This document shows, piece after piece, positions 1 to 64,000 of a stretch of 64,000 nt of DNA. This stretch comes from Acholeplasma granularum ATCC 19168 (GTDB lineage Bacteria > Bacillota_I > Bacilli_A > Acholeplasmatales > Acholeplasmataceae): contig NZ_JAFR01000013.1 of the NCBI RefSeq assembly GCF_000526235.1, positions 1 to 64,000 of the forward strand, read 5' to 3'. A model generated the notes under the pieces. It made no database searches and was not told the origin of the DNA. It saw nothing but the letters and a program-made list of their open reading frames with translations. How positions within the stretch are numbered: position 1 is the stretch's first letter; each line of letters opens with the position of its first letter. The position numbers were made by a program, and so were the translations under genes.

Positions 1-10
1 AATATAATAA

Positions 11-31
11 GGCATGATTTTATATCATGCC
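11..31. other. Hairpin upstream of tRNA-Ser
   Basis: Perfect 8-bp inverted repeat GGCATGAT/ATCATGCC with a 5-nt loop, six bases before the tRNA-Ser 5' end. It is not followed by a T-run on the + strand, so it may be the end of an upstream transcript or a precursor-tRNA structure. The function is unclear. Confidence 0.4.
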
Positions 32-37
32 TATGAT

Positions 38-128
38 GGAGCGATACTCAAGAGGCCGAAGAGGGCGCACTGCTAACGCGTTAGACGGTTAACCCCGTGC
101 GAGGGTTCAAATCCCTCTCGCTCCGCCA
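38..128 (+). tRNA. tRNA-Ser (anticodon GCU)
   Basis: A 91-nt class II tRNA with a long variable arm. The acceptor stem GGAGCGA pairs with TCGCTCC, followed by G and an encoded CCA. The anticodon loop CTGCTAA gives GCT (Ser, AGY codons). The T-arm GAGGGTTCAAATCCCTC is perfect. tRNA-Glu follows after 2 nt, so the two are probably co-transcribed. Confidence 0.95.
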
Positions 129-130
129 TT

Positions 131-206
131 GGCCCGTTGGAGAAACGGTTAACTCGCATGCCTTTCACGCATGCATTCACGGGTTCGAATTCCGTACGGG
201 TTACCA
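131..206 (+). tRNA. tRNA-Glu (anticodon UUC)
   Basis: A 76-nt tRNA with encoded CCA. The acceptor GGCCCGT pairs with ACGGGTT, with two G-T pairs at the tip. The anticodon loop CTTTCAC gives TTC. The D-loop contains GGTTAA and the T-loop GTTCGAATTC. It is the second gene of the Ser-Glu pair and is followed by a terminator. Confidence 0.94.
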
Positions 207-220
207 ACAAGTAATCAATT

Positions 221-249
221 AACCTACCATATTTTGTGGTAGGTTTTTT
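221..249 (+). terminator. Rho-independent terminator of the tRNA-Ser/Glu unit
   Basis: The 9-bp stem AACCTACCA/TGGTAGGTT is followed directly by a T-run, 15 nt after the CCA end of tRNA-Glu. Confidence 0.85.
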
Positions 250-250
250 A

Positions 251-678
251 GTCTTTGGTGAAAAAAATTAAAAGGGTTTATAAGATATTCAAAAAGTCCT
301 CGAAACTGGAACTTATGTAATTGATTTCATGTGGTATGATAAGGAATCAAAATAAATTGAGATTTAGTGAAAATATTTTGTTATATAGAAAACGTAAATT
401 CAGCATCTGTTTTAAGTTATCTCTTGTGCCTAATTTAGAGGCGTCAATTCAAATAGAAGAAATTTTACATACAATTCATTAAAGTATATTTTATATACTT
501 GTTTAAACCATTACGCTTGATTTCATAAATGAGGCATGTTAAAATGCTTCTCGAATGTAAAAGTATCTTTTAAAAAACTTAGAGTTTATCCATTTTATTT
601 AGATAACTATTTGTTAGAACTTCTACAAAAAAGAAGATAAAAAAGTCTGTTAAGGTCTTTTTATGAAGGGAACATCTC
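251..678. other. Gene-free stretch with possible decayed coding fragments
   Basis: There is no intact gene here. Short open stretches on the + strand read like protein pieces broken by stops. One ends at about 352 (reading ...GTYVIDFMWYDKESK, stop) and one at about 481 (reading ...LVPNLEASIQIEEIL...). A third ends at about 640 with a basic tail (VYPFYLDNYLLELLQKRR). None could be matched to a family by eye, so this is either a decayed gene or chance. The promoter of the following antiporter gene should lie in the last 100 bases, but no clear -35/-10 pair is visible. Confidence 0.35.
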
Positions 679-1671
679 ATGGATTACGTCATAAACATTG
701 GTTTACTTATCATAGGATTCATATTTTTAGTTAAAGGTGCAGATTTCTTTGTTGCATCATCTTCATCCATTGCAAGAAAGTTTAGAGTATCACCTTTAGT
801 GATTGGTTTAACATTAGTTGCTTTTGGTACGTCTCTACCGGAACTTGCAGTAAGTTTTATTGCATCACTCACTGTTGCACCAGGTGCAACAGCAGATATT
901 GCAATGGGTAATGTCATAGGGTCAAGTATTGTTAATATCACACTTATTTTAGGATTAACAGCATTGGTAAGACCAGTTAAAGTATCTAATACCATGTATA
1001 GAAAAGAGTTTCCTTATTTATTATTTTCCACTGCATTAATTTTGGTGTTAGCACTGTTTTTCCAAAGTGATACAAGAATTGTTTGGTATGAAGCACTTAT
1101 ATTACTTATATCCTTTATTGTTTACATCTATATCATGATAAAATCTGGTAAGAGTGAAAATGAAGATACTGAGTTTAAAATACTTAATATGAAAAAGTCT
1201 GTTTTGCTACTTATTGTTGGTCTAGCGGGTGTTACTTTGGGTGGTTATATGGTGACAGAGGGCGCAAGTAATTTAGCAACAACCGTATTAGTTGGACTAT
1301 TTGGTATGTCTACAACAAAAGCAATCACACTAGTTGGTTTATCAGTTGTTGCTGTAGGTACTTCACTACCTGAGATGGTAACATCAGTAGTTGCCGCTAA
1401 AAAAGGTGAAAATGAAATTGCATTTGGTAACCTTGTGGGATCTAATATCTTTAATATCTTATTCATTTTAGGTTTATCTGGTTTATTTACACCACTTGGT
1501 ATCAATGGTGATGTTGTAATCGATACATTCATTATGTTAGGTATTACAATCATTGCAGTGGTATTTGCAATCACAAAAGATATGGTATCTAAAAAAGAAG
1601 GATTTATCTTAGTATTAATCTATACAGCTTATGTAACTTACATCGTTTTACGTGCACTAGCTATCGTGTAA
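679..1671 (+). CDS. Ca2+/cation antiporter, CaCA family (YrbG-like)
   Basis: An integral membrane antiporter of 330 aa, the usual length for YrbG-type CaCA proteins, which exchange Ca2+ or a related cation for Na+, K+ or H+. Both alpha repeats are visible with the signature GTSLPE. The first lies at about residues 45-85 (AFGTSLPE then GNVIGSSIVN); the second lies at about 225-265 (AVGTSLPE then GNLVGSNIFN). The acidic residue in each repeat forms the ion site in this family. About ten hydrophobic segments are present. The start has AAGGGA upstream. It stands alone as a transcription unit. The exchanged ions cannot be read from sequence. Confidence 0.9.
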   Translation: MDYVINIGLLIIGFIFLVKGADFFVASSSSIARKFRVSPLVIGLTLVAFGTSLPELAVSFIASLTVAPGATADIAMGNVIGSSIVNITLILGLTALVRPVKVSNTMYRKEFPYLLFSTALILVLALFFQSDTRIVWYEALILLISFIVYIYIMIKSGKSENEDTEFKILNMKKSVLLLIVGLAGVTLGGYMVTEGASNLATTVLVGLFGMSTTKAITLVGLSVVAVGTSLPEMVTSVVAAKKGENEIAFGNLVGSNIFNILFILGLSGLFTPLGINGDVVIDTFIMLGITIIAVVFAITKDMVSKKEGFILVLIYTAYVTYIVLRALAIV

Positions 1672-1828
1672 ATAATAATTAATATGTTTTAACCCCATCT
1701 TGATGAGCTTATTTATTTTTATAATAGCTATTTAAATCATTACATGAATATATTAGAGTTTCATTCATAAAATAATTTAAATATAAGTTAAAATAAGACA
1801 AACATAAATAATAAAAAGGACACCATCA

Positions 1829-2809
1829 ATGAAGAATGTATTTAAAGATGATAGATTTCAAGGTTTTAAGAATATAAACAAATATTTTGAAGGTTGGTAT
1901 TTTAAAGTTGTTTCAAAAAATCAGAAACAATCTTTAGCACTTATACCCGGTATATCTAAAGCATTAGACGATGCGCATGCCTTTATCCAAGTATTTGTAT
2001 ATAGTAATGATAAAGTTAAACAAGAAATAAGTAATCATTACTTTAGATTTGATATCAATGATTTTTATGCATCTAAAAATACTTTTTCTATAAAAATAAA
2101 AGATAATTATTTTTCATTGGAAGGTGTTAGTGTTAATCTAATATCTGATGATGTAATACTTAAAGGATCTTATAAAATAAGTAATCCGGTTACACTACCT
2201 AAATCACTTTATCAACCCTCCATTATGGGACCATTTGCATATTTGCCTAAAATGGAGTGTTATCATGGCATTTTATCAATGAATCATGATGTAAGTGGTG
2301 TAATTACCTATAATCATTTAATTCTTGATTTTAATGATTGTAAAGGTTATGTTGAAAAAGATTATGGCAGATCATTTCCAAGCCAATATGTTTGGATACA
2401 GGCCAATCATTTTGATGATTCCAACACTTCATTTTTTCTATCGGTTGCAACTATTCCATATTTAAAATTACAATTTGATGGCTTTATTGTAAATTTATAT
2501 CACAATAGAAAACATTATAGATTTGCAACTTATAATTTATCTAAAATAAAGTTTGAAAAGATTAAAGAAAAAGAAGTGACATATCAATTTAAGAAGGGTA
2601 AATATATATTAGATGTTAAAGCAACCATTAATGAGTTTGGAACACTAGCCGCCCCAAAATTTGGTAAAATGGATCATAAAATTAAAGAAGGACTATCAGG
2701 TAATGTTATTATTAAGCTATCTAAGGGAGAAAATATTATTTTTCATGGTAAGTCTCTTAATGCTGGTATAGAAATTATGAAAAAAAAGACTCTATCAAAC
2801 ATCCTATAA
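1829..2809 (+). CDS. Tocopherol cyclase-like protein
   Basis: A 326-aa soluble protein with no signal peptide or membrane segment. It carries the pattern of the tocopherol-cyclase-like family: an N-terminal KYFEGWYFKVV, then IPGIS, then a central GPFAYLPKMECYHG and a KDYGRSFP...WIQANHF block. In plants the family (VTE1) closes the chromanol ring of tocopherol. Bacterial members are mostly uncharacterised, and no quinone or tocopherol genes are seen nearby, so the substrate is unknown. An AAAGGA site precedes the ATG. The stop codon lies inside the stem of the downstream terminator. Confidence 0.8.
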   Translation: MKNVFKDDRFQGFKNINKYFEGWYFKVVSKNQKQSLALIPGISKALDDAHAFIQVFVYSNDKVKQEISNHYFRFDINDFYASKNTFSIKIKDNYFSLEGVSVNLISDDVILKGSYKISNPVTLPKSLYQPSIMGPFAYLPKMECYHGILSMNHDVSGVITYNHLILDFNDCKGYVEKDYGRSFPSQYVWIQANHFDDSNTSFFLSVATIPYLKLQFDGFIVNLYHNRKHYRFATYNLSKIKFEKIKEKEVTYQFKKGKYILDVKATINEFGTLAAPKFGKMDHKIKEGLSGNVIIKLSKGENIIFHGKSLNAGIEIMKKKTLSNIL

Positions 2810-2835
2810 AACAAAGCACTTTATAGGATGTTTTT
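2798..2835 (+). terminator. Terminator overlapping the end of the tocopherol-cyclase-like gene
   Basis: The stem AACATCCTATAAA/TTTATAGGATGTT has a 9-nt loop and is followed by a T-rich tract. The 5' arm includes the stop codon of the upstream gene. Confidence 0.85.
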
Positions 2836-2894
2836 ATGATATGAAAAAATTGAAGTATAATAGATGTAACAATATAAATAATGAGGGTTACAAA

Positions 2895-3665
2895 ATGATT
2901 AAATTACAACTAGCTACAGATAATTATGTAGAACTATATTTCATGGATGATAAAAAAAGACCATTTGTATTAATTGCTCCAGGAGGTGGTTATAACCATA
3001 CATCACCAAGAGAAGCACTACCAATTGTTGAGGCATTTCATGAAAATGGGTTTCATGCAGGTATTATTTATTATAGACAAACACATCTTAAACATCCAGA
3101 TACTACAGATGAGCTTGCTCAATTTGTAGATTTAATTAAAAGTAATTTAGAATATCCAATATTAAAAGATCAATTCGTTTTATGTGGGTTTTCATCGGGT
3201 GGGCATTATATGGCAAGTTTAGGTGTGATGCACCAAAACTATAAAATAAATGCAAAACCAGATGCTTTAGTTTTAGCATATCCTGTAATTACTGGAAAAG
3301 AGAATTTTGCACATGAAGGATCTATTACGAGGTTATATAGCACAATCAATGATGATACAAGAAAAGATTTTTCTTTAGAGTTAAAAGTTACAGAAAAAAT
3401 GCCGCCAACATTTTTATTTCATACAGTAGACGACCAGTCAGTTAAGGTAGAAAATAGTTTATTTCTATTTAATGCCTTAAGAAAATATAATTGTACAGTT
3501 GATGCGCACTTTTATCATAGTGGACAGCACGGTCTTTCTTTAGGAACAAAAGCTGTTTTGCGTGATGAGTTTAAGTCAAACCCTGAAGGCTATGAAAAAC
3601 TACATAGCCATAATCAAACATGGTTTAAATTAGCAATTTCTTTTTTTAATAAGATCTTTGAGTAA
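2895..3665 (+). CDS. Alpha/beta hydrolase (esterase/lipase-like)
   Basis: A 256-aa cytoplasmic alpha/beta-hydrolase. It shows an oxyanion-hole GGGY at about residues 30-33 and a nucleophile elbow GFSSG with Ser100. A late acidic residue sits in DDQSV and a catalytic-type His in GQHGL. This layout fits small carboxylesterases or deacetylases of the acetyl-xylan esterase-like group; the substrate is unknown. An upstream in-frame ATG at 2841 is rejected. The sequence between it and 2895 contains a TATAAT (2856-2861), and ATG 2895 has GAGGG at good distance. No terminator-grade hairpin is obvious directly after it. Confidence 0.85.
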   Translation: MIKLQLATDNYVELYFMDDKKRPFVLIAPGGGYNHTSPREALPIVEAFHENGFHAGIIYYRQTHLKHPDTTDELAQFVDLIKSNLEYPILKDQFVLCGFSSGGHYMASLGVMHQNYKINAKPDALVLAYPVITGKENFAHEGSITRLYSTINDDTRKDFSLELKVTEKMPPTFLFHTVDDQSVKVENSLFLFNALRKYNCTVDAHFYHSGQHGLSLGTKAVLRDEFKSNPEGYEKLHSHNQTWFKLAISFFNKIFE

Positions 3666-3713
3666 AAAATATAATGTGTTAAAATGATTTTAAGTAATCA
3701 AAGTGTCATAATC

Positions 3714-3732
3714 CCTAATTTAGTTAATTAGG
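3714..3732. other. Small hairpin before the ribBA-like gene
   Basis: Inverted repeat CCTAATT/AATTAGG with a 5-nt loop, between the hydrolase and the ribBA-like gene. It lacks a good T-run. The conserved FMN-riboswitch blocks expected before riboflavin genes are not seen in this 125-base gap. Confidence 0.3.
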
Positions 3733-3790
3733 TGTAAGATATATTTAATCTTTTTAAAAATTTACTTTAAGATAAGGAGTTGGTTTTATT

Positions 3791-4984
3791 ATGGAATTTA
3801 ACACAATCATAGAAACTTTAGAGGCAATCAAACATGGTAGTCCAGTCATTGTCGTTGATGATCATGATTTAGATAATACAGGAAGTATTATATATGCAGC
3901 TAATAAGGTTACATTAGAAAGTATAAAATTTATTAAACAACACTGTGATAAGTTTATTTATTTTACTGGAGATAAACTTGCATTTTCTAAAACCAATTTA
4001 AGTCCAGTTTATGAACCATATGGTTCTGATGCTGTATTAAAAAATATGACTGTAACAACAAACATTAAAAAAGCTAGTGAACCCGATACAATATATGAAA
4101 CAATTAACAGTATACTGAAACAAGATGAAACCAAGACCTTTTATCCAGACGGTGTTATATATCCTGTAATTTCTAGATTAGGTGGCGTATTAAAACGTGT
4201 TGGGCATAAAGAGGCAATTGTTGATCTTGTAAAGTTAGCTAAACTTGGTGAATTTGGAGTTTTATCTTTATTAGTTGATAAAGATAAAAACCCAATGAGA
4301 TTAAATGAAATCATTGAATTTTCAAAACAACATCATATAAAAATTATAAGTGTGTCTTCCTTAATTGAGTATAGAAGAAACAATGAAAGTTTAATTAAAA
4401 AAGCTGCTGAAGCTAAATTACCTACTAAATTTGGTGACTTTAAAATGGTTGGCTTTGAAAATGCAATTAATGGCGAACATCATGTTGCATTAGTAAAAGG
4501 TGATATTAAACCTGGTGAAGAAATCTTAGTGCGTGTACACTCAGAATGCTTAACAGGTGATGCATTTGGCTCATTAAAGTGTGATTGTGGTGAACAACTC
4601 CAAGAAGCCTTAAAAAAGATTGAAAAAGCTGGTAAAGGCGTACTTCTTTATATGCGTCAAGAAGGTCGCGGTATTGGATTAATTAATAAAATTAAAGCAT
4701 ACCACCTACAAGATTTAGGTATGGATACAGTAGAAGCAAATATTGCATTAGGTTTTGAAGAAGACCTAAGGGATTATGGTATTGGTGCACTAATATTAAA
4801 AGATTTAGGAATATCTAAGATGAGACTTATTACAAATAATCCATTAAAAATATCAGGGCTATCTGGCTACGGATTAGAAGTAACATCACGTGAACCGATT
4901 ATGCTAAATCATAATGAAAAAAATTTAGAATATTTAAAAACAAAACAAAAAAAGATGGGACATCTTCTAAAGTTTAAAGAATAA
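3791..4984 (+). CDS. ribBA: RibBA-like protein: intact GTP cyclohydrolase II domain with degenerate DHBP-synthase domain
   Basis: A 397-aa two-domain protein with bifunctional RibBA architecture. The C-terminal half (about 205-397) is a complete GTP cyclohydrolase II. Zinc ligands are C253, C264 and C266, followed by RQEGRGIGL, DLRDYGIGA and a TNNP...GLSGYGLEV block. The N-terminal half (1-200) has the length and order of DHBP synthase. However, the acidic metal site normally DDEDRENEGD reads DDHDLDNTGS (23-32), and the TTGxSxxDR segment reads TTNIKKASEPD. The RVGHKEA segment keeps its His and Glu. Known RibB needs the lost residues, so that half is probably inactive (inference). No other riboflavin genes or FMN riboswitch lie near. 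A good AAGGAG precedes the ATG. Confidence 0.85.
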   Translation: MEFNTIIETLEAIKHGSPVIVVDDHDLDNTGSIIYAANKVTLESIKFIKQHCDKFIYFTGDKLAFSKTNLSPVYEPYGSDAVLKNMTVTTNIKKASEPDTIYETINSILKQDETKTFYPDGVIYPVISRLGGVLKRVGHKEAIVDLVKLAKLGEFGVLSLLVDKDKNPMRLNEIIEFSKQHHIKIISVSSLIEYRRNNESLIKKAAEAKLPTKFGDFKMVGFENAINGEHHVALVKGDIKPGEEILVRVHSECLTGDAFGSLKCDCGEQLQEALKKIEKAGKGVLLYMRQEGRGIGLINKIKAYHLQDLGMDTVEANIALGFEEDLRDYGIGALILKDLGISKMRLITNNPLKISGLSGYGLEVTSREPIMLNHNEKNLEYLKTKQKKMGHLLKFKE

Positions 4985-5009
4985 TTATTTAATAATATAG
5001 GTATACATT

Positions 5010-5066
5010 AGGTCTTTTTTAAAGTGAGAGTAAAAATAAACACTCATTAATAGAAAGACCTTTTAT
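5010..5066 (+). terminator. Terminator after the ribBA-like gene
   Basis: The arms AGGTCTTT (5010-5017) and AAAGACCT (5054-5061) are separated by a 36-nt A-rich loop and followed by TTT. The long loop makes it weaker than the other terminators in the window. Confidence 0.6.
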
Positions 5067-5148
5067 TTATAAAATAATGTATGGCTTTAAAAGTATAATT
5101 ATAAATGTTATAATGGCACTACATAAAAATCTATAAGGAGTTATAACT

Positions 5149-6858
5149 ATGCATAAAAAAATAAAAAAAAGTATCTTTTTTATTTTTATGATGACAATGA
5201 TGCTTTTTTTGTATGCGTGTGACAATGAATTAAAAAATGAAGATTTACTAGAATATAAAGTAAATTTTCTAACTGAAGGTGGTAGTGATATAAATTCTTT
5301 AACATTTAATGCAGGAGATGAAATAATACTACCTAATCCACCAACAAAATTAGGACATGAATTTATAGGGTGGGGACAAGTACCTAAATTAATGCCTAAA
5401 CATGATATATATTTATATGCTTCATGGAAAGTATTGACATATGAAATAATTATTGACACAGATGGTGGTAATATAATTGATAATATATTAGTAGACTATA
5501 ATAGTGTAATTGATCTTAATATAATCCCTCAAAAATTAGGATATGAATTTTTAGGTTGGGATCAAGAAATACCTAATAAAATGCCTGCTAATAATTTAAA
5601 TATTAAAGCATTATGGGGTGATATCACCTATACAATAATATTTGATACAGATGGTGGAAGTATTATTGAAGATTTAACTTATCATAAAGATGCTGATATT
5701 ATTAAACCACAAGATCCAATTAAACCAGGATATAAATTTATAGGTTGGGATCAACAAATACCTCATAAAATGCCTGGAAATGATTTAAATATTAAAGCAC
5801 TTTGGCAATTAATTGAAAATCAAACAGAAACAATTTATACAGAAAATTTTGAAGGACTACAAGCACTTAAAGACAATGGTGAAAACTTTAGTTCTTATGA
5901 AGATTTTTTCTATCATGGTACTAATGAAGTTGTTTGGGATGTAACTAATGGACGTATCGATATAGGTATGAAATTGGGTGGTAACGCCATTACAATCGGC
6001 GGATATGGTAATGAAATTACCCAAGCTGGAATGGGTAGAATATATGTACCATTACTAAGTGATGGGATTAAATATTTATCATTTGATGCAAGGCTACCAT
6101 TTTCTCCAAAATCAACATATCCTCAAGTAAATGGCAATGATAAAGCAATTAATGTAAAAATAAAAGTATTTATTAATAATGAATTAATTACTACACTACA
6201 GTTTAAAGATGATACAGAAGCAAATAAAGGAAAAACATTTATTTTAGAAAACTTAAATATAGAGGGAGATTTTTCTTTATCAATAGAAATTAGTTCGGGT
6301 CATAGACTAACACTTGATAATATTACATGGCAAACCAATAAGTATCCAAATCAAGAAGAAATAATTGAACCAATTAAACTGGATTTTGAAAGTGACAGGT
6401 TTGATTATGATACAGACGAAGTCTTTCAATTATACGGAAATATTGAATATATTGTAAAAGAAGTTCATACTTTAATAATGCATCAACAAAAGGAATTAAA
6501 TTATATGAATTCTGATGTTAATGGAAATGTTGTAGCAAGATTTAGAGGAAATAAAACGGATTATCCAAGTACACCAACTGCATATATTTATAATGTTGAT
6601 CCTTTTGATTATGTAGGTAAATTAGTGTTTGATGCAAGATTATTCGGATCAGAAACTTTCTTTAATTATGATAGTAAAATTAATATTTACTATAAAACAA
6701 ATAATTTAGACGATTGGACACTTGTTGAAACAAACTTTAACCTAAAAACTGAGTTTAATACTTTTGAAACAGAAATTAATAAAGAAAATTTACATATTAA
6801 AATTGAAGTAGTCAATGGTACTGTGAATATTGATAATATCATATATCATCAATTATAA
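5149..6858 (+). CDS. Surface lipoprotein with three InlB-type (Listeria-Bacteroides) repeats
   Basis: A 569-aa exported lipoprotein. It has a short Lys-rich N-terminus, a hydrophobic core and the lipobox LYAC (Cys near residue 24). Three tandem repeats of about 62-65 aa follow (roughly 35-218). Each has a DTDGG/TEGG turn, a GYEF/GHEF..GW segment and a final ALW/ASW. This is the pattern of the InlB B-repeat family, a small beta-grasp fold used in surface proteins. The remaining 350 residues contain two beta-rich modules beginning ENFEG and LDFES, resembling carbohydrate-binding jelly rolls (inference). The protein is probably involved in adhesion or binding at the membrane surface. AAGGAG precedes the ATG. 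Confidence 0.82.
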   Translation: MHKKIKKSIFFIFMMTMMLFLYACDNELKNEDLLEYKVNFLTEGGSDINSLTFNAGDEIILPNPPTKLGHEFIGWGQVPKLMPKHDIYLYASWKVLTYEIIIDTDGGNIIDNILVDYNSVIDLNIIPQKLGYEFLGWDQEIPNKMPANNLNIKALWGDITYTIIFDTDGGSIIEDLTYHKDADIIKPQDPIKPGYKFIGWDQQIPHKMPGNDLNIKALWQLIENQTETIYTENFEGLQALKDNGENFSSYEDFFYHGTNEVVWDVTNGRIDIGMKLGGNAITIGGYGNEITQAGMGRIYVPLLSDGIKYLSFDARLPFSPKSTYPQVNGNDKAINVKIKVFINNELITTLQFKDDTEANKGKTFILENLNIEGDFSLSIEISSGHRLTLDNITWQTNKYPNQEEIIEPIKLDFESDRFDYDTDEVFQLYGNIEYIVKEVHTLIMHQQKELNYMNSDVNGNVVARFRGNKTDYPSTPTAYIYNVDPFDYVGKLVFDARLFGSETFFNYDSKINIYYKTNNLDDWTLVETNFNLKTEFNTFETEINKENLHIKIEVVNGTVNIDNIIYHQL

Positions 6859-6930
6859 AGTGAAATAAGAACTTACATACTTTCGGCAGCCACTTTTAAG
6901 CTAGATGCGGTAAATAATATAAAATTAGAT

Positions 6931-6967
6931 AGCCATATACCTTTATTCTAAAGGTGTGTGGCTTTTT
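6931..6967 (+). terminator. Terminator after the InlB-repeat lipoprotein
   Basis: The 14-bp stem AGCCATATACCTTT/AAAGGTGTGTGGCT, with two G-T pairs, is followed by TTTTTT. Confidence 0.88.
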
Positions 6968-7028
6968 TACAAATACTTTACATGAAAATTATGCAAACTT
7001 CATTAGAATTATTTCGAAGAATGATAAT

Positions 7029-7048
7029 ATATCGATAGTTATCTATAT
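7029..7048 (+). promoter_or_regulatory. ArsR-type operator before the aquaporin-arsR unit
   Basis: Inverted repeat ATATCGATA-GT-TATCTATAT (8 of 9 positions symmetric), 29 bases before the aquaporin start. The same ATxGATA core occurs twice before the second arsR gene (9791-9848). That repetition supports a shared site for one or both CxC ArsR proteins encoded here. Confidence 0.65.
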
Positions 7049-7077
7049 TATTAATATTTATTTTAAAGGACTATTAT

Positions 7078-7746
7078 ATGAAAACATTTGAAACATATAT
7101 ATATGAGATGATTGGCACATTTTTACTAGTTTTTTTCGGTATTTTATCTGCAGTTTATTCAAATGAGAATATATATATTGTTGCTTTAACATTTGGTTTT
7201 GTTGTATTTATCACAATTTTACTAATAGGTGATAAAACAGGTGCACATATTAATCCTGCAGTTACAATTAATTTTTATTTAAGGAAAAAAATATCGTTTA
7301 GGACATCTGTTTTCTATATTGCATTTCAATTATTAGGAAGTTTATTTGCATCATTATTACTCTTTGTTATTTTAAAAGATAAAAATACATTAGGAGCAAA
7401 TAAGGTTATAATTTTTGATAATTCACTTTGGGGCATCATATTATTTGGAATAATTGTTGAAGCATTCCTTGTTTGTATATTAATTTGGACTATTCATTTA
7501 ATCTCACTTAAGAGTCTATATTTTAAGGCTATTAGTATCGGAATAACTATTACTATATTGATTCTAATAGGATTTTATTTAACTGGAGCATCCTTAAATC
7601 CGGCACGTTCAATATTTCCTGCAATTATTGAAAAAGGAAATGCACTTAATCATTTATCTATTTATATTATTGGTCCAATTTTAGGTGCGATGATAAGTGC
7701 ATTTATTATTCGTAAAAAAGAGGTTAAAAATGAAAGAAAATATTAA
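7078..7746 (+). CDS. MIP-family channel (aquaporin / glycerol facilitator)
   Basis: A 222-aa six-helix membrane channel with both half-helix motifs: NPA in GAHINPAVT (N59) and NPAR in GASLNPARS (about 176). Its length is that of a compact aquaporin. It is the first gene behind an ArsR-type operator and overlaps an arsR gene by 17 nt. In some bacteria such channels (AqpS) conduct arsenite or methylated arsenicals, and that role is inferred here from context. A glycerol or water channel remains possible because selectivity-filter residues cannot be assigned safely by eye. AAAGGAC precedes the ATG. Confidence 0.85.
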   Translation: MKTFETYIYEMIGTFLLVFFGILSAVYSNENIYIVALTFGFVVFITILLIGDKTGAHINPAVTINFYLRKKISFRTSVFYIAFQLLGSLFASLLLFVILKDKNTLGANKVIIFDNSLWGIILFGIIVEAFLVCILIWTIHLISLKSLYFKAISIGITITILILIGFYLTGASLNPARSIFPAIIEKGNALNHLSIYIIGPILGAMISAFIIRKKEVKNERKY

Positions 7747-8044
7747 TAAAATCGCAAACTTTTATAAAGTGTTATCTGATCCAGTAAGAGTTGAAATACT
7801 AAAAACTTTAGCACATGGCCCCTTATGTGTATGTCAATTACTAGAGTATTTTACAATTACTCAACCCACTTTAAGCTATCACTTAAAACTAATGGAAAAA
7901 CAAAACATATTAAAGTCTAAAAAAGAAGGTACATGGGTATATTATGAAATGAATCATGAAATGATAGAAGTGGTATTTAATGATTTTAAAGATTTAATTT
8001 ATAAGAAAGAAAATCAATTGATAACAACCGCATGTACAAATTAA
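7730..8044 (+). CDS. arsR: ArsR/SmtB-family metalloid-sensing repressor (first copy)
   Basis: A 104-aa winged-helix repressor. The N-terminal SDPVRVEIL segment is followed by LCVCQLL, where the CxC pair sits in the alpha-3 position used by arsenite-sensing ArsR. The recognition helix TQPTLSYHLKLM and the wing KKEGTWVYYEM come next. An additional Cys lies near the C-terminus. The start at 7730 is preferred over an upstream TTG at 7697: it has AAGAGG at proper distance and overlaps the aquaporin gene by 17 nt. It probably represses its own unit through the operator at 7029-7048. Confidence 0.9.
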   Translation: MKENINKIANFYKVLSDPVRVEILKTLAHGPLCVCQLLEYFTITQPTLSYHLKLMEKQNILKSKKEGTWVYYEMNHEMIEVVFNDFKDLIYKKENQLITTACTN

Positions 8045-8060
8045 AAAAGGAGAAAAAACA

Positions 8061-9707
8061 ATGAAATTAGTTGTAATAGGTGCTGTTGCAGCAGGAACTT
8101 CAGCTGCTGCAAAGGCTAGAAGAAATGATGAGGATGCAAATATTGTAATCTATGAAAAGGATTTTGATATATCTTATTCTGGTTGTGGTATGCCTTATTT
8201 TTTAGGCGGCATGATAGATGATGCGAATCTACTAACACCTAGAGATCCAAAATATTTTAAAGATAAATATAATATTGATATATATGTAGGACATGAAGTT
8301 TTAGAAGTTTATACAAAAGATAAGACACTAAAGGTAAAAAACTTAAATACAGGAGATGAATTTTTAGATACTTACGATAAACTTATTTTTGCAACCGGTG
8401 CATCAGCATTTTTACCTAAAATTGAAGGTAATAATTTACCGCATGTATTCTCATTAAGAAATATAAAAAATATGCACCAAATACATAACTACATTCAATC
8501 AAACAATGTTAAAAGTGTATCTGTTGTTGGTAGTGGATTTATTGGATTAGAGCTTACTGAAAATTTCCGTGAAATTGGATTAGATGTTGTAGTTATTGAA
8601 AAAAATAGTCAAGTATCACCAGGATTAGATAGTGATATGGCATCGCACGTAGAAAAAGAATTATTAAAAAATGGTGTGCGTGTTTTAAAAAACTCTGAAG
8701 TTACAAAAATAAATGAAAATGAAATCATTGTAAATAATCATTCAAAAATAGAATCTCAAATGGTCATACTAGCAACTGGTGTTAAACCTAATGTCAATCT
8801 AGCTTTAAAAGCTGGCGTAAAAACAGGTGATTTAGGTGGTATATTGGTTGATGAAAAAATGCAGACAAATTTAGATGATATTTATGCTTGTGGAGATTGT
8901 ATTGAACATTACCATCTATTATTAAATAAAAATGTTTACAGACCTCTTGGTTCAACTGCTAATAAAACCGGAAGAATTGCAGGACATAATGCCTCAGGTG
9001 GAAACATGACCTTTAAAGGTGTATTAGGTACCTCTATTTATAAAATATTTGATTTAAGTGTTGCACAAACCGGTCTTACTGAAAAAGATGCTATAAATGA
9101 AAAATATGATTTCATAGTAAGTCACAATATAAAACCAAATAAACCAGAATACTTTGGTGGCAAAGAAATGGTTATTAAGGCGATTGCAGATAAAAATACA
9201 GGTCGTATTTTAGGTGCACAAATTATTGGCTATGAAGGTGTAGATAAGAGAATTGATGTTTTTGTAACAGCAATTACATTAGGGGCAACAGCAGAAAACC
9301 TAGTCGATCTAGATTTAGCTTATGCACCGCCTTTTGCTACAACTAAAGATCCTGTAATGTATACCGGTATGATATTAACCAATGCACTTAAACACGAAAG
9401 AAAACAATTAACACCATCTGAAGTATTAAAAATAATTGAATCAAATAATAACTATACAATCATAGATACAAGAGTACCTAAACAATATGAAGCAGGACAT
9501 ATTAAAAATGCAATTAATATTCCACACCAAGAATTAAGAGATAAACTTCATACTCTAGATAAAGAAAGCATCATTATTACATACTGTAACAAAGGTGTTA
9601 CAGGTAATGCAACTCAAAATATATTAATTAATCATAATTTTAAGAATGTTTATAGTATTGCAGGTGGATATAAAACATTTAAAAATTTTATCGAAAATAA
9701 GAAATAA
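8061..9707 (+). CDS. CoA-disulfide reductase-like flavoprotein fused to rhodanese domain
   Basis: A 548-aa protein. Residues 1-445 form a two-dinucleotide-binding-domain oxidoreductase: an N-terminal GAVAAGTSAA FAD site, a single redox Cys in SGCGMPYF (C42), VVGSGFIGLE for NAD(P)H and YACGDC near the second FAD site. Residues 455-548 are a rhodanese domain with active-site loop CNKGVTG (C509). CoADR-Rhd fusions reduce CoA disulfides, polysulfides or persulfides. The gene sits 16 nt after arsR in an apparent three-gene unit, so the thiol/persulfide activity is probably linked to metalloid or thiol stress (inference). AAAGGAG precedes the ATG. Confidence 0.88.
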   Translation: MKLVVIGAVAAGTSAAAKARRNDEDANIVIYEKDFDISYSGCGMPYFLGGMIDDANLLTPRDPKYFKDKYNIDIYVGHEVLEVYTKDKTLKVKNLNTGDEFLDTYDKLIFATGASAFLPKIEGNNLPHVFSLRNIKNMHQIHNYIQSNNVKSVSVVGSGFIGLELTENFREIGLDVVVIEKNSQVSPGLDSDMASHVEKELLKNGVRVLKNSEVTKINENEIIVNNHSKIESQMVILATGVKPNVNLALKAGVKTGDLGGILVDEKMQTNLDDIYACGDCIEHYHLLLNKNVYRPLGSTANKTGRIAGHNASGGNMTFKGVLGTSIYKIFDLSVAQTGLTEKDAINEKYDFIVSHNIKPNKPEYFGGKEMVIKAIADKNTGRILGAQIIGYEGVDKRIDVFVTAITLGATAENLVDLDLAYAPPFATTKDPVMYTGMILTNALKHERKQLTPSEVLKIIESNNNYTIIDTRVPKQYEAGHIKNAINIPHQELRDKLHTLDKESIIITYCNKGVTGNATQNILINHNFKNVYSIAGGYKTFKNFIENKK

Positions 9708-9718
9708 AATTTAATTTT

Positions 9719-9762
9719 AGACCTAATATGATACTTTAATAAAAGTAATGTTAGGTCTTTTA
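9719..9762 (+). terminator. Terminator after the CoADR-rhodanese gene
   Basis: The outer stem AGACCTAA/TTAGGTCT encloses an inner TACTTT/AAAGTA pairing and is followed by a T-rich tract. Confidence 0.85.
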
Positions 9763-9790
9763 TATTTCAAAAAAAATATTTTAAGAAAAC

Positions 9791-9848
9791 ACATTGACAG
9801 CTATCGATATGAGATATATAATTAACATATTGATAGTTGTCGATATGT
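9791..9848 (+). promoter_or_regulatory. Consensus promoter with two ArsR-type operators
   Basis: TTGACA (9794-9799), a 17-bp spacer and TATAAT (9817-9822) form a perfect sigma-A-type promoter. One imperfect palindrome, ACATTGACA-GC-TATCGATAT (9791-9810), covers the -35 and spacer. A better one, ACATATTGATA-GT-TGTCGATATGT (9825-9848), lies just after the -10. A repressor bound at either site would block RNA polymerase. The core matches the operator at 7029-7048. Confidence 0.8.
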
Positions 9849-9867
9849 TAAAAATTAAGGAGTTAAT

Positions 9868-10218
9868 ATGGACTTATCTTATGCTGATTTTGTACCAATG
9901 ATTAAAGCAATTTCTGATGAAACCAGATTAAAAATTTTAGATATGTTATCATGTGGCCAGATGTGCGCATGTGATCTTTTAGAGTTTGTTCATATATCTC
10001 AATCAACATTAAGTTATCACATGAAGATACTAACAGATGCACAATTAGTTGTTGCAAAAAAAGAAGGTTCTTGGGTAAAGTATGCATTAAATCAAGATAG
10101 TCATAAAAAATTAATAATATTTTTTCTTAAGCTAACTCAAGATAAAGATGATTGTGTATGTAAAGATCTAAATTCTAATTTAAAGAGTTTATTATCTGCT
10201 GATAATAAACAAAATTAG
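9868..10218 (+). CDS. arsR: ArsR/SmtB-family metalloid-sensing repressor (second copy)
   Basis: A 116-aa winged-helix repressor, a paralogue of the one at 7730. SDETRLKIL is followed by MCACDLLEF (CxC), the recognition helix SQSTLSYHMKIL and the wing KKEGSWVKYAL. A second Cys pair near the C-terminus (DCVC) could add a metal or metalloid ligand. It is the first gene of a three-gene unit with the permease and redox protein and lies directly behind a perfect promoter flanked by palindromes, so autoregulation is likely. AAGGAG precedes the ATG. Confidence 0.9.
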   Translation: MDLSYADFVPMIKAISDETRLKILDMLSCGQMCACDLLEFVHISQSTLSYHMKILTDAQLVVAKKEGSWVKYALNQDSHKKLIIFFLKLTQDKDDCVCKDLNSNLKSLLSADNKQN

Positions 10219-10237
10219 TTAATTTTTAGGAGTAAAT

Positions 10238-11257
10238 ATGAATATTATTAAATCAATAATTGAATATATATCAAATCAAGTATTAGGTATGAGATGGTTA
10301 AATGACCTTATTGGTAATCTAATAGATATGATGTTTGGAACTGATTTTGCTAACGGAAGATGGGGTTTATCGATTCAGTTTTTTATCTATGACTTTATTA
10401 AGATAGGAATTTTATTATGTGTAATGATTTTTATCATTTCATATATTCAAAGCTATTTTCCACCCGAAAGAACAAAAAGAATTCTCGGACGATTTAAAGG
10501 AATTGGTGCAAATATAATTGGAGCACTACTAGGTACTGTAACTCCATTTTGTAGTTGTTCATCTATACCGATTTTTATTGGGTTTACTCGAGCAGGGTTA
10601 TCAAGTGGTGTGACTTTTTCATTTTTAATTTCAAGCCCACTTGTTGATTTAGGTGCTTTAGTACTAATTACTAGTGTATTTGGGTTTGATATTGCTTTAG
10701 CATATGTGGTTGCTGGATTAGTTATTGCAGTTATAGGTGGCACAATTATAGAAAAAACAGGTATTGGAAATCATATTCAAGATTTTGTTTATAATGGTGA
10801 AAACATAGATACTGAATCTCCAACACTCACAACTAAGGAGCGTATGATCTATGCAAAAGAAGAAACTTTATCAACATATAAAAAGGTGTTTTGGTATATT
10901 GTTATTGGTGTGGGAATTGGAAGTATCATACATAACTGGATACCTGAAACATGGATTCAAGCAGTATTAGGTCAAGATAATCCGTTTTCTGTACTGATTG
11001 CAACCTTAGTTGGGGCGCCATTTTATGCAGATATTTTTGGAACATTACCTATTGCTGAAGCATTATTCTTAAAAGGTGTAGGTTTAGGTACGATTATGGC
11101 TTTTATGATGGCGGTAACTACACTATCCATACCATCGTTAATTATGTTAAATAGAGTGGTTAAGAAAAAATTATTAGTTACATTTATAATGGTTGTCATG
11201 ATAGGTATTATCGTAATAGGATATGGATTTAACTTCTTACAAATAAAATTAAATTAA
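10238..11257 (+). CDS. arsP: ArsP-type permease (COG0701 family)
   Basis: A 339-aa membrane permease with about eight to ten hydrophobic segments. The family signature is clear: TVTPFCSCSSIPIF with C105 and C107, followed by GLSSGVTFSFLISSPL. A second-half repeat contains GAPFYADIFGTLPIAEAL. Characterised ArsP members export trivalent organoarsenicals; others in COG0701 are called only 'permease'. The ArsR gene just upstream supports metalloid export, but the substrate is inferred. No ArsB, Acr3, ArsA or ArsC is seen in the locus. TAGGAG precedes the ATG. Confidence 0.85.
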   Translation: MNIIKSIIEYISNQVLGMRWLNDLIGNLIDMMFGTDFANGRWGLSIQFFIYDFIKIGILLCVMIFIISYIQSYFPPERTKRILGRFKGIGANIIGALLGTVTPFCSCSSIPIFIGFTRAGLSSGVTFSFLISSPLVDLGALVLITSVFGFDIALAYVVAGLVIAVIGGTIIEKTGIGNHIQDFVYNGENIDTESPTLTTKERMIYAKEETLSTYKKVFWYIVIGVGIGSIIHNWIPETWIQAVLGQDNPFSVLIATLVGAPFYADIFGTLPIAEALFLKGVGLGTIMAFMMAVTTLSIPSLIMLNRVVKKKLLVTFIMVVMIGIIVIGYGFNFLQIKLN

Positions 11258-11272
11258 AAGGAGAAAATGAAT

Positions 11273-11512
11273 ATGAAAATACAAGCATTAGGTGGTTGTT
11301 GCAAAAAATCAACAGCAAATTATGAAAATGCAGTAGAGGCTGCAAAGATTTGTGGAATTACTGAAGTAGTAGAACAGGTCTCTGATATGAATGAGATTAT
11401 GAAGCATGGTGTATTAAGTACACCGGGTTTAGTTATTAATGGAAAAGTTGTATCTTCAGGTAGAGTATTAAAAACTGAGCAAATTGTAGAATTCATCAAA
11501 AATAATTTATAA
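11273..11512 (+). CDS. Small thioredoxin-fold redox protein with permease partner
   Basis: A 79-aa thioredoxin-fold protein of the 'redox-active disulfide' type often encoded next to COG0701 permeases. The fold is supported by the N-terminal beta strand, the cis-Pro motif STPGLVING and the final helix. The active site is odd. Where relatives have CxxC, this one reads GGCCKKS: vicinal C9-C10 and Ser at 13, with another Cys at 27. That suggests a CxxS or CC arrangement (inference). Start 11273 is chosen over ATG 11267 because AAGGAG (11258-11263) lies 9 nt from it but only 3 nt from the first ATG. Confidence 0.8.
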   Translation: MKIQALGGCCKKSTANYENAVEAAKICGITEVVEQVSDMNEIMKHGVLSTPGLVINGKVVSSGRVLKTEQIVEFIKNNL

Positions 11513-11522
11513 ATCTAAATTT

Positions 11523-11567
11523 AAAAAAACTAGAGTATATGTGTATTCATACACCTACTCTAGTTTT
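11523..11567. terminator. Bidirectional terminator between the ars locus and the UDG-family gene
   Basis: The stem AAAAAACTAGAGTA/TACTCTAGTTTTTT has A and T tracts on both sides and can end transcription in both directions. It overlaps the last codons of the minus-strand gene. Confidence 0.85.
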
Positions 11568-12159
11568 TTTCATTTAATATTTTATGAACATATGATTTGA
11601 GTTCTAATAAAACTTCTTGTTCAAACCATGGATTTTTAATAAACCATCTTAAGTTTAGTGGCGATGGATGTGGTAATACAAAGAATTTAGGAAGAAATAA
11701 TTGGTAATTTTTAATATTTTCTGTTAAGTTTTTCTTACTTAAATTACCTAAATAATATTTTTGAGCATAATTTCCAATAAGAATAATTAGTTTTACATTC
11801 TTTAATTCATTTAAAATTTTTGGATGCCATTTTTGTGCAAATCCTTTTCTAGGAGGCAGGTCACCAGTTTTTCCTTTACCAGGATAATAAAAGTCCATGG
11901 GTAGTTGAGCAAAGTTTGATGTATCATAAAAGTTAGATTCATCTACACCCAACCAAGATCTTAATCGGTTTCCACTTTTATCTTGCCAGGCAACATTTTT
12001 ATTTTGGGTCTTTAATCCAGGTGCTTGTCCTACAATAATAATCTTAGACTTACTACTTACTTGATATAAAGGTAACCAACCCATGTTTGTATAATCTTTT
12101 TGTTCAGGGTCATTTATGATATCTAATCTAATTTCTTTAAGCTTATCTTTAGACTTCAT
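11560..12159 (-). CDS. Uracil-DNA glycosylase superfamily protein
   Basis: A 199-aa single-domain protein. It shows the UDG-superfamily signposts GQAPG (about residues 45-49) and, late in the sequence, HPSPLN followed by W. The central region has SGNRLRSWL and PPRKGFAQKW. This spacing fits the family found in Firmicutes and COG1573 relatives, which either excise deaminated or oxidised bases or have no shown activity. No four-Cys iron-sulphur cluster of family 4/5 UDGs is visible. It is downstream of the membrane-protein gene by 6 nt on the same strand, so the two are probably co-transcribed. Confidence 0.78.
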   Translation of the reverse strand: MKSKDKLKEIRLDIINDPEQKDYTNMGWLPLYQVSSKSKIIIVGQAPGLKTQNKNVAWQDKSGNRLRSWLGVDESNFYDTSNFAQLPMDFYYPGKGKTGDLPPRKGFAQKWHPKILNELKNVKLIILIGNYAQKYYLGNLSKKNLTENIKNYQLFLPKFFVLPHPSPLNLRWFIKNPWFEQEVLLELKSYVHKILNEKN

Positions 12160-12165
12160 AATTAT

Positions 12166-13017
12166 CTACACCGTTTTATCTACAAATGGCATGCCCTTTA
12201 ATATGAAGTTTGCTGAGTTGATTTTATAAGTATTTGTTAAATCGCCTTCAATTTGAAGTGGGTTAGTAAAATAAAGTTCACTCATACCATTAATACCTAC
12301 ACCTAATAAACTGGTAATTGTCATATCCATTTTAATCTTAGAAAATACGTTTATTAGATGTGGGTCAAAAAAACTACTTTCCTTTCTTACAATTAAGTTT
12401 ATGATGACATTATTTCTTTTTGTTTGTTCATTAAATAATAAAAATGCACGAGCATAAGCATGATTTGTTGGTGGAACAAAGAAGTATCTTCTATTTTCAC
12501 GTTCAAAGTATATTTGTTTAAATGTAATTTTTGAAATCATTTTACCTTCAATGACACGGTAAGGTATTTTAAATGAGAAAAAATTATAGTTTTCAATATT
12601 ACTAGAAACATGATTAATATCAATACCTTCTTCAACCATGTGAAAAATATAGTCCTTTTTTTGTACATAACGCTCAATATATCTTTCAGATTCATTATAA
12701 ATTAACATACGATCCATAAACTCTATAATCGAATAGTTTGATGCTGTAAACTGCATTTCTCTAAATAGTTCGGCACGCTTATTAACATCATCATTTATTT
12801 GGCTAACTGTTGTATTATGCTGTAGAATAAGTAAGCTAAAAAAAGTACTTGAAACAAATGCACCGAAAGCTATAATGATTGCTGCAATACGTATACCGAT
12901 TACATCAATTGTAGATGCTAAAAATTCGTCAAAAACAAGGGCAAGCATTGAAAATATAAATACGAGTACACTAGCCGTTATAACAATCTTAAATATTAAT
13001 CTTTGTTTGTTTTTCAT
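12166..13017 (-). CDS. Membrane-anchored protein of unknown function
   Basis: A 283-aa protein that I do not recognise. Two transmembrane helices lie at about residues 9-30 and 38-66. The remaining 210 residues are predicted to be cytoplasmic (rich in charged residues, no signal peptide) and begin with a helical, charged stretch. It is the first gene of a pair with the UDG-family gene (6-nt gap). Candidate roles cannot be narrowed from the sequence. Confidence 0.8.
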   Translation of the reverse strand: MKNKQRLIFKIVITASVLVFIFSMLALVFDEFLASTIDVIGIRIAAIIIAFGAFVSSTFFSLLILQHNTTVSQINDDVNKRAELFREMQFTASNYSIIEFMDRMLIYNESERYIERYVQKKDYIFHMVEEGIDINHVSSNIENYNFFSFKIPYRVIEGKMISKITFKQIYFERENRRYFFVPPTNHAYARAFLLFNEQTKRNNVIINLIVRKESSFFDPHLINVFSKIKMDMTITSLLGVGINGMSELYFTNPLQIEGDLTNTYKINSANFILKGMPFVDKTV

Positions 13018-13083
13018 TGAAGATGACCCCCTAGTAAATGATATTATACGCTAAATAAATAAAATTGATATCTCAAATAATTT

Positions 13084-13980
13084 TTAAAATGATAATTTAA
13101 ATTTATCATTATTAAATAGTACATATAAAACGTTATGAATGATTAAAAAGCCTAAAATAAATATCCATGTAAATGCCTTTGATAAAACATTTAAATGATT
13201 GAATATATTTAAGAAGTTCCATGAATTAAGTCTTATAAAACGACCCAAATAAATACCAAAACTAGATAATAAAAATATGCTTTCAATAATTATTAATTTT
13301 AAATGTTTGGATTTGATATTAAATGTATTTAATATATTTTGAAAAGATTTGATACCTAAAATACCACCATATAAACTCAGTATAGAAATAGAAAATAATA
13401 CAACCCAAGACTCTATATCATATATATATGTATTTAAAGACAAATCACTGGGATTTGAAAAGAATAAATAATTTTGTAGGTGGATAAAATCTGTAAATAT
13501 ATAAAATGTATTTGGTAAGAATAATAACCACACTAACAATAATAAGTACTTTAATATTTTGAATCTTAAAACAAATTTTGTGGTAGTTATTTTTGATATA
13601 AAATATGCAAAATAAGCTAATAAAATATTAAAATTTAAAAATAAGAGTAATCCATTAGAAAATTTAATTGCTAACATTATAAGTATATAATTTAATAAAA
13701 TAGTTATAAATAAAAACTTAAAATCAACTAAAAATGAGATAAAATCATTTATTACTTTTAATTTATTTTTGCTAAATATGAAAAATCCTAAACTGATTAA
13801 GGATATTATTAAACTAGAGTAAATTAGACTAATGAATAGTGTTGTAACAATAGTTATTATTAAAGTACTCGTGGATAAATAATTTCCAAATATTAAATTT
13901 AAAAATATAATACCTAAAAAAATAAAGATAGTGAAACTGATTACAAATATTGTAATTGAGTTTTTAAGATAATGTTTCAT
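13084..13980 (-). CDS. DUF1361 family membrane protein
   Basis: A 298-aa, very hydrophobic protein with about eight membrane segments. The central motif LPNTFYIFTDFIHL matches the LPNxxYxxTDLxHL pattern of DUF1361, a family of unknown function found in Gram-positives. It lies 66 bases upstream of the two-gene minus unit and may belong to the same transcript. It is transcribed divergently from speA; the 168-base gap between them is extremely A+T-rich and holds the start regions of both. Confidence 0.75.
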   Translation of the reverse strand: MKHYLKNSITIFVISFTIFIFLGIIFLNLIFGNYLSTSTLIITIVTTLFISLIYSSLIISLISLGFFIFSKNKLKVINDFISFLVDFKFLFITILLNYILIMLAIKFSNGLLLFLNFNILLAYFAYFISKITTTKFVLRFKILKYLLLLVWLLFLPNTFYIFTDFIHLQNYLFFSNPSDLSLNTYIYDIESWVVLFSISILSLYGGILGIKSFQNILNTFNIKSKHLKLIIIESIFLLSSFGIYLGRFIRLNSWNFLNIFNHLNVLSKAFTWIFILGFLIIHNVLYVLFNNDKFKLSF

Positions 13981-14148
13981 TAATTTGTCCTTATATGTTT
14001 GGTATAAGTAATTATAACATTAACCATTACAAATTTTATATTATAATAAATTATTAATGTATTTTAACATTAGTAACTACACGTATGAATGTAAAATATT
14101 ATGGTATGATAATCATATAAAATCAATAGATAAAAGGAGCGTGAATCA

Positions 14149-15624
14149 GTGGCAAAATTAGATCAGAAAAAAACACCCTTTTTTGACAAAATTAAAGCAT
14201 ATGGAAAATCAGGAACAACACCTTTAGATGTTCCAGGACATAAATTAGGTTCTATTCATAATGAATTTAGAGAGTATTTAGGTACGAATGCATTTTTACT
14301 GGATGCAAATGCACCAAGAGGCTTAGATAATTTATCTAAACCAAAAGGTGTTATAAAAGAGGCACAAGCCTTAGCTGCAGATGCTTTTGGTGCAGACCAT
14401 GCATATTTTTTATTAAATGGTACCTCACAAGGTATTATGGCAATGATTATGGCATCTGTTCGAGCAAAGGAAAAAATCATTATTCCAAGAAATGTGCATA
14501 AGTCAGCAATTAATGGACTAATTCTATCAGGTGCAATGCCAATTTTTATGAAACCTTATATTGATACCGAATTAGGGATAGCCAATGGCATTGATATTGA
14601 TGAACTAAAAGAAACCATTGAAGAACATCCGGATGCTAAAGCGATATTTGTAATTAACCCAACATATTTTGGAGTGGCATCTAACCTAAAAGAAATTGTA
14701 AAAATAGCCCATGAACATAATATGTTAGTACTATGTGATGAGGCACATGGTTCACATTTTATTTTTAATGATAAGTTACCCATGTCTGCAATGGAAGCAG
14801 GTGCTGATATGGCTGCAGGTAGTATTCATAAAACAATTGGTTCTTTAACACAGTCATCAATACTACTTACCAAAGGAAACTTAGTTGAACCATCTAGAGT
14901 TCAATCTACACTTAATGTATTACAAACTACATCACCTTCATCTTTATTTATGGCATCACTGGATACAGCTAGAAGTTTTATGGCAACAAAAGGAAGTAAA
15001 CTTTTAGATAACCTAATTCAAATGGCTGATGAAGCTCGTAAAGAGATTAATCAAATTGATGGATTTAAAGCGATTACTAAATCAGACATTATAAATCAAA
15101 AAGGTTTTGACTATGATGAAACAAAAATAATGGTTAAAGTATCTGATATAGGAATTACTGGATTTGAAGCATATAATTTATTAAGCATGGAATCTAATAT
15201 TCAAATGGAATTAGCTGAAACACATTTAGTACTAGCAGTATTATCAATTGGTACAACAAAAAAAGATTTAGATAATTTTGTTAGTGGATTGAAAAAATTA
15301 AAAGACTATCAAAAGGATATAAAAATTAAACATAAAATTAGATTTACATATCCAGATAGTTATACAAGGCCTCGTGAGGCCTATCATGCACCTAAAAAGT
15401 ATGTTCGATTGGAAGATGCTTTAAATGAGGTAGCAGCAGAAAATATTATGGTATATCCACCAGGTATCCCACTAGTCATACCTGGTGAAATTATTAACCA
15501 AGAAATTCTAGATGATTTAGAATTTTACATGGAACAAGGATCAACCATACTCTCTGATACAGAGGATGGTTATATAAAAGTTGTCGATAAAGACCTATGG
15601 TATAAATATGAGGGAGATTTATGA
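14149..15624 (+). CDS. speA: Arginine decarboxylase, Bacillus SpeA type (PLP)
   Basis: A 491-aa PLP-dependent Orn/Lys/Arg decarboxylase of the short Bacillus type. Features are DVPGHKLG near the N-terminus, NGTSQGI, the DEAHGSH cofactor aspartate segment and the Schiff-base lysine in SIHKTIGS. Substrate choice between Arg, Lys and Orn is not certain from motifs. The agmatinase gene overlaps it by 4 nt (ATGA), which makes arginine decarboxylation to agmatine by far the best reading. The start is GTG at 14149 with AAAGGAG upstream. It is cytoplasmic and provides the first step of putrescine synthesis. Confidence 0.9.
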   Translation: MAKLDQKKTPFFDKIKAYGKSGTTPLDVPGHKLGSIHNEFREYLGTNAFLLDANAPRGLDNLSKPKGVIKEAQALAADAFGADHAYFLLNGTSQGIMAMIMASVRAKEKIIIPRNVHKSAINGLILSGAMPIFMKPYIDTELGIANGIDIDELKETIEEHPDAKAIFVINPTYFGVASNLKEIVKIAHEHNMLVLCDEAHGSHFIFNDKLPMSAMEAGADMAAGSIHKTIGSLTQSSILLTKGNLVEPSRVQSTLNVLQTTSPSSLFMASLDTARSFMATKGSKLLDNLIQMADEARKEINQIDGFKAITKSDIINQKGFDYDETKIMVKVSDIGITGFEAYNLLSMESNIQMELAETHLVLAVLSIGTTKKDLDNFVSGLKKLKDYQKDIKIKHKIRFTYPDSYTRPREAYHAPKKYVRLEDALNEVAAENIMVYPPGIPLVIPGEIINQEILDDLEFYMEQGSTILSDTEDGYIKVVDKDLWYKYEGDL

Positions 15625-16493
15625 AGTTAAATAAAGTTGATTTATCGTTTCAATCCTGCCAATCTGAATATGATGAGGCAGATGTTGTAATATTTTCTGT
15701 ACCAATGGATGCTACCACATCCTTTAGACCAGGTACAAGATTTGCAGGAAATGCAATAAGAGTAGATTCGATAGGTGTTGAATGGTATTCACCTTACCGT
15801 GATGCCGATTTAAAAGATTATAAAACGGTAGATACAGGAGACTTAGATTTACCAATAGGACATGTAGAAGATGCACTAGACGTTGTCTATAATGCTACTA
15901 AAACAATCATCAATGATAATAAACTACCTATGATGATTGGTGGAGAGCATTTGGTAACTTATCCAGTACTTAAAGCGCTTCATGAAAAATATAGTGATCT
16001 ACATGTAATACATTTAGACGCGCATACAGATTTAAGAGAAGAGTTTTTTGGTAGAGCACTTTCACATGCTACATTTATGAGGCAAGCACATAAATTCATA
16101 GGAGACCACAAAATATTTCAATTTGGTATAAGAAGTGGTGATAAACATGAATTTGAGTGGGCAAAAAAACATATATTTCAAAGAAAATTTGATTTTGATG
16201 GTCTAGATGAAATTGTTGATCAAATTAAGGATAAACCAGTTTATATTACAATAGATTTAGATGTATTAGATCCTGCAGTATTCCCAGGTACTGGAACACC
16301 AGAACCGGGTGGTATGCAATATAAGGATTTATTGTGGGCATTTGATCAATTTGAAAAGTTAAATAATATTGTTGGTGCTGATATTGTTGAACTTTCCCCA
16401 TACTTAGATCCAAGTGGCGCATCAAATGCTGTAGCAGCAAAATCACTCAGAGAATTAATCTTAATTCTTCATAAAAATAAATCAAAAAGATAA
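15621..16493 (+). CDS. speB: Agmatinase
   Basis: A 290-aa ureohydrolase. The binuclear manganese site motifs are all present: GGEH, DAHTD and DLDVLDP. The length and lack of an arginase-type loop fit agmatinase, which hydrolyses agmatine to putrescine and urea. It is translationally coupled to speA through an ATGA overlap. A potABCD polyamine uptake operon is encoded about 26 kb away in the same window. A terminator follows directly. Confidence 0.9.
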   Translation: MKLNKVDLSFQSCQSEYDEADVVIFSVPMDATTSFRPGTRFAGNAIRVDSIGVEWYSPYRDADLKDYKTVDTGDLDLPIGHVEDALDVVYNATKTIINDNKLPMMIGGEHLVTYPVLKALHEKYSDLHVIHLDAHTDLREEFFGRALSHATFMRQAHKFIGDHKIFQFGIRSGDKHEFEWAKKHIFQRKFDFDGLDEIVDQIKDKPVYITIDLDVLDPAVFPGTGTPEPGGMQYKDLLWAFDQFEKLNNIVGADIVELSPYLDPSGASNAVAAKSLRELILILHKNKSKR

Positions 16494-16498
16494 AACTA

Positions 16499-16535
16499 AA
16501 CTTGTAGTTTCTAGATGAAATTACAAGTTTTTCTT
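16499..16535 (+). terminator. Terminator after speAB
   Basis: The stem AACTTGTAGTTTC/GAAATTACAAGTT is followed by TTTTCTTTATTTT. It begins 6 bases after the agmatinase stop. Confidence 0.87.
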
Positions 16536-16614
16536 TATTTTTCCCATAAAAAACCAAAATTAAATGAAACAAAAGTATGAACTTTTATTCATAAAATAAA
16601 ATGATAAAAATATA

Positions 16615-16644
16615 TTGAATAAAGTAACACAAATGTGTTACAAT
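16615..16644 (+). promoter_or_regulatory. Promoter and perfect 18-bp palindromic operator of the RelB-Fic pair
   Basis: TTGAAT (16615-16620), an 18-bp spacer and TACAAT (16639-16644) form the promoter. The palindrome GTAACACA-AA-TGTGTTAC (16624-16641) covers the spacer and enters the -10. RelB/DinJ-type antitoxins bind such sites as ribbon-helix-helix dimers, so this is a likely autoregulatory operator. Because the promoter occupies the region, the upstream TTG start is ruled out. Confidence 0.8.
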
Positions 16645-16659
16645 AAGGTTGGTGATGAA

Positions 16660-16983
16660 ATGAAAAAAACAGAATACATCAACGTAAGAATTGATGAAGA
16701 TACTAAAACTAAGGCAGAAGAAATCTTAAAAAACTTTAATCTAAGAATATCTGATGCCATAAATATATTTTTAAGACAGGTTGTAATTGAAGAAGGTATT
16801 CCTTTTGAAGTAAAACTTCCTCAGTATGAAAGAGCGTATAAAGAACTTGAAAAGGCTATTTCTTATAATGCTTTTGGTGGTGGTATACCAAGTGAATATG
16901 CAAATAATATATTGAAATTATATGCCAAAGACATCATAGATTTTGAGACGGCTGTCTTTGCATTAAATAGGAAAATACGATGA
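16660..16983 (+). CDS. RelB/DinJ-type antitoxin (ribbon-helix-helix)
   Basis: A 107-aa protein. The N-terminus (MKKTEYINVRIDEDTKTKA) and the following LRISDAINIFLRQVVIEEGIPF form the typical RelB/DinJ ribbon-helix-helix DNA-binding domain. The C-terminal part (about 55-107) is a variable toxin-binding region. The next gene encodes a Fic protein and overlaps by 4 nt. RelB/DinJ antitoxins usually pair with RelE/YafQ toxins, so a Fic partner is less usual. It probably represses its own operon through the palindrome at 16624-16641. The start is set by the promoter position just upstream. Confidence 0.85.
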   Translation: MKKTEYINVRIDEDTKTKAEEILKNFNLRISDAINIFLRQVVIEEGIPFEVKLPQYERAYKELEKAISYNAFGGGIPSEYANNILKLYAKDIIDFETAVFALNRKIR

Positions 16984-17579
16984 ATGATCTATATTTTTAT
17001 CCAGGTACGAATACCCATGTAAACATTATGGGCATACAAGATAAAGCATTATTAAAAACTTATACAGCCAATCAATTTGGCTTAGCAATGCTAAAAATAC
17101 AGAAAAATCCACCACTTATAAATAGTGCATTTGATTTTTTAACAGTGCATAAAATGCTTTTTGATAATGTATTTTATTGGGCTGGAAAAATTAGAACAGT
17201 TAATATGACAACATCTGAATTTATACTAGCTGATGGTATGGTTCAATTTGCAGATTTTGATTCTATAGAAGAAGAACTCAATCAAGTTGATTTAAAGTAT
17301 AAAGATTATCCATGGAGATTTGTAACAAAGTCAGAATTTATTTCTCATCTAGCAGAATTCATTGTAGATTTATGGTTGATTCATCCACTAAGAGAAGGTA
17401 ATACAAGAACCCTTATTGTATTTATGGATCTATTTGTTAGAAAGTTTGGATACCATATTGACTTAGAAGGATTTAACTTGGCTAGTAATGATCTACGTAA
17501 TGCATTTGTTTGGGGAGCTATAGGAGAATTTTTAAATATTAAAACTATTTTTAATAGAATAGTTGTTAAAAATTCCTAA
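16980..17579 (+). CDS. Fic-domain protein, probable AMP-transferring toxin
   Basis: A 199-aa Fic-domain protein. The catalytic motif is HPLREGNTR (H135 to R143), close to the consensus HPFx(D/E)GNxR with Leu in place of Phe. The N-terminal YPGTNTHVNIMGI segment and the flap before the motif are typical of stand-alone Fic proteins. Fic enzymes transfer AMP or other nucleotide moieties to target proteins. No inhibitory (S/T)xxxE(G/N) helix is evident in the protein or in the antitoxin-like neighbour, so inhibition may work differently (inference). Translation is coupled to the antitoxin gene by ATGA. Confidence 0.85.
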   Translation: MNDLYFYPGTNTHVNIMGIQDKALLKTYTANQFGLAMLKIQKNPPLINSAFDFLTVHKMLFDNVFYWAGKIRTVNMTTSEFILADGMVQFADFDSIEEELNQVDLKYKDYPWRFVTKSEFISHLAEFIVDLWLIHPLREGNTRTLIVFMDLFVRKFGYHIDLEGFNLASNDLRNAFVWGAIGEFLNIKTIFNRIVVKNS

Positions 17580-17645
17580 ATATAAGTTTCAAAACATTAT
17601 AAATGTGTGCAAATTACACATAAATGGTTAACACCGTAAGTTTTA

Positions 17646-17678
17646 AAAAGCCTTTTTAATGTTAAAAGGTTTTTTTTG
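17646..17678 (+). terminator. Terminator after the Fic gene
   Basis: The hairpin AACCTTTT-type stem (CCTTTT/AAAAGG extended by A-T pairs) is followed by eight T residues. It lies just before a TATAAT (17682-17687) that may serve the pdh operon. Confidence 0.75.
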
Positions 17679-17722
17679 TTATATAATCATCTTGTAAAAT
17701 AACTTTTTATTAGGAGGAAATT

Positions 17723-18808
17723 ATGATCGCAAAGAAATATGATGCTTCAAAAGACAAGCAATTTCAAATACTAGATCAACACGGTAAAGTGGTTAATGAA
17801 AAACAAGAACCAAAGTTACCAAAAGAGACATTGTTAAAAATGTATAAGACTGCAGTTTTAGGTCGTAACGCAGATATTAAAGCTTTACAATATCAAAGAC
17901 AAGGTCGTATGTTAACTTATGCACCAAACATGGGGCAAGAAGCTGCACAAATCGGTATGGCAGCAGCTATGGAACCACAAGATTGGAACTCTCCAATGTA
18001 TAGAGAGTTAAACACATTACTATATCGTGGAGATAAATTAGAAAATGTGTTCTTATACTGGTATGGTAATGAAAGAGGATCAATCAAACCAGAAGGTGTA
18101 AAAATTCTACCTACAAACATTATTATTGGTTCACAATCAAACATTGCAGCAGGTCTTGCAATGGCATCAAAAATTAGAAAAACAAATGAAGTAACAGTAT
18201 TTACTATTGGTGATGGTGGTACAGCACACGGTGAATTCTATGAAGGTTTAAACTTCGCAGCATCATTTAAAGCACCGGTTGTTGCAGTTATCCAAAATAA
18301 CCAATGGGCGATTTCAACTCCAGTTAGAAAAGCATCTAACTCTGAAACTTTAGCTCAAAAAGGTGTAGCATTCGGTATTCCTTATGTTCAAGTAGATGGA
18401 AACGATATGTTAGCGATGTATGTTGCTACTAAAGAAGCTATGGACCGTGCAAGAAAAGGTGAAGGCCCAACATTAATTGAAGCATTCACTTACCGTATGG
18501 GACCACATACTACATCTGATGACCCATCAATTTATAGAACTAAAGAAGAAGAAAATGAATGGGCTAAAAAAGATCCAATCCAAAGATTCAAAACTTATTT
18601 AATTAATAAAGGATATTGGACTGAAGAAGAAGATCAAAAATTAGAAGAAGATGTATTAGCAGAAATTAATGATACATTCAAGAAAGTTGAAAGTTATGGA
18701 GCGAATGTAGAGTTAATTGAAATTTTCGAACATACATATGCTGAAATGACACCTCAACTAAAAGAACAATATGAAGAACATAAAAAATATCTGGAAGGAG
18801 TAAAGTAA
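17723..18808 (+). CDS. pdhA: Pyruvate dehydrogenase E1 component, alpha subunit
   Basis: A 361-aa thiamin-diphosphate enzyme subunit. The ThDP motif starts IGDGGTAHGEF and ends QNNQWAIS. RMGPHTTSDDPS is the phosphorylation-loop region typical of E1-alpha. With PdhB it decarboxylates pyruvate and reductively acetylates the lipoyl groups of PdhC. It is the first gene of pdhABCD with gaps of 1 to 15 nt. AGGAGG precedes the ATG. A TATAAT at 17682-17687, right after the upstream terminator, is the likely -10. Codon use is noticeably richer in preferred codons than in neighbours, as expected for a highly expressed enzyme. Confidence 0.97.
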   Translation: MIAKKYDASKDKQFQILDQHGKVVNEKQEPKLPKETLLKMYKTAVLGRNADIKALQYQRQGRMLTYAPNMGQEAAQIGMAAAMEPQDWNSPMYRELNTLLYRGDKLENVFLYWYGNERGSIKPEGVKILPTNIIIGSQSNIAAGLAMASKIRKTNEVTVFTIGDGGTAHGEFYEGLNFAASFKAPVVAVIQNNQWAISTPVRKASNSETLAQKGVAFGIPYVQVDGNDMLAMYVATKEAMDRARKGEGPTLIEAFTYRMGPHTTSDDPSIYRTKEEENEWAKKDPIQRFKTYLINKGYWTEEEDQKLEEDVLAEINDTFKKVESYGANVELIEIFEHTYAEMTPQLKEQYEEHKKYLEGVK

Positions 18809-18809
18809 T

Positions 18810-19793
18810 ATGGCAATCATCACACTATTAGAAGCTATTAACCAAGCTATTGACCAAGCAATGGAAAAAGATGAATCAATCGTTGTATTTGGTGAAGATG
18901 CTGGTTTTGAAGGTGGGGTATTCCGTGTAACTGCTGGCCTTCAAAAGAAATACGGTGAAACCCGTGTATTTGATACACCAATTGCTGAATCAGCAATCGT
19001 TGGTTCTGCAGTAGGTATGGCAATCAATGGTTTAAAACCAATTGCTGAAATCCAATTTGACGGATTTATTTTCCCAGGATATACAGATTTAGTAACACAC
19101 GCTGCACGTATGCGTAATAGAAGCCGTGGACAATTTACTGTTCCAATGGTATTACGTTTACCACACGGTGGTGGTATTCGTGCACTTGAGCACCACTCAG
19201 AAGCACTTGAAGTATTATTTGGTTCAATTCCAGGATTAAAAGTAGTTACACCTTCTACACCATATGATGCAAAAGGTTTATTACTAGCAGCTATTAATGA
19301 TCCAGACCCAGTAGTATTCTTAGAACCAAAGAGAATTTATAGAGCAGGTAAACAAGAAGTTCCTGCTGAAATGTATGAAATTCCAATTGGAAAAGCTAAA
19401 GTTGCAAAACAAGGAACTGACATGACTGTTGTTGCTTGGGGATCAATTGTACGTGAAGTTGAAAAAGCTGTTAAGCTTGTTGAAGCTGAAGGTATTTCTG
19501 TTGAAATTATCGACTTAAGAACTATTTCTCCAATTGATGAAGAAACAATCTTAAATTCAGTTAAGAAAACAGGTAAATTTATGGTAGTTACTGAAGCTGT
19601 TAAATCATATGGTCCAGCAGCTGAATTAATCTCTTTAGTAAATGAAAAAGCATTCTTCTCATTAGAAGCTGCTCCAGTTCGTTTTACAGGATTTGATATT
19701 ACAGTACCTCTAGCAAGAGGCGAACATTATCATTTCCCTCAACCAGAAAAAATTGCGGCTTATATTAGAAAATTAGCTAAAGCAAGACCATAA
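18810..19793 (+). CDS. pdhB: Pyruvate dehydrogenase E1 component, beta subunit
   Basis: A 327-aa E1-beta. The N-terminal FGEDAGFEGGVFRVT, the central VLRLPHGGGIRALEHHSEA and the C-terminal ITVPLARGEHYHFPQ block are diagnostic. It forms the alpha2beta2 E1 with PdhA, contributing to the ThDP site and E2 binding. It starts 1 nt after pdhA with AAGGAG inside the end of pdhA, so translation is coupled. Confidence 0.97.
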   Translation: MAIITLLEAINQAIDQAMEKDESIVVFGEDAGFEGGVFRVTAGLQKKYGETRVFDTPIAESAIVGSAVGMAINGLKPIAEIQFDGFIFPGYTDLVTHAARMRNRSRGQFTVPMVLRLPHGGGIRALEHHSEALEVLFGSIPGLKVVTPSTPYDAKGLLLAAINDPDPVVFLEPKRIYRAGKQEVPAEMYEIPIGKAKVAKQGTDMTVVAWGSIVREVEKAVKLVEAEGISVEIIDLRTISPIDEETILNSVKKTGKFMVVTEAVKSYGPAAELISLVNEKAFFSLEAAPVRFTGFDITVPLARGEHYHFPQPEKIAAYIRKLAKARP

Positions 19794-19808
19794 GGAGGTA
19801 CGACATTT

Positions 19809-21437
19809 ATGTATGAATTTAAATTCGCAGACATTGGCGAAGGTATCCATGAAGGTACCGTCTTACAATGGAATTTTAAAGTAGGCGATAAAGTTAAAGA
19901 AGGTGAAACTTTAGTAGTTGTTGAAACTGATAAAGTAAACGCTGAATTACCGTCACCAGTTGATGGTGTAATCGTATCACTTGGTGCTAAAGAAGGTGAA
20001 GAAATTCATGTTGGACAAGTTATTGTTACAATCGATGATGGATCTGGTACACCGGTTGCTCCTAAAGCAGCTGAAGCGCCAGCACAAGCACCTGCTCAAG
20101 CTGCTCCAGTAGCACAAGCACAAGCGCAACAAGGCGAAGTATATGATTTTAAATTTGCTGACATCGGTGAAGGTATCCATGAAGGAACAGTTTTAAGCTG
20201 GAACTTCAAAGTTGGTGACAAGGTTAAAGAAGGTGAAACTTTAGTAGTTGTTGAAACTGATAAAGTAAACGCTGAATTACCATCACCAGTTGATGGCACA
20301 ATCCTAAAATTAGGAAAAGCTGAAGGTGAAGTTATCCATGTTGGTGAAACTGTTGTATTAATTGGACAAAATGGTGCAACATTAGCATCATTAAACCAAG
20401 CACCAGCACAAGCTCCAGTAAGCGAACCTAAAAAGGGTGCAGGAGTTGTTGGTGAAATCGAAGTATCTGATGAAATCATCGGTGGTTCTGAAGAAGTTGC
20501 AGTTGTACAATCTACAGGTAAAGTATTAGCATCTCCAGTTGCTAGAAAATTAGCTAGCGATATGGGTCTTGATATTGCAACTGTAAAAGGTACTGGTGAA
20601 CAAGGCAGAGTCTTAAAAGATGATGTTGCAAATGCTAAAGCACCTGCTCAAGCACCAGCTCAACAACAAGCACCAGAAAAAGCACAAACTGCAGCTCCAG
20701 TTGCACAAACAAGTTTTGCTGCTGCAGGTAAACCTCAAGGTGATGTTGAAGTAGTTAAAATCACTAGATTACGTAAAGCAGTTTCAAATGCTATGACACG
20801 TTCTAAATCTATTATCCCTGAAACAGTTTTAATGGATGAAATTAATGTGGATGCACTTGTTAACTTCAGAAATGAAGCTAAAGTTATTGCTGAATCTAAA
20901 GGTATTAAATTAACATATATGGCTTTAATTGCTAAAGCTGTATTAATTGCATTAAAAGAATTCCCTATCTTCAATGCATCATTTAACCATGATACAGATG
21001 AAGTATATATGAAAAAATTCATTAACCTAGGTATGGCAGTTGACACACCAGACGGTTTAATTGTTCCAAATATTAAAAATGCTGATAGATTAAGTGTATT
21101 TGAACTAGCTACACAAATCCGTACATTAGCAGATGATACAATTGCTAGAAAGATTTCAATGGACCAACAAACAGGTGGTACATTTACAATCACTAACTTT
21201 GGATCTGCAGGTATCGCATTTGGTACACCAGTAATCAACTACCCTGAATTAGCAATTTTAGGAATTGGTAAAATTGATAAGAAACCTTGGGTTGTTGGAA
21301 ATGAAATTAAAATTGCAAGCACATTACCACTATCACTAGCTGTTGACCACAGAATCATTGATGGTGCTGATGGCGGAAGATTCTTAATGAGAGTTAAGGA
21401 ATTATTAAGTAACCCAACCTTACTATTGTTAAGCTAA
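19809..21437 (+). CDS. pdhC: Dihydrolipoyl acetyltransferase (E2) with two lipoyl domains
   Basis: A 542-aa E2 core. Two lipoyl domains (about 1-78 and 112-188) each carry the ETDKVNAELPSP lipoylation loop. They are joined by flexible Ala/Pro/Gln-rich linkers. A peripheral subunit-binding domain follows (about 240-278, SPVARKLASDMG...VKGTGEQGRVLKDDV). The acetyltransferase domain (about 315-542) has its catalytic His in DHRIIDGADGG. It transfers acetyl from lipoyl to CoA. The two lipoyl loops are encoded by almost identical 74-nt DNA (see repeat), suggesting recent duplication or gene conversion. AAGGAGG precedes the ATG. Confidence 0.97.
   Translation: MYEFKFADIGEGIHEGTVLQWNFKVGDKVKEGETLVVVETDKVNAELPSPVDGVIVSLGAKEGEEIHVGQVIVTIDDGSGTPVAPKAAEAPAQAPAQAAPVAQAQAQQGEVYDFKFADIGEGIHEGTVLSWNFKVGDKVKEGETLVVVETDKVNAELPSPVDGTILKLGKAEGEVIHVGETVVLIGQNGATLASLNQAPAQAPVSEPKKGAGVVGEIEVSDEIIGGSEEVAVVQSTGKVLASPVARKLASDMGLDIATVKGTGEQGRVLKDDVANAKAPAQAPAQQQAPEKAQTAAPVAQTSFAAAGKPQGDVEVVKITRLRKAVSNAMTRSKSIIPETVLMDEINVDALVNFRNEAKVIAESKGIKLTYMALIAKAVLIALKEFPIFNASFNHDTDEVYMKKFINLGMAVDTPDGLIVPNIKNADRLSVFELATQIRTLADDTIARKISMDQQTGGTFTITNFGSAGIAFGTPVINYPELAILGIGKIDKKPWVVGNEIKIASTLPLSLAVDHRIIDGADGGRFLMRVKELLSNPTLLLLS
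19893..20296 (+). repeat. Near-identical 74-nt direct repeat encoding the two lipoyl loops
   Basis: Bases 19893-19966 and 20223-20296 differ at a single position (19952 G, 20282 A, a silent CCG/CCA change). They are exactly 330 nt (110 codons) apart. Flanking lipoyl-domain sequence has several silent differences, so the identity is local to the lipoylation loop. Confidence 0.92.
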
Positions 21438-21452
21438 GAAAGGAGTTTCCAC

Positions 21453-22829
21453 ATGTCAAAAGAATATGAAATCATTGTTGTAGGTGGAGGTCCTGGTGGC
21501 TATGTAGCCGCGATTAAAGCCGCACAATATGGTGCTAAAGTCGCTTTAGTAGAAAAAGAAGTTGTTGGTGGTATTTGTTTAAACCATGGTTGTATTCCAA
21601 CTAAAACATTTTTAAAATCAGCTAAAGTATTTAACACAGTAAATAAATCAAATGATTTTGGTGTGACCACATCTGGCCAAATCGGATTTGATTGGTCAAA
21701 AATAGTAAGTAGAAAAGATGGCGTTGTTAAGCAATTAACAGGTGGAATCGGCTTCTTACTAAAGAAAAATGGTGTTGATGTTTATAACGGTTTTGGAGAA
21801 GTTAAATCTGCAAATGAAGTTGTTGTAAACGGTGAATCATTAAAAACTAAAAATGTCATTATTGCAACCGGATCATCTGCAATTGTTCCACCAATTCCTG
21901 GTGTAAAAGAAGCATATGAAAAAGGTATAGTAGTTACAAGCCGTGAGTTATTAAATGTTAAAACTTTCCCTAAATCCATTGTTATTGTAGGTGGTGGTGT
22001 TATTGGGGTTGAGTTTGCAACAGTATTTAATTCATTTGGTTCAAAAGTAACAATTATTGAAATGATGGATGGTATCTTACCAACAATGGATGATGATATC
22101 CGCACAGCTTATGCTAAAACATTAAAACGTGATGGTATTAACATTCTAACTAAAGCAGAAGTTAAATCAGTAAATGATCATAAAGTTACTTACAATTTAG
22201 ATGGCAAAGATACAACAATTGAAGCAGATCTTATCTTAATGTCTGTTGGTACACGCGCAAACTCTAAAGGTTTAGAACATTTAGGTTTAGAAATGGACCG
22301 TGCAAACATTAAAACAAATGATTACTTACAAACTAATGTTCCAGGCATTTATGCTATTGGTGACGTAAACGGTAAATTCATGTTGGCACACGTTGCTGAA
22401 CATGAAGGTATCACTGCAGTTCAACATATCCTTAAAAAAGGACATGCAAAAATGAATTACGATCAAATTCCTTCAGCAATTTATGGATTCCCTGAAATTG
22501 CAGCAATCGGTCTAACTGAAAAAGAAGCAAAACAAAGAGGTTTAGACTACAAAGTATCTAAAGTACCTATTGCAGCAATTGGTAAAGCAGTTGCTGATGG
22601 TGAAAAAGAAGGATTTGTAAAACTTATTGTAGATAATAAATACCTAGAAGTTATTGGTGCACATATTTATGCATACAATGCAACTGAATTAATATCTGAG
22701 TATAGTGTTGCTATGGCATCAGAAGCTACAGCACATGAAATTGCACATGCAATTCATCCACATCCTACATTATCAGAATTAACTAAAGAAGCAGCACATG
22801 GTGCAATAGATAAGGCTATCCACATCTAA
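21453..22829 (+). CDS. pdhD: Dihydrolipoamide dehydrogenase (E3)
   Basis: A 458-aa flavoprotein disulfide reductase. It has the FAD site GGGPGGYVAA, redox-active C42 and C47 in GGICLNHGCIPTK, NAD site VGGGVIGVEFA, YAIGDVNG, and the C-terminal HPHPTLSE with the catalytic His. It reoxidises the dihydrolipoyl groups of PdhC with NAD+. Unlike some Mollicute and Firmicute E3 proteins it has no N-terminal lipoyl domain. It is the last gene of the operon; GAAAGGAG precedes the ATG. No strong terminator is evident in the 117-base gap after it. Confidence 0.97.
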   Translation: MSKEYEIIVVGGGPGGYVAAIKAAQYGAKVALVEKEVVGGICLNHGCIPTKTFLKSAKVFNTVNKSNDFGVTTSGQIGFDWSKIVSRKDGVVKQLTGGIGFLLKKNGVDVYNGFGEVKSANEVVVNGESLKTKNVIIATGSSAIVPPIPGVKEAYEKGIVVTSRELLNVKTFPKSIVIVGGGVIGVEFATVFNSFGSKVTIIEMMDGILPTMDDDIRTAYAKTLKRDGINILTKAEVKSVNDHKVTYNLDGKDTTIEADLILMSVGTRANSKGLEHLGLEMDRANIKTNDYLQTNVPGIYAIGDVNGKFMLAHVAEHEGITAVQHILKKGHAKMNYDQIPSAIYGFPEIAAIGLTEKEAKQRGLDYKVSKVPIAAIGKAVADGEKEGFVKLIVDNKYLEVIGAHIYAYNATELISEYSVAMASEATAHEIAHAIHPHPTLSELTKEAAHGAIDKAIHI

Positions 22830-22946
22830 TCATTCATAATAATCATTAAAAAAAATTAATAAAGTATTGATGTTTCAATTTATGATTTATTTAGTATAAT
22901 AGAAAGTTAGACTGAATATTAGAAAGTATTAGAGGTTATTTAAAAG

Positions 22947-23582
22947 ATGAAATTATTTAAAAGAATTATGTTACATGTCTTTGGATTTGCAATTATGACA
23001 TTTGCAGTTTCACTGATTGTAAAAACAGAACAAGGAGCTTTTCCATATGATGCAATTAGTTATTATTTGTCAAAAATAATAGATCATGAATTTGTTACAA
23101 TTGGCGTTGCATCTATATTCTTTGGACTGACTTGGGTATTAGTTAACTTTATAATTATTAAAAAAGCATATGTGTTTTGGTCATTAATTATTGTATTTGG
23201 ATTTGGTTCATTAATGGATATATGGTTTGCAAATGTTTTAGTACATTACAATCCTCAAAACCATGAAATATGGTTTAATGCATTATTAGCATTTACAGGA
23301 CTTATCTTAGTAGGATTTAGTTTATCTATTATTATTAGAAATAAGAGTTTACCACTTGCACCATCTGAAGTATTCTTAGTATATTTAACAGGATATACAA
23401 AAAAGACCTGGTTATCCAAGGTCTTAATAGAGACTGTTATGATTGGACTTGCATTACTTTTAGCTGTTATTGCTAAAGATTTTGTCCAAATTGGTTGGTT
23501 TACGATAGTATCAGCATTTCTACTAGGTATAATTATTTCATTATTTGAAAAAGTTGTAAAACCAATTATTAGTGATTACTGA
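22947..23582 (+). CDS. YczE-like integral membrane protein
   Basis: A 211-aa protein with five or six hydrophobic segments. The N-terminus (RIMLHVFGFAIMTFAVSLIVKTEQGAFPYDA) matches the YczE/YitT group of Firmicute membrane proteins, where the conserved G-x-x-P-x-D lies after the first helix. Function is not established for the family. A TATAAT at 22895-22900 lies about 45 bases upstream, so it probably has its own promoter rather than reading from pdhD. It is convergent with lplA across a shared terminator. Confidence 0.78.
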   Translation: MKLFKRIMLHVFGFAIMTFAVSLIVKTEQGAFPYDAISYYLSKIIDHEFVTIGVASIFFGLTWVLVNFIIIKKAYVFWSLIIVFGFGSLMDIWFANVLVHYNPQNHEIWFNALLAFTGLILVGFSLSIIIRNKSLPLAPSEVFLVYLTGYTKKTWLSKVLIETVMIGLALLLAVIAKDFVQIGWFTIVSAFLLGIIISLFEKVVKPIISDY

Positions 23583-23588
23583 AAGGTT

Positions 23589-24503
23589 TTAAAAAAGCAT
23601 TTGATAAAGTTCAGGTGCTTTTTTCTTTAAAAAACTTAAATCAGTTGGGAAATATCTTTCACCAACAAGGCTTGAGGATAAATTAAGAGCAAGACTACCA
23701 TTATGCACAATAAGTGCCTCTTCAATATTTCCATATGCTATAGTGAGTTTGACAGAATAATTTTCAGACTCTTTTTTTATAATAGATCTAGGTGATTGAC
23801 CATAGTTCCATTGGAATTGTAAGTATTTTTCTTCTTTTAAATTTTCAATTTTCTTAATATCTTTAGGACTTAAAGTAATGACATCATTACTATTAACCAT
23901 AAAAGATAAGAGGTAAGATTTTATATCACTTATACTCATGTTTGTATAATCTTTTAGATTTGTCACAGTCGAACGATTAGATTTAACACCAATACTTTCA
24001 ATCTCACTAGATTTGCTTTTTAAAGCCATTTTCAGATTATCTAAATTACTATCAAATAATAATGTTCCGTGATGTAAAAGTTTATCCTTAAATAAGTATT
24101 GAGCATTACCACTTACTTTAAGGTTTTCTATTTTTAAATCTGACTTACCTACAAGTTCAATTGGAATATTTAACTCTTCCAAGGCTTGTCTAATTTTTTT
24201 AGTCATCAAATCATAGTTATTAATATTGCCTTTTGAATGTGTCATAAATGTAAAATTTAAATTACCTAAATCATGGAAGACAGTACCACCACCAGAGTTT
24301 CTTCTTACCACAGGTATATGATTTTTTACAACATAATCTAAATTAACTTCTTCAAAAACATTTTGATTTCTACCTACTATGATGGAATAATCATTTTGCC
24401 ATAGTAAAAAGATGTCTTCATCTTTAAATATATTTTTAAATATATATTCTTCCCAAGCTAAATTAAAGAAGGGATCTGTTGAATGATTATAAATAGTTTT
24501 CAT
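23589..24503 (-). CDS. lplA: Lipoate-protein ligase A
   Basis: A 304-aa lipoate-protein ligase. The family motif VVRRNSGGGTVFHDLGNLNFTF and the later KVSGNAQ with the lipoyl-adenylate lysine are present, together with a C-terminal accessory domain (about 235-304). It uses ATP to attach scavenged lipoate to lipoyl domains. Its obvious substrate is PdhC, encoded on the other strand 2 kb away. It is transcribed convergently with the yczE-like gene and divergently from the lipid-kinase gene. The start is preceded by AGGAG. Confidence 0.93.
   Translation of the reverse strand: MKTIYNHSTDPFFNLAWEEYIFKNIFKDEDIFLLWQNDYSIIVGRNQNVFEEVNLDYVVKNHIPVVRRNSGGGTVFHDLGNLNFTFMTHSKGNINNYDLMTKKIRQALEELNIPIELVGKSDLKIENLKVSGNAQYLFKDKLLHHGTLLFDSNLDNLKMALKSKSSEIESIGVKSNRSTVTNLKDYTNMSISDIKSYLLSFMVNSNDVITLSPKDIKKIENLKEEKYLQFQWNYGQSPRSIIKKESENYSVKLTIAYGNIEEALIVHNGSLALNLSSSLVGERYFPTDLSFLKKKAPELYQMLF
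23591..23625. terminator. Shared terminator between the yczE-like gene and lplA
   Basis: The stem AAAAAAGCATTTGA/TTCAGGTGCTTTTTT lies 8 bases after the + strand stop and inside the last codons of minus-strand lplA. A and T tracts on both sides make it bidirectional. Confidence 0.85.
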
Positions 24504-24576
24504 ATATAAATACTCCTAAATTAATCTTAACATATTCTATAAATAAAATGATAAAATAAGGAAAAGGGATGAATCC

Positions 24577-25485
24577 ATGAAAATATTATTAATATATAAC
24601 TTATCATCTGGTAATGGAAAGATTATGCAAAGTTTGAGTAAAATCAAATCCTTTTTTGATATAAATAATTTTTTATATGATATATATGATATTAGAGCTA
24701 AGGATGAAGTATCAAAAGATATGATGCTACTATCAAAGTACTATGATACGTTTGTTATTGCAGGAGGAGATGGAACGATTCATTCTGTAATTAACGGTAT
24801 TATGGCAGTTCCAATGGATGAACGCCCTAAATTACTATTTTTACCCTTTGGTACAACAAATGATTTTGCTAACATGTTAGGTATTGGTAAAGATATAGAT
24901 TTTAACTTAGCACTTTTAAAAACGAATCACTATAGAAAAAGTGATGTCTATGCTCTTAATAATGAGTTTTTTGTATATGCAGCAGCTGTGGGTAAATTTT
25001 CAAATGTAAGTTATAGAATTAATAGACGCAAACTAAGAAAATTTGGTCCTATAGGATACTTATTAAATGCGCGTAATGATATATTTAAAAAGTATAATAT
25101 GAATATAGAAGTAGAAACAAACGCCTTCAAAATTAACAAAAAAACGTTCTTAATTTTAATTGCATCAGGAAGTAGATTAGGGGGATTTAATATATCAAAG
25201 TTTTCTAAAAACCCCAAACTTAATGATGGAAAAATAGATGTAAGAATATTTACAAGAACACATTTCTTTTCTTGGATAAAACTAATCATATTCTACTTAC
25301 TAAAGGGGAAGAAGTTCTATAGAGATATACATATTAACACCAACTATATACATATAAAATTAGATGGTAATTATATATGGAATGTAGATGGTGAAAAAGG
25401 ACCGATAGGCGATATTAAAGTTTATACACTTCAAAAACAAATTGAGGTGTATGTACATCCAAACTATATAGATAAAATGTTTTAA
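24577..25485 (+). CDS. Diacylglycerol kinase-like lipid kinase (DagK/YegS family)
   Basis: A 302-aa soluble lipid kinase. It has an N-terminal LIYNLSSGNGK and the nucleotide-binding GGDGTIHSVINGI at about residues 63-75, followed by FLPFGTTNDFAN. These are the markers of the DagK catalytic domain. The C-terminal beta-sandwich includes the NVDGE motif. Members phosphorylate diacylglycerol or related lipids on the cytoplasmic membrane face. It is 19 nt upstream of an ABC exporter and may share its transcript. The weak AAAGGG site precedes the ATG. Confidence 0.88.
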   Translation: MKILLIYNLSSGNGKIMQSLSKIKSFFDINNFLYDIYDIRAKDEVSKDMMLLSKYYDTFVIAGGDGTIHSVINGIMAVPMDERPKLLFLPFGTTNDFANMLGIGKDIDFNLALLKTNHYRKSDVYALNNEFFVYAAAVGKFSNVSYRINRRKLRKFGPIGYLLNARNDIFKKYNMNIEVETNAFKINKKTFLILIASGSRLGGFNISKFSKNPKLNDGKIDVRIFTRTHFFSWIKLIIFYLLKGKKFYRDIHINTNYIHIKLDGNYIWNVDGEKGPIGDIKVYTLQKQIEVYVHPNYIDKMF

Positions 25486-25504
25486 TAAAGGGGAAAAAGA
25501 AGTA

Positions 25505-26407
25505 ATGGATAAAATATTAGAAGTAAACGAGTTATATAAAAAGTTTGATAATGTTGTTGCAGTTAATAACATATCTTTTTATGTAAAAAGAGGGGAACTA
25601 TACGCATTTTTAGGTCAAAATGGTGCAGGTAAATCTACCACTATACGTATGATTATAACTTTACTTGAAAAAGGATCTGGTACAGTAAAGTTAAATAATA
25701 AAACAGATGAGGATTATATTAGAAAACATATTGGTGTAGTATTCCAAGAAAATGTACTAGATGATTTATTAACTGTTAAGGAAAATTTACTTAACAGAGG
25801 TTCTTTATATATAAACTCTAAACAAGATATTATAAAGCGCTATGAAGAGTTAAAAGTAAAACTAGGTTTAGAAGCAATTGAAAATCAACGATTTAAAACT
25901 TTATCCGGTGGTCAAAAAAGAAGAGTTGAAATAGCAAGAGCTTTATTTTCTAATCCTGAATTATTAATTTTAGATGAACCAACCACAGGGCTAGACCCTG
26001 AAACACGCCAAATTATTTGGCGTGTCATTGAAGATTTAAGAAAAAAAGATGGTATCACTGTATTTTTAACAACACACTATATGGAAGAGGCTGCAAATGC
26101 CGATCATATTGTTGTTATCCATAAAGGTAATATCGTTGTACATGGTTCACCATCACAGTTAAAGGATAAATATTCAAAAGATTATTTTAAAGTCGTTCCT
26201 AAAAATAAAGAAGTATTAATTGAATATTTAGTTCATTATGATAGAAAATTTGAACTGATATCAGACCAGTACTACATAGAAATAAAAAATACAGAGGATA
26301 CATTAGATTTAATTAGTGATATTAAGGATAATATATTAACATTTGAAGTTATAAAGGGTACATTAGATGATGTCTTTATTAATGTTGTGGGTGAACAAAA
26401 TGTATAG
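25505..26407 (+). CDS. ABC-2-type exporter, ATP-binding subunit
   Basis: A 300-aa ABC ATPase. It has Walker A GQNGAGKST (about 38-46), signature LSGGQKRRVEIARAL, Walker B LLILDEPTTGLD and the H-loop TTHYMEEA. The order and the C-terminal 80-residue extension match DrrA/CcmA-like subunits of ABC-2 exporters. It works with the following permease, which overlaps by 8 nt. The transported molecule (drug, lipid or polysaccharide) cannot be told from sequence. Confidence 0.93.
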   Translation: MDKILEVNELYKKFDNVVAVNNISFYVKRGELYAFLGQNGAGKSTTIRMIITLLEKGSGTVKLNNKTDEDYIRKHIGVVFQENVLDDLLTVKENLLNRGSLYINSKQDIIKRYEELKVKLGLEAIENQRFKTLSGGQKRRVEIARALFSNPELLILDEPTTGLDPETRQIIWRVIEDLRKKDGITVFLTTHYMEEAANADHIVVIHKGNIVVHGSPSQLKDKYSKDYFKVVPKNKEVLIEYLVHYDRKFELISDQYYIEIKNTEDTLDLISDIKDNILTFEVIKGTLDDVFINVVGEQNV

Positions 26408-27299
26408 TTTAATGTCTATGGTTTCAAGAAATATAAAAACATATTTAAGGGATAAAACAGCTGTATTCTTTTCGTTTTTATCAGTAATCATCTTATTAGG
26501 GTTATATATGTTATTTTTAGCAAATAACTTAAAACCTACAGGGATGGATCAAATACTAACGGATAACCAAATAACTTTTATGGTATATTCACAATTAATA
26601 CCAGGGCTACTTATTATTAATAGTGTTTCAATTCCTTTAGGTAATCTAGGAACAATGATTAATGATTTTGAATATCGTCAAATTGATGGATTTTTAGTAA
26701 CACCTATTAAAAGATATAAAGTTATTTTATCTTATTATTTATCTTCATTTATTATTACAGTCTTTATATCATTATTAATGTTATCGGTTGCATTTTTATT
26801 AATGGGCGTAGCAACAGGTATTTACGTTGAACTTCCAATTTACTTTAAAAGTTTTTTATTAATTGTATTTTATTCATTTATATCAACAGCAATCATGGTT
26901 TTTATTACAACCTTTATAAGATCAGTTAATGCTTTTGGTGCTGTTGCAGGTGTTTTTGGAACTGTGGTTGGTTTTGGTTCTGGTATTTATATGCCCCTTT
27001 TCATTCTTCCTGATTTTATGACTAAGTTTGCAAGTATGCTTCCATTTACACATATGAATATCTTATTAAAACAAACCGTCTTACCACAAGCCTTTAAATT
27101 AATTGATCCTGCAAAGTTTAGTTCTATTGAAAACTATAATGAAACAATGGTTTCATTAAAGGAAGCATACGGCTTTAATTCTATAGGTGTGTTAGGTTTA
27201 GATATACCTATGTTTATCATAATGATTTTGTGTGGAGTCTTATCTTTAATATTATTGGCACTTTCAACACATCTAATGAATAAAAGGATTAAAAATTAA
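26400..27299 (+). CDS. ABC-2-type exporter, permease subunit
   Basis: A 299-aa membrane protein with six hydrophobic segments. Arrangement is that of ABC-2 permeases: a first helix at about 20-40, a large external loop, then a block of four helices ending in a C-terminal helix. The start is placed at ATG 26400, overlapping the ATPase gene by 8 nt. An earlier ATG in the same frame (26367) lies deep inside the ATPase gene and would add 11 non-hydrophobic residues. It forms a heteromeric exporter with the ATPase. Confidence 0.9.
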   Translation: MYSLMSMVSRNIKTYLRDKTAVFFSFLSVIILLGLYMLFLANNLKPTGMDQILTDNQITFMVYSQLIPGLLIINSVSIPLGNLGTMINDFEYRQIDGFLVTPIKRYKVILSYYLSSFIITVFISLLMLSVAFLLMGVATGIYVELPIYFKSFLLIVFYSFISTAIMVFITTFIRSVNAFGAVAGVFGTVVGFGSGIYMPLFILPDFMTKFASMLPFTHMNILLKQTVLPQAFKLIDPAKFSSIENYNETMVSLKEAYGFNSIGVLGLDIPMFIIMILCGVLSLILLALSTHLMNKRIKN

Positions 27300-27300
27300 C

Positions 27301-27365
27301 TTTACAAAATATTTACTTGCCTATTACAAATTATGGTTATTATAAAAAAAATTAAAGCATATAAT
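27301..27365 (+). promoter_or_regulatory. Pho-box array and -10 of the pst operon
   Basis: TTTACA (27301), TTTACT (27312), ATTACA (27323) and a weaker TGGTTA (27334) recur with exact 11-bp spacing. This is the pattern of PhoP/PhoB boxes (TT(A/T/C)ACA-N5 repeats). A TATAAT follows at 27360-27365 and no good -35 is present, as expected for an activator-dependent promoter. The regulator pair is encoded at the end of the same operon. Confidence 0.82.
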
Positions 27366-27400
27366 GTATGTATAAAATTTTCAAACCATAAGGAGAAAAT

Positions 27401-28345
27401 ATGAAAAAAATATTATCAGTTTTAACAGTATTTATACTAGCAGCTTTATTAGTAGCATGTGGACCATCAGATAATACATTTAATAGTGATGCAAACATTA
27501 AAGTTTACACACGTGATACCACATCAGGTACAAGAGATGCATTCTTTACAGGTATTAATTTTAAAGATGCAGTGTCATCTAATGAAAAATTAGTTACAGG
27601 ATTTGTTGAAGTTGATGGTAATGGTACCATGAGATCAGGTGTTGCAGGTGATGAATTTGGTATTGGTTATGTATCATTAAACTCACTAAATGATACAGTT
27701 AAACCACTTAAGTTTAATAACATCGTTGCAACAGAGGCAAATGTAAATAATAATACGTATGAATTGAAACGTCCATTTATGTTTGTTACTAGATATGCTT
27801 TATCTGAAACTGATCCGGTAGATGATACAGAAGCATTAGTTAGAGCATTCGTAGCATTTTCATCAACTCAAGAAGGTAAAGCCGCGATTCAAGGTAAAGG
27901 CGGAATTCTTGAAGTATTAGCATCAGATAAAAGTTGGGATGAGATTAAAGCAAATCATCCGGTAACTGCTAAAAATAATTCAAGCATCACAATTCGTTTT
28001 GGTGGATCTACATCAGTTGAAAGTGTTGCTAAAGCATTAACAGCAGCATTTACACCACTAGCAGGAAACTTTGTTGCTGTGCATGAACACACAGGTTCAG
28101 GTGATGCTGTTAAACGTACTTGGGGATCTGAAAAAGATGCAGCAAATAGTTTACATGTAGGATTTGCATCTAGAGATTTCAACCAAGGTGAAAAAGACTT
28201 ATTTGGTAATGCAAGTAATGGCAGATTAAACTGGGATGCGGTTGTACCAGTTGTACATCCATCAAACCCTATCGAAAATATTACAGCAGAATTATTAACA
28301 AGTATCTATAATGGTACATTTAAAAAATGGTCTGAGGTAAAATAA
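27401..28345 (+). CDS. pstS: Phosphate-binding lipoprotein PstS with swapped halves
   Basis: A 314-aa lipoprotein with lipobox LVAC (C20). It is the phosphate receptor of the Pst system by context and motifs. The order of the motifs is unusual. Canonical PstS begins with a GSTSV/TGSG half and continues with the SGTRDAF/GIGYVSL half. Here SGTRDAF (42-48), GIGYVSL (87-93) and the FVAF...EGK helix come first (about 33-190). The GSTSV (202-206), TGSG (231-234), ASRDF and NPI...IYNGTFKKW segment comes second (195-314). This is a circular permutation at the canonical N/C-termini. AAGGAG precedes the ATG. Confidence 0.9.
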   Translation: MKKILSVLTVFILAALLVACGPSDNTFNSDANIKVYTRDTTSGTRDAFFTGINFKDAVSSNEKLVTGFVEVDGNGTMRSGVAGDEFGIGYVSLNSLNDTVKPLKFNNIVATEANVNNNTYELKRPFMFVTRYALSETDPVDDTEALVRAFVAFSSTQEGKAAIQGKGGILEVLASDKSWDEIKANHPVTAKNNSSITIRFGGSTSVESVAKALTAAFTPLAGNFVAVHEHTGSGDAVKRTWGSEKDAANSLHVGFASRDFNQGEKDLFGNASNGRLNWDAVVPVVHPSNPIENITAELLTSIYNGTFKKWSEVK

Positions 28346-28385
28346 TCAGATAAATAAATCTTTCAATTAAAGCAAGAGGTATTGT

Positions 28386-29366
28386 ATGCAAATCAATCGA
28401 AAAAAGAATATAGTGAGTCGAAAGAAAGTAACGGAATATATTGTAAAATTTCTCTTACTGCTTGCGACACTTATATCAGCATCAGCCATCATTTTAATTG
28501 TATATCAACTAGCGGACCGTGGCATACGGCCGCTTTTTAGCGCTTATACAATTGAAAGTTATGATGGTAGTTTATATGAAAATGTTAGATTAAATATTAG
28601 GTACTTTTTTACAGGTACAGAATATATTGGTTATATTAAAGATTTTGGTAATGGCAAAATGGAAGCAGCTTATGGTATTGGCTACTTAATTATTAACACG
28701 ATCTTTAATGTGACACTAAGTTTATTACTTGCTGCACCAATCAGTATTTTAACTGCAGTATTTATTGTAAAACTTTCTCCTTCTAAAATCGGACAAACTC
28801 TACAAATAGTAGTAGAAATGTTGGCAGCTGTACCATCTGTTGTTATTGGTATGTTTGGTCAAGGATTAATCTCACAAGCAATTAAAGTTGTAACACCAAT
28901 TACTGGTAACTTCTCACTACTTAATACGATTATTGTATTAACAATTATGATTGTTCCAACAATTACAACAATGGCTATTACAGCACTAAGAGCGATTCCA
29001 AGAAATATTGAAGAAGGTTCGCTTGCACTTGGTGCAACACCGACACAGACGATATTTAAGGTTGTTTTACCTGCTGCAAAAAGTGGGATTTTTGCAGGGA
29101 TAATTCTTGCTATTGGTCGTGCACTTGGTGAAGCATCAGCTGTATCACTTGTTGCAGGTGGATCTGGTTCTGGTCCAAACTTTGATCTGTTTGGTAGAAC
29201 TAATACACTATCTTCAAGAATACTATTAGGATTTAAAGAAGTATCTGAAGGTGCGATGGATTTTGAAATTCGTTTTACTATGGGACTTGTATTAATTGCA
29301 ATCATATTATTCTTTAACATCGTTTTAAATATGATAAAGAAGAAGGTGGCAAACTATGAACTCTAG
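28386..29366 (+). CDS. pstC: Phosphate ABC transporter permease PstC
   Basis: A 326-aa inner-membrane permease with six helices. The cytoplasmic EAA loop is ALRAIPRNIEEGSLALGATPTQTIFKVVLP, preceded by VPSVVIGMFG. About 55 residues of non-hydrophobic sequence (45-100) separate helix 1 from helix 2 and would face outside. It pairs with PstA to form the phosphate pore. It overlaps pstA by 11 nt. An AAGAGGT site precedes the ATG. Confidence 0.93.
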   Translation: MQINRKKNIVSRKKVTEYIVKFLLLLATLISASAIILIVYQLADRGIRPLFSAYTIESYDGSLYENVRLNIRYFFTGTEYIGYIKDFGNGKMEAAYGIGYLIINTIFNVTLSLLLAAPISILTAVFIVKLSPSKIGQTLQIVVEMLAAVPSVVIGMFGQGLISQAIKVVTPITGNFSLLNTIIVLTIMIVPTITTMAITALRAIPRNIEEGSLALGATPTQTIFKVVLPAAKSGIFAGIILAIGRALGEASAVSLVAGGSGSGPNFDLFGRTNTLSSRILLGFKEVSEGAMDFEIRFTMGLVLIAIILFFNIVLNMIKKKVANYEL

Positions 29367-30609
29367 TCAAAAAATAAAGGATTATGCTATCCGTATCATT
29401 ACATATGTCACATCATTTATATCTGTATTTGTTTTAGGAGCGATTCTAATCTTTGTTTTAGTTCAAGGGGCACCACTTCTTAATTTAGATATTATAATGG
29501 GAGATAACTATAATACTTATAAGCCTGGTATGAAACTAGAATATGTTCCTATAGAAAGTAGTTTTACATATGATACTAAACAGGGTGAGTATTTTAGCAC
29601 TAGATATGGTGTAGCAGTAAAAGATGATAAAACATTAGAAGGTAATCCGATTATTCGATTTACATATGTTGATCCTAATTCTCCTATGAGAAGAGGTCAT
29701 ACAATAGGTGATAGTACAGAAAAAATAGTTAGTATTGAAGTAGGCGATGTTGTTATGTCTGGAATACTTTTTTGGGGAGATAATTATTTAGACATTAATG
29801 GTGATATTAACCCTAATGCAGCATCGATTCCTTACCAAGTAACAGAAGGTGCCGAAAGTTTTGTTGAAAAACTAGATAGAACGCTTTATGTTGCAAGTAT
29901 TGCACCTGTAATATTAGGTGGTGGAATTAGAGGTTCTATTGTTACAACACTTTACTTAATTTTATTAACGTTATTAATCGCATTACCTGTTGGTGTTGCA
30001 ACAGCACTCTATATTCATGAACTTGCACCTCAAAATAAATTTACAGACCTTTTAAGATCATTAATTGATATGTTAACAGGTGTACCAAGTATTATTTACG
30101 GATTAATGGGAGCAGCTTTCTTTATTCCACTTGCTCAAAGGATGTTTAGTGGACAAATCATTAGTGGTAGTTTAATTTCTGGAGCGATGACTTTATCAGT
30201 AATTGTATTACCGGTTATTATTCGTTCAACAGAATCAGCACTAGATGTTGTACCTAAAGATTATAAGTTAGCTTCATTAGCACTTGGTGCGAATGAAACT
30301 CAAACAATCTTTAAAGTGATGTTACCAAATGCACTACCTGGTATATTATCAGCATCACTGCTAGCTATTGGCCGTATTATGGGTGAATCAGCAGCGCTTA
30401 TATTTGCAATAGGTACAGTAATTATGGATGATATTTCAATATTTGGACAAGGTACATCACTAGCTGTGCATATTTGGTCAACAATGTCGAGTGAAAATCC
30501 TAACTTTGCACTTGCATCAACAATTTCAATTGTTTTACTAGCAGTAGTTTTAACACTTAATTTACTAATCAAATTTATTACACATAAATTTGTAAAAAGA
30601 TATAGATAA
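29356..30609 (+). CDS. pstA: Phosphate ABC transporter permease PstA with large external insert
   Basis: A 417-aa permease, longer than the usual roughly 280-300 aa. Helix 1 lies at about 12-36. Then about 155 hydrophilic residues, predicted extracytoplasmic, precede the conserved core that starts [14 protein letters not shown]. The core has [10 protein letters not shown] and the EAA loop [26 protein letters not shown]. The insert has no family that I recognise and could contact the permuted PstS (inference). It overlaps pstC by 11 nt and is followed by pstB after 11 nt. Confidence 0.92.
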
Positions 30610-30620
30610 GGAGCAAATAT

Positions 30621-31376
30621 ATGTCTGTAGCATTCTCAGTTAAAAATTTAAATTTCTATTATAATGATAGACATGCATTAAAAGATGTAACCATGGATAT
30701 AAATCGTGCAGAAATTACAGCATTCATCGGACCTTCAGGATGTGGTAAATCTACATTTTTACGTACATTAAATCGTATGAACGATTTAATATTGGGTACA
30801 CGCGTGGATGGTAATATAGAATTTGATGGTCTAAATATCTATGATAAAAAATTTGATGTCATTGATTTAAGAAGTAAAGTAGGAATGGTATTTCAAAAAC
30901 CAAATCCATTTCCTATGAGTATTTATGATAACATTGCATATGGACCACGTGCACATGGTATTAAAGATAAAAAGACACTAGACTTTATAGTTGAAGACTC
31001 ACTAAAAAAGGCAGCACTTTGGGATGAGGTATCAGATAATCTAAAAAAGAGTGCACTAGCATTATCCGGTGGACAACAACAAAGATTATGTATTGCTAGA
31101 ACACTTGCTTTAAAACCGGAAGTTATTTTAATGGATGAACCAACATCAGCACTTGACCCGATTGCAACTCTAAAAATTGAAGAATTGGTTTTAGAACTTA
31201 AAAAAGAGTATACTATTATTATAGTTACTCATAATATGCAACAAGCAGCAAGAATCTCAGATAAAACTGCATTCTTTTATTTGGGCGAATTAATTGAGTT
31301 TGGAAATACTGAAAAACTATTTACGAATCCTTTAAAAAAGCAAACAGAGGATTATATAACCGGAAAATTTGGTTAA
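30621..31376 (+). CDS. pstB: Phosphate ABC transporter ATPase PstB
   Basis: A 251-aa ABC ATPase. It has Walker [10 protein letters not shown], the PstB-typical [16 protein letters not shown], signature [13 protein letters not shown], Walker [13 protein letters not shown] and the switch His in [10 protein letters not shown]. It energises phosphate uptake through PstCA. AAGGAG precedes the ATG, and phoU follows after 20 nt. Confidence 0.97.
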
Positions 31377-31396
31377 GATGAAAGGGAAGGTATAAT

Positions 31397-32062
31397 ATGT
31401 CTGCATTACGTGCATCACTATTAAAAGCAATTGAAGAATTAAAATCTGAAGTTGTTACAATGGCAGATCTTGTCTTAAACAACATCAATGAAGCATTCTT
31501 AGCATTTAAAACAAATAACCTCATAAAAGCTGAAGCCTTAATGAAAGCTGATGATGTGGTTGACCAATATGAAGAAGATATATCAAAATCTGCACTCCGT
31601 GTCATGTGGAAAGAGCAACCCTATGCCCAAGACTTAAGAGTTGTAACAGGGATATTAAAACTTGTAACAGACTTAGAGCGTATTGGAGATCATGCTGCCG
31701 ATATTGCTGAACAAACAATCCATATTGGAGATTTAAAAAACCAAAGATTATTACCAATTACAACCATGATGAGTGAAGCTGCTTATCAAATGGTTCTAAA
31801 CGCTATTAATGCGTTTGTGAAACAAAATTTAGAACTTGCTAAAAAAGTTATTTCTGATGATGATGTTGTTGACCAATTATTTAATGATGTTATGAAATCA
31901 GTAACAGATCAAATTAAAAATGAAACCATTGATTCACAATACGCCGTATCAGTTATTATGGTTGCTAAATACATGGAACGTGTTGCGGACCATGCAGTAA
32001 ACTTAGCTGAATGGACAATATTTATGATTACTGGGGAACATAAATCTACCCCATTATTCTAA
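31397..32062 (+). CDS. phoU: Phosphate-signalling protein PhoU
   Basis: A 221-aa helical protein with two PhoU repeats. Each contains the E/DxxxD metal-binding pattern: DLERIGDHAADIAE in the first, KYMERVADHAVNLAEW in the second. PhoU links the Pst transporter to the PhoR kinase and keeps the Pho response off when phosphate is plentiful. It lies between pstB and the response-regulator gene in one operon. Confidence 0.95.
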   Translation: MSALRASLLKAIEELKSEVVTMADLVLNNINEAFLAFKTNNLIKAEALMKADDVVDQYEEDISKSALRVMWKEQPYAQDLRVVTGILKLVTDLERIGDHAADIAEQTIHIGDLKNQRLLPITTMMSEAAYQMVLNAINAFVKQNLELAKKVISDDDVVDQLFNDVMKSVTDQIKNETIDSQYAVSVIMVAKYMERVADHAVNLAEWTIFMITGEHKSTPLF

Positions 32063-32074
32063 AAGGAGTATTAA

Positions 32075-32725
32075 ATGTTAATATATTTTTTAGAAGATGA
32101 CATGCAAATTTCATATATCATTGAAAAAACAATTACAAACGCTGGTTATCAACAAAAAGGCTTTTTAAATGCTAAAGATTTTCTTGAAGCATTAAGAAAA
32201 AAAACACCAGATCTTGTTTTATTAGATGTGATGTTACCTGATATGTCGGGTTTAGATGTTATAAAGAGTGTAAGAGAGTTTTATAAAGATTTACCAATTA
32301 TTATGCTTAGTGCATTAGGTAGCGAAATGGATAAGGTTAAAGCACTAGACTTAGGTGCAGATGATTATATGACTAAACCATTTGGTATTTTAGAATTAAC
32401 ATCTAGAATCAATGCACAGTTAAGACGTTATAATTCTAAAATAGAACTAGTAAAAGGTAATTTAGTCATTAATAAAGAAACATATAAATGTTTTATTAAT
32501 GAAAAAGAAGTAAGCCTTACAACCAAAGAATTTGAAATACTTTATCTTTTAATGAAAAACGATGAAAAAGTTGTAACAAAAGAAACACTATTTAATGAAG
32601 TATGGCAAATGGACGTTTCTATAGAAACTAGAACATTAGACATGCACATTAAATCATTAAGAGAAAAAATAAAAGATGCAAACTTTGAAATTAAAACAGT
32701 TCGTGGTGTAGGCTATAGTCTATAA
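32075..32725 (+). CDS. phoP: OmpR/PhoB-family response regulator (PhoP)
   Basis: A 216-aa response regulator. The receiver domain (1-115) has acidic residues EDD near the N-terminus, the phospho-acceptor Asp in LLDVMLPD and the Lys in TKPFG. The winged-helix effector (about 125-216) ends with TRTLDMHIKSLREKI...IKTVRGVGYSL. It is followed by a PhoR-type kinase after 14 nt and preceded by phoU. It most likely binds the 11-bp-spaced repeats at 27301-27339. It could equally be named phoB. Confidence 0.92.
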   Translation: MLIYFLEDDMQISYIIEKTITNAGYQQKGFLNAKDFLEALRKKTPDLVLLDVMLPDMSGLDVIKSVREFYKDLPIIMLSALGSEMDKVKALDLGADDYMTKPFGILELTSRINAQLRRYNSKIELVKGNLVINKETYKCFINEKEVSLTTKEFEILYLLMKNDEKVVTKETLFNEVWQMDVSIETRTLDMHIKSLREKIKDANFEIKTVRGVGYSL

Positions 32726-32739
32726 AGTCAAAGAGGGTA

Positions 32740-33990
32740 ATGATGAACTTAAATCAAAAGATATTTATAAGGTTAGGCACATATGTAGGAGTTATCTTAA
32801 CATTATTTTTTATTGTGTACCAAATCAAATATCCCAACATTGAAAACTTATATATCTACCTTATCTTTTTAGCCATTGGTGCAGGTTTAGTTTTAGCTTT
32901 ATTCTTAGAATATAAAGAGTATTTTTCAAGATATGATATTAATCAAAAAGTCGTTGATAGCGACTTTTTGGTTAAAGAGCTTGATAGAGTGAATCAAGAA
33001 CTAAAAGATAAAGATAATCAATTACTCATGATGTCTAGTTTTGCAGGTCAAGGTATTATTCTTATAAATAACCATAAAGAAATTATGTATGCCAATGAAC
33101 TTGCTAGAAAAAGATTATCTTTATTAGATACACAAAGTAAGTCCTATATTAACCAAATTAGACACACGAAAATAAAAGATCAAATTAATCGTACATTTAT
33201 GGATGTAGTACCTTATAAAGATACACATATGATTCAAAATAAAAACCTAGAAATAAAAACGATACCTACAGAACAAAGTAAAGATCAATTTATATTAGTT
33301 ATCATTGATGATTTAACAGAAAAACTACAACTTCAAACAATAAAGAAAGATTTCTTTAGTTATGCAGGGCATGAATTAAAAACACCCATTACGATCTTAA
33401 GAGGTTATGCTGAACTTATTCATCAAGAAATTATTACAGGAAAAGAAGCCACAGAAATATCTGCTAAAATGATTGATTTAGCAGATTATATGAAAGGCTT
33501 TGTTGATGATATGTTAATGTTAAGCCGTTTAGAAACATTTACTGATGGACCACTAGAAACATTAAAATTAAAAGATATAATATTAAATACGATTGAATAC
33601 TTTAATAATGCTATAAAAGAAAAACAAATAAAACTAGAACTTGATTTAGATGATATTTTATTTGAAGCAGATCCTATGGATATGCAAAAACTATTTAAAA
33701 ACATGTTAGAAAATGCAATTAAATACAATAAAGAAAATGGTTTAATCAATATATCTATTAAAAAAGTATTAAACCAAATTGTTTTTACAATATCAGATAC
33801 AGGTTTAGGTATACCATTTAGTGAACAAGACCGTATCTTTGAAAGATTTTATAGAGTAAATGATAAACGTAAAACACCAGGTACTGGACTAGGTCTTGCA
33901 ATCGTAAAACATATTGTTAATAAGTATCATGGACATATTAGCGTTGAATCTGTTGAAAATGAGTATACTAAATTTATAATTGTTATATAA
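32740..33990 (+). CDS. phoR: PhoR-type sensor histidine kinase
   Basis: A 416-aa kinase. Two N-terminal membrane helices (about 10-26 and 33-54) have almost no external loop, so phosphate is probably sensed through Pst-PhoU rather than by an outside domain. A PAS-like segment spans about 90-195. The H-box is SYAGHELKTPI (His about 212), followed by N-box NMLENAIKYN, DTGLGIP and a G2 box GTGLGLAIVKH. It phosphorylates the adjacent response regulator. Confidence 0.92.
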   Translation: MMNLNQKIFIRLGTYVGVILTLFFIVYQIKYPNIENLYIYLIFLAIGAGLVLALFLEYKEYFSRYDINQKVVDSDFLVKELDRVNQELKDKDNQLLMMSSFAGQGIILINNHKEIMYANELARKRLSLLDTQSKSYINQIRHTKIKDQINRTFMDVVPYKDTHMIQNKNLEIKTIPTEQSKDQFILVIIDDLTEKLQLQTIKKDFFSYAGHELKTPITILRGYAELIHQEIITGKEATEISAKMIDLADYMKGFVDDMLMLSRLETFTDGPLETLKLKDIILNTIEYFNNAIKEKQIKLELDLDDILFEADPMDMQKLFKNMLENAIKYNKENGLINISIKKVLNQIVFTISDTGLGIPFSEQDRIFERFYRVNDKRKTPGTGLGLAIVKHIVNKYHGHISVESVENEYTKFIIVI

Positions 33991-34014
33991 TTAAAATAAA
34001 AGGGGTAAAAACAA

Positions 34015-34614
34015 ATGCTTTTTAAAGATATAAAATTAGAAGCAAAAAATGCTTTAGTAGGCAATCGCCTAATGTTTTTATTGGCGATTTTAGTCGCAGG
34101 GGTCATTAGTTCAGTTATACCAGGTCTACAAATTCTTATAGGACCAGTAGTTATGGCAGGGTTATTCTTCATAGGTAAGAAGTTACTTAGTGATAAAAAA
34201 GTAGATTTTGAATTAATGTTTACTTTCTTTAAAGATTTAAATCATGCAATCAAATTAGTTGCTGTGCAACTATTAGTAATGCTAATTGTATTAGGTGGAT
34301 TTTTATTATTAATTATTCCAGGCTATATTTTCCTATTTAGATATTCTCAAGCACTATTTATTATGAGTGAAAATAAAGATATGGATATTATGGATGCGTT
34401 AAAAGAAAGTCGTCGTATGATGAAAGGTTATAAATGGAATTACTTTTTCTTTAGTCTTTCATTTATTGGACATATCTTACTAGGAATCATTACATTTGGT
34501 ATATATTTATTATATGCTTTACCATACATCAACTTATCTATGTATAATTACTACCTACATTTAAAAGTAGAACACGGTATTAAAGATCAAAAACCAAATT
34601 TATTAGAAGAATAA
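34015..34614 (+). CDS. DUF975-like membrane protein
   Basis: A 199-aa membrane protein with about five hydrophobic segments. The pattern fits DUF975 family membrane proteins: DIKLEAKNAL at the N-terminus, ALKESRRMMKGYKWNYFFFSLSFIGH in the centre and LPYINLSMYNYYLHL at the end. Function is unknown. It follows phoR by 24 nt with an AAAGGGG site and precedes the operon terminator, so it is probably the last gene of the Pho unit. Confidence 0.75.
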   Translation: MLFKDIKLEAKNALVGNRLMFLLAILVAGVISSVIPGLQILIGPVVMAGLFFIGKKLLSDKKVDFELMFTFFKDLNHAIKLVAVQLLVMLIVLGGFLLLIIPGYIFLFRYSQALFIMSENKDMDIMDALKESRRMMKGYKWNYFFFSLSFIGHILLGIITFGIYLLYALPYINLSMYNYYLHLKVEHGIKDQKPNLLEE

Positions 34615-34632
34615 ATATAAACAATATATCTT

Positions 34633-34668
34633 AGGATAGAACTTAAAATCAAGTTCTATCCTTTTTTT
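34633..34668 (+). terminator. Terminator of the pst-pho operon
   Basis: The perfect 12-bp stem AGGATAGAACTT/AAGTTCTATCCT has a 6-nt loop and is followed by seven T residues. Confidence 0.92.
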
Positions 34669-35196
34669 GTTTAGTAGGGTTGTTAGTCTTATAAATTATA
34701 ATTATTACCTATAAAAATAATATTACAAATAAATTGAATCAAATAAAAATATATGACTTATTTTGTTAATTATAAAAATAAGACTCTTAATTATAGAACA
34801 TATATAAATAATATAGGATTAATTTTAAAATATGAATGAAAACAAAAGGAAGTAATATTTATAAATAAATTATAAATAAAATGTGTAAATGGCTTTAAAA
34901 TCAAGTGAACTAATTATCAATAAATTTATAAAATTATAATGTAAGAAAAATTGATTTTCATACATTTACACATACACATTTAAACTCAAAAATCAACATG
35001 AAATTTCTATGAAAAATCGTGTAAGCATTTACACATTTCTTAGAGTTGCAAATCGCTTGAGCTTTATATAAAATGTTAATACTCAATCATCAGACTATAT
35101 GCCTTTAAAGTTATTTTAGATTTTTTTCTTAATGGCGTACTATGCTTTGATGGTGATTAGTGATTCTAAACAATATGTGAAAGAGGGATAATTACC
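34669..35196 (+). promoter_or_regulatory. 528-base gap before nrdD with repeated CATTTACACA sites
   Basis: No gene is seen. The 10-mer CATTTACACA occurs at 34963-34972 and 35026-35035, 63 bases apart (six helical turns). Its complement TGTGTAAATG lies at 34882-34891. The 35026 copy is part of the palindrome GTGTAA-N4-TTACAC (35019-35034). A possible promoter TTGCAA (35046) and TATAAA (35067) follows. This looks like a regulator array for the ribonucleotide-reductase genes. It does not match the NrdR consensus well, and the long leader after it remains unexplained. Confidence 0.5.
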
Positions 35197-37485
35197 ATGA
35201 TAGAAAAGATCAAAAAAAGAGATGGAAGAATCGTAAGATTTAATCCAGAAAAGATTAGTGATGCGGTTACTAAGGCATTCATGGCGGTAAATAAGGATGC
35301 AAAACTAGCAGATAATGTAACTACAGGTGTATTAAAAAATGTAGATTCTAAGTTTAAAAGTCGCATTCCAACGGTTGAAGACATTCAAGATGAAGTTGAA
35401 CGCACATTAATTGAACTTAAGTATGCAGATGTTGCAAAAGCTTATATTATTTATAGAGAAGAACGTAATAAAGTTCGTGATAAAAATACAAGACTGATGC
35501 ATACATATCATGACATTGCATTTTCAAAATCTACTGAAAGTGATTTGAAAAGAGAAAATGCAAACGTCAATGGTGATACACCAATGGGTGCAATGCTTAA
35601 ATACGGTAGTGAAGGTGCCAAAGAGTTTAATAGAATGTTTGTTTTAAACCCTAAACACTCTAAAGCACATGATGAAGGATTAATTCACATTCACGATCTT
35701 GATTTCTTAACACTAACTCTTACATGTTGTCAAATTGATTTAACTAAGTTATTTGAAGGTGGTTTTCAAACAGGTCACGGTAGCCTAAGAGAACCTCAAG
35801 ATATCAAAACATATGCAGCATTAGCATGTATTGCTATCCAGTCTAATCAAAATGACCAACACGGTGGACAATCGGTTGCTAAATTTGATTATGATATGGC
35901 AGTGGGTGTTAAAAAAACATATGTTAGACACTTTAGAAATAATCTTCAAAAAGTGTTAGATGTTTATGGAATCCAATTAAACGCAAAAGAATTATTAGAA
36001 GAAATAAAAAACAAACATGGTGTCACACCACAACTTAAAAATGAAGAAATTAAAGCCATTCTTCTATCTTACATCAGTGATGTAAGCTTAAAAGATAAAG
36101 TCTTTAATTTTGCTCAAAAAGAAGCCGAAAAAGAAACAGTTAGAGATACTTACCAGGCAATGGAAAGTTTAGTGCATAATCTAAATACAATGCACTCTCG
36201 TGCGGGTGCTCAAGTACCATTTTCATCTATAAATTATGGTACAGATACATCCCATGAAGGTAGGTTAGTTATTAAATCTATACTAGAAGCAACCATTGCA
36301 GGTTTAGGTAGTGGAGAAACACCAATTTTCCCTATTCAAATCTTTAAGGTAAAAGAAGGTATAAACTTTAATGAAACTGACCCTAACTATGATTTATTCA
36401 AACTTGCTATGGTTACATCAGCGAAAAGATTATTCCCTAACTTTTCATTCTTAGATGCACCTTTTAATAAATCATTTTATAAAGAAGGTAACCCAAATAC
36501 AGAAATAGCTTATATGGGATGTAGAACAAGGGTCATGTCAAATGTATATGATCCTACAAGTGAAATTGTAACTGGTAGAGGTAATTTAAGTTTTACATCT
36601 ATTAATCTACCAAGACTTGCACTTACAAGTAAAAATGAACAAGAATTCTTTAAATCATTAGATGATGCATTAGAACTTGTAATAGAACAATTACTTGAAA
36701 GATTTGATATACAAAAAAATCTATATGTTTATAACTTCCCATTCTTAATGGGTCAAGGTGTTTGGATAGATAGTGACAAACTAAATCCAAATGACACAAT
36801 TGAAAATGTAATCAAGCATGGTTCTCTTGCAGTAGGATTTATAGGACTTGCAGAAACACTTAAAGTATTAACTGGAAAACACCATGGAGAAGATGAGAAA
36901 TCTCAAGAATTAGGATTAAAAATTGTTTCTTATATGAGAAACAAAATGGATCAAAAAGCAGATAAATATAAATTAAACTTCTCGCTTATTGCAACACCGG
37001 CTGAAGGATTATCTGGACGTTTTGTAGCAATGGACCGTAAAAAGTTTGGTTCCATTGAGGGTGTAACTGATCATGAGTTTTATACAAACTCATTCCATGT
37101 TCCAGTATATTATCCAACAGAAGCATTTCATAAAATAGATGTTGAAGCACCATATCATGCATTAACCAATGGTGGTCATATATCTTATATAGAACTAGAT
37201 GGAGATCCAGCTAAAAATATACCAGCCTTTGAATCAATCATTAAATACATGGCTAAAAAAGGTATTGGATACGGTTCTATTAATCACCCAGTAGATTTTG
37301 ATCCAGTATGTAAATACGTTGGAATTATTAATAATGAATGTCCAAAATGTGGACGTAAAGAAACAGCAGAACAACCATTTGATAGAATCAGAAGAATTAC
37401 AGGATATTTAGTTGGTACATTAGATAGATTTAATAATGCTAAAAAGAAGGAAGTTGAAGAACGTGTCAAACACTTCCACTCTTAA
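35197..37485 (+). CDS. nrdD: Anaerobic ribonucleoside-triphosphate reductase
   Basis: A 762-aa class III reductase. An ATP-cone allosteric domain lies at the N-terminus (about 3-95, KRDGRIVRFN). The catalytic barrel includes MHSRAGAQVPF and GCRTRV. A late zinc site carries Cys pairs in CPKC together with an upstream pair. The glycyl-radical loop RITGYLVG has its radical Gly at 736. It reduces NTPs without oxygen after activation by NrdG, whose gene overlaps by 23 nt. GAGGG precedes the ATG. Confidence 0.96.
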   Translation: MIEKIKKRDGRIVRFNPEKISDAVTKAFMAVNKDAKLADNVTTGVLKNVDSKFKSRIPTVEDIQDEVERTLIELKYADVAKAYIIYREERNKVRDKNTRLMHTYHDIAFSKSTESDLKRENANVNGDTPMGAMLKYGSEGAKEFNRMFVLNPKHSKAHDEGLIHIHDLDFLTLTLTCCQIDLTKLFEGGFQTGHGSLREPQDIKTYAALACIAIQSNQNDQHGGQSVAKFDYDMAVGVKKTYVRHFRNNLQKVLDVYGIQLNAKELLEEIKNKHGVTPQLKNEEIKAILLSYISDVSLKDKVFNFAQKEAEKETVRDTYQAMESLVHNLNTMHSRAGAQVPFSSINYGTDTSHEGRLVIKSILEATIAGLGSGETPIFPIQIFKVKEGINFNETDPNYDLFKLAMVTSAKRLFPNFSFLDAPFNKSFYKEGNPNTEIAYMGCRTRVMSNVYDPTSEIVTGRGNLSFTSINLPRLALTSKNEQEFFKSLDDALELVIEQLLERFDIQKNLYVYNFPFLMGQGVWIDSDKLNPNDTIENVIKHGSLAVGFIGLAETLKVLTGKHHGEDEKSQELGLKIVSYMRNKMDQKADKYKLNFSLIATPAEGLSGRFVAMDRKKFGSIEGVTDHEFYTNSFHVPVYYPTEAFHKIDVEAPYHALTNGGHISYIELDGDPAKNIPAFESIIKYMAKKGIGYGSINHPVDFDPVCKYVGIINNECPKCGRKETAEQPFDRIRRITGYLVGTLDRFNNAKKKEVEERVKHFHS

Positions 37486-37981
37486 ACTAAGAGTTAATGA
37501 CTTTATTAGTGATTCTATTGTTGATGGATTTGGATTAAGATTTGTAGTCTTTACACAAGGATGCAACTTAAGATGTCCTGGATGTCATAATCCATCAACA
37601 CATGATTTGAATGGTGGTTACTTAATTGAACTTGATGAAGTTAGAAAAAAATGGAAGAAAAATCCACTACTACACGGTTTAACCATTAGTGGTGGAGAAC
37701 CCTTCCTACAACCAGAAGCCGTATTAGAACTCATTAAAATGGCACATGAAGATGGTTTAAATGTAAATATATATAGTGGTAGTACATATGAGGTATTAAG
37801 TAAGAAGGATTGTCCATATACAAAAAAAATATTAAAAGAAGCAGATATATTAATTGATGGACCATATATAGAATACTTAAAAAACTTTAATTTATTATGG
37901 CGTGGTAGTTCAAACCAGCGCATCATCGACTTAAAGAAAACAAATCAACATCAGGAGCTTGTAATCATTCCTGATTCATAA
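37463..37981 (+). CDS. nrdG: NrdD-activating radical SAM enzyme
   Basis: A 172-aa radical SAM activase. The iron-sulphur motif is C34-x3-C38-x2-C41 (CNLRCPGCHN), followed by SGGEPFLQP. It generates the glycyl radical on NrdD. The start is taken as GTG 37463, inside the end of nrdD, with AAGGAAG upstream. This gives the usual N-terminus ending VNDFISDSIVDGFG. An ATG further upstream at 37436 would add nine basic residues with no support. The next gene, nrdI, begins 15 nt after the stop. Confidence 0.93.
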   Translation: MSNTSTLKLRVNDFISDSIVDGFGLRFVVFTQGCNLRCPGCHNPSTHDLNGGYLIELDEVRKKWKKNPLLHGLTISGGEPFLQPEAVLELIKMAHEDGLNVNIYSGSTYEVLSKKDCPYTKKILKEADILIDGPYIEYLKNFNLLWRGSSNQRIIDLKKTNQHQELVIIPDS

Positions 37982-37996
37982 GGGAGTTACTTGTAA

Positions 37997-38368
37997 ATGA
38001 CAATTATCTATGATAGTTTAACGGGCCAAACTAAAAGGTTTGCCCAAAATCTTGGCTTTCCTGCCATTCACGTTAAGCTTTATGAAGGCACACCTGAAGG
38101 TGAACTATTTTTAGTTACCAGAAGTATTAATTTTGGTAAAATTCCACAAACAACCAAAGACTTTTTAGATCAATATAAAGATAAAGTTATTGGTGTTGCA
38201 GTCTCAGGAAATAAAAACTGGGGCGAAAACTATGGAAAAGCTGGAGATAGTATTGAAGCTTACTACAACATTCCGTTAATTTTAAAATTTGAAGGTTCTG
38301 GATTCAAATCTGATAGACAAAGGGTCATGGACTGGCTCATAAAACAAGAAGAAGGAAAAAAGGTATAA
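37997..38368 (+). CDS. nrdI: NrdI flavodoxin
   Basis: A 123-aa flavodoxin-like protein. It has the FMN phosphate loop YDSLTGQTKRF, the LVTRSINFGKIP segment and the VAVSGNKNWGENYGKAGD block. NrdI supplies an oxidant that assembles the dimanganese-tyrosyl cofactor of NrdF. It is located between the anaerobic (nrdDG) and aerobic (nrdEFH) genes. AAGGGAG precedes the ATG. Confidence 0.92.
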   Translation: MTIIYDSLTGQTKRFAQNLGFPAIHVKLYEGTPEGELFLVTRSINFGKIPQTTKDFLDQYKDKVIGVAVSGNKNWGENYGKAGDSIEAYYNIPLILKFEGSGFKSDRQRVMDWLIKQEEGKKV

Positions 38369-38372
38369 GTGA

Positions 38373-40475
38373 ATGGATCAAAAAAGAGATATTATTCCTG
38401 AATGGATAATCTTAAATAATCAAATTACTGATGAAAATGGTGATTTGAAAGATATAACAAAAGATAAAGCTGCAGCTAAAAGTTACTTTTTAAATGAAGT
38501 CAACAAACGCACTCAGTTTTTCCACTCATTAGAAGAAAAGTTAGAGTTTTTAGTTGAAAATGACTATTACGAAAAAGAATTTTTAGAAAAATATACAATG
38601 GAGCAAATACATACAATTTATGATATTGCTTATGCAGCAAAATTTAGATTCCCAACCTACATGGGAGCATTTAAGTTCTATAATGATTATGCACTAAAAG
38701 ATCGCAGTGGCAAAAACTTTTTAGAACGCTATGAAGATAGATTAGCTGTGAATGCTCTATATCATGCAGATGGTGATTTTGAAATGGCGAAAAGATTAAT
38801 AAGATCTTTAATTAGCCAAGACTTTACACCAGCAACACCAACACTCCTTAATACTGGTAAAAGTAAACGTGGTGAGTTTGTTTCATGTTTCTTATTAGAA
38901 GCCGGAGATTCTTTAAATGACATTTCAAGAATCTCAGAATTTAGTATGCAACTATCTAAAGTTGGTGGTGGGGTTAGTATTAATCTTACAAACTTGCGTG
39001 CTAAAGGTGAAACGATCAAAGGAATACCTAACGTTTCTAAAGGTGTTGTAGGGGTAGTAAAACTACTTGATAACAACTTTAGATACGCTGACCAAATGGG
39101 TCAAAGAACTGGTGCTGGAGCGGTTTACCTAAATATATTCCACTCTGACATTGAAGATTTTTTATCCACTAAAAAATTAAATGCAGATGATGATATTCGT
39201 GCTAAAACACTATCAATGGGTGTTGTAATTCCTGATAAATTTATGGAACTTGCAAGAGATAATAAAGATATGTGGTTATTCTATCCACATACAGTATTTG
39301 AAGAATATGGCATGAATTTTGCAGATATTTCTATTGATATGGATAAATGGTATGATATTTTAGCTGATAATCCAAAGGTAAGAAAGCGTAAAGTAAATCC
39401 TAGAAAATTACTTGATATGATTGCTCAACTTCAAGGAGAATCAGGATATCCTTACATTATGTTTTCAGATAATGTCAATAAAGCAAACCCACTAGATTTA
39501 CCTGTAAAATTTTCAAACCTATGTACAGAAATCCTTCAACCAACAATCACCTCACAATACGGTGATTATGGTGCAAATAATGACCAAATTGGTATGGATA
39601 TTTCATGTAACTTAGCAAGTGGTCATATGGGAAATATGATGAAACATAACACTATTAAAGAAACAGTTTTTGCTGCAATGGATATTATGAACTCTGTATC
39701 AGTTAAAACAGATATTAAACACGTACCAGCAGTAAGTAAAGCTAACCGCCTAAACCGTTCGGTTGGATTTGGTATTATGGGTCATCATGGTTATATTGCT
39801 GAAAACTATATTATGTTTGGTAGTGATGAAAACCTAGACTTAATTGATGTATTCTTTAATATTGTGAATTATTATTCTTTAGTTCATTCTATGGAAAAAG
39901 CTAAAGAAACTGGTGAAAAATTCTATAGATTTGAAAAATCAAAATATGCAGATGGTTCTTATTTTGATGGACGTGGACAAATACTACCTAAAACTGAAAA
40001 GGTTCAAGAACTATTTAAAAACATTTATATTCCAACAGATAATGACTGGTTAGAATTAAAAGAAAATGTTATGACTTATGGTTTATATAATTCTCACCGA
40101 TTAGCTGTTGCACCAAATGGTTCAATTGGTTATGTCATGTCAGCAACCCCTTCTTTAACACCAATTAAACAACTTGTTGAAGAAAGAACATATGGTAATT
40201 CAAAAACATATTACCCAATGCCTGCACTTGATAAAGCATCATTCATGTATGAGACAGCTTACCGTATGGATACATATAGAACAATTGATGTAATTGCAAC
40301 CGCTCAAAAACATGTGGATCAAGGTATTTCATTTGAACTTTGTATTACATCAGATATTACAACAAGAGAACTACAAAAATATTATTTATATGCACACTAC
40401 CAAGGAATTAAAACACTATATTACACAAGAACTCAAAAACTAAAGATTGAAGAATGTGAATCCTGTGCAGTCTAA
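38373..40475 (+). CDS. nrdE: Class Ib ribonucleotide reductase, large subunit
   Basis: A 700-aa catalytic subunit. Active-site features are FVSCFLLEAGDS with one redox Cys, NLCTEI and MDISCNLASG, and the C-terminal ECESCAV with the dithiol that NrdH re-reduces. The N-terminus lacks the ATP-cone of class Ia, as expected for class Ib. It starts 4 nt after nrdI and ends 10 nt before nrdF. It makes dNDPs from NDPs with NrdF. Confidence 0.96.
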   Translation: MDQKRDIIPEWIILNNQITDENGDLKDITKDKAAAKSYFLNEVNKRTQFFHSLEEKLEFLVENDYYEKEFLEKYTMEQIHTIYDIAYAAKFRFPTYMGAFKFYNDYALKDRSGKNFLERYEDRLAVNALYHADGDFEMAKRLIRSLISQDFTPATPTLLNTGKSKRGEFVSCFLLEAGDSLNDISRISEFSMQLSKVGGGVSINLTNLRAKGETIKGIPNVSKGVVGVVKLLDNNFRYADQMGQRTGAGAVYLNIFHSDIEDFLSTKKLNADDDIRAKTLSMGVVIPDKFMELARDNKDMWLFYPHTVFEEYGMNFADISIDMDKWYDILADNPKVRKRKVNPRKLLDMIAQLQGESGYPYIMFSDNVNKANPLDLPVKFSNLCTEILQPTITSQYGDYGANNDQIGMDISCNLASGHMGNMMKHNTIKETVFAAMDIMNSVSVKTDIKHVPAVSKANRLNRSVGFGIMGHHGYIAENYIMFGSDENLDLIDVFFNIVNYYSLVHSMEKAKETGEKFYRFEKSKYADGSYFDGRGQILPKTEKVQELFKNIYIPTDNDWLELKENVMTYGLYNSHRLAVAPNGSIGYVMSATPSLTPIKQLVEERTYGNSKTYYPMPALDKASFMYETAYRMDTYRTIDVIATAQKHVDQGISFELCITSDITTRELQKYYLYAHYQGIKTLYYTRTQKLKIEECESCAV

Positions 40476-40485
40476 GGAGAATAAA

Positions 40486-41598
40486 ATGGCTAAAAAGAAA
40501 GTAGAACAAAATAAAAAAATATTAGAACCGATTAAAAAAGTATTATATGAAGGTGCTAACTGGAATCAACTAGAAGATGATTATACACAACAATTCTATG
40601 AACAAAATTTGAGTCAATTTTGGCGTCCTGAAGACATTTCGCTACAACCCGACTTAAATGTATGGAGCATATTACCGGAAAATATTCAACAAGCCTATGC
40701 TAAAAATTTATTAGTCCTAACGTTTTTAGATACACACCAAGGTGATATTGGAATGCCTGTAGTATCTAGATCATTAGATGATCACTTTCACCAAAGAAAA
40801 GCTGTATTAAACTTTATGGGTGCTATGGAAAATGCGGTACACGCAAAAAGTTATTCAAATATCTTTATGACTTATATGTCTAACCAAGAAATTGATGAGT
40901 TATTTATTTGGGGTGAAAAACATAAAAACCTACAGAAAATTATGCAGCTAATTGTAGGTTATTATAAAGAGCTTGATAGATTTAACTACATCAAACAATT
41001 TATGTCAGATAATAAAGATTATGACCAAACAGCATTTGATGTTGCACAGTTTAAAGCTATGGTTGCCTCTGTTTATTTAGAAACATGGTTATTTTATTCA
41101 GGTTTTTACTATCCACTATTTTTCTATGGTCAAGGAAAGCTTATGCAAGCAGGAGAAATCATTAACTTAATTTTAAGAGATGAATCCATTCATGGCTTAT
41201 ATGTAGGACGTCTTGCTCAAGAAGTATTTGAAACATTTTCAAATGAACTTCAAGAAGAATTAACCACTTGGGTACATGAGTTTTTATTAGAACTATATCA
41301 TGAACAAAATGAACTGGTAGAATCTATATATGATGCAGTTGATTTAACACATGATGTTAAAATCTTTGTAAGATATAATGCCAATAAAGCATTAATGAAT
41401 TTAGGCTTTGATCCATACTTTGAACCGGAGGATGTCAATCCTGTGGTATTAAATGGATTAAATACAGAAACTAAAACAATGGATAACTTTTCAATGAAAG
41501 GTAATGGCTACCAAAAAATGAAAAGTGAAATGCTTAAAGATACAGATTTTATATTTGAAAAAAAGAAAATTATTTCATTTGAAGGTGATAAAAAATGA
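40486..41598 (+). CDS. nrdF: Class Ib ribonucleotide reductase, small subunit
   Basis: A 370-aa radical-generating subunit very similar in motif text to Bacillus NrdF. Metal ligands can be placed: Asp in TFLDTHQG, Glu and His in MENAVHAKSYS, Glu in SVYLETWLFYSG, and Glu and His in RDESIHG. Because all ligands are present, it is a metal-dependent enzyme and not the metal-free class Ie type described in some Mollicutes. The start is ATG 40486 with AAGGAG. An upstream ATG inside nrdE (40447) would give an unneeded extension. It overlaps nrdH by 4 nt. Confidence 0.96.
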   Translation: MAKKKVEQNKKILEPIKKVLYEGANWNQLEDDYTQQFYEQNLSQFWRPEDISLQPDLNVWSILPENIQQAYAKNLLVLTFLDTHQGDIGMPVVSRSLDDHFHQRKAVLNFMGAMENAVHAKSYSNIFMTYMSNQEIDELFIWGEKHKNLQKIMQLIVGYYKELDRFNYIKQFMSDNKDYDQTAFDVAQFKAMVASVYLETWLFYSGFYYPLFFYGQGKLMQAGEIINLILRDESIHGLYVGRLAQEVFETFSNELQEELTTWVHEFLLELYHEQNELVESIYDAVDLTHDVKIFVRYNANKALMNLGFDPYFEPEDVNPVVLNGLNTETKTMDNFSMKGNGYQKMKSEMLKDTDFIFEKKKIISFEGDKK

Positions 41599-41855
41599 GT
41601 GTAATCTTATTAACTAAAAATGATTGTACACAATGTGCACAATTAAAAATGTTTCTAAAGTTTGGATTAAATAATAAATATGAATCAGATATTAAAATTA
41701 TTAATAAAGAAGACAATCAAGAAGAATTTGATAAGCTTACAGCAGAATATGGTATCTTAACATTACCTGCAATGATTGCAGGTGGTGAGGCTTTAATTCG
41801 TACACAGCCATCACCTGTATTAACTTTTTTAGAAAAACACGTCGGTAAAAAATAA
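41595..41855 (+). CDS. nrdH: Glutaredoxin/NrdH-like redox protein
   Basis: An 86-aa thioredoxin-fold protein. The active site is C11-T-Q-C14 and the cis-Pro segment is LTLPAMI. It overlaps nrdF by ATGA, so it is probably the electron donor that re-reduces NrdE. The CTQC site differs slightly from the usual CMQC/CVQC of NrdH, so glutaredoxin-like is the cautious name. A terminator follows. Confidence 0.85.
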   Translation: MSVILLTKNDCTQCAQLKMFLKFGLNNKYESDIKIINKEDNQEEFDKLTAEYGILTLPAMIAGGEALIRTQPSPVLTFLEKHVGKK

Positions 41856-41866
41856 AGTATTATACG

Positions 41867-41897
41867 ATAAAACCCAACAAATTCGTTGGGTTTTATT
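41867..41897 (+). terminator. Terminator of the nrd gene string
   Basis: The stem AAAACCCAAC/GTTGGGTTTT has a 6-nt loop and a T-rich tail, 12 bases after the nrdH stop. Confidence 0.88.
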
Positions 41898-41978
41898 GAT
41901 ATATATGCCAATTACTTGCAAAAAATTAAATTAATAAATATAATAACATAAATAATTTTTAAAAGTGGAGGTTATTTT

Positions 41979-42347
41979 ATGGATACATTTAAACCCTATT
42001 TAGACAGCATAAAAGATGATGAAATCAGATCACGCATGATCAATCTTTTAGAATGGGTACAAAATAAGTATCCAATGTTAGGAAAAAAAATAGCATGGAA
42101 CCAACCACACTTTACGCACCATGATACATTTATTATTGCATTTACACATGCCAAATCACATGTATCTATAATCCCTGAATATAAAGTCATTGATTTATTT
42201 AAAGATGAAATTAGAAAAAATAATTACCTGCATACAAACTTTATCTACAAAGTAAAATGGAATCAAGAAATGAATTATGATCTACTGAGTAAAATTATTG
42301 AATATAATATGCATGATAAATCAGATTATAATTCCTACTGGCGTTAA
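41979..42347 (+). CDS. DUF1801 / YdhG-like protein
   Basis: A 122-aa single-domain protein. It resembles the DUF1801 family (YdhG/YdeI, also called frataxin-like iron chaperones in Bacillus), with the GKKIAWNQPHFTHHDTFIIAF and HVSIIPE pattern. The role is uncertain; iron-sulphur or heme iron delivery has been proposed for some members. It has its own GGAGG site and lies between two terminators, so it is a single-gene unit. Confidence 0.78.
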   Translation: MDTFKPYLDSIKDDEIRSRMINLLEWVQNKYPMLGKKIAWNQPHFTHHDTFIIAFTHAKSHVSIIPEYKVIDLFKDEIRKNNYLHTNFIYKVKWNQEMNYDLLSKIIEYNMHDKSDYNSYWR

Positions 42348-42348
42348 T

Positions 42349-42387
42349 AAAAACCACTCAAACCAAAAATTGGTTTGAGTGGTTTTC
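42349..42387. terminator. Bidirectional terminator between the DUF1801 gene and potD
   Basis: The stem AAAACCACTCAAACCA/TGGTTTGAGTGGTTTT (16 bp, very short loop) has A and T tracts on both sides. It serves the + strand DUF1801 gene and the minus-strand pot operon. Confidence 0.9.
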
Positions 42388-42388
42388 T

Positions 42389-43528
42389 TTAAGATGTTTT
42401 TACATCATTTAGCATTAAAATTAATTGAGCCATGACTTGATTTGAAAAGCTTGCATAAGGTGTACCTTTAAAGGTTTCGCTATCTGGATAATAATCTAAA
42501 TATGCACGAGACCAATTGGTTAACCAAGGATCATTTCCTTCATATGTAGTAATTTCTAAGTAAGTATTATATAAAGGTGTAGAGTATCCTACAACAGATG
42601 CATTTTCATAAGCATTTTCAGGATCTAAGAAGAAGTTGATAAACTTATGTGCTAAATCAGTATGTCTTGATTTTTTTGGAATAACAATACCATCTACAAA
42701 TGCCATTGTATTTTCAGGAATATAAATATCATATGTTTTTTCATCGTAGTTTAGACCATTATCTAAATCCACATAAAGCATATCAAGGAAATCTCCAGTC
42801 CAAACAAATGCTAAGTCTAGGTTATTGGCTTGGATATCCTTTTTTAATGCATCATCAGCAAATACAGAAAAATTTGCACGAATTAAAGCTTCTTTTGCTA
42901 AATTAAGATGTGTTTTATTAAAGCCTTCAGGCGTTGTATTTGGTAGTGCATTTGGATCTAAACCTAAGTAAAGTAGACTTGCTGCATATGCATATTGTGC
43001 AACATCATACATCCCCACACGGTTTGTAGGTCTTAAGCTTGGTTCAAAATATGCACTCCAACCATGTGTTTCTAAAGCCTCTTTTAAACCTGTAATACGG
43101 TTGTTATACATCAGGCCAAATGTACCCCAAAAATAAGGGACAAAGTAGTCTTTGCTACCAAGTGTCATTGTAGCCATTAAACCTTCTAATCCGGTCATAT
43201 ATGGATTGTTTTCGGGGTCATAATTAGGAAGCAGGTCATAATTTAGTTTTTGTATTAAATCTTCCCTAATTAATTTTTCAATCATATAATCTCCAGGAAA
43301 GACTATGTCATATGCAGTTGTACCGGATTTGATTTTAGAATAAAATAATTCGTTACTATCTGCAATAGATATTGAGACCTCAACATTATAGGTTTCTTCA
43401 AATAATAAAACTAAATCCTCATTAATATACTCACCCCAATTTAAAATTAATAGTTTTTGGTTATACCCACAACCATTTAGGATGAATATAGAAAGAAGTA
43501 GTGAACTTAAAATAAATATTTTCTTCAT
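42389..43528 (-). CDS. potD: Spermidine/putrescine-binding lipoprotein
   Basis: A 379-aa lipoprotein with lipobox LNGC (about residue 20). The mature part starts with the PotD signature LNWGEYINEDLV and later has VFPGDYMIEKLI, VPYFWGTFGL and a C-terminal helical region. PotD/PotF receptors bind polyamines in this fold. It is the last gene of the minus-strand potABCD operon and overlaps potC by 4 nt. Specificity for spermidine or putrescine is not readable by eye. Confidence 0.93.
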   Translation of the reverse strand: MKKIFILSSLLLSIFILNGCGYNQKLLILNWGEYINEDLVLLFEETYNVEVSISIADSNELFYSKIKSGTTAYDIVFPGDYMIEKLIREDLIQKLNYDLLPNYDPENNPYMTGLEGLMATMTLGSKDYFVPYFWGTFGLMYNNRITGLKEALETHGWSAYFEPSLRPTNRVGMYDVAQYAYAASLLYLGLDPNALPNTTPEGFNKTHLNLAKEALIRANFSVFADDALKKDIQANNLDLAFVWTGDFLDMLYVDLDNGLNYDEKTYDIYIPENTMAFVDGIVIPKKSRHTDLAHKFINFFLDPENAYENASVVGYSTPLYNTYLEITTYEGNDPWLTNWSRAYLDYYPDSETFKGTPYASFSNQVMAQLILMLNDVKTS

Positions 43529-44379
43529 TTCTTTTTACCTTTTTTAATAAAGACTTGGTAAACCGTTAATAAGATTAATGTAGTTAAAGTAAGGAGTGTT
43601 GAAAAAGCATATACTGAAGGTGTTAAACTCTTTCTACCGATACTACCATAAATCCAAATAGATAAATTATCAAATCCATTACCAGTCGTATAATAACTAA
43701 TTACAAAGTCATCAATACTCATTGTAAGTGCAAGAAGCATTCCTGAGAATATACCCGCTAAGATTGCAGGTACAATGACCTTAATGAGTGCCTTATAAGG
43801 TTTGATGCCTAAATCTAGTGCAGCATCCATAAGATTTGGATCCATTTCCTTTAATTTAGGTAAAACACTTAAGACAACATAAGGCATGGTAAAGAATAGG
43901 TGAGCCAGTATTAATGTAAATGGTCCAAAGATATATGGAAATACTGGTAATAGTAGTGAAAAGATTAACATTAATGAAATACCAGATACAATATCTGCAT
44001 TCAGTATAGGAATATTATTTAATAAAACAACTTGAGCACGTTTCTTTTTAGATAGTGCATGAATTCCAATAGCCATTAATGTACCAAAAATTGTTGCCAA
44101 AAGGGTTGCGATAAAACTTGTTAATAAGGTATTTAATATCGCGTTTTTAAGACTTCTGTTAGCAAACATATTAAAGTACCAATCAAGTGTAAATGATTCA
44201 AATTGATTGATATTAGAGCTTGAGTTCACAGATTGAAGTAGTAAGATAACAATTGGAATATAAAGGGATGCAACAATAATACTTACAAATACTTTTCTTA
44301 ATATGAGTAATACTTTTTTTAATTTTCTTGTATCTTTGTATCCGTATTCTTCTAAAGTTGCTAGAGGGTATTTTGTCAT
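43525..44379 (-). CDS. potC: Polyamine ABC transporter permease PotC
   Basis: A 284-aa membrane protein with six helices. The EAA loop is DAALDLGIKPYKALIKVIVPAI, followed by GIFSGMLLALTMSIDDFVIS, where the SxDDF motif is typical of PotC. It overlaps both neighbours by 4 nt. It forms the pore together with PotB. Confidence 0.94.
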   Translation of the reverse strand: MTKYPLATLEEYGYKDTRKLKKVLLILRKVFVSIIVASLYIPIVILLLQSVNSSSNINQFESFTLDWYFNMFANRSLKNAILNTLLTSFIATLLATIFGTLMAIGIHALSKKKRAQVVLLNNIPILNADIVSGISLMLIFSLLLPVFPYIFGPFTLILAHLFFTMPYVVLSVLPKLKEMDPNLMDAALDLGIKPYKALIKVIVPAILAGIFSGMLLALTMSIDDFVISYYTTGNGFDNLSIWIYGSIGRKSLTPSVYAFSTLLTLTTLILLTVYQVFIKKGKKK

Positions 44380-45215
44380 AATAGAGTTTCTCCTTCTTTA
44401 TCAACTTTAGAAACAAAGAAAATAGCAGCAAAGATGACAAGTAATATCATTATTGATAATAATGAACCTAAATTATAATCCATGTATCTGAAGGATTGTT
44501 CTATCACATTACCTAATAATAAAATATTACCAGATCCTAAAATCTCAGGAATTGCAAACCCACTCATTGCAGGTAAGAATACTAAAATAGAACCTGTTGC
44601 AACTCCTTTAAGTGATAATGGAAAAATAACTTTAATAAATTTTTTAAAATCAGTTAATCCTAAATCAAGTGCAGCTTCTTCAAGTGCATAATCTATTTTT
44701 TCTAATGCTGTATAAATAGGTAGAATCATAAATGGTAAATAAGTTAATACTAAACCAACTAATACTGCAACCCCCGTACCTTTAAATACAGGAAATGTTA
44801 CAGAAGTGTTTAGCATTTTAGATAAGATATCTGTAATAATATTATGTTCATTCATTAAGTTACCTAAAGATTCAGTTCTAAGTAGTAGATTAGACCACAT
44901 AGGTAGTATAAAGATTGCAAGTACTAAAAATTTATTTTTAATTTTTGAACGAAAGACACTATATGCAACCATATAACCTAATACCATAGATATAAGGGTA
45001 GCAAGGGTTGCATATAGTATAGAGTTAAAAAATGCAATTTGAATGGAAGATTCAAAAAATGATTGATAAAAGCCATTGTTAAATTGGTAGTTATCTAAAC
45101 TTAAACCTTCTGTAACTGATACGGATAAAAATAGCATAACTAGCATTGGAATTAATGCTAAGATACCTAACCATACAATATATGGTATAGAAAGTTTACT
45201 AAATGGTTTCTTCAT
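44376..45215 (-). CDS. potB: Polyamine ABC transporter permease PotB
   Basis: A 279-aa membrane protein with six helices. The PotB features are LLLRTESLGNLMNEHNII after helix 2 and the EAA loop EEAALDLGLTDFKKFIKVIFPLSL, followed by PAMSGFAIPEILGSG. It overlaps potC by 4 nt and potA by 17 nt, so the operon is tightly coupled. Confidence 0.94.
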   Translation of the reverse strand: MKKPFSKLSIPYIVWLGILALIPMLVMLFLSVSVTEGLSLDNYQFNNGFYQSFFESSIQIAFFNSILYATLATLISMVLGYMVAYSVFRSKIKNKFLVLAIFILPMWSNLLLRTESLGNLMNEHNIITDILSKMLNTSVTFPVFKGTGVAVLVGLVLTYLPFMILPIYTALEKIDYALEEAALDLGLTDFKKFIKVIFPLSLKGVATGSILVFLPAMSGFAIPEILGSGNILLLGNVIEQSFRYMDYNLGSLLSIMILLVIFAAIFFVSKVDKEGETLL

Positions 45216-46320
45216 TATCTGATACCTTCATTAAGTGAATTTCATAAGGATCAATTTTTAAACCAATTTTGTCACCTACTTGGTAGTTTTCGTAAGTGTT
45301 GACCATAAGTTTATAGTCTCCTACTAATACATCTAATTCGTTATGTACACCTTTAAAGATAGAAGATGTGACTGTGCCAATTAGTTTTGCTTGATCAAGT
45401 GAAACAACATCAAAGTCTTCAGGACGAATGACAACATCAACTGGTTCATTATCATTAAATGGATAATTTTCACATTTAAAATCAACATTTAAAAATGCTA
45501 CATTACCATTATTCTTATAAACACCTGAAATAATATTAGATTCACCTATAAATGTTGCAACATATCGGTTCACTGGTTCGTTATAAACTTTTTTAGGTGT
45601 ATCTAGTTGTTGAATCACACCTTCTTTCATTACAACAATACGATCAGACATAGTCATTGCCTCTTCTTGATCGTGTGTAACGAAGATAAATGTAATACCA
45701 AGCTTTTTTTGCATCTCTTTAAGTTCGTATTGCATGTTTTGACGCAGTTTTAAGTCAAGTGCTGCTAAAGGTTCATCAAGTAGTAAAATTTGTGGTTTAT
45801 TAATGAGGGCACGTGCAAGTGCAACTCTTTGTTGTTGACCACCACTCATTTGAGTGATTTTTCTATTTTCAAAGCCTTTTAATTTAACTAAATTTAAAGC
45901 TTCAATAACAGCTTTATTGATACCTGATTTGATTAACTCATTTTGTTCTTTTTTACTTAAATTTGAATCAACATTAAAGAATTTAAGTAAATACTTTTTA
46001 TTTCTGTTTTTTAAACCAAATGCCACATTATCAAACACATTTAAATGTGGAAATAATGCATATTTTTGAAATACTGTATTAATTGGTCTTGCATAAGGTG
46101 GTAAATAATTAAAGATCTTACCGTTAATGATAATTTCTCCACTATCTGGTTTTTCAAAGCCACCAATCATACGTAGGGTTGTTGTTTTACCACAACCAGA
46201 TGGTCCAAGGAGTGTTAGAAATTCATTTTCATATATTTTTAAACTTAAGTCTTTTACGATTAAGTCATTTTCAAATTGTTTGACAACGTGGGATAATTCT
46301 ATAAGCACGTTACTGTTCAA
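45199..46320 (-). CDS. potA: Polyamine ABC transporter ATPase PotA
   Basis: A 373-aa ATPase. Residues 1-240 are the ABC domain: Walker A GPSGCGKTT, signature MSGGQQQRVALARAL, Walker B LLLDEPLAALD and H-loop VTHDQEEAM. Residues 285-373 are a TOBE-type regulatory domain. An internal stretch of about 25 residues before the signature (NKKYLLKFFNVDSNLSKKEQ) is an insertion compared with the usual PotA. The start is TTG 46320, chosen because GGAGG lies 9 nt upstream. It is the first gene of the operon. Confidence 0.94.
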   Translation of the reverse strand: MNSNVLIELSHVVKQFENDLIVKDLSLKIYENEFLTLLGPSGCGKTTTLRMIGGFEKPDSGEIIINGKIFNYLPPYARPINTVFQKYALFPHLNVFDNVAFGLKNRNKKYLLKFFNVDSNLSKKEQNELIKSGINKAVIEALNLVKLKGFENRKITQMSGGQQQRVALARALINKPQILLLDEPLAALDLKLRQNMQYELKEMQKKLGITFIFVTHDQEEAMTMSDRIVVMKEGVIQQLDTPKKVYNEPVNRYVATFIGESNIISGVYKNNGNVAFLNVDFKCENYPFNDNEPVDVVIRPEDFDVVSLDQAKLIGTVTSSIFKGVHNELDVLVGDYKLMVNTYENYQVGDKIGLKIDPYEIHLMKVSDNEETI

Positions 46321-46697
46321 ATCAGGAATCCTCCGATAATTTTATTTTATATTTCGATAAATAATTATATATCTTTTTTTAAAAATGTATACATAAAAAG
46401 TAAATAAAATTTCAACAAAAATTTTTGTGTAAAAATGACGTAAAAAAAATGGTGACTTATCCACGTTATAAAGCAGTTATGGGGTTTATAAAAATATTTA
46501 TTTTTTAATTATAATTTTAAATAAAAAAAGGCTTTTAATTCTATATTTTAAATTTGAGTTTATTTATAAAATTTTTATGGATAAATGTATATGTTTTAAT
46601 TTAAATAATTAAAGATAAAAATTTCATAAAAAAAAGTCTTCAAACTATAAAAAGTCTTCAAACTATAATTAGTATTGAAAACTATTTTATATTTTTA
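46321..46697. other. A+T-rich gap between potA and tRNA-Trp
   Basis: No gene is seen in these 377 bases. They contain the potA ribosome site (GGAGG on the minus strand) and very A+T-rich sequence where the minus-strand potA promoter must lie. A tandem 18-bp repeat is listed separately. The part next to tRNA-Trp is T-rich on the tRNA's own 3' side, but no strong hairpin is visible. Confidence 0.5.
46631..46666. repeat. Two perfect tandem copies of an 18-bp unit
   Basis: AAAAAGTCTTCAAACTAT occurs at 46631-46648 and again at 46649-46666 with no gap. It lies downstream of the minus-strand tRNA-Trp. It may be a polymerase-slippage duplication; no function is evident. Confidence 0.9.
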
Positions 46698-46772
46698 TGG
46701 CGAGGGCAGCAGGATTCGAACCCACACTAAAGGTTTTGGAGACCTGTGTGCTACCGTTGACACCATGCCCCC
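46698..46772 (-). tRNA. trnW: tRNA-Trp (anticodon CCA)
   Basis: A 75-nt tRNA on the minus strand. The acceptor GGGGGCA pairs with TGCCCTC, and the CCA end is encoded. The anticodon loop is CTCCAAA (CCA). It reads UGG only, in line with the use of TGA as a stop in this window. Confidence 0.92.
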
Positions 46773-46833
46773 GTTCACGCAATAGATAGTATAACATAAC
46801 TTAATTAACAATTCAATAAAGAAAAGAGCGATT

Positions 46834-47913
46834 TTATTTATCGCTCTTTGGTTCTGTATCACTAAATATTTGTTGATTTGACTTTAATGGTCTATGTGTT
46901 GGCATGATTTGTGGTTGTTGTGGTGTGTTATCATTATTACCACCATCTTTTTTGTTTCTGATTGCTTTCATAACACGTTTATGGAAGAACCAGAAATAAG
47001 GGATGATAACGATTAGTAGTGCATAGATACCATAAACTATAAAGTAGAAGTAAGTAAATTGACTAAAGTCTGCTGGATGGTATGTTAATACTAAGTTATA
47101 AGGGTTGTTTTCTTGTGTTGGTGTCATACCATCTAATAATTTAGAAAAGTTATAACTTTCTGGTGTAATGTTTAATGTTTCATCAAGTACCATTGGACTA
47201 CCTTGATAAGTTTCTGTACCATCAGTGATTCTATAAATAAATGCTGGTTCTGTTTCTTGATCAAAGTGTGCATATAGATCAACTGCTAGAATGTGGTATT
47301 CATTTGTACCTTCTAGTGTTTTTTGAGCATCTGTGTAAAAATGTGGGTTAAATAGATAAGTTGTTAAAGGTACTCTTTGGTTTGAAATAAAACCGTCTGG
47401 AGAGGTGTAGATATTTAGGTATGGAGCATTGACTTCATTACCTTCTGTATCTTTACCATTTAATACAACTTTTGTTTTTTCTGGGTCATTGACATTGTAT
47501 GCTGTTACTTCAATACTATAGTATAAAGCATCTTCTGAGTATGATTCTAATACTATATAGAAACCATCATAATATATATCTACGTTTGGATCTTTAATTA
47601 AACTAATAAATGGGTAAATACCTAGTTTTACTTGGTATTTAGCATCAATTTCTGTGTTATTTGTTGTATCATAGTATAATTGATCAGTAGAAGTTTTAAT
47701 TTGGTCTTTAGAATAATATGTTTCAAGTGCTGCATTATAACGATCTAATCCTTCGAATGTTGTGTATGATTCATTATTCTTCATTGCATCGATTATGTGA
47801 GTACTTGCATACTCACTACGCATCATTCCTGTAACCCCCATTAAAGTAACTTCAACAAATCCTAATATGAGTAAAACAAATATAAAATAAAATATTCTTC
47901 CTATCCATTTCAT
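46834..47913 (-). CDS. Two-helix membrane protein of unknown function
   Basis: A 359-aa protein with an N-terminal helix (about 5-28) and a C-terminal helix (about 290-312). About 260 residues between them are predicted to be outside the cell. The tail is cytoplasmic and rich in Lys, Asn and Gln. The external part has a beta-rich look (VELGIYPF, YSIEVTAYNVNDPEKT, HILAVDLYAH). No family is recognised. ATG 47913 is chosen because AAAGGAT lies upstream; an in-frame ATG at 47949 has weaker support. It lies between tRNA-Trp and the tRNA cluster. Confidence 0.75.
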   Translation of the reverse strand: MKWIGRIFYFIFVLLILGFVEVTLMGVTGMMRSEYASTHIIDAMKNNESYTTFEGLDRYNAALETYYSKDQIKTSTDQLYYDTTNNTEIDAKYQVKLGIYPFISLIKDPNVDIYYDGFYIVLESYSEDALYYSIEVTAYNVNDPEKTKVVLNGKDTEGNEVNAPYLNIYTSPDGFISNQRVPLTTYLFNPHFYTDAQKTLEGTNEYHILAVDLYAHFDQETEPAFIYRITDGTETYQGSPMVLDETLNITPESYNFSKLLDGMTPTQENNPYNLVLTYHPADFSQFTYFYFIVYGIYALLIVIIPYFWFFHKRVMKAIRNKKDGGNNDNTPQQPQIMPTHRPLKSNQQIFSDTEPKSDK

Positions 47914-47997
47914 CTGGCAAATACATCCTTTCATGATATATAATAACAAATAAAATATGAAACTTTACAAAAAACGTATTTTTACCGTATTTTAAAC

Positions 47998-48025
47998 TTT
48001 ACAAAACAAAAAATGTTGGTATAAT
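47998..48025 (+). promoter_or_regulatory. Promoter of the tRNA-His/Gln/Leu cluster
   Basis: TTTACA (47998-48003), a 16-bp spacer and TATAAT (48020-48025), with a TGG extended -10 just before it. It lies about 19 bases upstream of tRNA-His. Confidence 0.82.
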
Positions 48026-48043
48026 AATACTTGCGCAAAGTAT

Positions 48044-48120
48044 GGCGGTTGTGGCGAAGTGGTTAACGCATCGGCTTGTGGCGCCGACACTCGGGGGTTC
48101 AATTCCCCTCGGCCGCCCCA
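48044..48120 (+). tRNA. tRNA-His (anticodon GUG)
   Basis: A 77-nt tRNA including the extra 5' G(-1) that faces C73, a hallmark of tRNA-His. The acceptor GCGGTTG pairs with CGGCCGC through two G-T pairs. The anticodon loop TTGTGGC gives GTG. CCA is encoded. Confidence 0.95.
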
Positions 48121-48143
48121 TCTTGCGAAAATAAATAAAATGT

Positions 48144-48218
48144 AGGCCCATAGCCAAGCGGTAAGGCAACGGACTTTGACTCCGTCACTCGTAGGTTCAA
48201 ATCCTGCTGGGCCTGCCA
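48144..48218 (+). tRNA. tRNA-Gln (anticodon UUG)
   Basis: A 75-nt tRNA. The acceptor AGGCCCA pairs with TGGGCCT, followed by G and an encoded CCA. The anticodon stem-loop ACGGA-CTTTGAC-TCCGT gives TTG. Confidence 0.95.
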
Positions 48219-48245
48219 TTTTTATAAAGAAAGTCCACTATCCAT

Positions 48246-48330
48246 GCGGGTGTGGCGAAATTGGCAGACGCACTAGACTTAGGATCTAGCGCTTTACGGC
48301 ATGCAGGTTCAAGTCCTGTCACCCGCACCA
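48246..48330 (+). tRNA. tRNA-Leu (anticodon UAG)
   Basis: An 85-nt class II tRNA. The acceptor GCGGGTG pairs with CACCCGC, followed by A and an encoded CCA. The anticodon stem-loop CTAGA-CTTAGGA-TCTAG gives TAG. It has a long variable arm. It is the last tRNA of the cluster; accessory genes begin beyond it. Confidence 0.95.
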
Positions 48331-48344
48331 AGTTGATTTGAAAT

Positions 48345-48377
48345 GGGTTGATACAATTTGTATCAGACCTTTTTTTA
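48345..48377 (+). terminator. Terminator of the tRNA cluster
   Basis: The stem GGTTGATAC/GTATCAGACC (one bulge) with loop AATTT is followed by seven T residues, 15 bases after the tRNA-Leu CCA. Confidence 0.85.
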
Positions 48378-48442
48378 TTTTGTAGGCAGAAAGGGAAAAA
48401 ATACCTAACCGCCAGTTTTATATTGAACTATAGAGTCCTGTA

Positions 48443-48478
48443 ATAGTCTAGATTTAGACTATCTATAGGTTTCTTTTT
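48443..48478 (+). terminator. Second hairpin with T-rich tail at the island edge
   Basis: The perfect 8-bp hairpin ATAGTCTA-GATT-TAGACTAT (48443-48462) is followed by CTATAGG and TTTCTTTTTATTTTG. It is possibly a terminator left from a former gene between the tRNA cluster and the restriction operon. Confidence 0.5.
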
Positions 48479-48550
48479 ATTTTGTTAGTCAACTATTTAA
48501 CGATTACCTTACTTTTTAACGATTTGAGAAATAAGATATTCCGTAATAAA

Positions 48551-48579
48551 TAGACAATTTGACAAAAAAGTGCTATAAT
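48551..48579 (+). promoter_or_regulatory. Promoter of the type I restriction operon
   Basis: TAGACA (48551-48556), a 17-bp spacer and TATAAT (48574-48579), with a TGC extended -10. An in-frame TTG at 48559 lies inside this promoter and is therefore not the start of the regulator gene. Confidence 0.75.
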
Positions 48580-48615
48580 TTTGAATATATAGTTACATTT
48601 ATAATGGAGGTAATT

Positions 48616-48813
48616 ATGGATTACCAACGATTAGTGAAAAAATTAAGGAAAAAGTTAATATTGTCACAACAGGAACTAGCTGAGTTATTAGAGGTTTCTT
48701 TTTCATCAATTAATAGATGGGAGACTAGAAAACACGAGCCAACCATTAAAGTTAAAAGAAAAATAGTTGAGCTTTGTAAAGAAAATAATATTGATTTGGA
48801 GGGGAAAGAATAA
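48616..48813 (+). CDS. Small XRE-family HTH regulator of the type I operon
   Basis: A 65-aa protein consisting of one Cro/CI-type helix-turn-helix: KLRKKLILSQQELAELL, then VSFSSINRWE as the recognition helix, with RKHEPTIKVKR after it. GGAGG lies 5 nt upstream of ATG 48616. Its stop overlaps the hsdR start (TAATG), so it is translated with the restriction subunit. It may act as a controller protein that delays restriction after entry to a new cell, in the way C proteins do in type II systems (inference). Confidence 0.82.
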   Translation: MDYQRLVKKLRKKLILSQQELAELLEVSFSSINRWETRKHEPTIKVKRKIVELCKENNIDLEGKE

Positions 48814-51800
48814 TGTTACATTTTAATGAAGATACAAGAGTAAAATTACCTGCAACCATTCAATTTTTAAGATTAGGTTATGAATATCAATCACTTAAAG
48901 GGGCTAGGATTGACTTTGAAACTAAGATCTTTATTGATAGATTTAAAACAAGTTTAGAAAGAATCAACAAGAGAGAAATATCTAACGATGAGTTGTTTGC
49001 TCTTTTAGCTGAAATTAACACTTTAATTAAGAATAATGATTTAGGTAAAGAGTTTTATAAGAGGTTGCTTTCTTCTGAATATCAAATCAAATTATTAGAT
49101 TTCGAGGACTTCAGTAACAATGATTTTGCTGTTGTTAATGAACTACCTTTTAGTATTAAAGAAGGAACAGAAGAAGGCTCATTTAGACCAGATATTAATA
49201 TTTTAATCAACGGTATGCCGTTAGCATTTTTGGAAGTTAAACATCCTAATAATAGTGGTGGTATTCAAGTTGAGTTTGAAAGAATGATTAATAAGAGATT
49301 GAAGAATGATGACTATAAAAAGTACTTCAATTTACTTCAACTTATCTCTTTTTCAAATAATATGGAATATGAAGATGCTGATGATGACATTGCTGATGAA
49401 GTTAAAGCAGGATCTTTTTATACGACTCCAAATGGACAAAGCACAACATTCTCTTTCTTTAGAGAAGATATAAAAGAATACCATTCCAAATACAAACTCA
49501 AAGAAATCGATGAAGCAACAGTAAAATTTGTGGTAAAAGACGGTGGTTATAATCCAGATGAAACAGATACACCGGAATTTAACACTAACCTTTCGGACCT
49601 TACTCCATGCAACAGATTTATAACTTCTCTGTTTGATAAAGAGAGATTACTCTATATGCTTCGTTATGGAGTCATGTTTTTGACTGAAATTAAGAAGGTT
49701 CACAATGCTTCAACTAACACTAATGAGGAAATTCCAATTAAGCAAAAGCATATTATGAGATATCCTCAGTTCTTTGCCACAAGAGCTATTATTAAGCGAT
49801 TTGGAGAAGAAGATAAAAATGGTATTATTTGGCACACGCAAGGTTCAGGTAAAACAGCACTGTCAGCATATTCACTTAAAGTTATTACAGATTACTTTGC
49901 CAAAAAGAATGTTAACACTAGATTTTTCTTTGTTGTCGATAGACTTGATTTGATGACTCAAGCAACTACAGAGTTTACTAATAGAGGATTTACTGTAACT
50001 AGCGTTTCAAGTAAGACGGAATTTGCAAAAGAACTAAAGAAACCACTGGACGAAGATAATGATGGCATTGGTACAATTTGTGTAGTTAATATCCATAAAT
50101 TAATGGAAGAATCAAAGATGCCAGTCATCGAGAATGTATATAATGTAAAAGTTCAAAGAATCTTCTTTGTCGATGAAGCTCACAGATCCTATAATATTCA
50201 TGGAGAATTTTTTAAGAACTTAATGACTTGTGATTCCAATGGTATTTATATTGCCATGACAGGAACACCTTTATTAACTAAGAAAGAACGTTCTAATCTA
50301 AAATTTGGTGATTACATTCATAAGTATTTCTACGATAAGTCTATCGCAGATGGATATACATTAAGAATTAAAAAGGAACAAATCGACACAGCGGCAAAGG
50401 CTGAAATTAAAGAAAATCTTGATATTGAAAACCAAAACCTTGATAGCAAAGATGTTTATGAATCTGATGACTATATAGAAGGTGTTTCTAAGTATATTGA
50501 AAGAGACTTCAGACAATTTAGACTTGTTAATACTGACAATACTATCGGTGGAATGATTGTATGTCGTTCTAATGATCAAGCAAGAAAAATCAATGAATGG
50601 ATTAAGAATCACAGTAAACTCACAAGTGGACTAGTAATGTCTGATAGCGAAAATAATGCGAATCAAAATGTACTAAACAAACAACATCAAATAAACTTCA
50701 GAGAAAGTGGTTTTCCTGATATTTTAGTTGTTCACTATATGCTTACAACTGGTTATGATGTTAAACGATTAAAGAAAATGTACCTATTAAGAGGTCCTCA
50801 TGCACAAAGTTTACTTCAAACAATCTCTCGTGTTAATAGACCTTATAAGAGTCCAACAGGAAAAGTTTATCAATATGGATATATCGTAGACTTTGTTGAT
50901 ATAGAGAAAGAATATACAAATACTCTTGATGCTTATATTAAAGAACTTGAGGCTGACATAAATGAAGATGGAGATGATGAAGTTTCATTATCTGGTCTTG
51001 TAGTCGATAAAGAAGATATAAAGAGAAAACTCGATAAACTCCAAACTGAATTGAAACAATTTATACCAACTGATAATATTGAAATGTTCGTAAAGATGAT
51101 GCAGTACTTCAACAAGGAAGCTTTAATAAAAATTAGAAAGCTTTTAACTGGAGTAAAAGACTGCTCTGTTGAATTCAAACTATCAAGAGCGGTAGAATAT
51201 TCAAAACTTATTGATGATGATAAAGTTAATAAATACTTAAAAGCAGTTAATGACAGAATATCATTTATCAATTTATCAAGCAAGGTTATTGATACACTCG
51301 ACATTATGAATAATGAAGAAGTAATCAAAGTGGTTTATGAGTTCATTAAGACAAGAATTACGATTCTCGAGTTAGGTAAATTCATGCTAAAAGAAGCTGA
51401 CTTCGATAAAGTTAAAGATGTGCTTACTGAACTACAAAGAGAAGTTCAAAAGAATAAAAACAAGAAAGATATGAAGGTACAAAAACTTGAAGAATTACTT
51501 AAGAAGATATTTGATAAACTTCAAGTGTTTGACTATGCCACAATTGATGAATTGTCAGATGAGTTAAGAACAGCTCTTGAAGAAGCAAAAAGAATAAACG
51601 AAGAGAATGATAGACTATCTCAAGCTTATGGTGGTAGTTTTGCATTTGTTAAGACTTTAAGTGATGCTGTAATTGAAACTACTATTGATAGATCTGATAT
51701 TGAAGCATTCCTCAAGATTATTTACGATAATATCAAAGATACTATATATGATGATGCTTTAATAATACAAGGCAAAAAAGGATTTATTGATGCTACAAAA

Positions 51801-51917
51801 GTAAAAATAACTGTAATATTAATTAAAGAAAAATTATTCAAAAAAGTTAAAGATTCCTATGACGATCTTCTAGAAATGTTATATGTGAACTTACTTCTTT
51901 ATAAAGAGAGCATTTAG
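48813..51917 (+). CDS. hsdR: Type I restriction enzyme, R subunit
   Basis: A 1034-aa motor-nuclease subunit. The PD-(D/E)XK nuclease lies near the N-terminus with D127, E141 and K143 (FRPDINI...FLEVKHP). The SF2 translocase follows: Walker A GSGKT from 344, DEAH at 454-457, then TGTPLL and a late LLQTISRVNRPY motif VI. The C-terminal 300 residues are helical and charged, and would bind the methylase core. With HsdM and HsdS it cuts unmodified DNA after ATP-driven translocation. The start overlaps the HTH gene (TAATG). Confidence 0.95.
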   Translation: MLHFNEDTRVKLPATIQFLRLGYEYQSLKGARIDFETKIFIDRFKTSLERINKREISNDELFALLAEINTLIKNNDLGKEFYKRLLSSEYQIKLLDFEDFSNNDFAVVNELPFSIKEGTEEGSFRPDINILINGMPLAFLEVKHPNNSGGIQVEFERMINKRLKNDDYKKYFNLLQLISFSNNMEYEDADDDIADEVKAGSFYTTPNGQSTTFSFFREDIKEYHSKYKLKEIDEATVKFVVKDGGYNPDETDTPEFNTNLSDLTPCNRFITSLFDKERLLYMLRYGVMFLTEIKKVHNASTNTNEEIPIKQKHIMRYPQFFATRAIIKRFGEEDKNGIIWHTQGSGKTALSAYSLKVITDYFAKKNVNTRFFFVVDRLDLMTQATTEFTNRGFTVTSVSSKTEFAKELKKPLDEDNDGIGTICVVNIHKLMEESKMPVIENVYNVKVQRIFFVDEAHRSYNIHGEFFKNLMTCDSNGIYIAMTGTPLLTKKERSNLKFGDYIHKYFYDKSIADGYTLRIKKEQIDTAAKAEIKENLDIENQNLDSKDVYESDDYIEGVSKYIERDFRQFRLVNTDNTIGGMIVCRSNDQARKINEWIKNHSKLTSGLVMSDSENNANQNVLNKQHQINFRESGFPDILVVHYMLTTGYDVKRLKKMYLLRGPHAQSLLQTISRVNRPYKSPTGKVYQYGYIVDFVDIEKEYTNTLDAYIKELEADINEDGDDEVSLSGLVVDKEDIKRKLDKLQTELKQFIPTDNIEMFVKMMQYFNKEALIKIRKLLTGVKDCSVEFKLSRAVEYSKLIDDDKVNKYLKAVNDRISFINLSSKVIDTLDIMNNEEVIKVVYEFIKTRITILELGKFMLKEADFDKVKDVLTELQREVQKNKNKKDMKVQKLEELLKKIFDKLQVFDYATIDELSDELRTALEEAKRINEENDRLSQAYGGSFAFVKTLSDAVIETTIDRSDIEAFLKIIYDNIKDTIYDDALIIQGKKGFIDATKVKITVILIKEKLFKKVKDSYDDLLEMLYVNLLLYKESI

Positions 51918-51929
51918 GGGGGGACAAAT

Positions 51930-53591
51930 ATGCCAAATTATGTAGAATTAGAAAAAAATATAAAATCTATTATTGATGACTTACAAGGGTTATGTTCAAC
52001 TAATGGATTATCCAATACTGCTTATGAAGAAGTAGTAGTTACTTCCGTTTTTCTTTATAAGTTTTTAAATGATAAGTTCATGGCCAATCTAAGAAAGTTC
52101 TGTAAAGATACAGGATTAGACTATCAAGCTGTGATAAAAAATGAAGATGATATGCTTGATGCTTTTTATGCTGCTTATCCACAAGATGTAGCATTCAAAT
52201 ACGAAGATACAATTGATTATTTAGTACAGCACATTAAAGATGATAATTTCTATAATCAATTGGATAAGACATTAGTCAGAATTTCTAATTACAAGGAAAA
52301 CCAATCTTTTAGTGTTGAAACAGCTGGTGGTGAAAAGAAACCACTATTCACTGAGATTTGTGATAAGGTTGAAGTTTCAAAAAGAAATGCATTTGCGAGA
52401 AATGTATTTTCATATATCACCAGAGATAGATTTGATTTTGGTGAAACAATTGAAGGAAACTATGACTTCTTCAGTACAATTTTTGAATATTTGATTCAAA
52501 ACTATAATGTAGCTAGTGGAACATATGCTGAGTACTTCACTCCACAAGCATTATCAAGTGCTATTGCTAAAATATTAGTGCATATGTCACCAGTCGAAGA
52601 TAAGATTTATGAAATTTACGATCCATCAGCGGGTTCTGGTTCCTTAGTCCTTCATTTAGCAAATGAACTTGGAGATGGGAAGTTTGGTAATAAAGCTAGA
52701 GTTTTCACACAAGACATATCACAAAAATCATCAAGATTCTTAAGAATAAATATGCTCCTAAATGGATTGAAAGAATCACTTGAAAACATTATTGAGGGTG
52801 ACACATTAGAAACTCCTGCTCACTACAAAATTAAAGGTGATGACACTTCAGGATTAAAGAAGTTTGACTTCATAACATCTAATCCTCCTTTTAAAACAGA
52901 CTTCTCATCCACTAGAGATAAAATTGAAACTAAGTGGGAGAAAACTACTAGATTCTTTGCAGGAGTACCTAAAATTCCTAATTCTAAGAAAGAATCTATG
53001 GCTATTTATCTCTGTTTTATTCAACACATCTTATACTCACTAAAGGATGGTGGTAAAGCTGCAATTGTTGTTCCTACTGGCTTTATTACAGCTCAAACAG
53101 GTATTGAAAAAACGATTAGACAAAATATTATTGATAACAAGTGGCTACGTGGAGTTATTTCTATGCCTTCTAATATTTTTGCTAATACAGGGACAAATGT
53201 ATCAGTATTATTTATTGATAAATCTAACAGGAATGATGAAGTATTATTAATGGATGCATCTAAACTTGGTGAAAAAGTTAAAGTAGGAAAGAATCAAAAA
53301 ACAGTATTATCAAAAGTAGAATTGGAAAGAATAATTAATAGTTTTGTCGAACATAAAGTTGAAGAAGATTTTTCTATATCAGTAACGTATAAGCAAATCA
53401 AAGACAAAAATTATTCATTTAGTGCTGGACAATATTTTGATGTTAAAATTGAGTATATTGAATTATCTGCAGAATTATTTGAAGAGAAAATGAAATCATA
53501 TAAATCTAATCTTACAGCATTATTTTCTGAAGGTAAAACTTTAGAGGAAGAGATCAAGAATAAACTTAGGGATTTGAACTATGAAGACTAA
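51930..53591 (+). CDS. hsdM: Type I restriction-modification, DNA methyltransferase subunit
   Basis: A 553-aa N6-adenine methyltransferase. The N-terminal helical domain (1-170) is followed by motif I DPSAGSGSL and the catalytic motif IV NPPF (SNPPFKTDF). The C-terminus binds HsdS. It methylates the target chosen by HsdS. GGGGGG precedes the ATG, and the gene overlaps hsdS by 11 nt. Confidence 0.95.
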   Translation: MPNYVELEKNIKSIIDDLQGLCSTNGLSNTAYEEVVVTSVFLYKFLNDKFMANLRKFCKDTGLDYQAVIKNEDDMLDAFYAAYPQDVAFKYEDTIDYLVQHIKDDNFYNQLDKTLVRISNYKENQSFSVETAGGEKKPLFTEICDKVEVSKRNAFARNVFSYITRDRFDFGETIEGNYDFFSTIFEYLIQNYNVASGTYAEYFTPQALSSAIAKILVHMSPVEDKIYEIYDPSAGSGSLVLHLANELGDGKFGNKARVFTQDISQKSSRFLRINMLLNGLKESLENIIEGDTLETPAHYKIKGDDTSGLKKFDFITSNPPFKTDFSSTRDKIETKWEKTTRFFAGVPKIPNSKKESMAIYLCFIQHILYSLKDGGKAAIVVPTGFITAQTGIEKTIRQNIIDNKWLRGVISMPSNIFANTGTNVSVLFIDKSNRNDEVLLMDASKLGEKVKVGKNQKTVLSKVELERIINSFVEHKVEEDFSISVTYKQIKDKNYSFSAGQYFDVKIEYIELSAELFEEKMKSYKSNLTALFSEGKTLEEEIKNKLRDLNYED

Positions 53592-54786
53592 ATTAATCGA
53601 ATATAAACTATCTGACTTATATGAGATGAGTTCTGGGATTAGTACTAAACCCGAACAAGCAGGACATGGTTATCCATTTTTTTCTTTTAGTACAATCTTT
53701 AATAATGCAGTTCTCCCTGAAGAAATAACTGATTTTATGGATACATCAGATAAAGAAAGAGAAACTTATTCAGTTAGAAAAGGAGATATTTTAATAACGA
53801 GAACAAGTGAAACAATTGATGAGTTAGCTATGAGTAGTGTTGCTTTAAAAGACTATCCAAATGCAACGTTCAGCGGATTTGCAAAAAGACTAAGACCAAT
53901 CAAAAATAATATAACGTACCCAAAATTCATGGCCTATTTCATGAGGTCAGAATATTTTAGAAAAATTATTAATTGTAAGGCAACAATGACCTTAAGAGCA
54001 AGTTTTAATGAAGAGATTTTTTCGTATATAAAAATAATGATTCCAGATTATAATGATCAAGTTAAAATAGGCGATTTATTTTATACTATTGAAAAGAAAA
54101 TCAGAAATAACAATAAGATTTACACAGAGTTAGAGTCATTTACAAAAACATTATATGATTATTGGTTTCTTCAATTTGAATTTCCTAATGATAATGATAA
54201 ACCTTATAAATCCTTAGGAGGGAGAATGGTTTGGAATGAAGAACTTAAAAGAGAAATCCCCGAAGGATGGACAGAATCAACCTTATCCGAAATATCAAAT
54301 ATGTATCAGCCGAATACATTTGATGCAAAATTATTAGAAGATGATGGGAAATATAGAGTTTATGGTGCTGGAGGATACATGGGACAATATCATGATTTTA
54401 ACCATAAAGAATCAGAAATATTTATATCCTGTAGGGGGAGTTGTGGTAATATTTATAGATCAATGCCATTTTCATTAATTACAGGGAATGCTATGATTGT
54501 GCATCCTAATAACATCTATTTATTTGAATACCTATATTTGACATTACAAAGAATTGGAGTGAAAAATTGCATTACTGGTTCTGTTCAACCACAAATTACA
54601 AGAACTTCTTTAAATGATTGGAAATTAGTAGTTCCTAGTGAAAAAGTTGTTAGACATTTCAAAAGTATTGTAGAGCCGATATTTAAAAAGCAAGAAACTA
54701 TTATAGAGGAGAATAGCAAACTAAATTCGCTGAGAGATTTTCTATTACCTATGCTGATGAATGGTCAAATATCATTTAATAAATAA
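53581..54786 (+). CDS. hsdS: Type I restriction-modification, specificity subunit
   Basis: A 401-aa specificity subunit with two target-recognition domains (about 5-150 and 225-360). Each is followed by a conserved helix: the central one near KIGDLFYTIEKKIRNNNKIYTEL and the C-terminal one near KKQETIIEENSKLNSLRDFLLPMLMNG. The two domains are not alike, so the target should be bipartite and asymmetric. It is the last gene of the operon and is followed by a terminator. No silent hsdS copies or inverted repeats for phase variation are visible nearby. Confidence 0.92.
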   Translation: MKTKLIEYKLSDLYEMSSGISTKPEQAGHGYPFFSFSTIFNNAVLPEEITDFMDTSDKERETYSVRKGDILITRTSETIDELAMSSVALKDYPNATFSGFAKRLRPIKNNITYPKFMAYFMRSEYFRKIINCKATMTLRASFNEEIFSYIKIMIPDYNDQVKIGDLFYTIEKKIRNNNKIYTELESFTKTLYDYWFLQFEFPNDNDKPYKSLGGRMVWNEELKREIPEGWTESTLSEISNMYQPNTFDAKLLEDDGKYRVYGAGGYMGQYHDFNHKESEIFISCRGSCGNIYRSMPFSLITGNAMIVHPNNIYLFEYLYLTLQRIGVKNCITGSVQPQITRTSLNDWKLVVPSEKVVRHFKSIVEPIFKKQETIIEENSKLNSLRDFLLPMLMNGQISFNK

Positions 54787-54789
54787 AAG

Positions 54790-54830
54790 AAAAAGCGACT
54801 TAGCTCAATTACGAGTTAGGTCGCTATTTT
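54790..54830 (+). terminator. Terminator of the type I operon
   Basis: The stem AGCGACTTAGCTC/GAGTTAGGTCGCT (one wobble and one mismatch) is followed by ATTTTTATT. It begins right after the hsdS stop. Confidence 0.82.
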
Positions 54831-54975
54831 TATTCCTCAATAAATAATTCCGGAATATTAATATATATTTCAGGTGTTTCATTTTTTGTACTCTCATCAG
54901 AACAGTTAAGAAGAAGTTTTTTTCTTAGCACAAATGGTACCAGTTCAGAAAGTACTATGTAGACCTCGATTAATT
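54830..54975 (-). pseudogene. C-terminal remnant of an unidentified minus-strand gene
   Basis: The minus strand has about 48 codons open from a stop near 54975 to a TAA at 54830-54832. It reads like a real protein tail (start VYIVLSELVPFVLRKK, end IYINIPELFIEE) but has no start codon with a ribosome site. It ends where the iteron-like repeats begin. The family is not recognised. It could be the end of a plasmid or phage gene, or chance. Confidence 0.35.
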
Positions 54976-55047
54976 AAAGGTGCGTAAAACTAGTCAAGGG
55001 TGCGTGATTTACCATCAAGGGTGCCTAAATTTTGCTAGGGGTGCGCT
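54976..55047. repeat. Four iteron-like repeats of (A)AGGGTGCGT at 20-21-bp spacing
   Basis: The core GGTGCG occurs at 54978, 54998, 55019 (GGTGCC) and 55039. The full 10-mers are AAAGGTGCGT, AAGGGTGCGT, AAGGGTGCCT and AGGGGTGCGC. The spacing of 20, 21 and 20 bp is about two helical turns, and the sequence between cores is not conserved. This is the layout of plasmid initiator-binding iterons. No replication-initiator gene is present in the window. Confidence 0.6.
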
Positions 55048-55118
55048 GTTGTATCGTTAATGGTTGACTAACCCATAGAAATCATGAATCGATAAGTAAA
55101 AACCACCAAATATCACAT

Positions 55119-55147
55119 AAAAATGCCCTATTAAGGGCATTTTTTTA
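55119..55147 (+). terminator. Orphan terminator 1 in the decayed region
   Basis: The stem AAATGCCCT/AGGGCATTT with loop ATTA is followed by a T-run. No + strand gene lies directly upstream, so it may mark a lost gene. Confidence 0.75.
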
Positions 55148-55154
55148 ATAATAT

Positions 55155-55200
55155 AAGTCTATCAAGAGAGCTTGGCAGCTTTTGAGATAGACTTTTTCTT
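55155..55200 (+). terminator. Orphan terminator 2 in the decayed region
   Basis: The outer stem AAGTCTATC/GATAGACTT with an inner AGCT-TGGC-AGCT hairpin is followed by TTTCTTTG. It stands 8 bases after the previous terminator. Confidence 0.65.
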
Positions 55201-55245
55201 TGCAAAAAATTGAGATTAAAATTTATGGTAACACGGAGTTGAACT

Positions 55246-55671
55246 TCAAATGTAAATGGAGTAAGAAACTCTAGTTAATTTATAACCTGGTTTTAATAAA
55301 ACACTTGAATCAACAATCTTTAAATTAAAATCATCATTATCAATAATATTTAATTTTAATGTGTAGTTATCAATTGTATTCATATTCACGTTACTAAATA
55401 CATGTTTTACATTTTCAATATCCATGTCAACGTGAAAGTTCTTAATTAGTTTTGTAAGATTAGAAACTTTCTTTTTAGCAGATAACAATTTTGTTTTATA
55501 AGTAAGAACATCAATTTTATTATCGTTATTATCTTGTAGTACTAAATCAGATTTAGAAATATGATCATTTAGATAAGTACCTATTTCGTTAAGAATTAGT
55601 TACTGAGATTCTTTAATTTTACTTACTGCATCCATAAGCAGTAACATAAGATTTTTAACCCTAATCATCAT
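55246..55671 (-). pseudogene. Minus-strand gene broken by an in-frame stop
   Basis: From ATG 55671 the minus strand reads about 23 residues ending SKIKESQ. A TAA follows (55600-55602), and the same frame continues with LILNEIGTYLNDHISKSD for about 117 more codons to a stop at 55246. Protein-like composition continues across the stop with no frame change, so a single nonsense mutation is the simplest explanation. A downstream internal ATG at 55488 would give an 80-aa product. The family is not recognised. Read-through or a genuine short gene cannot be excluded. Confidence 0.5.
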
Positions 55672-55803
55672 TCGATTTTTCTAGGCTTTGTTATAACAAA
55701 ATAGTGTTGGTATTTCATACATTCTTTTTGGTATCAGTTCAAAGAAACAAAGAAGATACGTACAGAATGTAATAAAAATGTAGTGTGAAATGAAAATATT
55801 CCT

Positions 55804-55832
55804 TTGAAATGTGTGATGTCATGTAGTATAAT
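55804..55832 (+). promoter_or_regulatory. Promoter of the HExxH gene
   Basis: TTGAAA (55804-55809), a 17-bp spacer and TATAAT (55827-55832). The good match explains why the TTG at 55804 is not a start codon. Confidence 0.82.
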
Positions 55833-55860
55833 CGCTTTAACAAAACAGGGAGATTTTAAG

Positions 55861-56361
55861 ATGAGTCATGACAATCATAACTTCAAAGAAAAGTTAATCA
55901 TTTCAGCAACTAACTTCGCAAGAGAAAAAACAAATGTAGATCCAGGACTATGGGTATTTATAAACAATGGAAATATCTTTAAATCAATTAATCATTCTGG
56001 ACTTTTTGAAAAAGATACCTTTGTTATTAGATATAACCGTGATTGGATAAATATTGCCAGTGAAGAACAAATCATTAAGACTGCATTTCATGAAACATTC
56101 CACGCAGTTCAACAACAAGCCCTCGTTGGAAGAAGACTAGGACTCAAGTCAGATATCTTTACTGAAGATGAATTAGACACATTAGAACACGAATTTAAAG
56201 ATGAAAACTATGATGATTCAGTTGATACCTGGCATACCCACTTAAGTGAACTACAAGCAGAAACCTTTGCAGCATATTTATTTGAACGTTATAAGAAAGA
56301 TTTAGAAAAACACGAAGAACTAGTCACAAAGTATTATAAAAGGTTTATAAACGAAGAATAG
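55861..56361 (+). CDS. Small HExxH protein, putative metallopeptidase
   Basis: A 166-aa soluble protein. It has a zincin-type motif HETFH (H77, E78, H81) in a predicted helix (IIKTAFHETFHAVQQQAL). A later acidic helix (HLSELQAETFAAYLFERY, E134) could give the third zinc ligand. There is no signal peptide. ATG 55861 is chosen because GGGAG precedes it and a strong promoter lies immediately upstream. It stands alone between a decayed region and a second restriction-modification operon. The known family is not recognised. A peptidase role is inferred from the motif only. Confidence 0.72.
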   Translation: MSHDNHNFKEKLIISATNFAREKTNVDPGLWVFINNGNIFKSINHSGLFEKDTFVIRYNRDWINIASEEQIIKTAFHETFHAVQQQALVGRRLGLKSDIFTEDELDTLEHEFKDENYDDSVDTWHTHLSELQAETFAAYLFERYKKDLEKHEELVTKYYKRFINEE

Positions 56362-56638
56362 CATGATTAACGGCTTTACCTTTAAAAACGGCTTTGAATA
56401 CTTGAATACATATATGTAAATCTTCATCATCAGGCTATCATAAAAGGGTATTTTATGATACAATTTATAATATCAATAATGTACGTTTATGAAATCTTAA
56501 ATGAGTAAATAGATACCCTTTTTAACTAGTTAAAGGATTGGGGAAATAGTGGAAATTTTTGGAAGTTTTACTTTTAATAATATTTGTAAACGTTTTTAAT
56601 CGCTACAATCAAAAATATAAATTAATGTTCTATTTATC
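56362..56638. other. Gene-free gap with two palindromes
   Basis: No gene is seen. A perfect inverted repeat TATCATAAAA-GGGTA-TTTTATGATA lies at 56436-56460, 75 bases after the HExxH gene; it could act as a weak terminator. The 14-bp palindrome TTTAACTAGTTAAA lies at 56521-56534. A short open stretch just after the HExxH gene (56364-56420, MINGFTFKNGFEYLNTYM) may be a fragment or chance. Confidence 0.45.
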
Positions 56639-56692
56639 TTGATAATACGAGTGTAAATGATATAATATGAGGGAGTGGTAATTCATCCCTCA
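56639..56692 (+). promoter_or_regulatory. Promoter and inverted repeat before the methyltransferase fusion
   Basis: TTGATA (56639-56644), a 16-bp spacer and TATAAT (56661-56666). The inverted repeat TGAGGGA (56668-56674) and TCCCTCA (56686-56692) starts right after the -10 and spans the likely transcription start. It could be an operator or a 5' hairpin. The arms contain GAGG and CCTC. Confidence 0.7.
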
Positions 56693-56710
56693 AGAATAGG
56701 AGAATGAAAA

Positions 56711-58489
56711 GTGGAATTTAAAATCCTTGATTTATTCTGTGGTGCTGGCGGTTTCTCGTATGGACTAGATAAGAATAAAAATTTTAAAACTGTATTAGGG
56801 TTAGATTATGATACAAATGCAATTAATACTTTTAATAAAAATATTGAAGGAGCAGTTGGAATAGTAGGAGATATAACAGACGAAAAGGTTAAAAAACATA
56901 TAGTTGAGAAATCCAAGAAATTGGGAGTAAACATGATCATTGGAGGACCACCTTGTCAAGGATTCAGTCTGAAAGGAAAACAACTTGGACTCGATGATCC
57001 AAGAAACTTCCTATTTTTAGAATATATAAAGATTGTTTCTGAAATAAAACCTGAAGTTTTTATTATTGAAAATGTTAGAAATTTACTAAATGCATCTGAT
57101 GGCTACTTTTTAAATCAAATTAAGGAAAAATTTACGAAGATAGGTTACATTTTAAATACAGGATTTATTAATGCAAAAGACTTTGGTGTTCCCCAAAATA
57201 GGGAAAGAGCTATAATTATTGGATCATTAAGTAGAAGTGTTCCATTGCCTACAGGTAAGTCTAATGAAATCATTACTGTCAGAGATGCGATATCTGATTT
57301 ATGGTACTTAAATTCTGGGGAAGGATTAGATGCTTCAGATTACATTAACAAGCCACAATCAGAATATCAAAGTATGCTTCGTGGAGAAAAGGTTTATAAC
57401 CATAAAGCTACAAACCATAGTGATTTAGCACTTGAAAAACTAAAAATGGTACCACCAGAAGGAGATAAGTCATCAATACCGGTAGAACTACACGGTAAAC
57501 AAAAATTTGCAACAACTTGGTCTAGATTAAAATGGGATGAAGTAAGCCCAACAATAGATACAAGATTTGATACTCCATCAAATGGGAGAAACTCGCATCC
57601 TGTGTTACATAGGGCGATAACTCCTAGAGAAGCAGCGAGAATACAAAGTTTTGACGATGATTTTATATTCACAGGACCAAAAACGAGTGTGTGTAGACAA
57701 ATAGGAAATGCAGTCCCACCTCTGATGGCTAAAGCAATAGGGGAAACCATAAGCAATGCATATATGGATAAAAGGGTTGAAAAAGAAGATTATAGTGCCT
57801 ATTTGGCAGATTCGTTTGTATTTGTAAAAGAGTTAAAAAAAAACAATATTAAAGTGAATCACATAATTACAGATCCACCGTACAACATTTCTAAAGATAA
57901 TAATTTCACGACAATGTCGTCACCAAGAAAGGGTGTAGATTTTGGTGATTGGGATAAGAAATTCGATTTATTTGGATGGATTAAAGACTATGTTGAAATT
58001 TTAGATAAAAACGGATCAATTATAATATTTTGCTCTTACCTTTACATAAGTTATATAATTGATGAATTAAAAGAAGTAGGAATTGATGTTAAAGATGTAT
58101 TGGTCTGGAAAAAGTCAAATCCAATGCCTCGAAATATAAATAGACGATATGTTCAAGATATGGAATTTGCAATATGGGGGGTTAAAAAAGGTGCTAAGTG
58201 GGCTTTTAACAAGCCAAACAATGTTCCGTATTTAAGATCGGTATTTGAGACATCTTTAGTTTCAGGAAAAGAAAAGACTGAACACCCAACTCAAAAAAGT
58301 TTAAAACTAATGAAAGAGATTATTGAAATACATACAAACAAAAAAGATTTAATACTGGACCCTTTTATGGGAAGCGCATCAACAGGAGTGGCGTCTTTAG
58401 AATTAGGTAGAAAATTTATTGGTATAGAATCTGAGCATAAATACTTTCAGATAGCAATAAAAAGACTTGAAAATTCGAGAGGAGAATAA
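56711..58489 (+). CDS. C5-cytosine / N6-adenine DNA methyltransferase fusion
   Basis: A 592-aa protein carrying two methyltransferases of different chemistry. Residues 1-355 are a C5-cytosine enzyme: motif I DLFCGAGGFS, motif IV PPCQ with catalytic C82, motif VI ENV (120-122), motif VIII RERAIIIG and motif X IGNAVPPLMAKA. Residues 365-592 are a beta-class amino-methyltransferase: motif IV DPPY (388-391) precedes motif I DPFMGS (550-555), and DPPY favours adenine N6. Such a pair suits an asymmetric site methylated differently on each strand. The start is GTG 56711 with AGGAG upstream. The HNH gene follows after 1 nt. Confidence 0.92.
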   Translation: MEFKILDLFCGAGGFSYGLDKNKNFKTVLGLDYDTNAINTFNKNIEGAVGIVGDITDEKVKKHIVEKSKKLGVNMIIGGPPCQGFSLKGKQLGLDDPRNFLFLEYIKIVSEIKPEVFIIENVRNLLNASDGYFLNQIKEKFTKIGYILNTGFINAKDFGVPQNRERAIIIGSLSRSVPLPTGKSNEIITVRDAISDLWYLNSGEGLDASDYINKPQSEYQSMLRGEKVYNHKATNHSDLALEKLKMVPPEGDKSSIPVELHGKQKFATTWSRLKWDEVSPTIDTRFDTPSNGRNSHPVLHRAITPREAARIQSFDDDFIFTGPKTSVCRQIGNAVPPLMAKAIGETISNAYMDKRVEKEDYSAYLADSFVFVKELKKNNIKVNHIITDPPYNISKDNNFTTMSSPRKGVDFGDWDKKFDLFGWIKDYVEILDKNGSIIIFCSYLYISYIIDELKEVGIDVKDVLVWKKSNPMPRNINRRYVQDMEFAIWGVKKGAKWAFNKPNNVPYLRSVFETSLVSGKEKTEHPTQKSLKLMKEIIEIHTNKKDLILDPFMGSASTGVASLELGRKFIGIESEHKYFQIAIKRLENSRGE

Positions 58490-58490
58490 A

Positions 58491-59756
58491 ATGATTAAAG
58501 TAAGTGAGTTGTTAAAAAATGAAATTCATCCATTAATACATGGCGCATTAATAAGCAGAATTATAGTTTCAAACGATGATAAGTATTTTGCTGCTGTATC
58601 TTCATATCAAAAATCTACTAAATTAGACGAAGATGAATTTGATTTTGATTTATATACTGATAAATATGTTGATACTCTTAATGAATTGACAAATACTAAA
58701 ACATGGATTAGTTTAGATAGTTATAATAGACACTTTAGATTTTGTAATTTCTCTTTTCGAGGCAAGGAAAAAGCAATATTTATCATTGATAATGACTTAA
58801 ATATATCTAAAGATAGCTTCTATAATCAGCTTTATGCAAAGCTATTTAACGAATGTGAATATATTCAAGAGGATTCATTAAATGAACAAAAAAAGAATTT
58901 CATTCGTGGATTTTGTGAGTTAAGGGGAAGTATAGATACCAATAGACCCTTGTTGGCGATGGATTATTTTTATGATTCTATTTTTGAACTTGGTAAAGCT
59001 AGATTGTTAAATGAATATTTTTCCGTTCCTTACTACATAATTAATATTAATTTTCGTGATTTACAAAATGATTTTGTTAATTCTATAAATAGGCGGAACA
59101 CCCAGTTAAGATTGCAATTAAATTGGTATGTGAATAACATTGGTCTTATAAATGATTATAAAACTAAAATTATTGAAAAAGTTTATCATATATACGGTAA
59201 CGGTAAAATAGGAGCAATAAACTATATTTCCATGCCAACGATTGAATCTAGAGGGTCTAATTTATTTATTCAAAGACTTAGTCATTTTAGTACAAAAATA
59301 TTTGGAAAAGTACTGTCTGAAAAAGACATTGAAAAGTTGAGAAATGAATTAGGATTTAATATAGAAACTCAAGAAATTGATGTTGTTAAGCGTAACAAAG
59401 ATATTGTAGAGCTAGTAAGACTCTTTACTCCAGATGTTTGTGCGGGATGTCAAAATGAATTTGAATTAGATAACAGGACATTTGTCCACAGGAGAACAGG
59501 CAGACCATATTTCGAAATTCACCACAATATTTCTTTTGCAAATAAAATAGAATTAGATCATGAAGATAACCTGGTTAAATTATGCCCTGTTTGTCATACT
59601 TGTATAAAAAGTGGTGTAGGTATGCCAAACGATCAAAAACATATAATTGAAAATATTTTAATTTCCCGGCCACATGTAAAAGATTTTGCTTCTCATTTTT
59701 TTAACACAAATCAAAATCATGAATTAATAAATAATATTTATAGAAGTTTAAGGTAG
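58491..59756 (+). CDS. HNH-motif protein, probable restriction endonuclease
   Basis: A 421-aa protein. The first 300 residues show no known family. Residues about 315-385 form an HNH nuclease module with CAGC and CPVCH zinc knuckles. The core is FEIHHNISF, then DHEDNLVKLC. It starts 1 nt after the methyltransferase fusion (GGAG just before ATG 58491), so it is most likely the restriction enzyme for the same target. HNH type IIS enzymes with paired C5 and N6 methylases are known (for example MnlI). The specificity here is unknown. Confidence 0.82.
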   Translation: MIKVSELLKNEIHPLIHGALISRIIVSNDDKYFAAVSSYQKSTKLDEDEFDFDLYTDKYVDTLNELTNTKTWISLDSYNRHFRFCNFSFRGKEKAIFIIDNDLNISKDSFYNQLYAKLFNECEYIQEDSLNEQKKNFIRGFCELRGSIDTNRPLLAMDYFYDSIFELGKARLLNEYFSVPYYIININFRDLQNDFVNSINRRNTQLRLQLNWYVNNIGLINDYKTKIIEKVYHIYGNGKIGAINYISMPTIESRGSNLFIQRLSHFSTKIFGKVLSEKDIEKLRNELGFNIETQEIDVVKRNKDIVELVRLFTPDVCAGCQNEFELDNRTFVHRRTGRPYFEIHHNISFANKIELDHEDNLVKLCPVCHTCIKSGVGMPNDQKHIIENILISRPHVKDFASHFFNTNQNHELINNIYRSLR

Positions 59757-59766
59757 GTATTGTAAT

Positions 59767-60384
59767 ATGGTTATTTCAGGAAATTTTAATACAACAAGTA
59801 AAGAAATAAAAATAGTTGAAAGTTTGCTAATACAAGCGGGAATCGAGTATGAATATGTTAAAAAGAGTATCAACCAAGATGATGAAGATATATTGGTTAA
59901 ATTGCAAAATGAAATTGTAGTTAAAACCATTGAAGTCAAAGAGGAATCATTAGCAAGAATCAAAAAATATAATGATTTAGGTATTGATTATTTGTCGGCC
60001 TTCTATTTTATTAATCCAAGAGATGAATACATTTGGAAGGGGGCACCAAAAAAACCGCACCAAATTGATGAATTTGAAAGTAAAATCAATATAGTAAAAC
60101 CCGGGAAAATATATTATTCAAAGGCCGCAATATGGCTGTTTTATGCCACAAATGGTGATGAAATCTTCTTTGCTGATTGGTTTTTAGGCAAAGATATGAC
60201 ATCTGATGTCTTTATAGAATATTTGAGAAATAATTGTCTATTTGCAGTGAATAACAAACCAGCTACTCAATTATCACACAGGGATAATCATCAATCTGCA
60301 ACTTTTTTTATTAATAGAGATGACCCAATACTAATGCAACTAAAACAAAGTATATATTCTATTTTTGATTATGAAAATAATTAG
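59767..60384 (+). CDS. Unknown protein with a PD-(D/E)XK-like pattern
   Basis: A 205-aa protein not assigned to a family. Near the N-terminus it has D41, then E56-V-K58 (TIEVK), followed by a helix LARIKKYNDLGID. This order of acid, ExK on a beta strand and a following helix resembles PD-(D/E)XK nucleases (inference). The rest contains KPGKIYYSKAAIWLFYAT and several aromatic strands. It lies 10 nt after the HNH gene on the same strand, so it belongs to the restriction-modification operon. It could be a nuclease subunit, an accessory DNA-binding protein or something unrelated. Confidence 0.7.
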   Translation: MVISGNFNTTSKEIKIVESLLIQAGIEYEYVKKSINQDDEDILVKLQNEIVVKTIEVKEESLARIKKYNDLGIDYLSAFYFINPRDEYIWKGAPKKPHQIDEFESKINIVKPGKIYYSKAAIWLFYATNGDEIFFADWFLGKDMTSDVFIEYLRNNCLFAVNNKPATQLSHRDNHQSATFFINRDDPILMQLKQSIYSIFDYENN

Positions 60385-60402
60385 TGAAGGAGAGATTTCT
60401 AA

Positions 60403-60933
60403 ATGAAGTATAATTTTTTAAAAATTGATAAAGGATTAATTGAAATTGCTAAAATCGAAGCAAAAAAAAGAATGGAGTTTGGATTTAGGGATGATAATCA
60501 GGGTCTAGATTATAAATATAATATGATTTTGATATCATGCATAGGAGAGTTGGTTTATCAAAAGTTTTTATTAGAAAAAAAGATAGACTTTTCATTTACT
60601 GATTTAGACTTTAAGGGAAGAGTCATTATTGTAAATAACAAGTATATAGAAATTAGTACAAGTGGTTATAACATAGATTTTTCTAGATTGAATCTTTTAT
60701 ATAATGATAAGCAGTATGAACAAACAAAAGGGATTGATGTTGTTGTTCAGATATTTATAAATGGTTATAATTACAAATCATTCGAGTTTAATGATGGTTT
60801 ATGTAATACTGGTGTAATTGCTGGATATATCGATTTTACTGATATAAAAAAATACCCTGTAATTCCCAACAGAAGACGACCAAATCATGTAGTCTCACTC
60901 GATAATCTAAAACCAGTTACGGATTTATTATAA
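60403..60933 (+). CDS. Unknown protein of the second restriction-modification operon
   Basis: A 176-aa protein not assigned to a family. The order of SCIGELVYQKFL, then FTDLDFKG, a strand KYIEIST and a late GYIDFTDIKKY resembles PD-(D/E)XK-like proteins in which GE, D and (D/E)xK follow each other. Here the expected Lys is Ser (E83-I-S85), so it may be an inactive relative or a chance likeness. It starts 18 nt after the previous gene with GGAG upstream. Confidence 0.65.
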   Translation: MKYNFLKIDKGLIEIAKIEAKKRMEFGFRDDNQGLDYKYNMILISCIGELVYQKFLLEKKIDFSFTDLDFKGRVIIVNNKYIEISTSGYNIDFSRLNLLYNDKQYEQTKGIDVVVQIFINGYNYKSFEFNDGLCNTGVIAGYIDFTDIKKYPVIPNRRRPNHVVSLDNLKPVTDLL

Positions 60934-60949
60934 GAGTGTGTGATTATTA

Positions 60950-61153
60950 ATGAAAATTACTGCCAAAATTGATTTTACTTTTAATAGTAAAAAATGTACA
61001 TTTATTAGAGTAGAACCAGAGAATCTGTCAATTACAATTAAAGAGATTCTTTTTGAGTTGGCACAATTTTCGTGGCTATCAAAAATTTCAAAAGAACCAA
61101 TAAGGAATTCATTCAAAATCAGGGCTGATAAAACAGTTGAAAAAATTAACTGA
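60950..61153 (+). CDS. Small protein of unknown function
   Basis: A 67-aa basic protein with no signal peptide or membrane segment. It begins MKITAKIDFTFNSKKCTFIRV, then a helix (TIKEILFELAQFSWLSKI). It follows the previous gene by 16 nt on the same strand and may be the last gene of the operon. The ribosome site is poor (GTGTG), which lowers confidence. No family is recognised. Confidence 0.5.
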   Translation: MKITAKIDFTFNSKKCTFIRVEPENLSITIKEILFELAQFSWLSKISKEPIRNSFKIRADKTVEKIN

Positions 61154-61321
61154 ACAATTATTATTGTAACGTCTTTCTATTATAGATATTAGATAGTTTG
61201 GATTGATTACAATTAATTAGACACAATTAGAATAGACATGTTAAAATTGAATTAATAGTTTATACTTTTTGAACCTATTTTTGAATAAATATTAACAAGG
61301 TCTTAAATGAGGTACATCTTA

Positions 61322-62299
61322 ATGGCGGTTAAATATATTCTAAACAATATAACCAAATTAAAAGTTGATGCAATTGTTAATACAACGAATGCATCTTTAA
61401 ATGGTTCTGGTGGTGTAGATTATGCAATTCATAAGGCTGCAGGTGAGTTACTTTATCAATTAACTAGTAACTTAGAAAAACTAGAAACGAGTAAGGCTTT
61501 AATTACGCCTGCTTTTAATTTGCCATGCAAATATATTATCCATACTGTAGGACCTATATATATAGATGGAAAATATAATGAGGTTCAACTTTTATACCAA
61601 ACTTATCAAAATGTATTGAAACTAGCATTAGAGAATGATGTAAAGACAATTGCCTTTCCTTTAATTTCAGCAGGTTCACATCGCTTTCCAAAGCAACTAG
61701 CTATAGAGGTTGCAACAGTTGCAATCAATGAGTTTTTAGAAACACATGACATGAAAGTTTATATGGTTTTATTTAACAAAGATACATATGATCAAGTTAT
61801 AGATTCAAAATATAATAACGTCTTAAAATATATTGTTAAAAACTTTGTTGATGAAGAAATTAATCAACTAAGAACTGAATTTAAAAGTAGCACCTTAGAA
61901 ACTCCAAAGAAAGTATATAAAGAACATTCTAAATCATATATTGATACTGCTCCCACATTAGTCAATATCAAAGAAAACTTTGCTGACCGACTTGCAAAGA
62001 TTATGTATGATAATAATTTAAGAAACAAAGATGTTTATTATCATGCTAACATTGATAAAAAACTTTTTTCTAAAATTTATAGTGGCAACCACCCAAGTAA
62101 GAAAACAGCAATCTTAATTACACTCGCACTTAAACTTAATCTAGATGATTCATTAGACTTACTCGGACGAGCAGGTTACACATTATCACCCTCAATAAAA
62201 GAGGATTTAGTGGTAAAGTGGCACATAGAAAATAATCTACATTCAGTCTATGATGTGTGTGAAACACTACTTAACATGAATTTAAAATCAATTTTATAA
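61322..62299 (+). CDS. Macrodomain protein with C-terminal helix-turn-helix region
   Basis: A 325-aa two-part protein. Residues 1-160 are a macrodomain: ITKLKVDAIVNTTNASL, the GSGGVDYAIHKAAG ribose-phosphate loop and the second loop FPLISAGSHRFP. Macrodomains bind or remove ADP-ribose. A charged linker leads to an all-helical region (about 220-325) with LAKIMYDNNLRNKDVYYHA, KLFSKIYSGNHPSKKTAI and LDLLGRAGYTLS, which looks like an XRE-type DNA-binding domain. GAGG lies 9 nt before ATG 61322, so that start is preferred over ATG 61307. A VWA gene and an ADP-ribosylglycohydrolase gene follow on the same strand. Confidence 0.85.
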   Translation: MAVKYILNNITKLKVDAIVNTTNASLNGSGGVDYAIHKAAGELLYQLTSNLEKLETSKALITPAFNLPCKYIIHTVGPIYIDGKYNEVQLLYQTYQNVLKLALENDVKTIAFPLISAGSHRFPKQLAIEVATVAINEFLETHDMKVYMVLFNKDTYDQVIDSKYNNVLKYIVKNFVDEEINQLRTEFKSSTLETPKKVYKEHSKSYIDTAPTLVNIKENFADRLAKIMYDNNLRNKDVYYHANIDKKLFSKIYSGNHPSKKTAILITLALKLNLDDSLDLLGRAGYTLSPSIKEDLVVKWHIENNLHSVYDVCETLLNMNLKSIL

Positions 62300-62377
62300 T
62301 TAGTCGCTTTTACTACGACCACTTCAATACTATAAATCATTATAATGAACCTATAAAACATAGGAGGATACTAAGTT

Positions 62378-63016
62378 ATGAGAAATGATTTAATTGAAGT
62401 GGTTTTTATTTTAGATAAAAGTGGTTCTATGAATGGACTTGAGAAAGATACCATTGGCGGTTATAACAAGTTATTAGAAGAACAAAAGTTGTTACCTGGA
62501 GATGTAACTGTCTCAACAGTACTATTTAATGATGCTATTGAGGTTATACATGATAGAGTCAGCATAAAAGAAGTTAATGCTATAACTGAAAATGAGTATT
62601 ATGTAGGAGGGTTTACTGCTTTATATGATGCAGTTGGTCAATCTATTGACTATATTGGTAAACAATTATTTGAAACTGATGAAAATTCACGTCCATCTAA
62701 AGTAATGATTGTTATTGTCACTGATGGTATGGAAAATGCATCACGGAAATATTCACACACAATGATTAAAAAAATGATAGATCACCAGAAAACAAAGTAC
62801 AGTTGGGATTTCATTTTCTTAGGTGCAAACTTTGATGCAGAAACATTTTCTGAATCAATATCGATTGATAAGGATAGAGCTGTACAGTATGTAAATGATA
62901 AAGAAGGTATAGAATCTATTTATGTTAACTTGAGTGAGGAACTTGCAACAAGAAGATTTCCTATTGAAAATGAAAAAAGTGACACTTGGAAAAAAGGTAT
63001 TAAAAAAGGTAAATGA
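62378..63016 (+). CDS. VWA-domain protein
   Basis: A 212-aa cytoplasmic von Willebrand factor A domain with a complete metal-dependent adhesion site: DKSGS (D13, S15, S17), T80 in GGFTALYD and D116 in VTDGMENAS. It resembles TerY-type VWA proteins found near stress and ADP-ribose genes. There is no signal peptide or membrane helix. AGGAGG precedes the ATG, and a TATAAT at 62341-62346 suggests its own promoter. It probably acts as a protein-binding or assembly partner of its neighbours (inference). Confidence 0.85.
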   Translation: MRNDLIEVVFILDKSGSMNGLEKDTIGGYNKLLEEQKLLPGDVTVSTVLFNDAIEVIHDRVSIKEVNAITENEYYVGGFTALYDAVGQSIDYIGKQLFETDENSRPSKVMIVIVTDGMENASRKYSHTMIKKMIDHQKTKYSWDFIFLGANFDAETFSESISIDKDRAVQYVNDKEGIESIYVNLSEELATRRFPIENEKSDTWKKGIKKGK

Positions 63017-63080
63017 CGTAGCTGGTTAAGGGTTAGTAGTGATACGTATAGTACAATTAAATAGATGAGGGGTATAAATA

Positions 63081-64000
63081 ATGATAGGTGCAATACTAGG
63101 AGATATTATTGGTTCAATCTATGAGTTTGAACCAAAAAAAGAAAAAGACTTTCAATTGTTCTGGGACTTTAATGAAATTACTGATGATGGTTTGTTAACC
63201 ATGGCAGTTTTTTCTGCACTAGAAAAATCTGCAGACAATTATGATAAATTAGGTATTACAGTAGCTAAAGAATTAATTAAATATTTTGCTAATTATCCAA
63301 TGCCTATGGGTGGTTATGGGTCGATGTTTTCAAATTGGGCAACAGAGTCCCTTAAGTCCTATAGCGTTTTACCAGCTTACAATAGTTTCGGTAATGGAGC
63401 TGCAATGAGAATTAGTCCGGTTGCATATTTTGCTAAGAGTTTAGAATCTTGTATAGATTTAGCTAGAAAAGTAACTGAAGTAACACATAATCATCCTGAA
63501 GGCATAAAAGGTGCAGAAGCTGTAGCTGTTACAGTTTATATGGCACTTAATGGTCATAATAAAAGCGAAATTTATGAGTACATTAATAAAAACTACTATC
63601 GACTAAATGAAACATGCAATGAAATAAGAAAGTATTACAGATTTGAGGGTTCATGTCAAAAAACTGTACCTCAAAGTATTCAAGCATTTTTAGAATCAGC
63701 ATCTTTTGAAGATGCTGTAAGGATTGCTATATCCCTTGGTGGTGATGCAGATACCATGGCTGCAATTACAGGCTCAATTGCTGAAGCGTATTATGGTATA
63801 CCATCAAGTATAGAGTCTAAAGCATTTGATCATGTTGATGATAAAAACAAGGAATTAGTTCGTAGAATGCTTCATTTGAGAAATAGCGTTGTGAAAAGGT
63901 ATTTAGAAAGTGAAACATCAAAATATGAAACAGACCTTATACATTATAGAACAACAGGATCAGATATGGATGGTTTTCCAGATAAACATCAACGATATCT
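63081..64000 (+). CDS. ADP-ribosylglycohydrolase, cut by the window end
   Basis: The first 306 codons of a gene that is still open at base 64000. It is an ADP-ribosylglycohydrolase (DraG/ARH family): MIGAILGDIIGS at the N-terminus, TDDG with D35 and D36, FGNGAAMRI, then GGDADT (D222, D224). These acids hold the two magnesium ions in the family. It removes ADP-ribose from proteins or small molecules. GAGGGG precedes the ATG. It follows the VWA gene by 64 bases and completes the ADP-ribose group with the macrodomain protein. Confidence 0.9.
   Translation, partial: MIGAILGDIIGSIYEFEPKKEKDFQLFWDFNEITDDGLLTMAVFSALEKSADNYDKLGITVAKELIKYFANYPMPMGGYGSMFSNWATESLKSYSVLPAYNSFGNGAAMRISPVAYFAKSLESCIDLARKVTEVTHNHPEGIKGAEAVAVTVYMALNGHNKSEIYEYINKNYYRLNETCNEIRKYYRFEGSCQKTVPQSIQAFLESASFEDAVRIAISLGGDADTMAAITGSIAEAYYGIPSSIESKAFDHVDDKNKELVRRMLHLRNSVVKRYLESETSKYETDLIHYRTTGSDMDGFPDKHQRY

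Follow-up and report, generated by a model that had tools for sequence, protein, structure and literature searches.

Introduction

A natural circular permutation is described for Tp0684 (MglB-2) of Treponema pallidum, the lipid-anchored binding protein of an ABC importer (PMC4990184). For the DNA methyltransferases, a model of permutation by duplication with intermediates has been established (PMC3320104). In S. pneumoniae, the growth defect of phoU2 is relieved upon deletion of any one of the genes for Pst2 components, and phosphate uptake of the pst1 pst2 double mutant is down by about half (PMC4913102). The structure of S. pneumoniae PstS2 (SP_2084) has been in the PDB since 2012 as 4h1x. 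No papers calling 4h1x or PstS2 permuted were found; those for 4H1X or SP_2084 name only the gene. A search made mainly among openly available papers likewise gave none that connects PstS in substance, or phosphate ABC transporters, with circular permutation.

The window analyzed here is a stretch of 64,000 nucleotides from Acholeplasma granularum ATCC 19168 (contig NZ_JAFR01000013.1). An earlier note on this DNA had proposed that its PstS is circularly permuted. The observation that the two halves of the protein stand in reversed order is confirmed. There is little doubt in our judgment that the gene encodes a circularly permuted phosphate-binding lipoprotein of a normal PstSCAB importer, in a family that most likely arose via permutation by duplication.

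Sequence and Profile Matches

The pstS gene is located at positions 27401-28345 of the window, on the + strand like all features of the window given below, and codes for 314 amino acid residues followed by the stop. Its assignment is based on profiles, the translation, an AF2 model and a Foldseek search. The chain begins with a signal peptide (27401-27460) containing the lipobox LVAC and the lipidated cysteine C20, which is invariant in 75 homologues. The canonical second half, or C-half (residues 29-172, 27485-27916), is placed first, and the canonical first half, or N-half (residues 194-314, 27980-28342), is placed second. Both were delimited by the profile matches given below and by a half-profile scan. 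A new linker (residues 173-193, 27917-27979) joins the two, connecting the canonical C-terminus with the canonical N-terminus. This linker is seen as a gap between the half-profiles, which in most permuted homologues is 25-27 residues long.

The phosphate-site motifs are all present, and their residues are invariant across the 75 homologues: R38 and S42-G43-T44-R45 in the TRDTTSGTR region (residues 38-45, 27512-27535), G202, S203 and S205 in GSTS (residues 202-205, 28004-28015), and G232, S233 and D235 in TGSGD (residues 231-235, 28091-28105). The TRDTTSGTR region is taken by us to be part of the phosphate site on the basis of PstS structures. In the translation each motif named in the earlier note is found where the note places it, namely SGTRDAF (42-48), GIGYVSL (87-93), QEGK (156-159), GSTSV (202-206), TGSG (231-234), ASRDF (256-260) and IYNGTFKKW (302-310), with the stop after residue 314. 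The protein is a single-copy PstS with the C-half before the N-half; the note had likewise stated that the length is that of one protein and not of a duplication. In a profile search of the genome, PF12849 matched the window pstS only. The motifs, the operon and the pneumococcal homologue suggest that the protein binds phosphate.

The profiles of canonical PstS match the protein in swapped pieces. In TIGR02136 (E 1.8e-31 in two stretches), residues 29-164 correspond to profile positions 160-288. In PF12849, residues 190-312 correspond to positions 4-125 (66 bits, above the cut-off of the profile), while positions 127-263 are matched by an upstream piece of the same gene. The canonical structure 4q8r is matched in the same manner, residues 196-313 of the query aligning with 4-113 of the chain and residues 29-131 with 116-213. 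Thus both halves match PstS profiles, and the first half does not belong to a different family. Only one PDB chain, 4h1x, gives a colinear end-to-end match (residues 30-314 to 8-265).

TIGR02136 is matched by all 75 proteins of the structure alignment. The whole-protein score of the window PstS is 109 bits, below the cut-off of 206.6, and the protein lacks the N-then-C order of the profile. Inventories of phosphate uptake may undercount permuted PstS, because the score falls below the curated cut-off and the annotation can be generic.

Predicted Structure

The AF2 model was computed from an alignment of 75 sequences, the window protein and 74 homologues, and has a pLDDT of 94.6 and a pTM of 0.86. 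The model obtained from the single sequence was unusable (pLDDT 33). The PDB was searched with the 75-sequence model by Foldseek, which aligns in chain order. One strong match was found, 4h1x, with an E-value of 8e-24 and a TM-score of 0.85 by target length and 0.71 by query length. Every other match among the matches listed has a TM-score below 0.5; PstS-like chains of canonical order begin only at rank 44, with 9l8j (0.31/0.37). The structure prediction proposed as a check by the earlier note therefore does not give the canonical topology: with the order kept, 4h1x is recovered and canonical PstS drops away. Foldseek and sequence agree that, compared with canonical PstS, the fold is permuted, its topology being that of 4h1x; the permuted order is thus not unique to the window protein.

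The genetics of Pst2 in S. pneumoniae therefore indicates that a permuted PstS works in a cell, and the window protein would be expected to work likewise. It would follow from the chain order that the lipid anchor is attached at another face of the protein.

Distribution of the Permuted Order

Homologues with the same order, for which the earlier note suggested a search, were found in many organisms and families. The C-half then N-half (C-N) order is present in records from Acholeplasma laidlawii, A. oculi, Peloplasma, Paracholeplasma vituli, Izemoplasma, Haloplasmataceae and Erysipelotrichaceae, as well as in many families of the window's class. The half-profile scan of 80 loci in sequence records gave 79 C-N and one triple. 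The C-N PstS was also found on plasmids of Monoglobus pectinilyticus (Clostridia) and Treponema saccharophilum (Spirochaetes), both recorded as complete, where it heads pst operons. The window protein is a member of a widespread group of permuted PstS already represented in the PDB.

Some further observations were made on these loci. The two plasmid proteins (L233 4465-5280; L234 4908-5777) belong to complete pst operons but are annotated only as 'substrate-binding domain-containing protein', which agrees with the failure of the family-model cut-off on swapped halves. In CP017948.1, recorded as one chromosome, there are two pst loci (L103 and L159) with equal match scores, about 99 kb apart, which may be a real duplication or one of the assembly. 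One genome with the usual permuted PstS has, in addition, a pst-like operon with a second permuted binding protein that is very divergent (27% identity; L046 4485-5441); in this operon the PstA match is inside a 759-residue ORF, perhaps a permease fusion.

Tandem and Re-cut Forms

The arrangement of the halves was surveyed by a scan with one profile for each half and by a search of 160 genomes from the taxonomic order of the window; the counts are our own. For INTERMEDIATES and re-permutation, the 160 genomes gave about 57 C-N, seven C-N-C-N, three N-C, one c2-N-c1 and four broken or truncated forms. Since so many genomes share the full-length C-N order and the fold prediction is confident, chance is excluded as its source. 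Broken or partial copies were seen in G037 (a broken copy in a genome 67% complete) and in G069, G039 and G128 (partial copies only, at or near contig ends). Almost all of the PstS topologies found are at the head of pst operons.

Duplicated intermediates, which the earlier note also proposed to look for, do exist. The seven C-N-C-N proteins (G010, G011, G015, G024, G093, G104 and G129) are each encoded in one ORF, that of G024 with a frame break, and one C-N-C-N-C-N protein of 910 residues was found in another family of the class (L072, same contig as L160). The inner N-C unit of the tandems is canonical, as TIGR02136 matches it in one piece (e.g., profile 25-291 in G010). On the tree, the copies inside one tandem gene are each other's closest kin, and the C-N-C-N label makes four changes; therefore tandems arose repeatedly or were repeatedly lost.

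The frame break of the G024 gene (L039 4920-6729) is near its start and could be a sequencing error or decay. In the tandem copies (L033-L038, L072) the C-halves are 84-99% alike and the N-halves 75-93%, which may reflect gene conversion or a different constraint. Adjacent separate pstS genes also occur within one operon, both as a permuted pair (L066 4496-6514) and as canonical pairs (L092 3749-5549, L243 2717-4549), and could represent a pre-fusion state. A 611-residue frame in G529 was considered as a fusion and rejected, since it consists of two adjacent canonical pstS genes.

The c2-N-c1 form was found in one genome only, G023. Past the lipobox the chain continues with the final part of the C-half, followed by the linker, the N-half and the initial part of the C-half, ending in RPFMFVTRY. 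The gene (L043) is compact: it has a Shine-Dalgarno sequence and a single full set of parts in a frame of 315 residues; it lies inside a 239-kb contig, and pstC starts about a dozen bases past its stop. No remnant of a second PstS copy was seen at this gene. The protein is the sister of the window PstS on the tree (100/99; 60% identity). Its cut corresponds approximately to window residues 132-140, a loop between the strand 123-130 and the helix 142-154. In the window gene this surface loop (about residues 133-140) is at 27797-27820, and the confidence of the model is lower here (block mean 82).

Operon and Permeases

The operon of the window is intact, with pstS first: pstS-pstC-pstA-pstB-phoU, followed by a response regulator and a sensor kinase. 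The permease genes pstC (28386-29366; TIGR02138, 208 bits) and pstA (29356-30609; TIGR00974, 214 bits) both score above their cut-offs. The ATPase gene pstB (30621-31376) was assigned by ABC_tran and operon position, and phoU (31397-32062) by a PhoU match in two stretches (147 bits). The genes of the two-component system, the response regulator (32075-32725), whose homologue recurs near the pst genes of relatives, and the sensor histidine kinase (32740-33990), were assigned from their ORF sequences.

The earlier note had mentioned unusual external inserts of the partner permeases along with the permutation. The insert itself was found in PstA (417 residues), where a long extracytoplasmic segment lies near the N-terminus; a coupling to the permutation was not. 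The PstA ORF has 387-445 residues in nearly all permuted operons of the main clade, but 275-289 in most permuted operons of the 4h1x type (L073, L074, L077, L233, L234). It has 398-414 residues in the N-C revertants described below and 419 with the c2-N-c1 form, while in canonical operons the length is mostly 277-297. The insert is a trait of the main permuted clade, independent of PstS topology, and was rejected as a cause or partner of the permutation. It comprises roughly 130 residues (approximately 29461-29871) and has no Pfam match beyond the permease domain.

Origin of the Permuted Order

In this arrangement the chain starts in the canonical middle, at the loop just before the TRDxxSGTR strand, runs to the canonical C-terminus, passes through the new linker to the canonical N-terminus and returns to the loop of its start. 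It keeps the Venus-flytrap fold with its two lobes and the motifs of the phosphate site (GSTS, TGSG, SRD and TRDxxSGTR); the chain ends are moved, and with them the lipid anchor would be moved as well. Fusion of tandem genes would produce C-N-C-N, in which the inner N-C unit is canonical and every rotation is contained. Trimming at both ends could then give C-N again, c2-N-c1, or N-C, in which the linker would remain as a tail at the C-terminus. The analysis shows the permuted order and how widely it occurs, as well as the tandems and the nested position of the re-permuted forms; the mutational steps may have followed one another in the order given here.

It is possible, if doubtful, that the permuted order arose more than once, the PstS2 of the S. 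pneumoniae type and the PstS of the Acholeplasma type having been cut independently in the same tolerant loop. The free tree places canonical L056 and L095 beside the 4h1x-type group, weakly (90/73); the linkers differ in length (15-19 against mostly 25-27 residues), and 4h1x is equally close to canonical L092 and permuted L074 (45-50% per half). However, the constraint to a single origin is compatible with the data (p 0.33), the likelihood is better for a single origin when long branches are left out (p 0.65), and the cut is in the same loop.

The first permutation could also have come about by fission of the gene and re-fusion of its halves instead of tandem duplication and trimming. This we consider improbable. 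In its favor, the genomes searched (the window's class) yielded no fused canonical N-C-N-C, only the adjacent separate canonical genes of L092 and L243. Yet separate intact genes for the two halves were not seen in any pst operon, and on the tree tandem fusions recur at least four times in this family. As N-C-N-C was not among the forms found, it is by analogy with the later events that duplication would be the probable route of the first permutation.

Return to the Canonical Order

The N-C order of three proteins (G130, G145, G148) is that of canonical PstS, and they might accordingly be ancestral or acquired from outside; this is very unlikely. When the PstS halves are put in common register, the tree nests these proteins in the permuted clade beside C-N-C-N proteins (100/94), and a tree forced to group them with true canonical PstS is worse by 193 log units (AU p 7e-93). 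Each of their halves is 59-66% identical to permuted kin versus 32-36% to canonical PstS. They end in a tail of 26-27 residues that aligns with the permuted linker, while true canonical PstS mostly has 3-5 residues there. The alignment score of tail and linker is 76 against a shuffle maximum of 47 for L040, 62 against 48 for L041, and 46 against 48 for L042, the last not significant alone. The gap between their N-half and C-half, 8-13 residues, fits the junction of tandem copies (8-12 residues) and not the usual 5. The long PstA insert of the permuted clade is also kept. The nested position indicates that the N-C order was re-derived inside the permuted clade. The reversal concerns a single clade; of its three genomes, two are 64-77% complete. 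Another candidate, G114/L235, was rejected because it is a canonical binding protein that is unrelated and not part of a pst operon.

An artefact of assembly, or a chimera made from two protein families, can practically be dismissed as the source of the swapped order, for nothing was found in favor of either and the order is repeated in isolates of A. laidlawii, A. oculi, Paracholeplasma vituli and Peloplasma, in the crystallized pneumococcal protein and on the two plasmids recorded as complete, with both halves PstS and one confident model.

The tandems, the re-cut form and the N-C forms fit permutation by duplication with repeated re-cutting. We think it likely that the PstS of Acholeplasmatales and their kin represents a living permutation cycle of repeated tandem fusion and re-cutting at different loops, with at least three single-copy rotations (C-N, c2-N-c1, and N-C regained with a scar of the linker), in which the place in the pst operon is kept. 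If this is true, neither the chain ends nor the lobe that bears the anchor is constrained. The anchored end would have been moved and then moved back, which offers a test of whether the topology of binding proteins is adapted to lipid anchoring. The case for permutation by duplication usually relies on end products, while PstS shows tandems, alternative cuts and a return in one gene family. The steps share an operon position and a bacterial order, so that each can be expressed and assayed.

Comparison with Known Systems

The canonical PstS structures 4q8r and 4gd5 and the families TIGR02136 and PF12849 share with the window PstS the two halves, the phosphate-site motifs and the operon. They differ in having the halves in the opposite order with no linker, and they match the window protein in two pieces. 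S. pneumoniae PstS2 (4h1x) has the same chain order, cut loop, colinear sequence and fold topology and also heads a pst operon, but it is distant (about 22% in the structural alignment) and its linker is shorter. Relatives of the 4h1x type, unlike the window operon, mostly have a short PstA without insert.

Tp0684 (MglB-2) resembles the window PstS in its natural permutation, its lipid anchor and its ABC importer. However, it binds sugar and is another type of binding protein, and the passages of its description consulted report no tandem or re-permuted forms (PMC4990184). The permutations of DNA methyltransferases are similar in their route via functional tandem or partly duplicated intermediates (PMC3320104). 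In PstS, unlike in the methyltransferases, the intermediates, the re-cut forms and the return to the original order are found in one bacterial order and at one operon position. The permuted topology itself is already in the PDB; the intermediates, the re-cutting and the reversal in PstS appear to be new.
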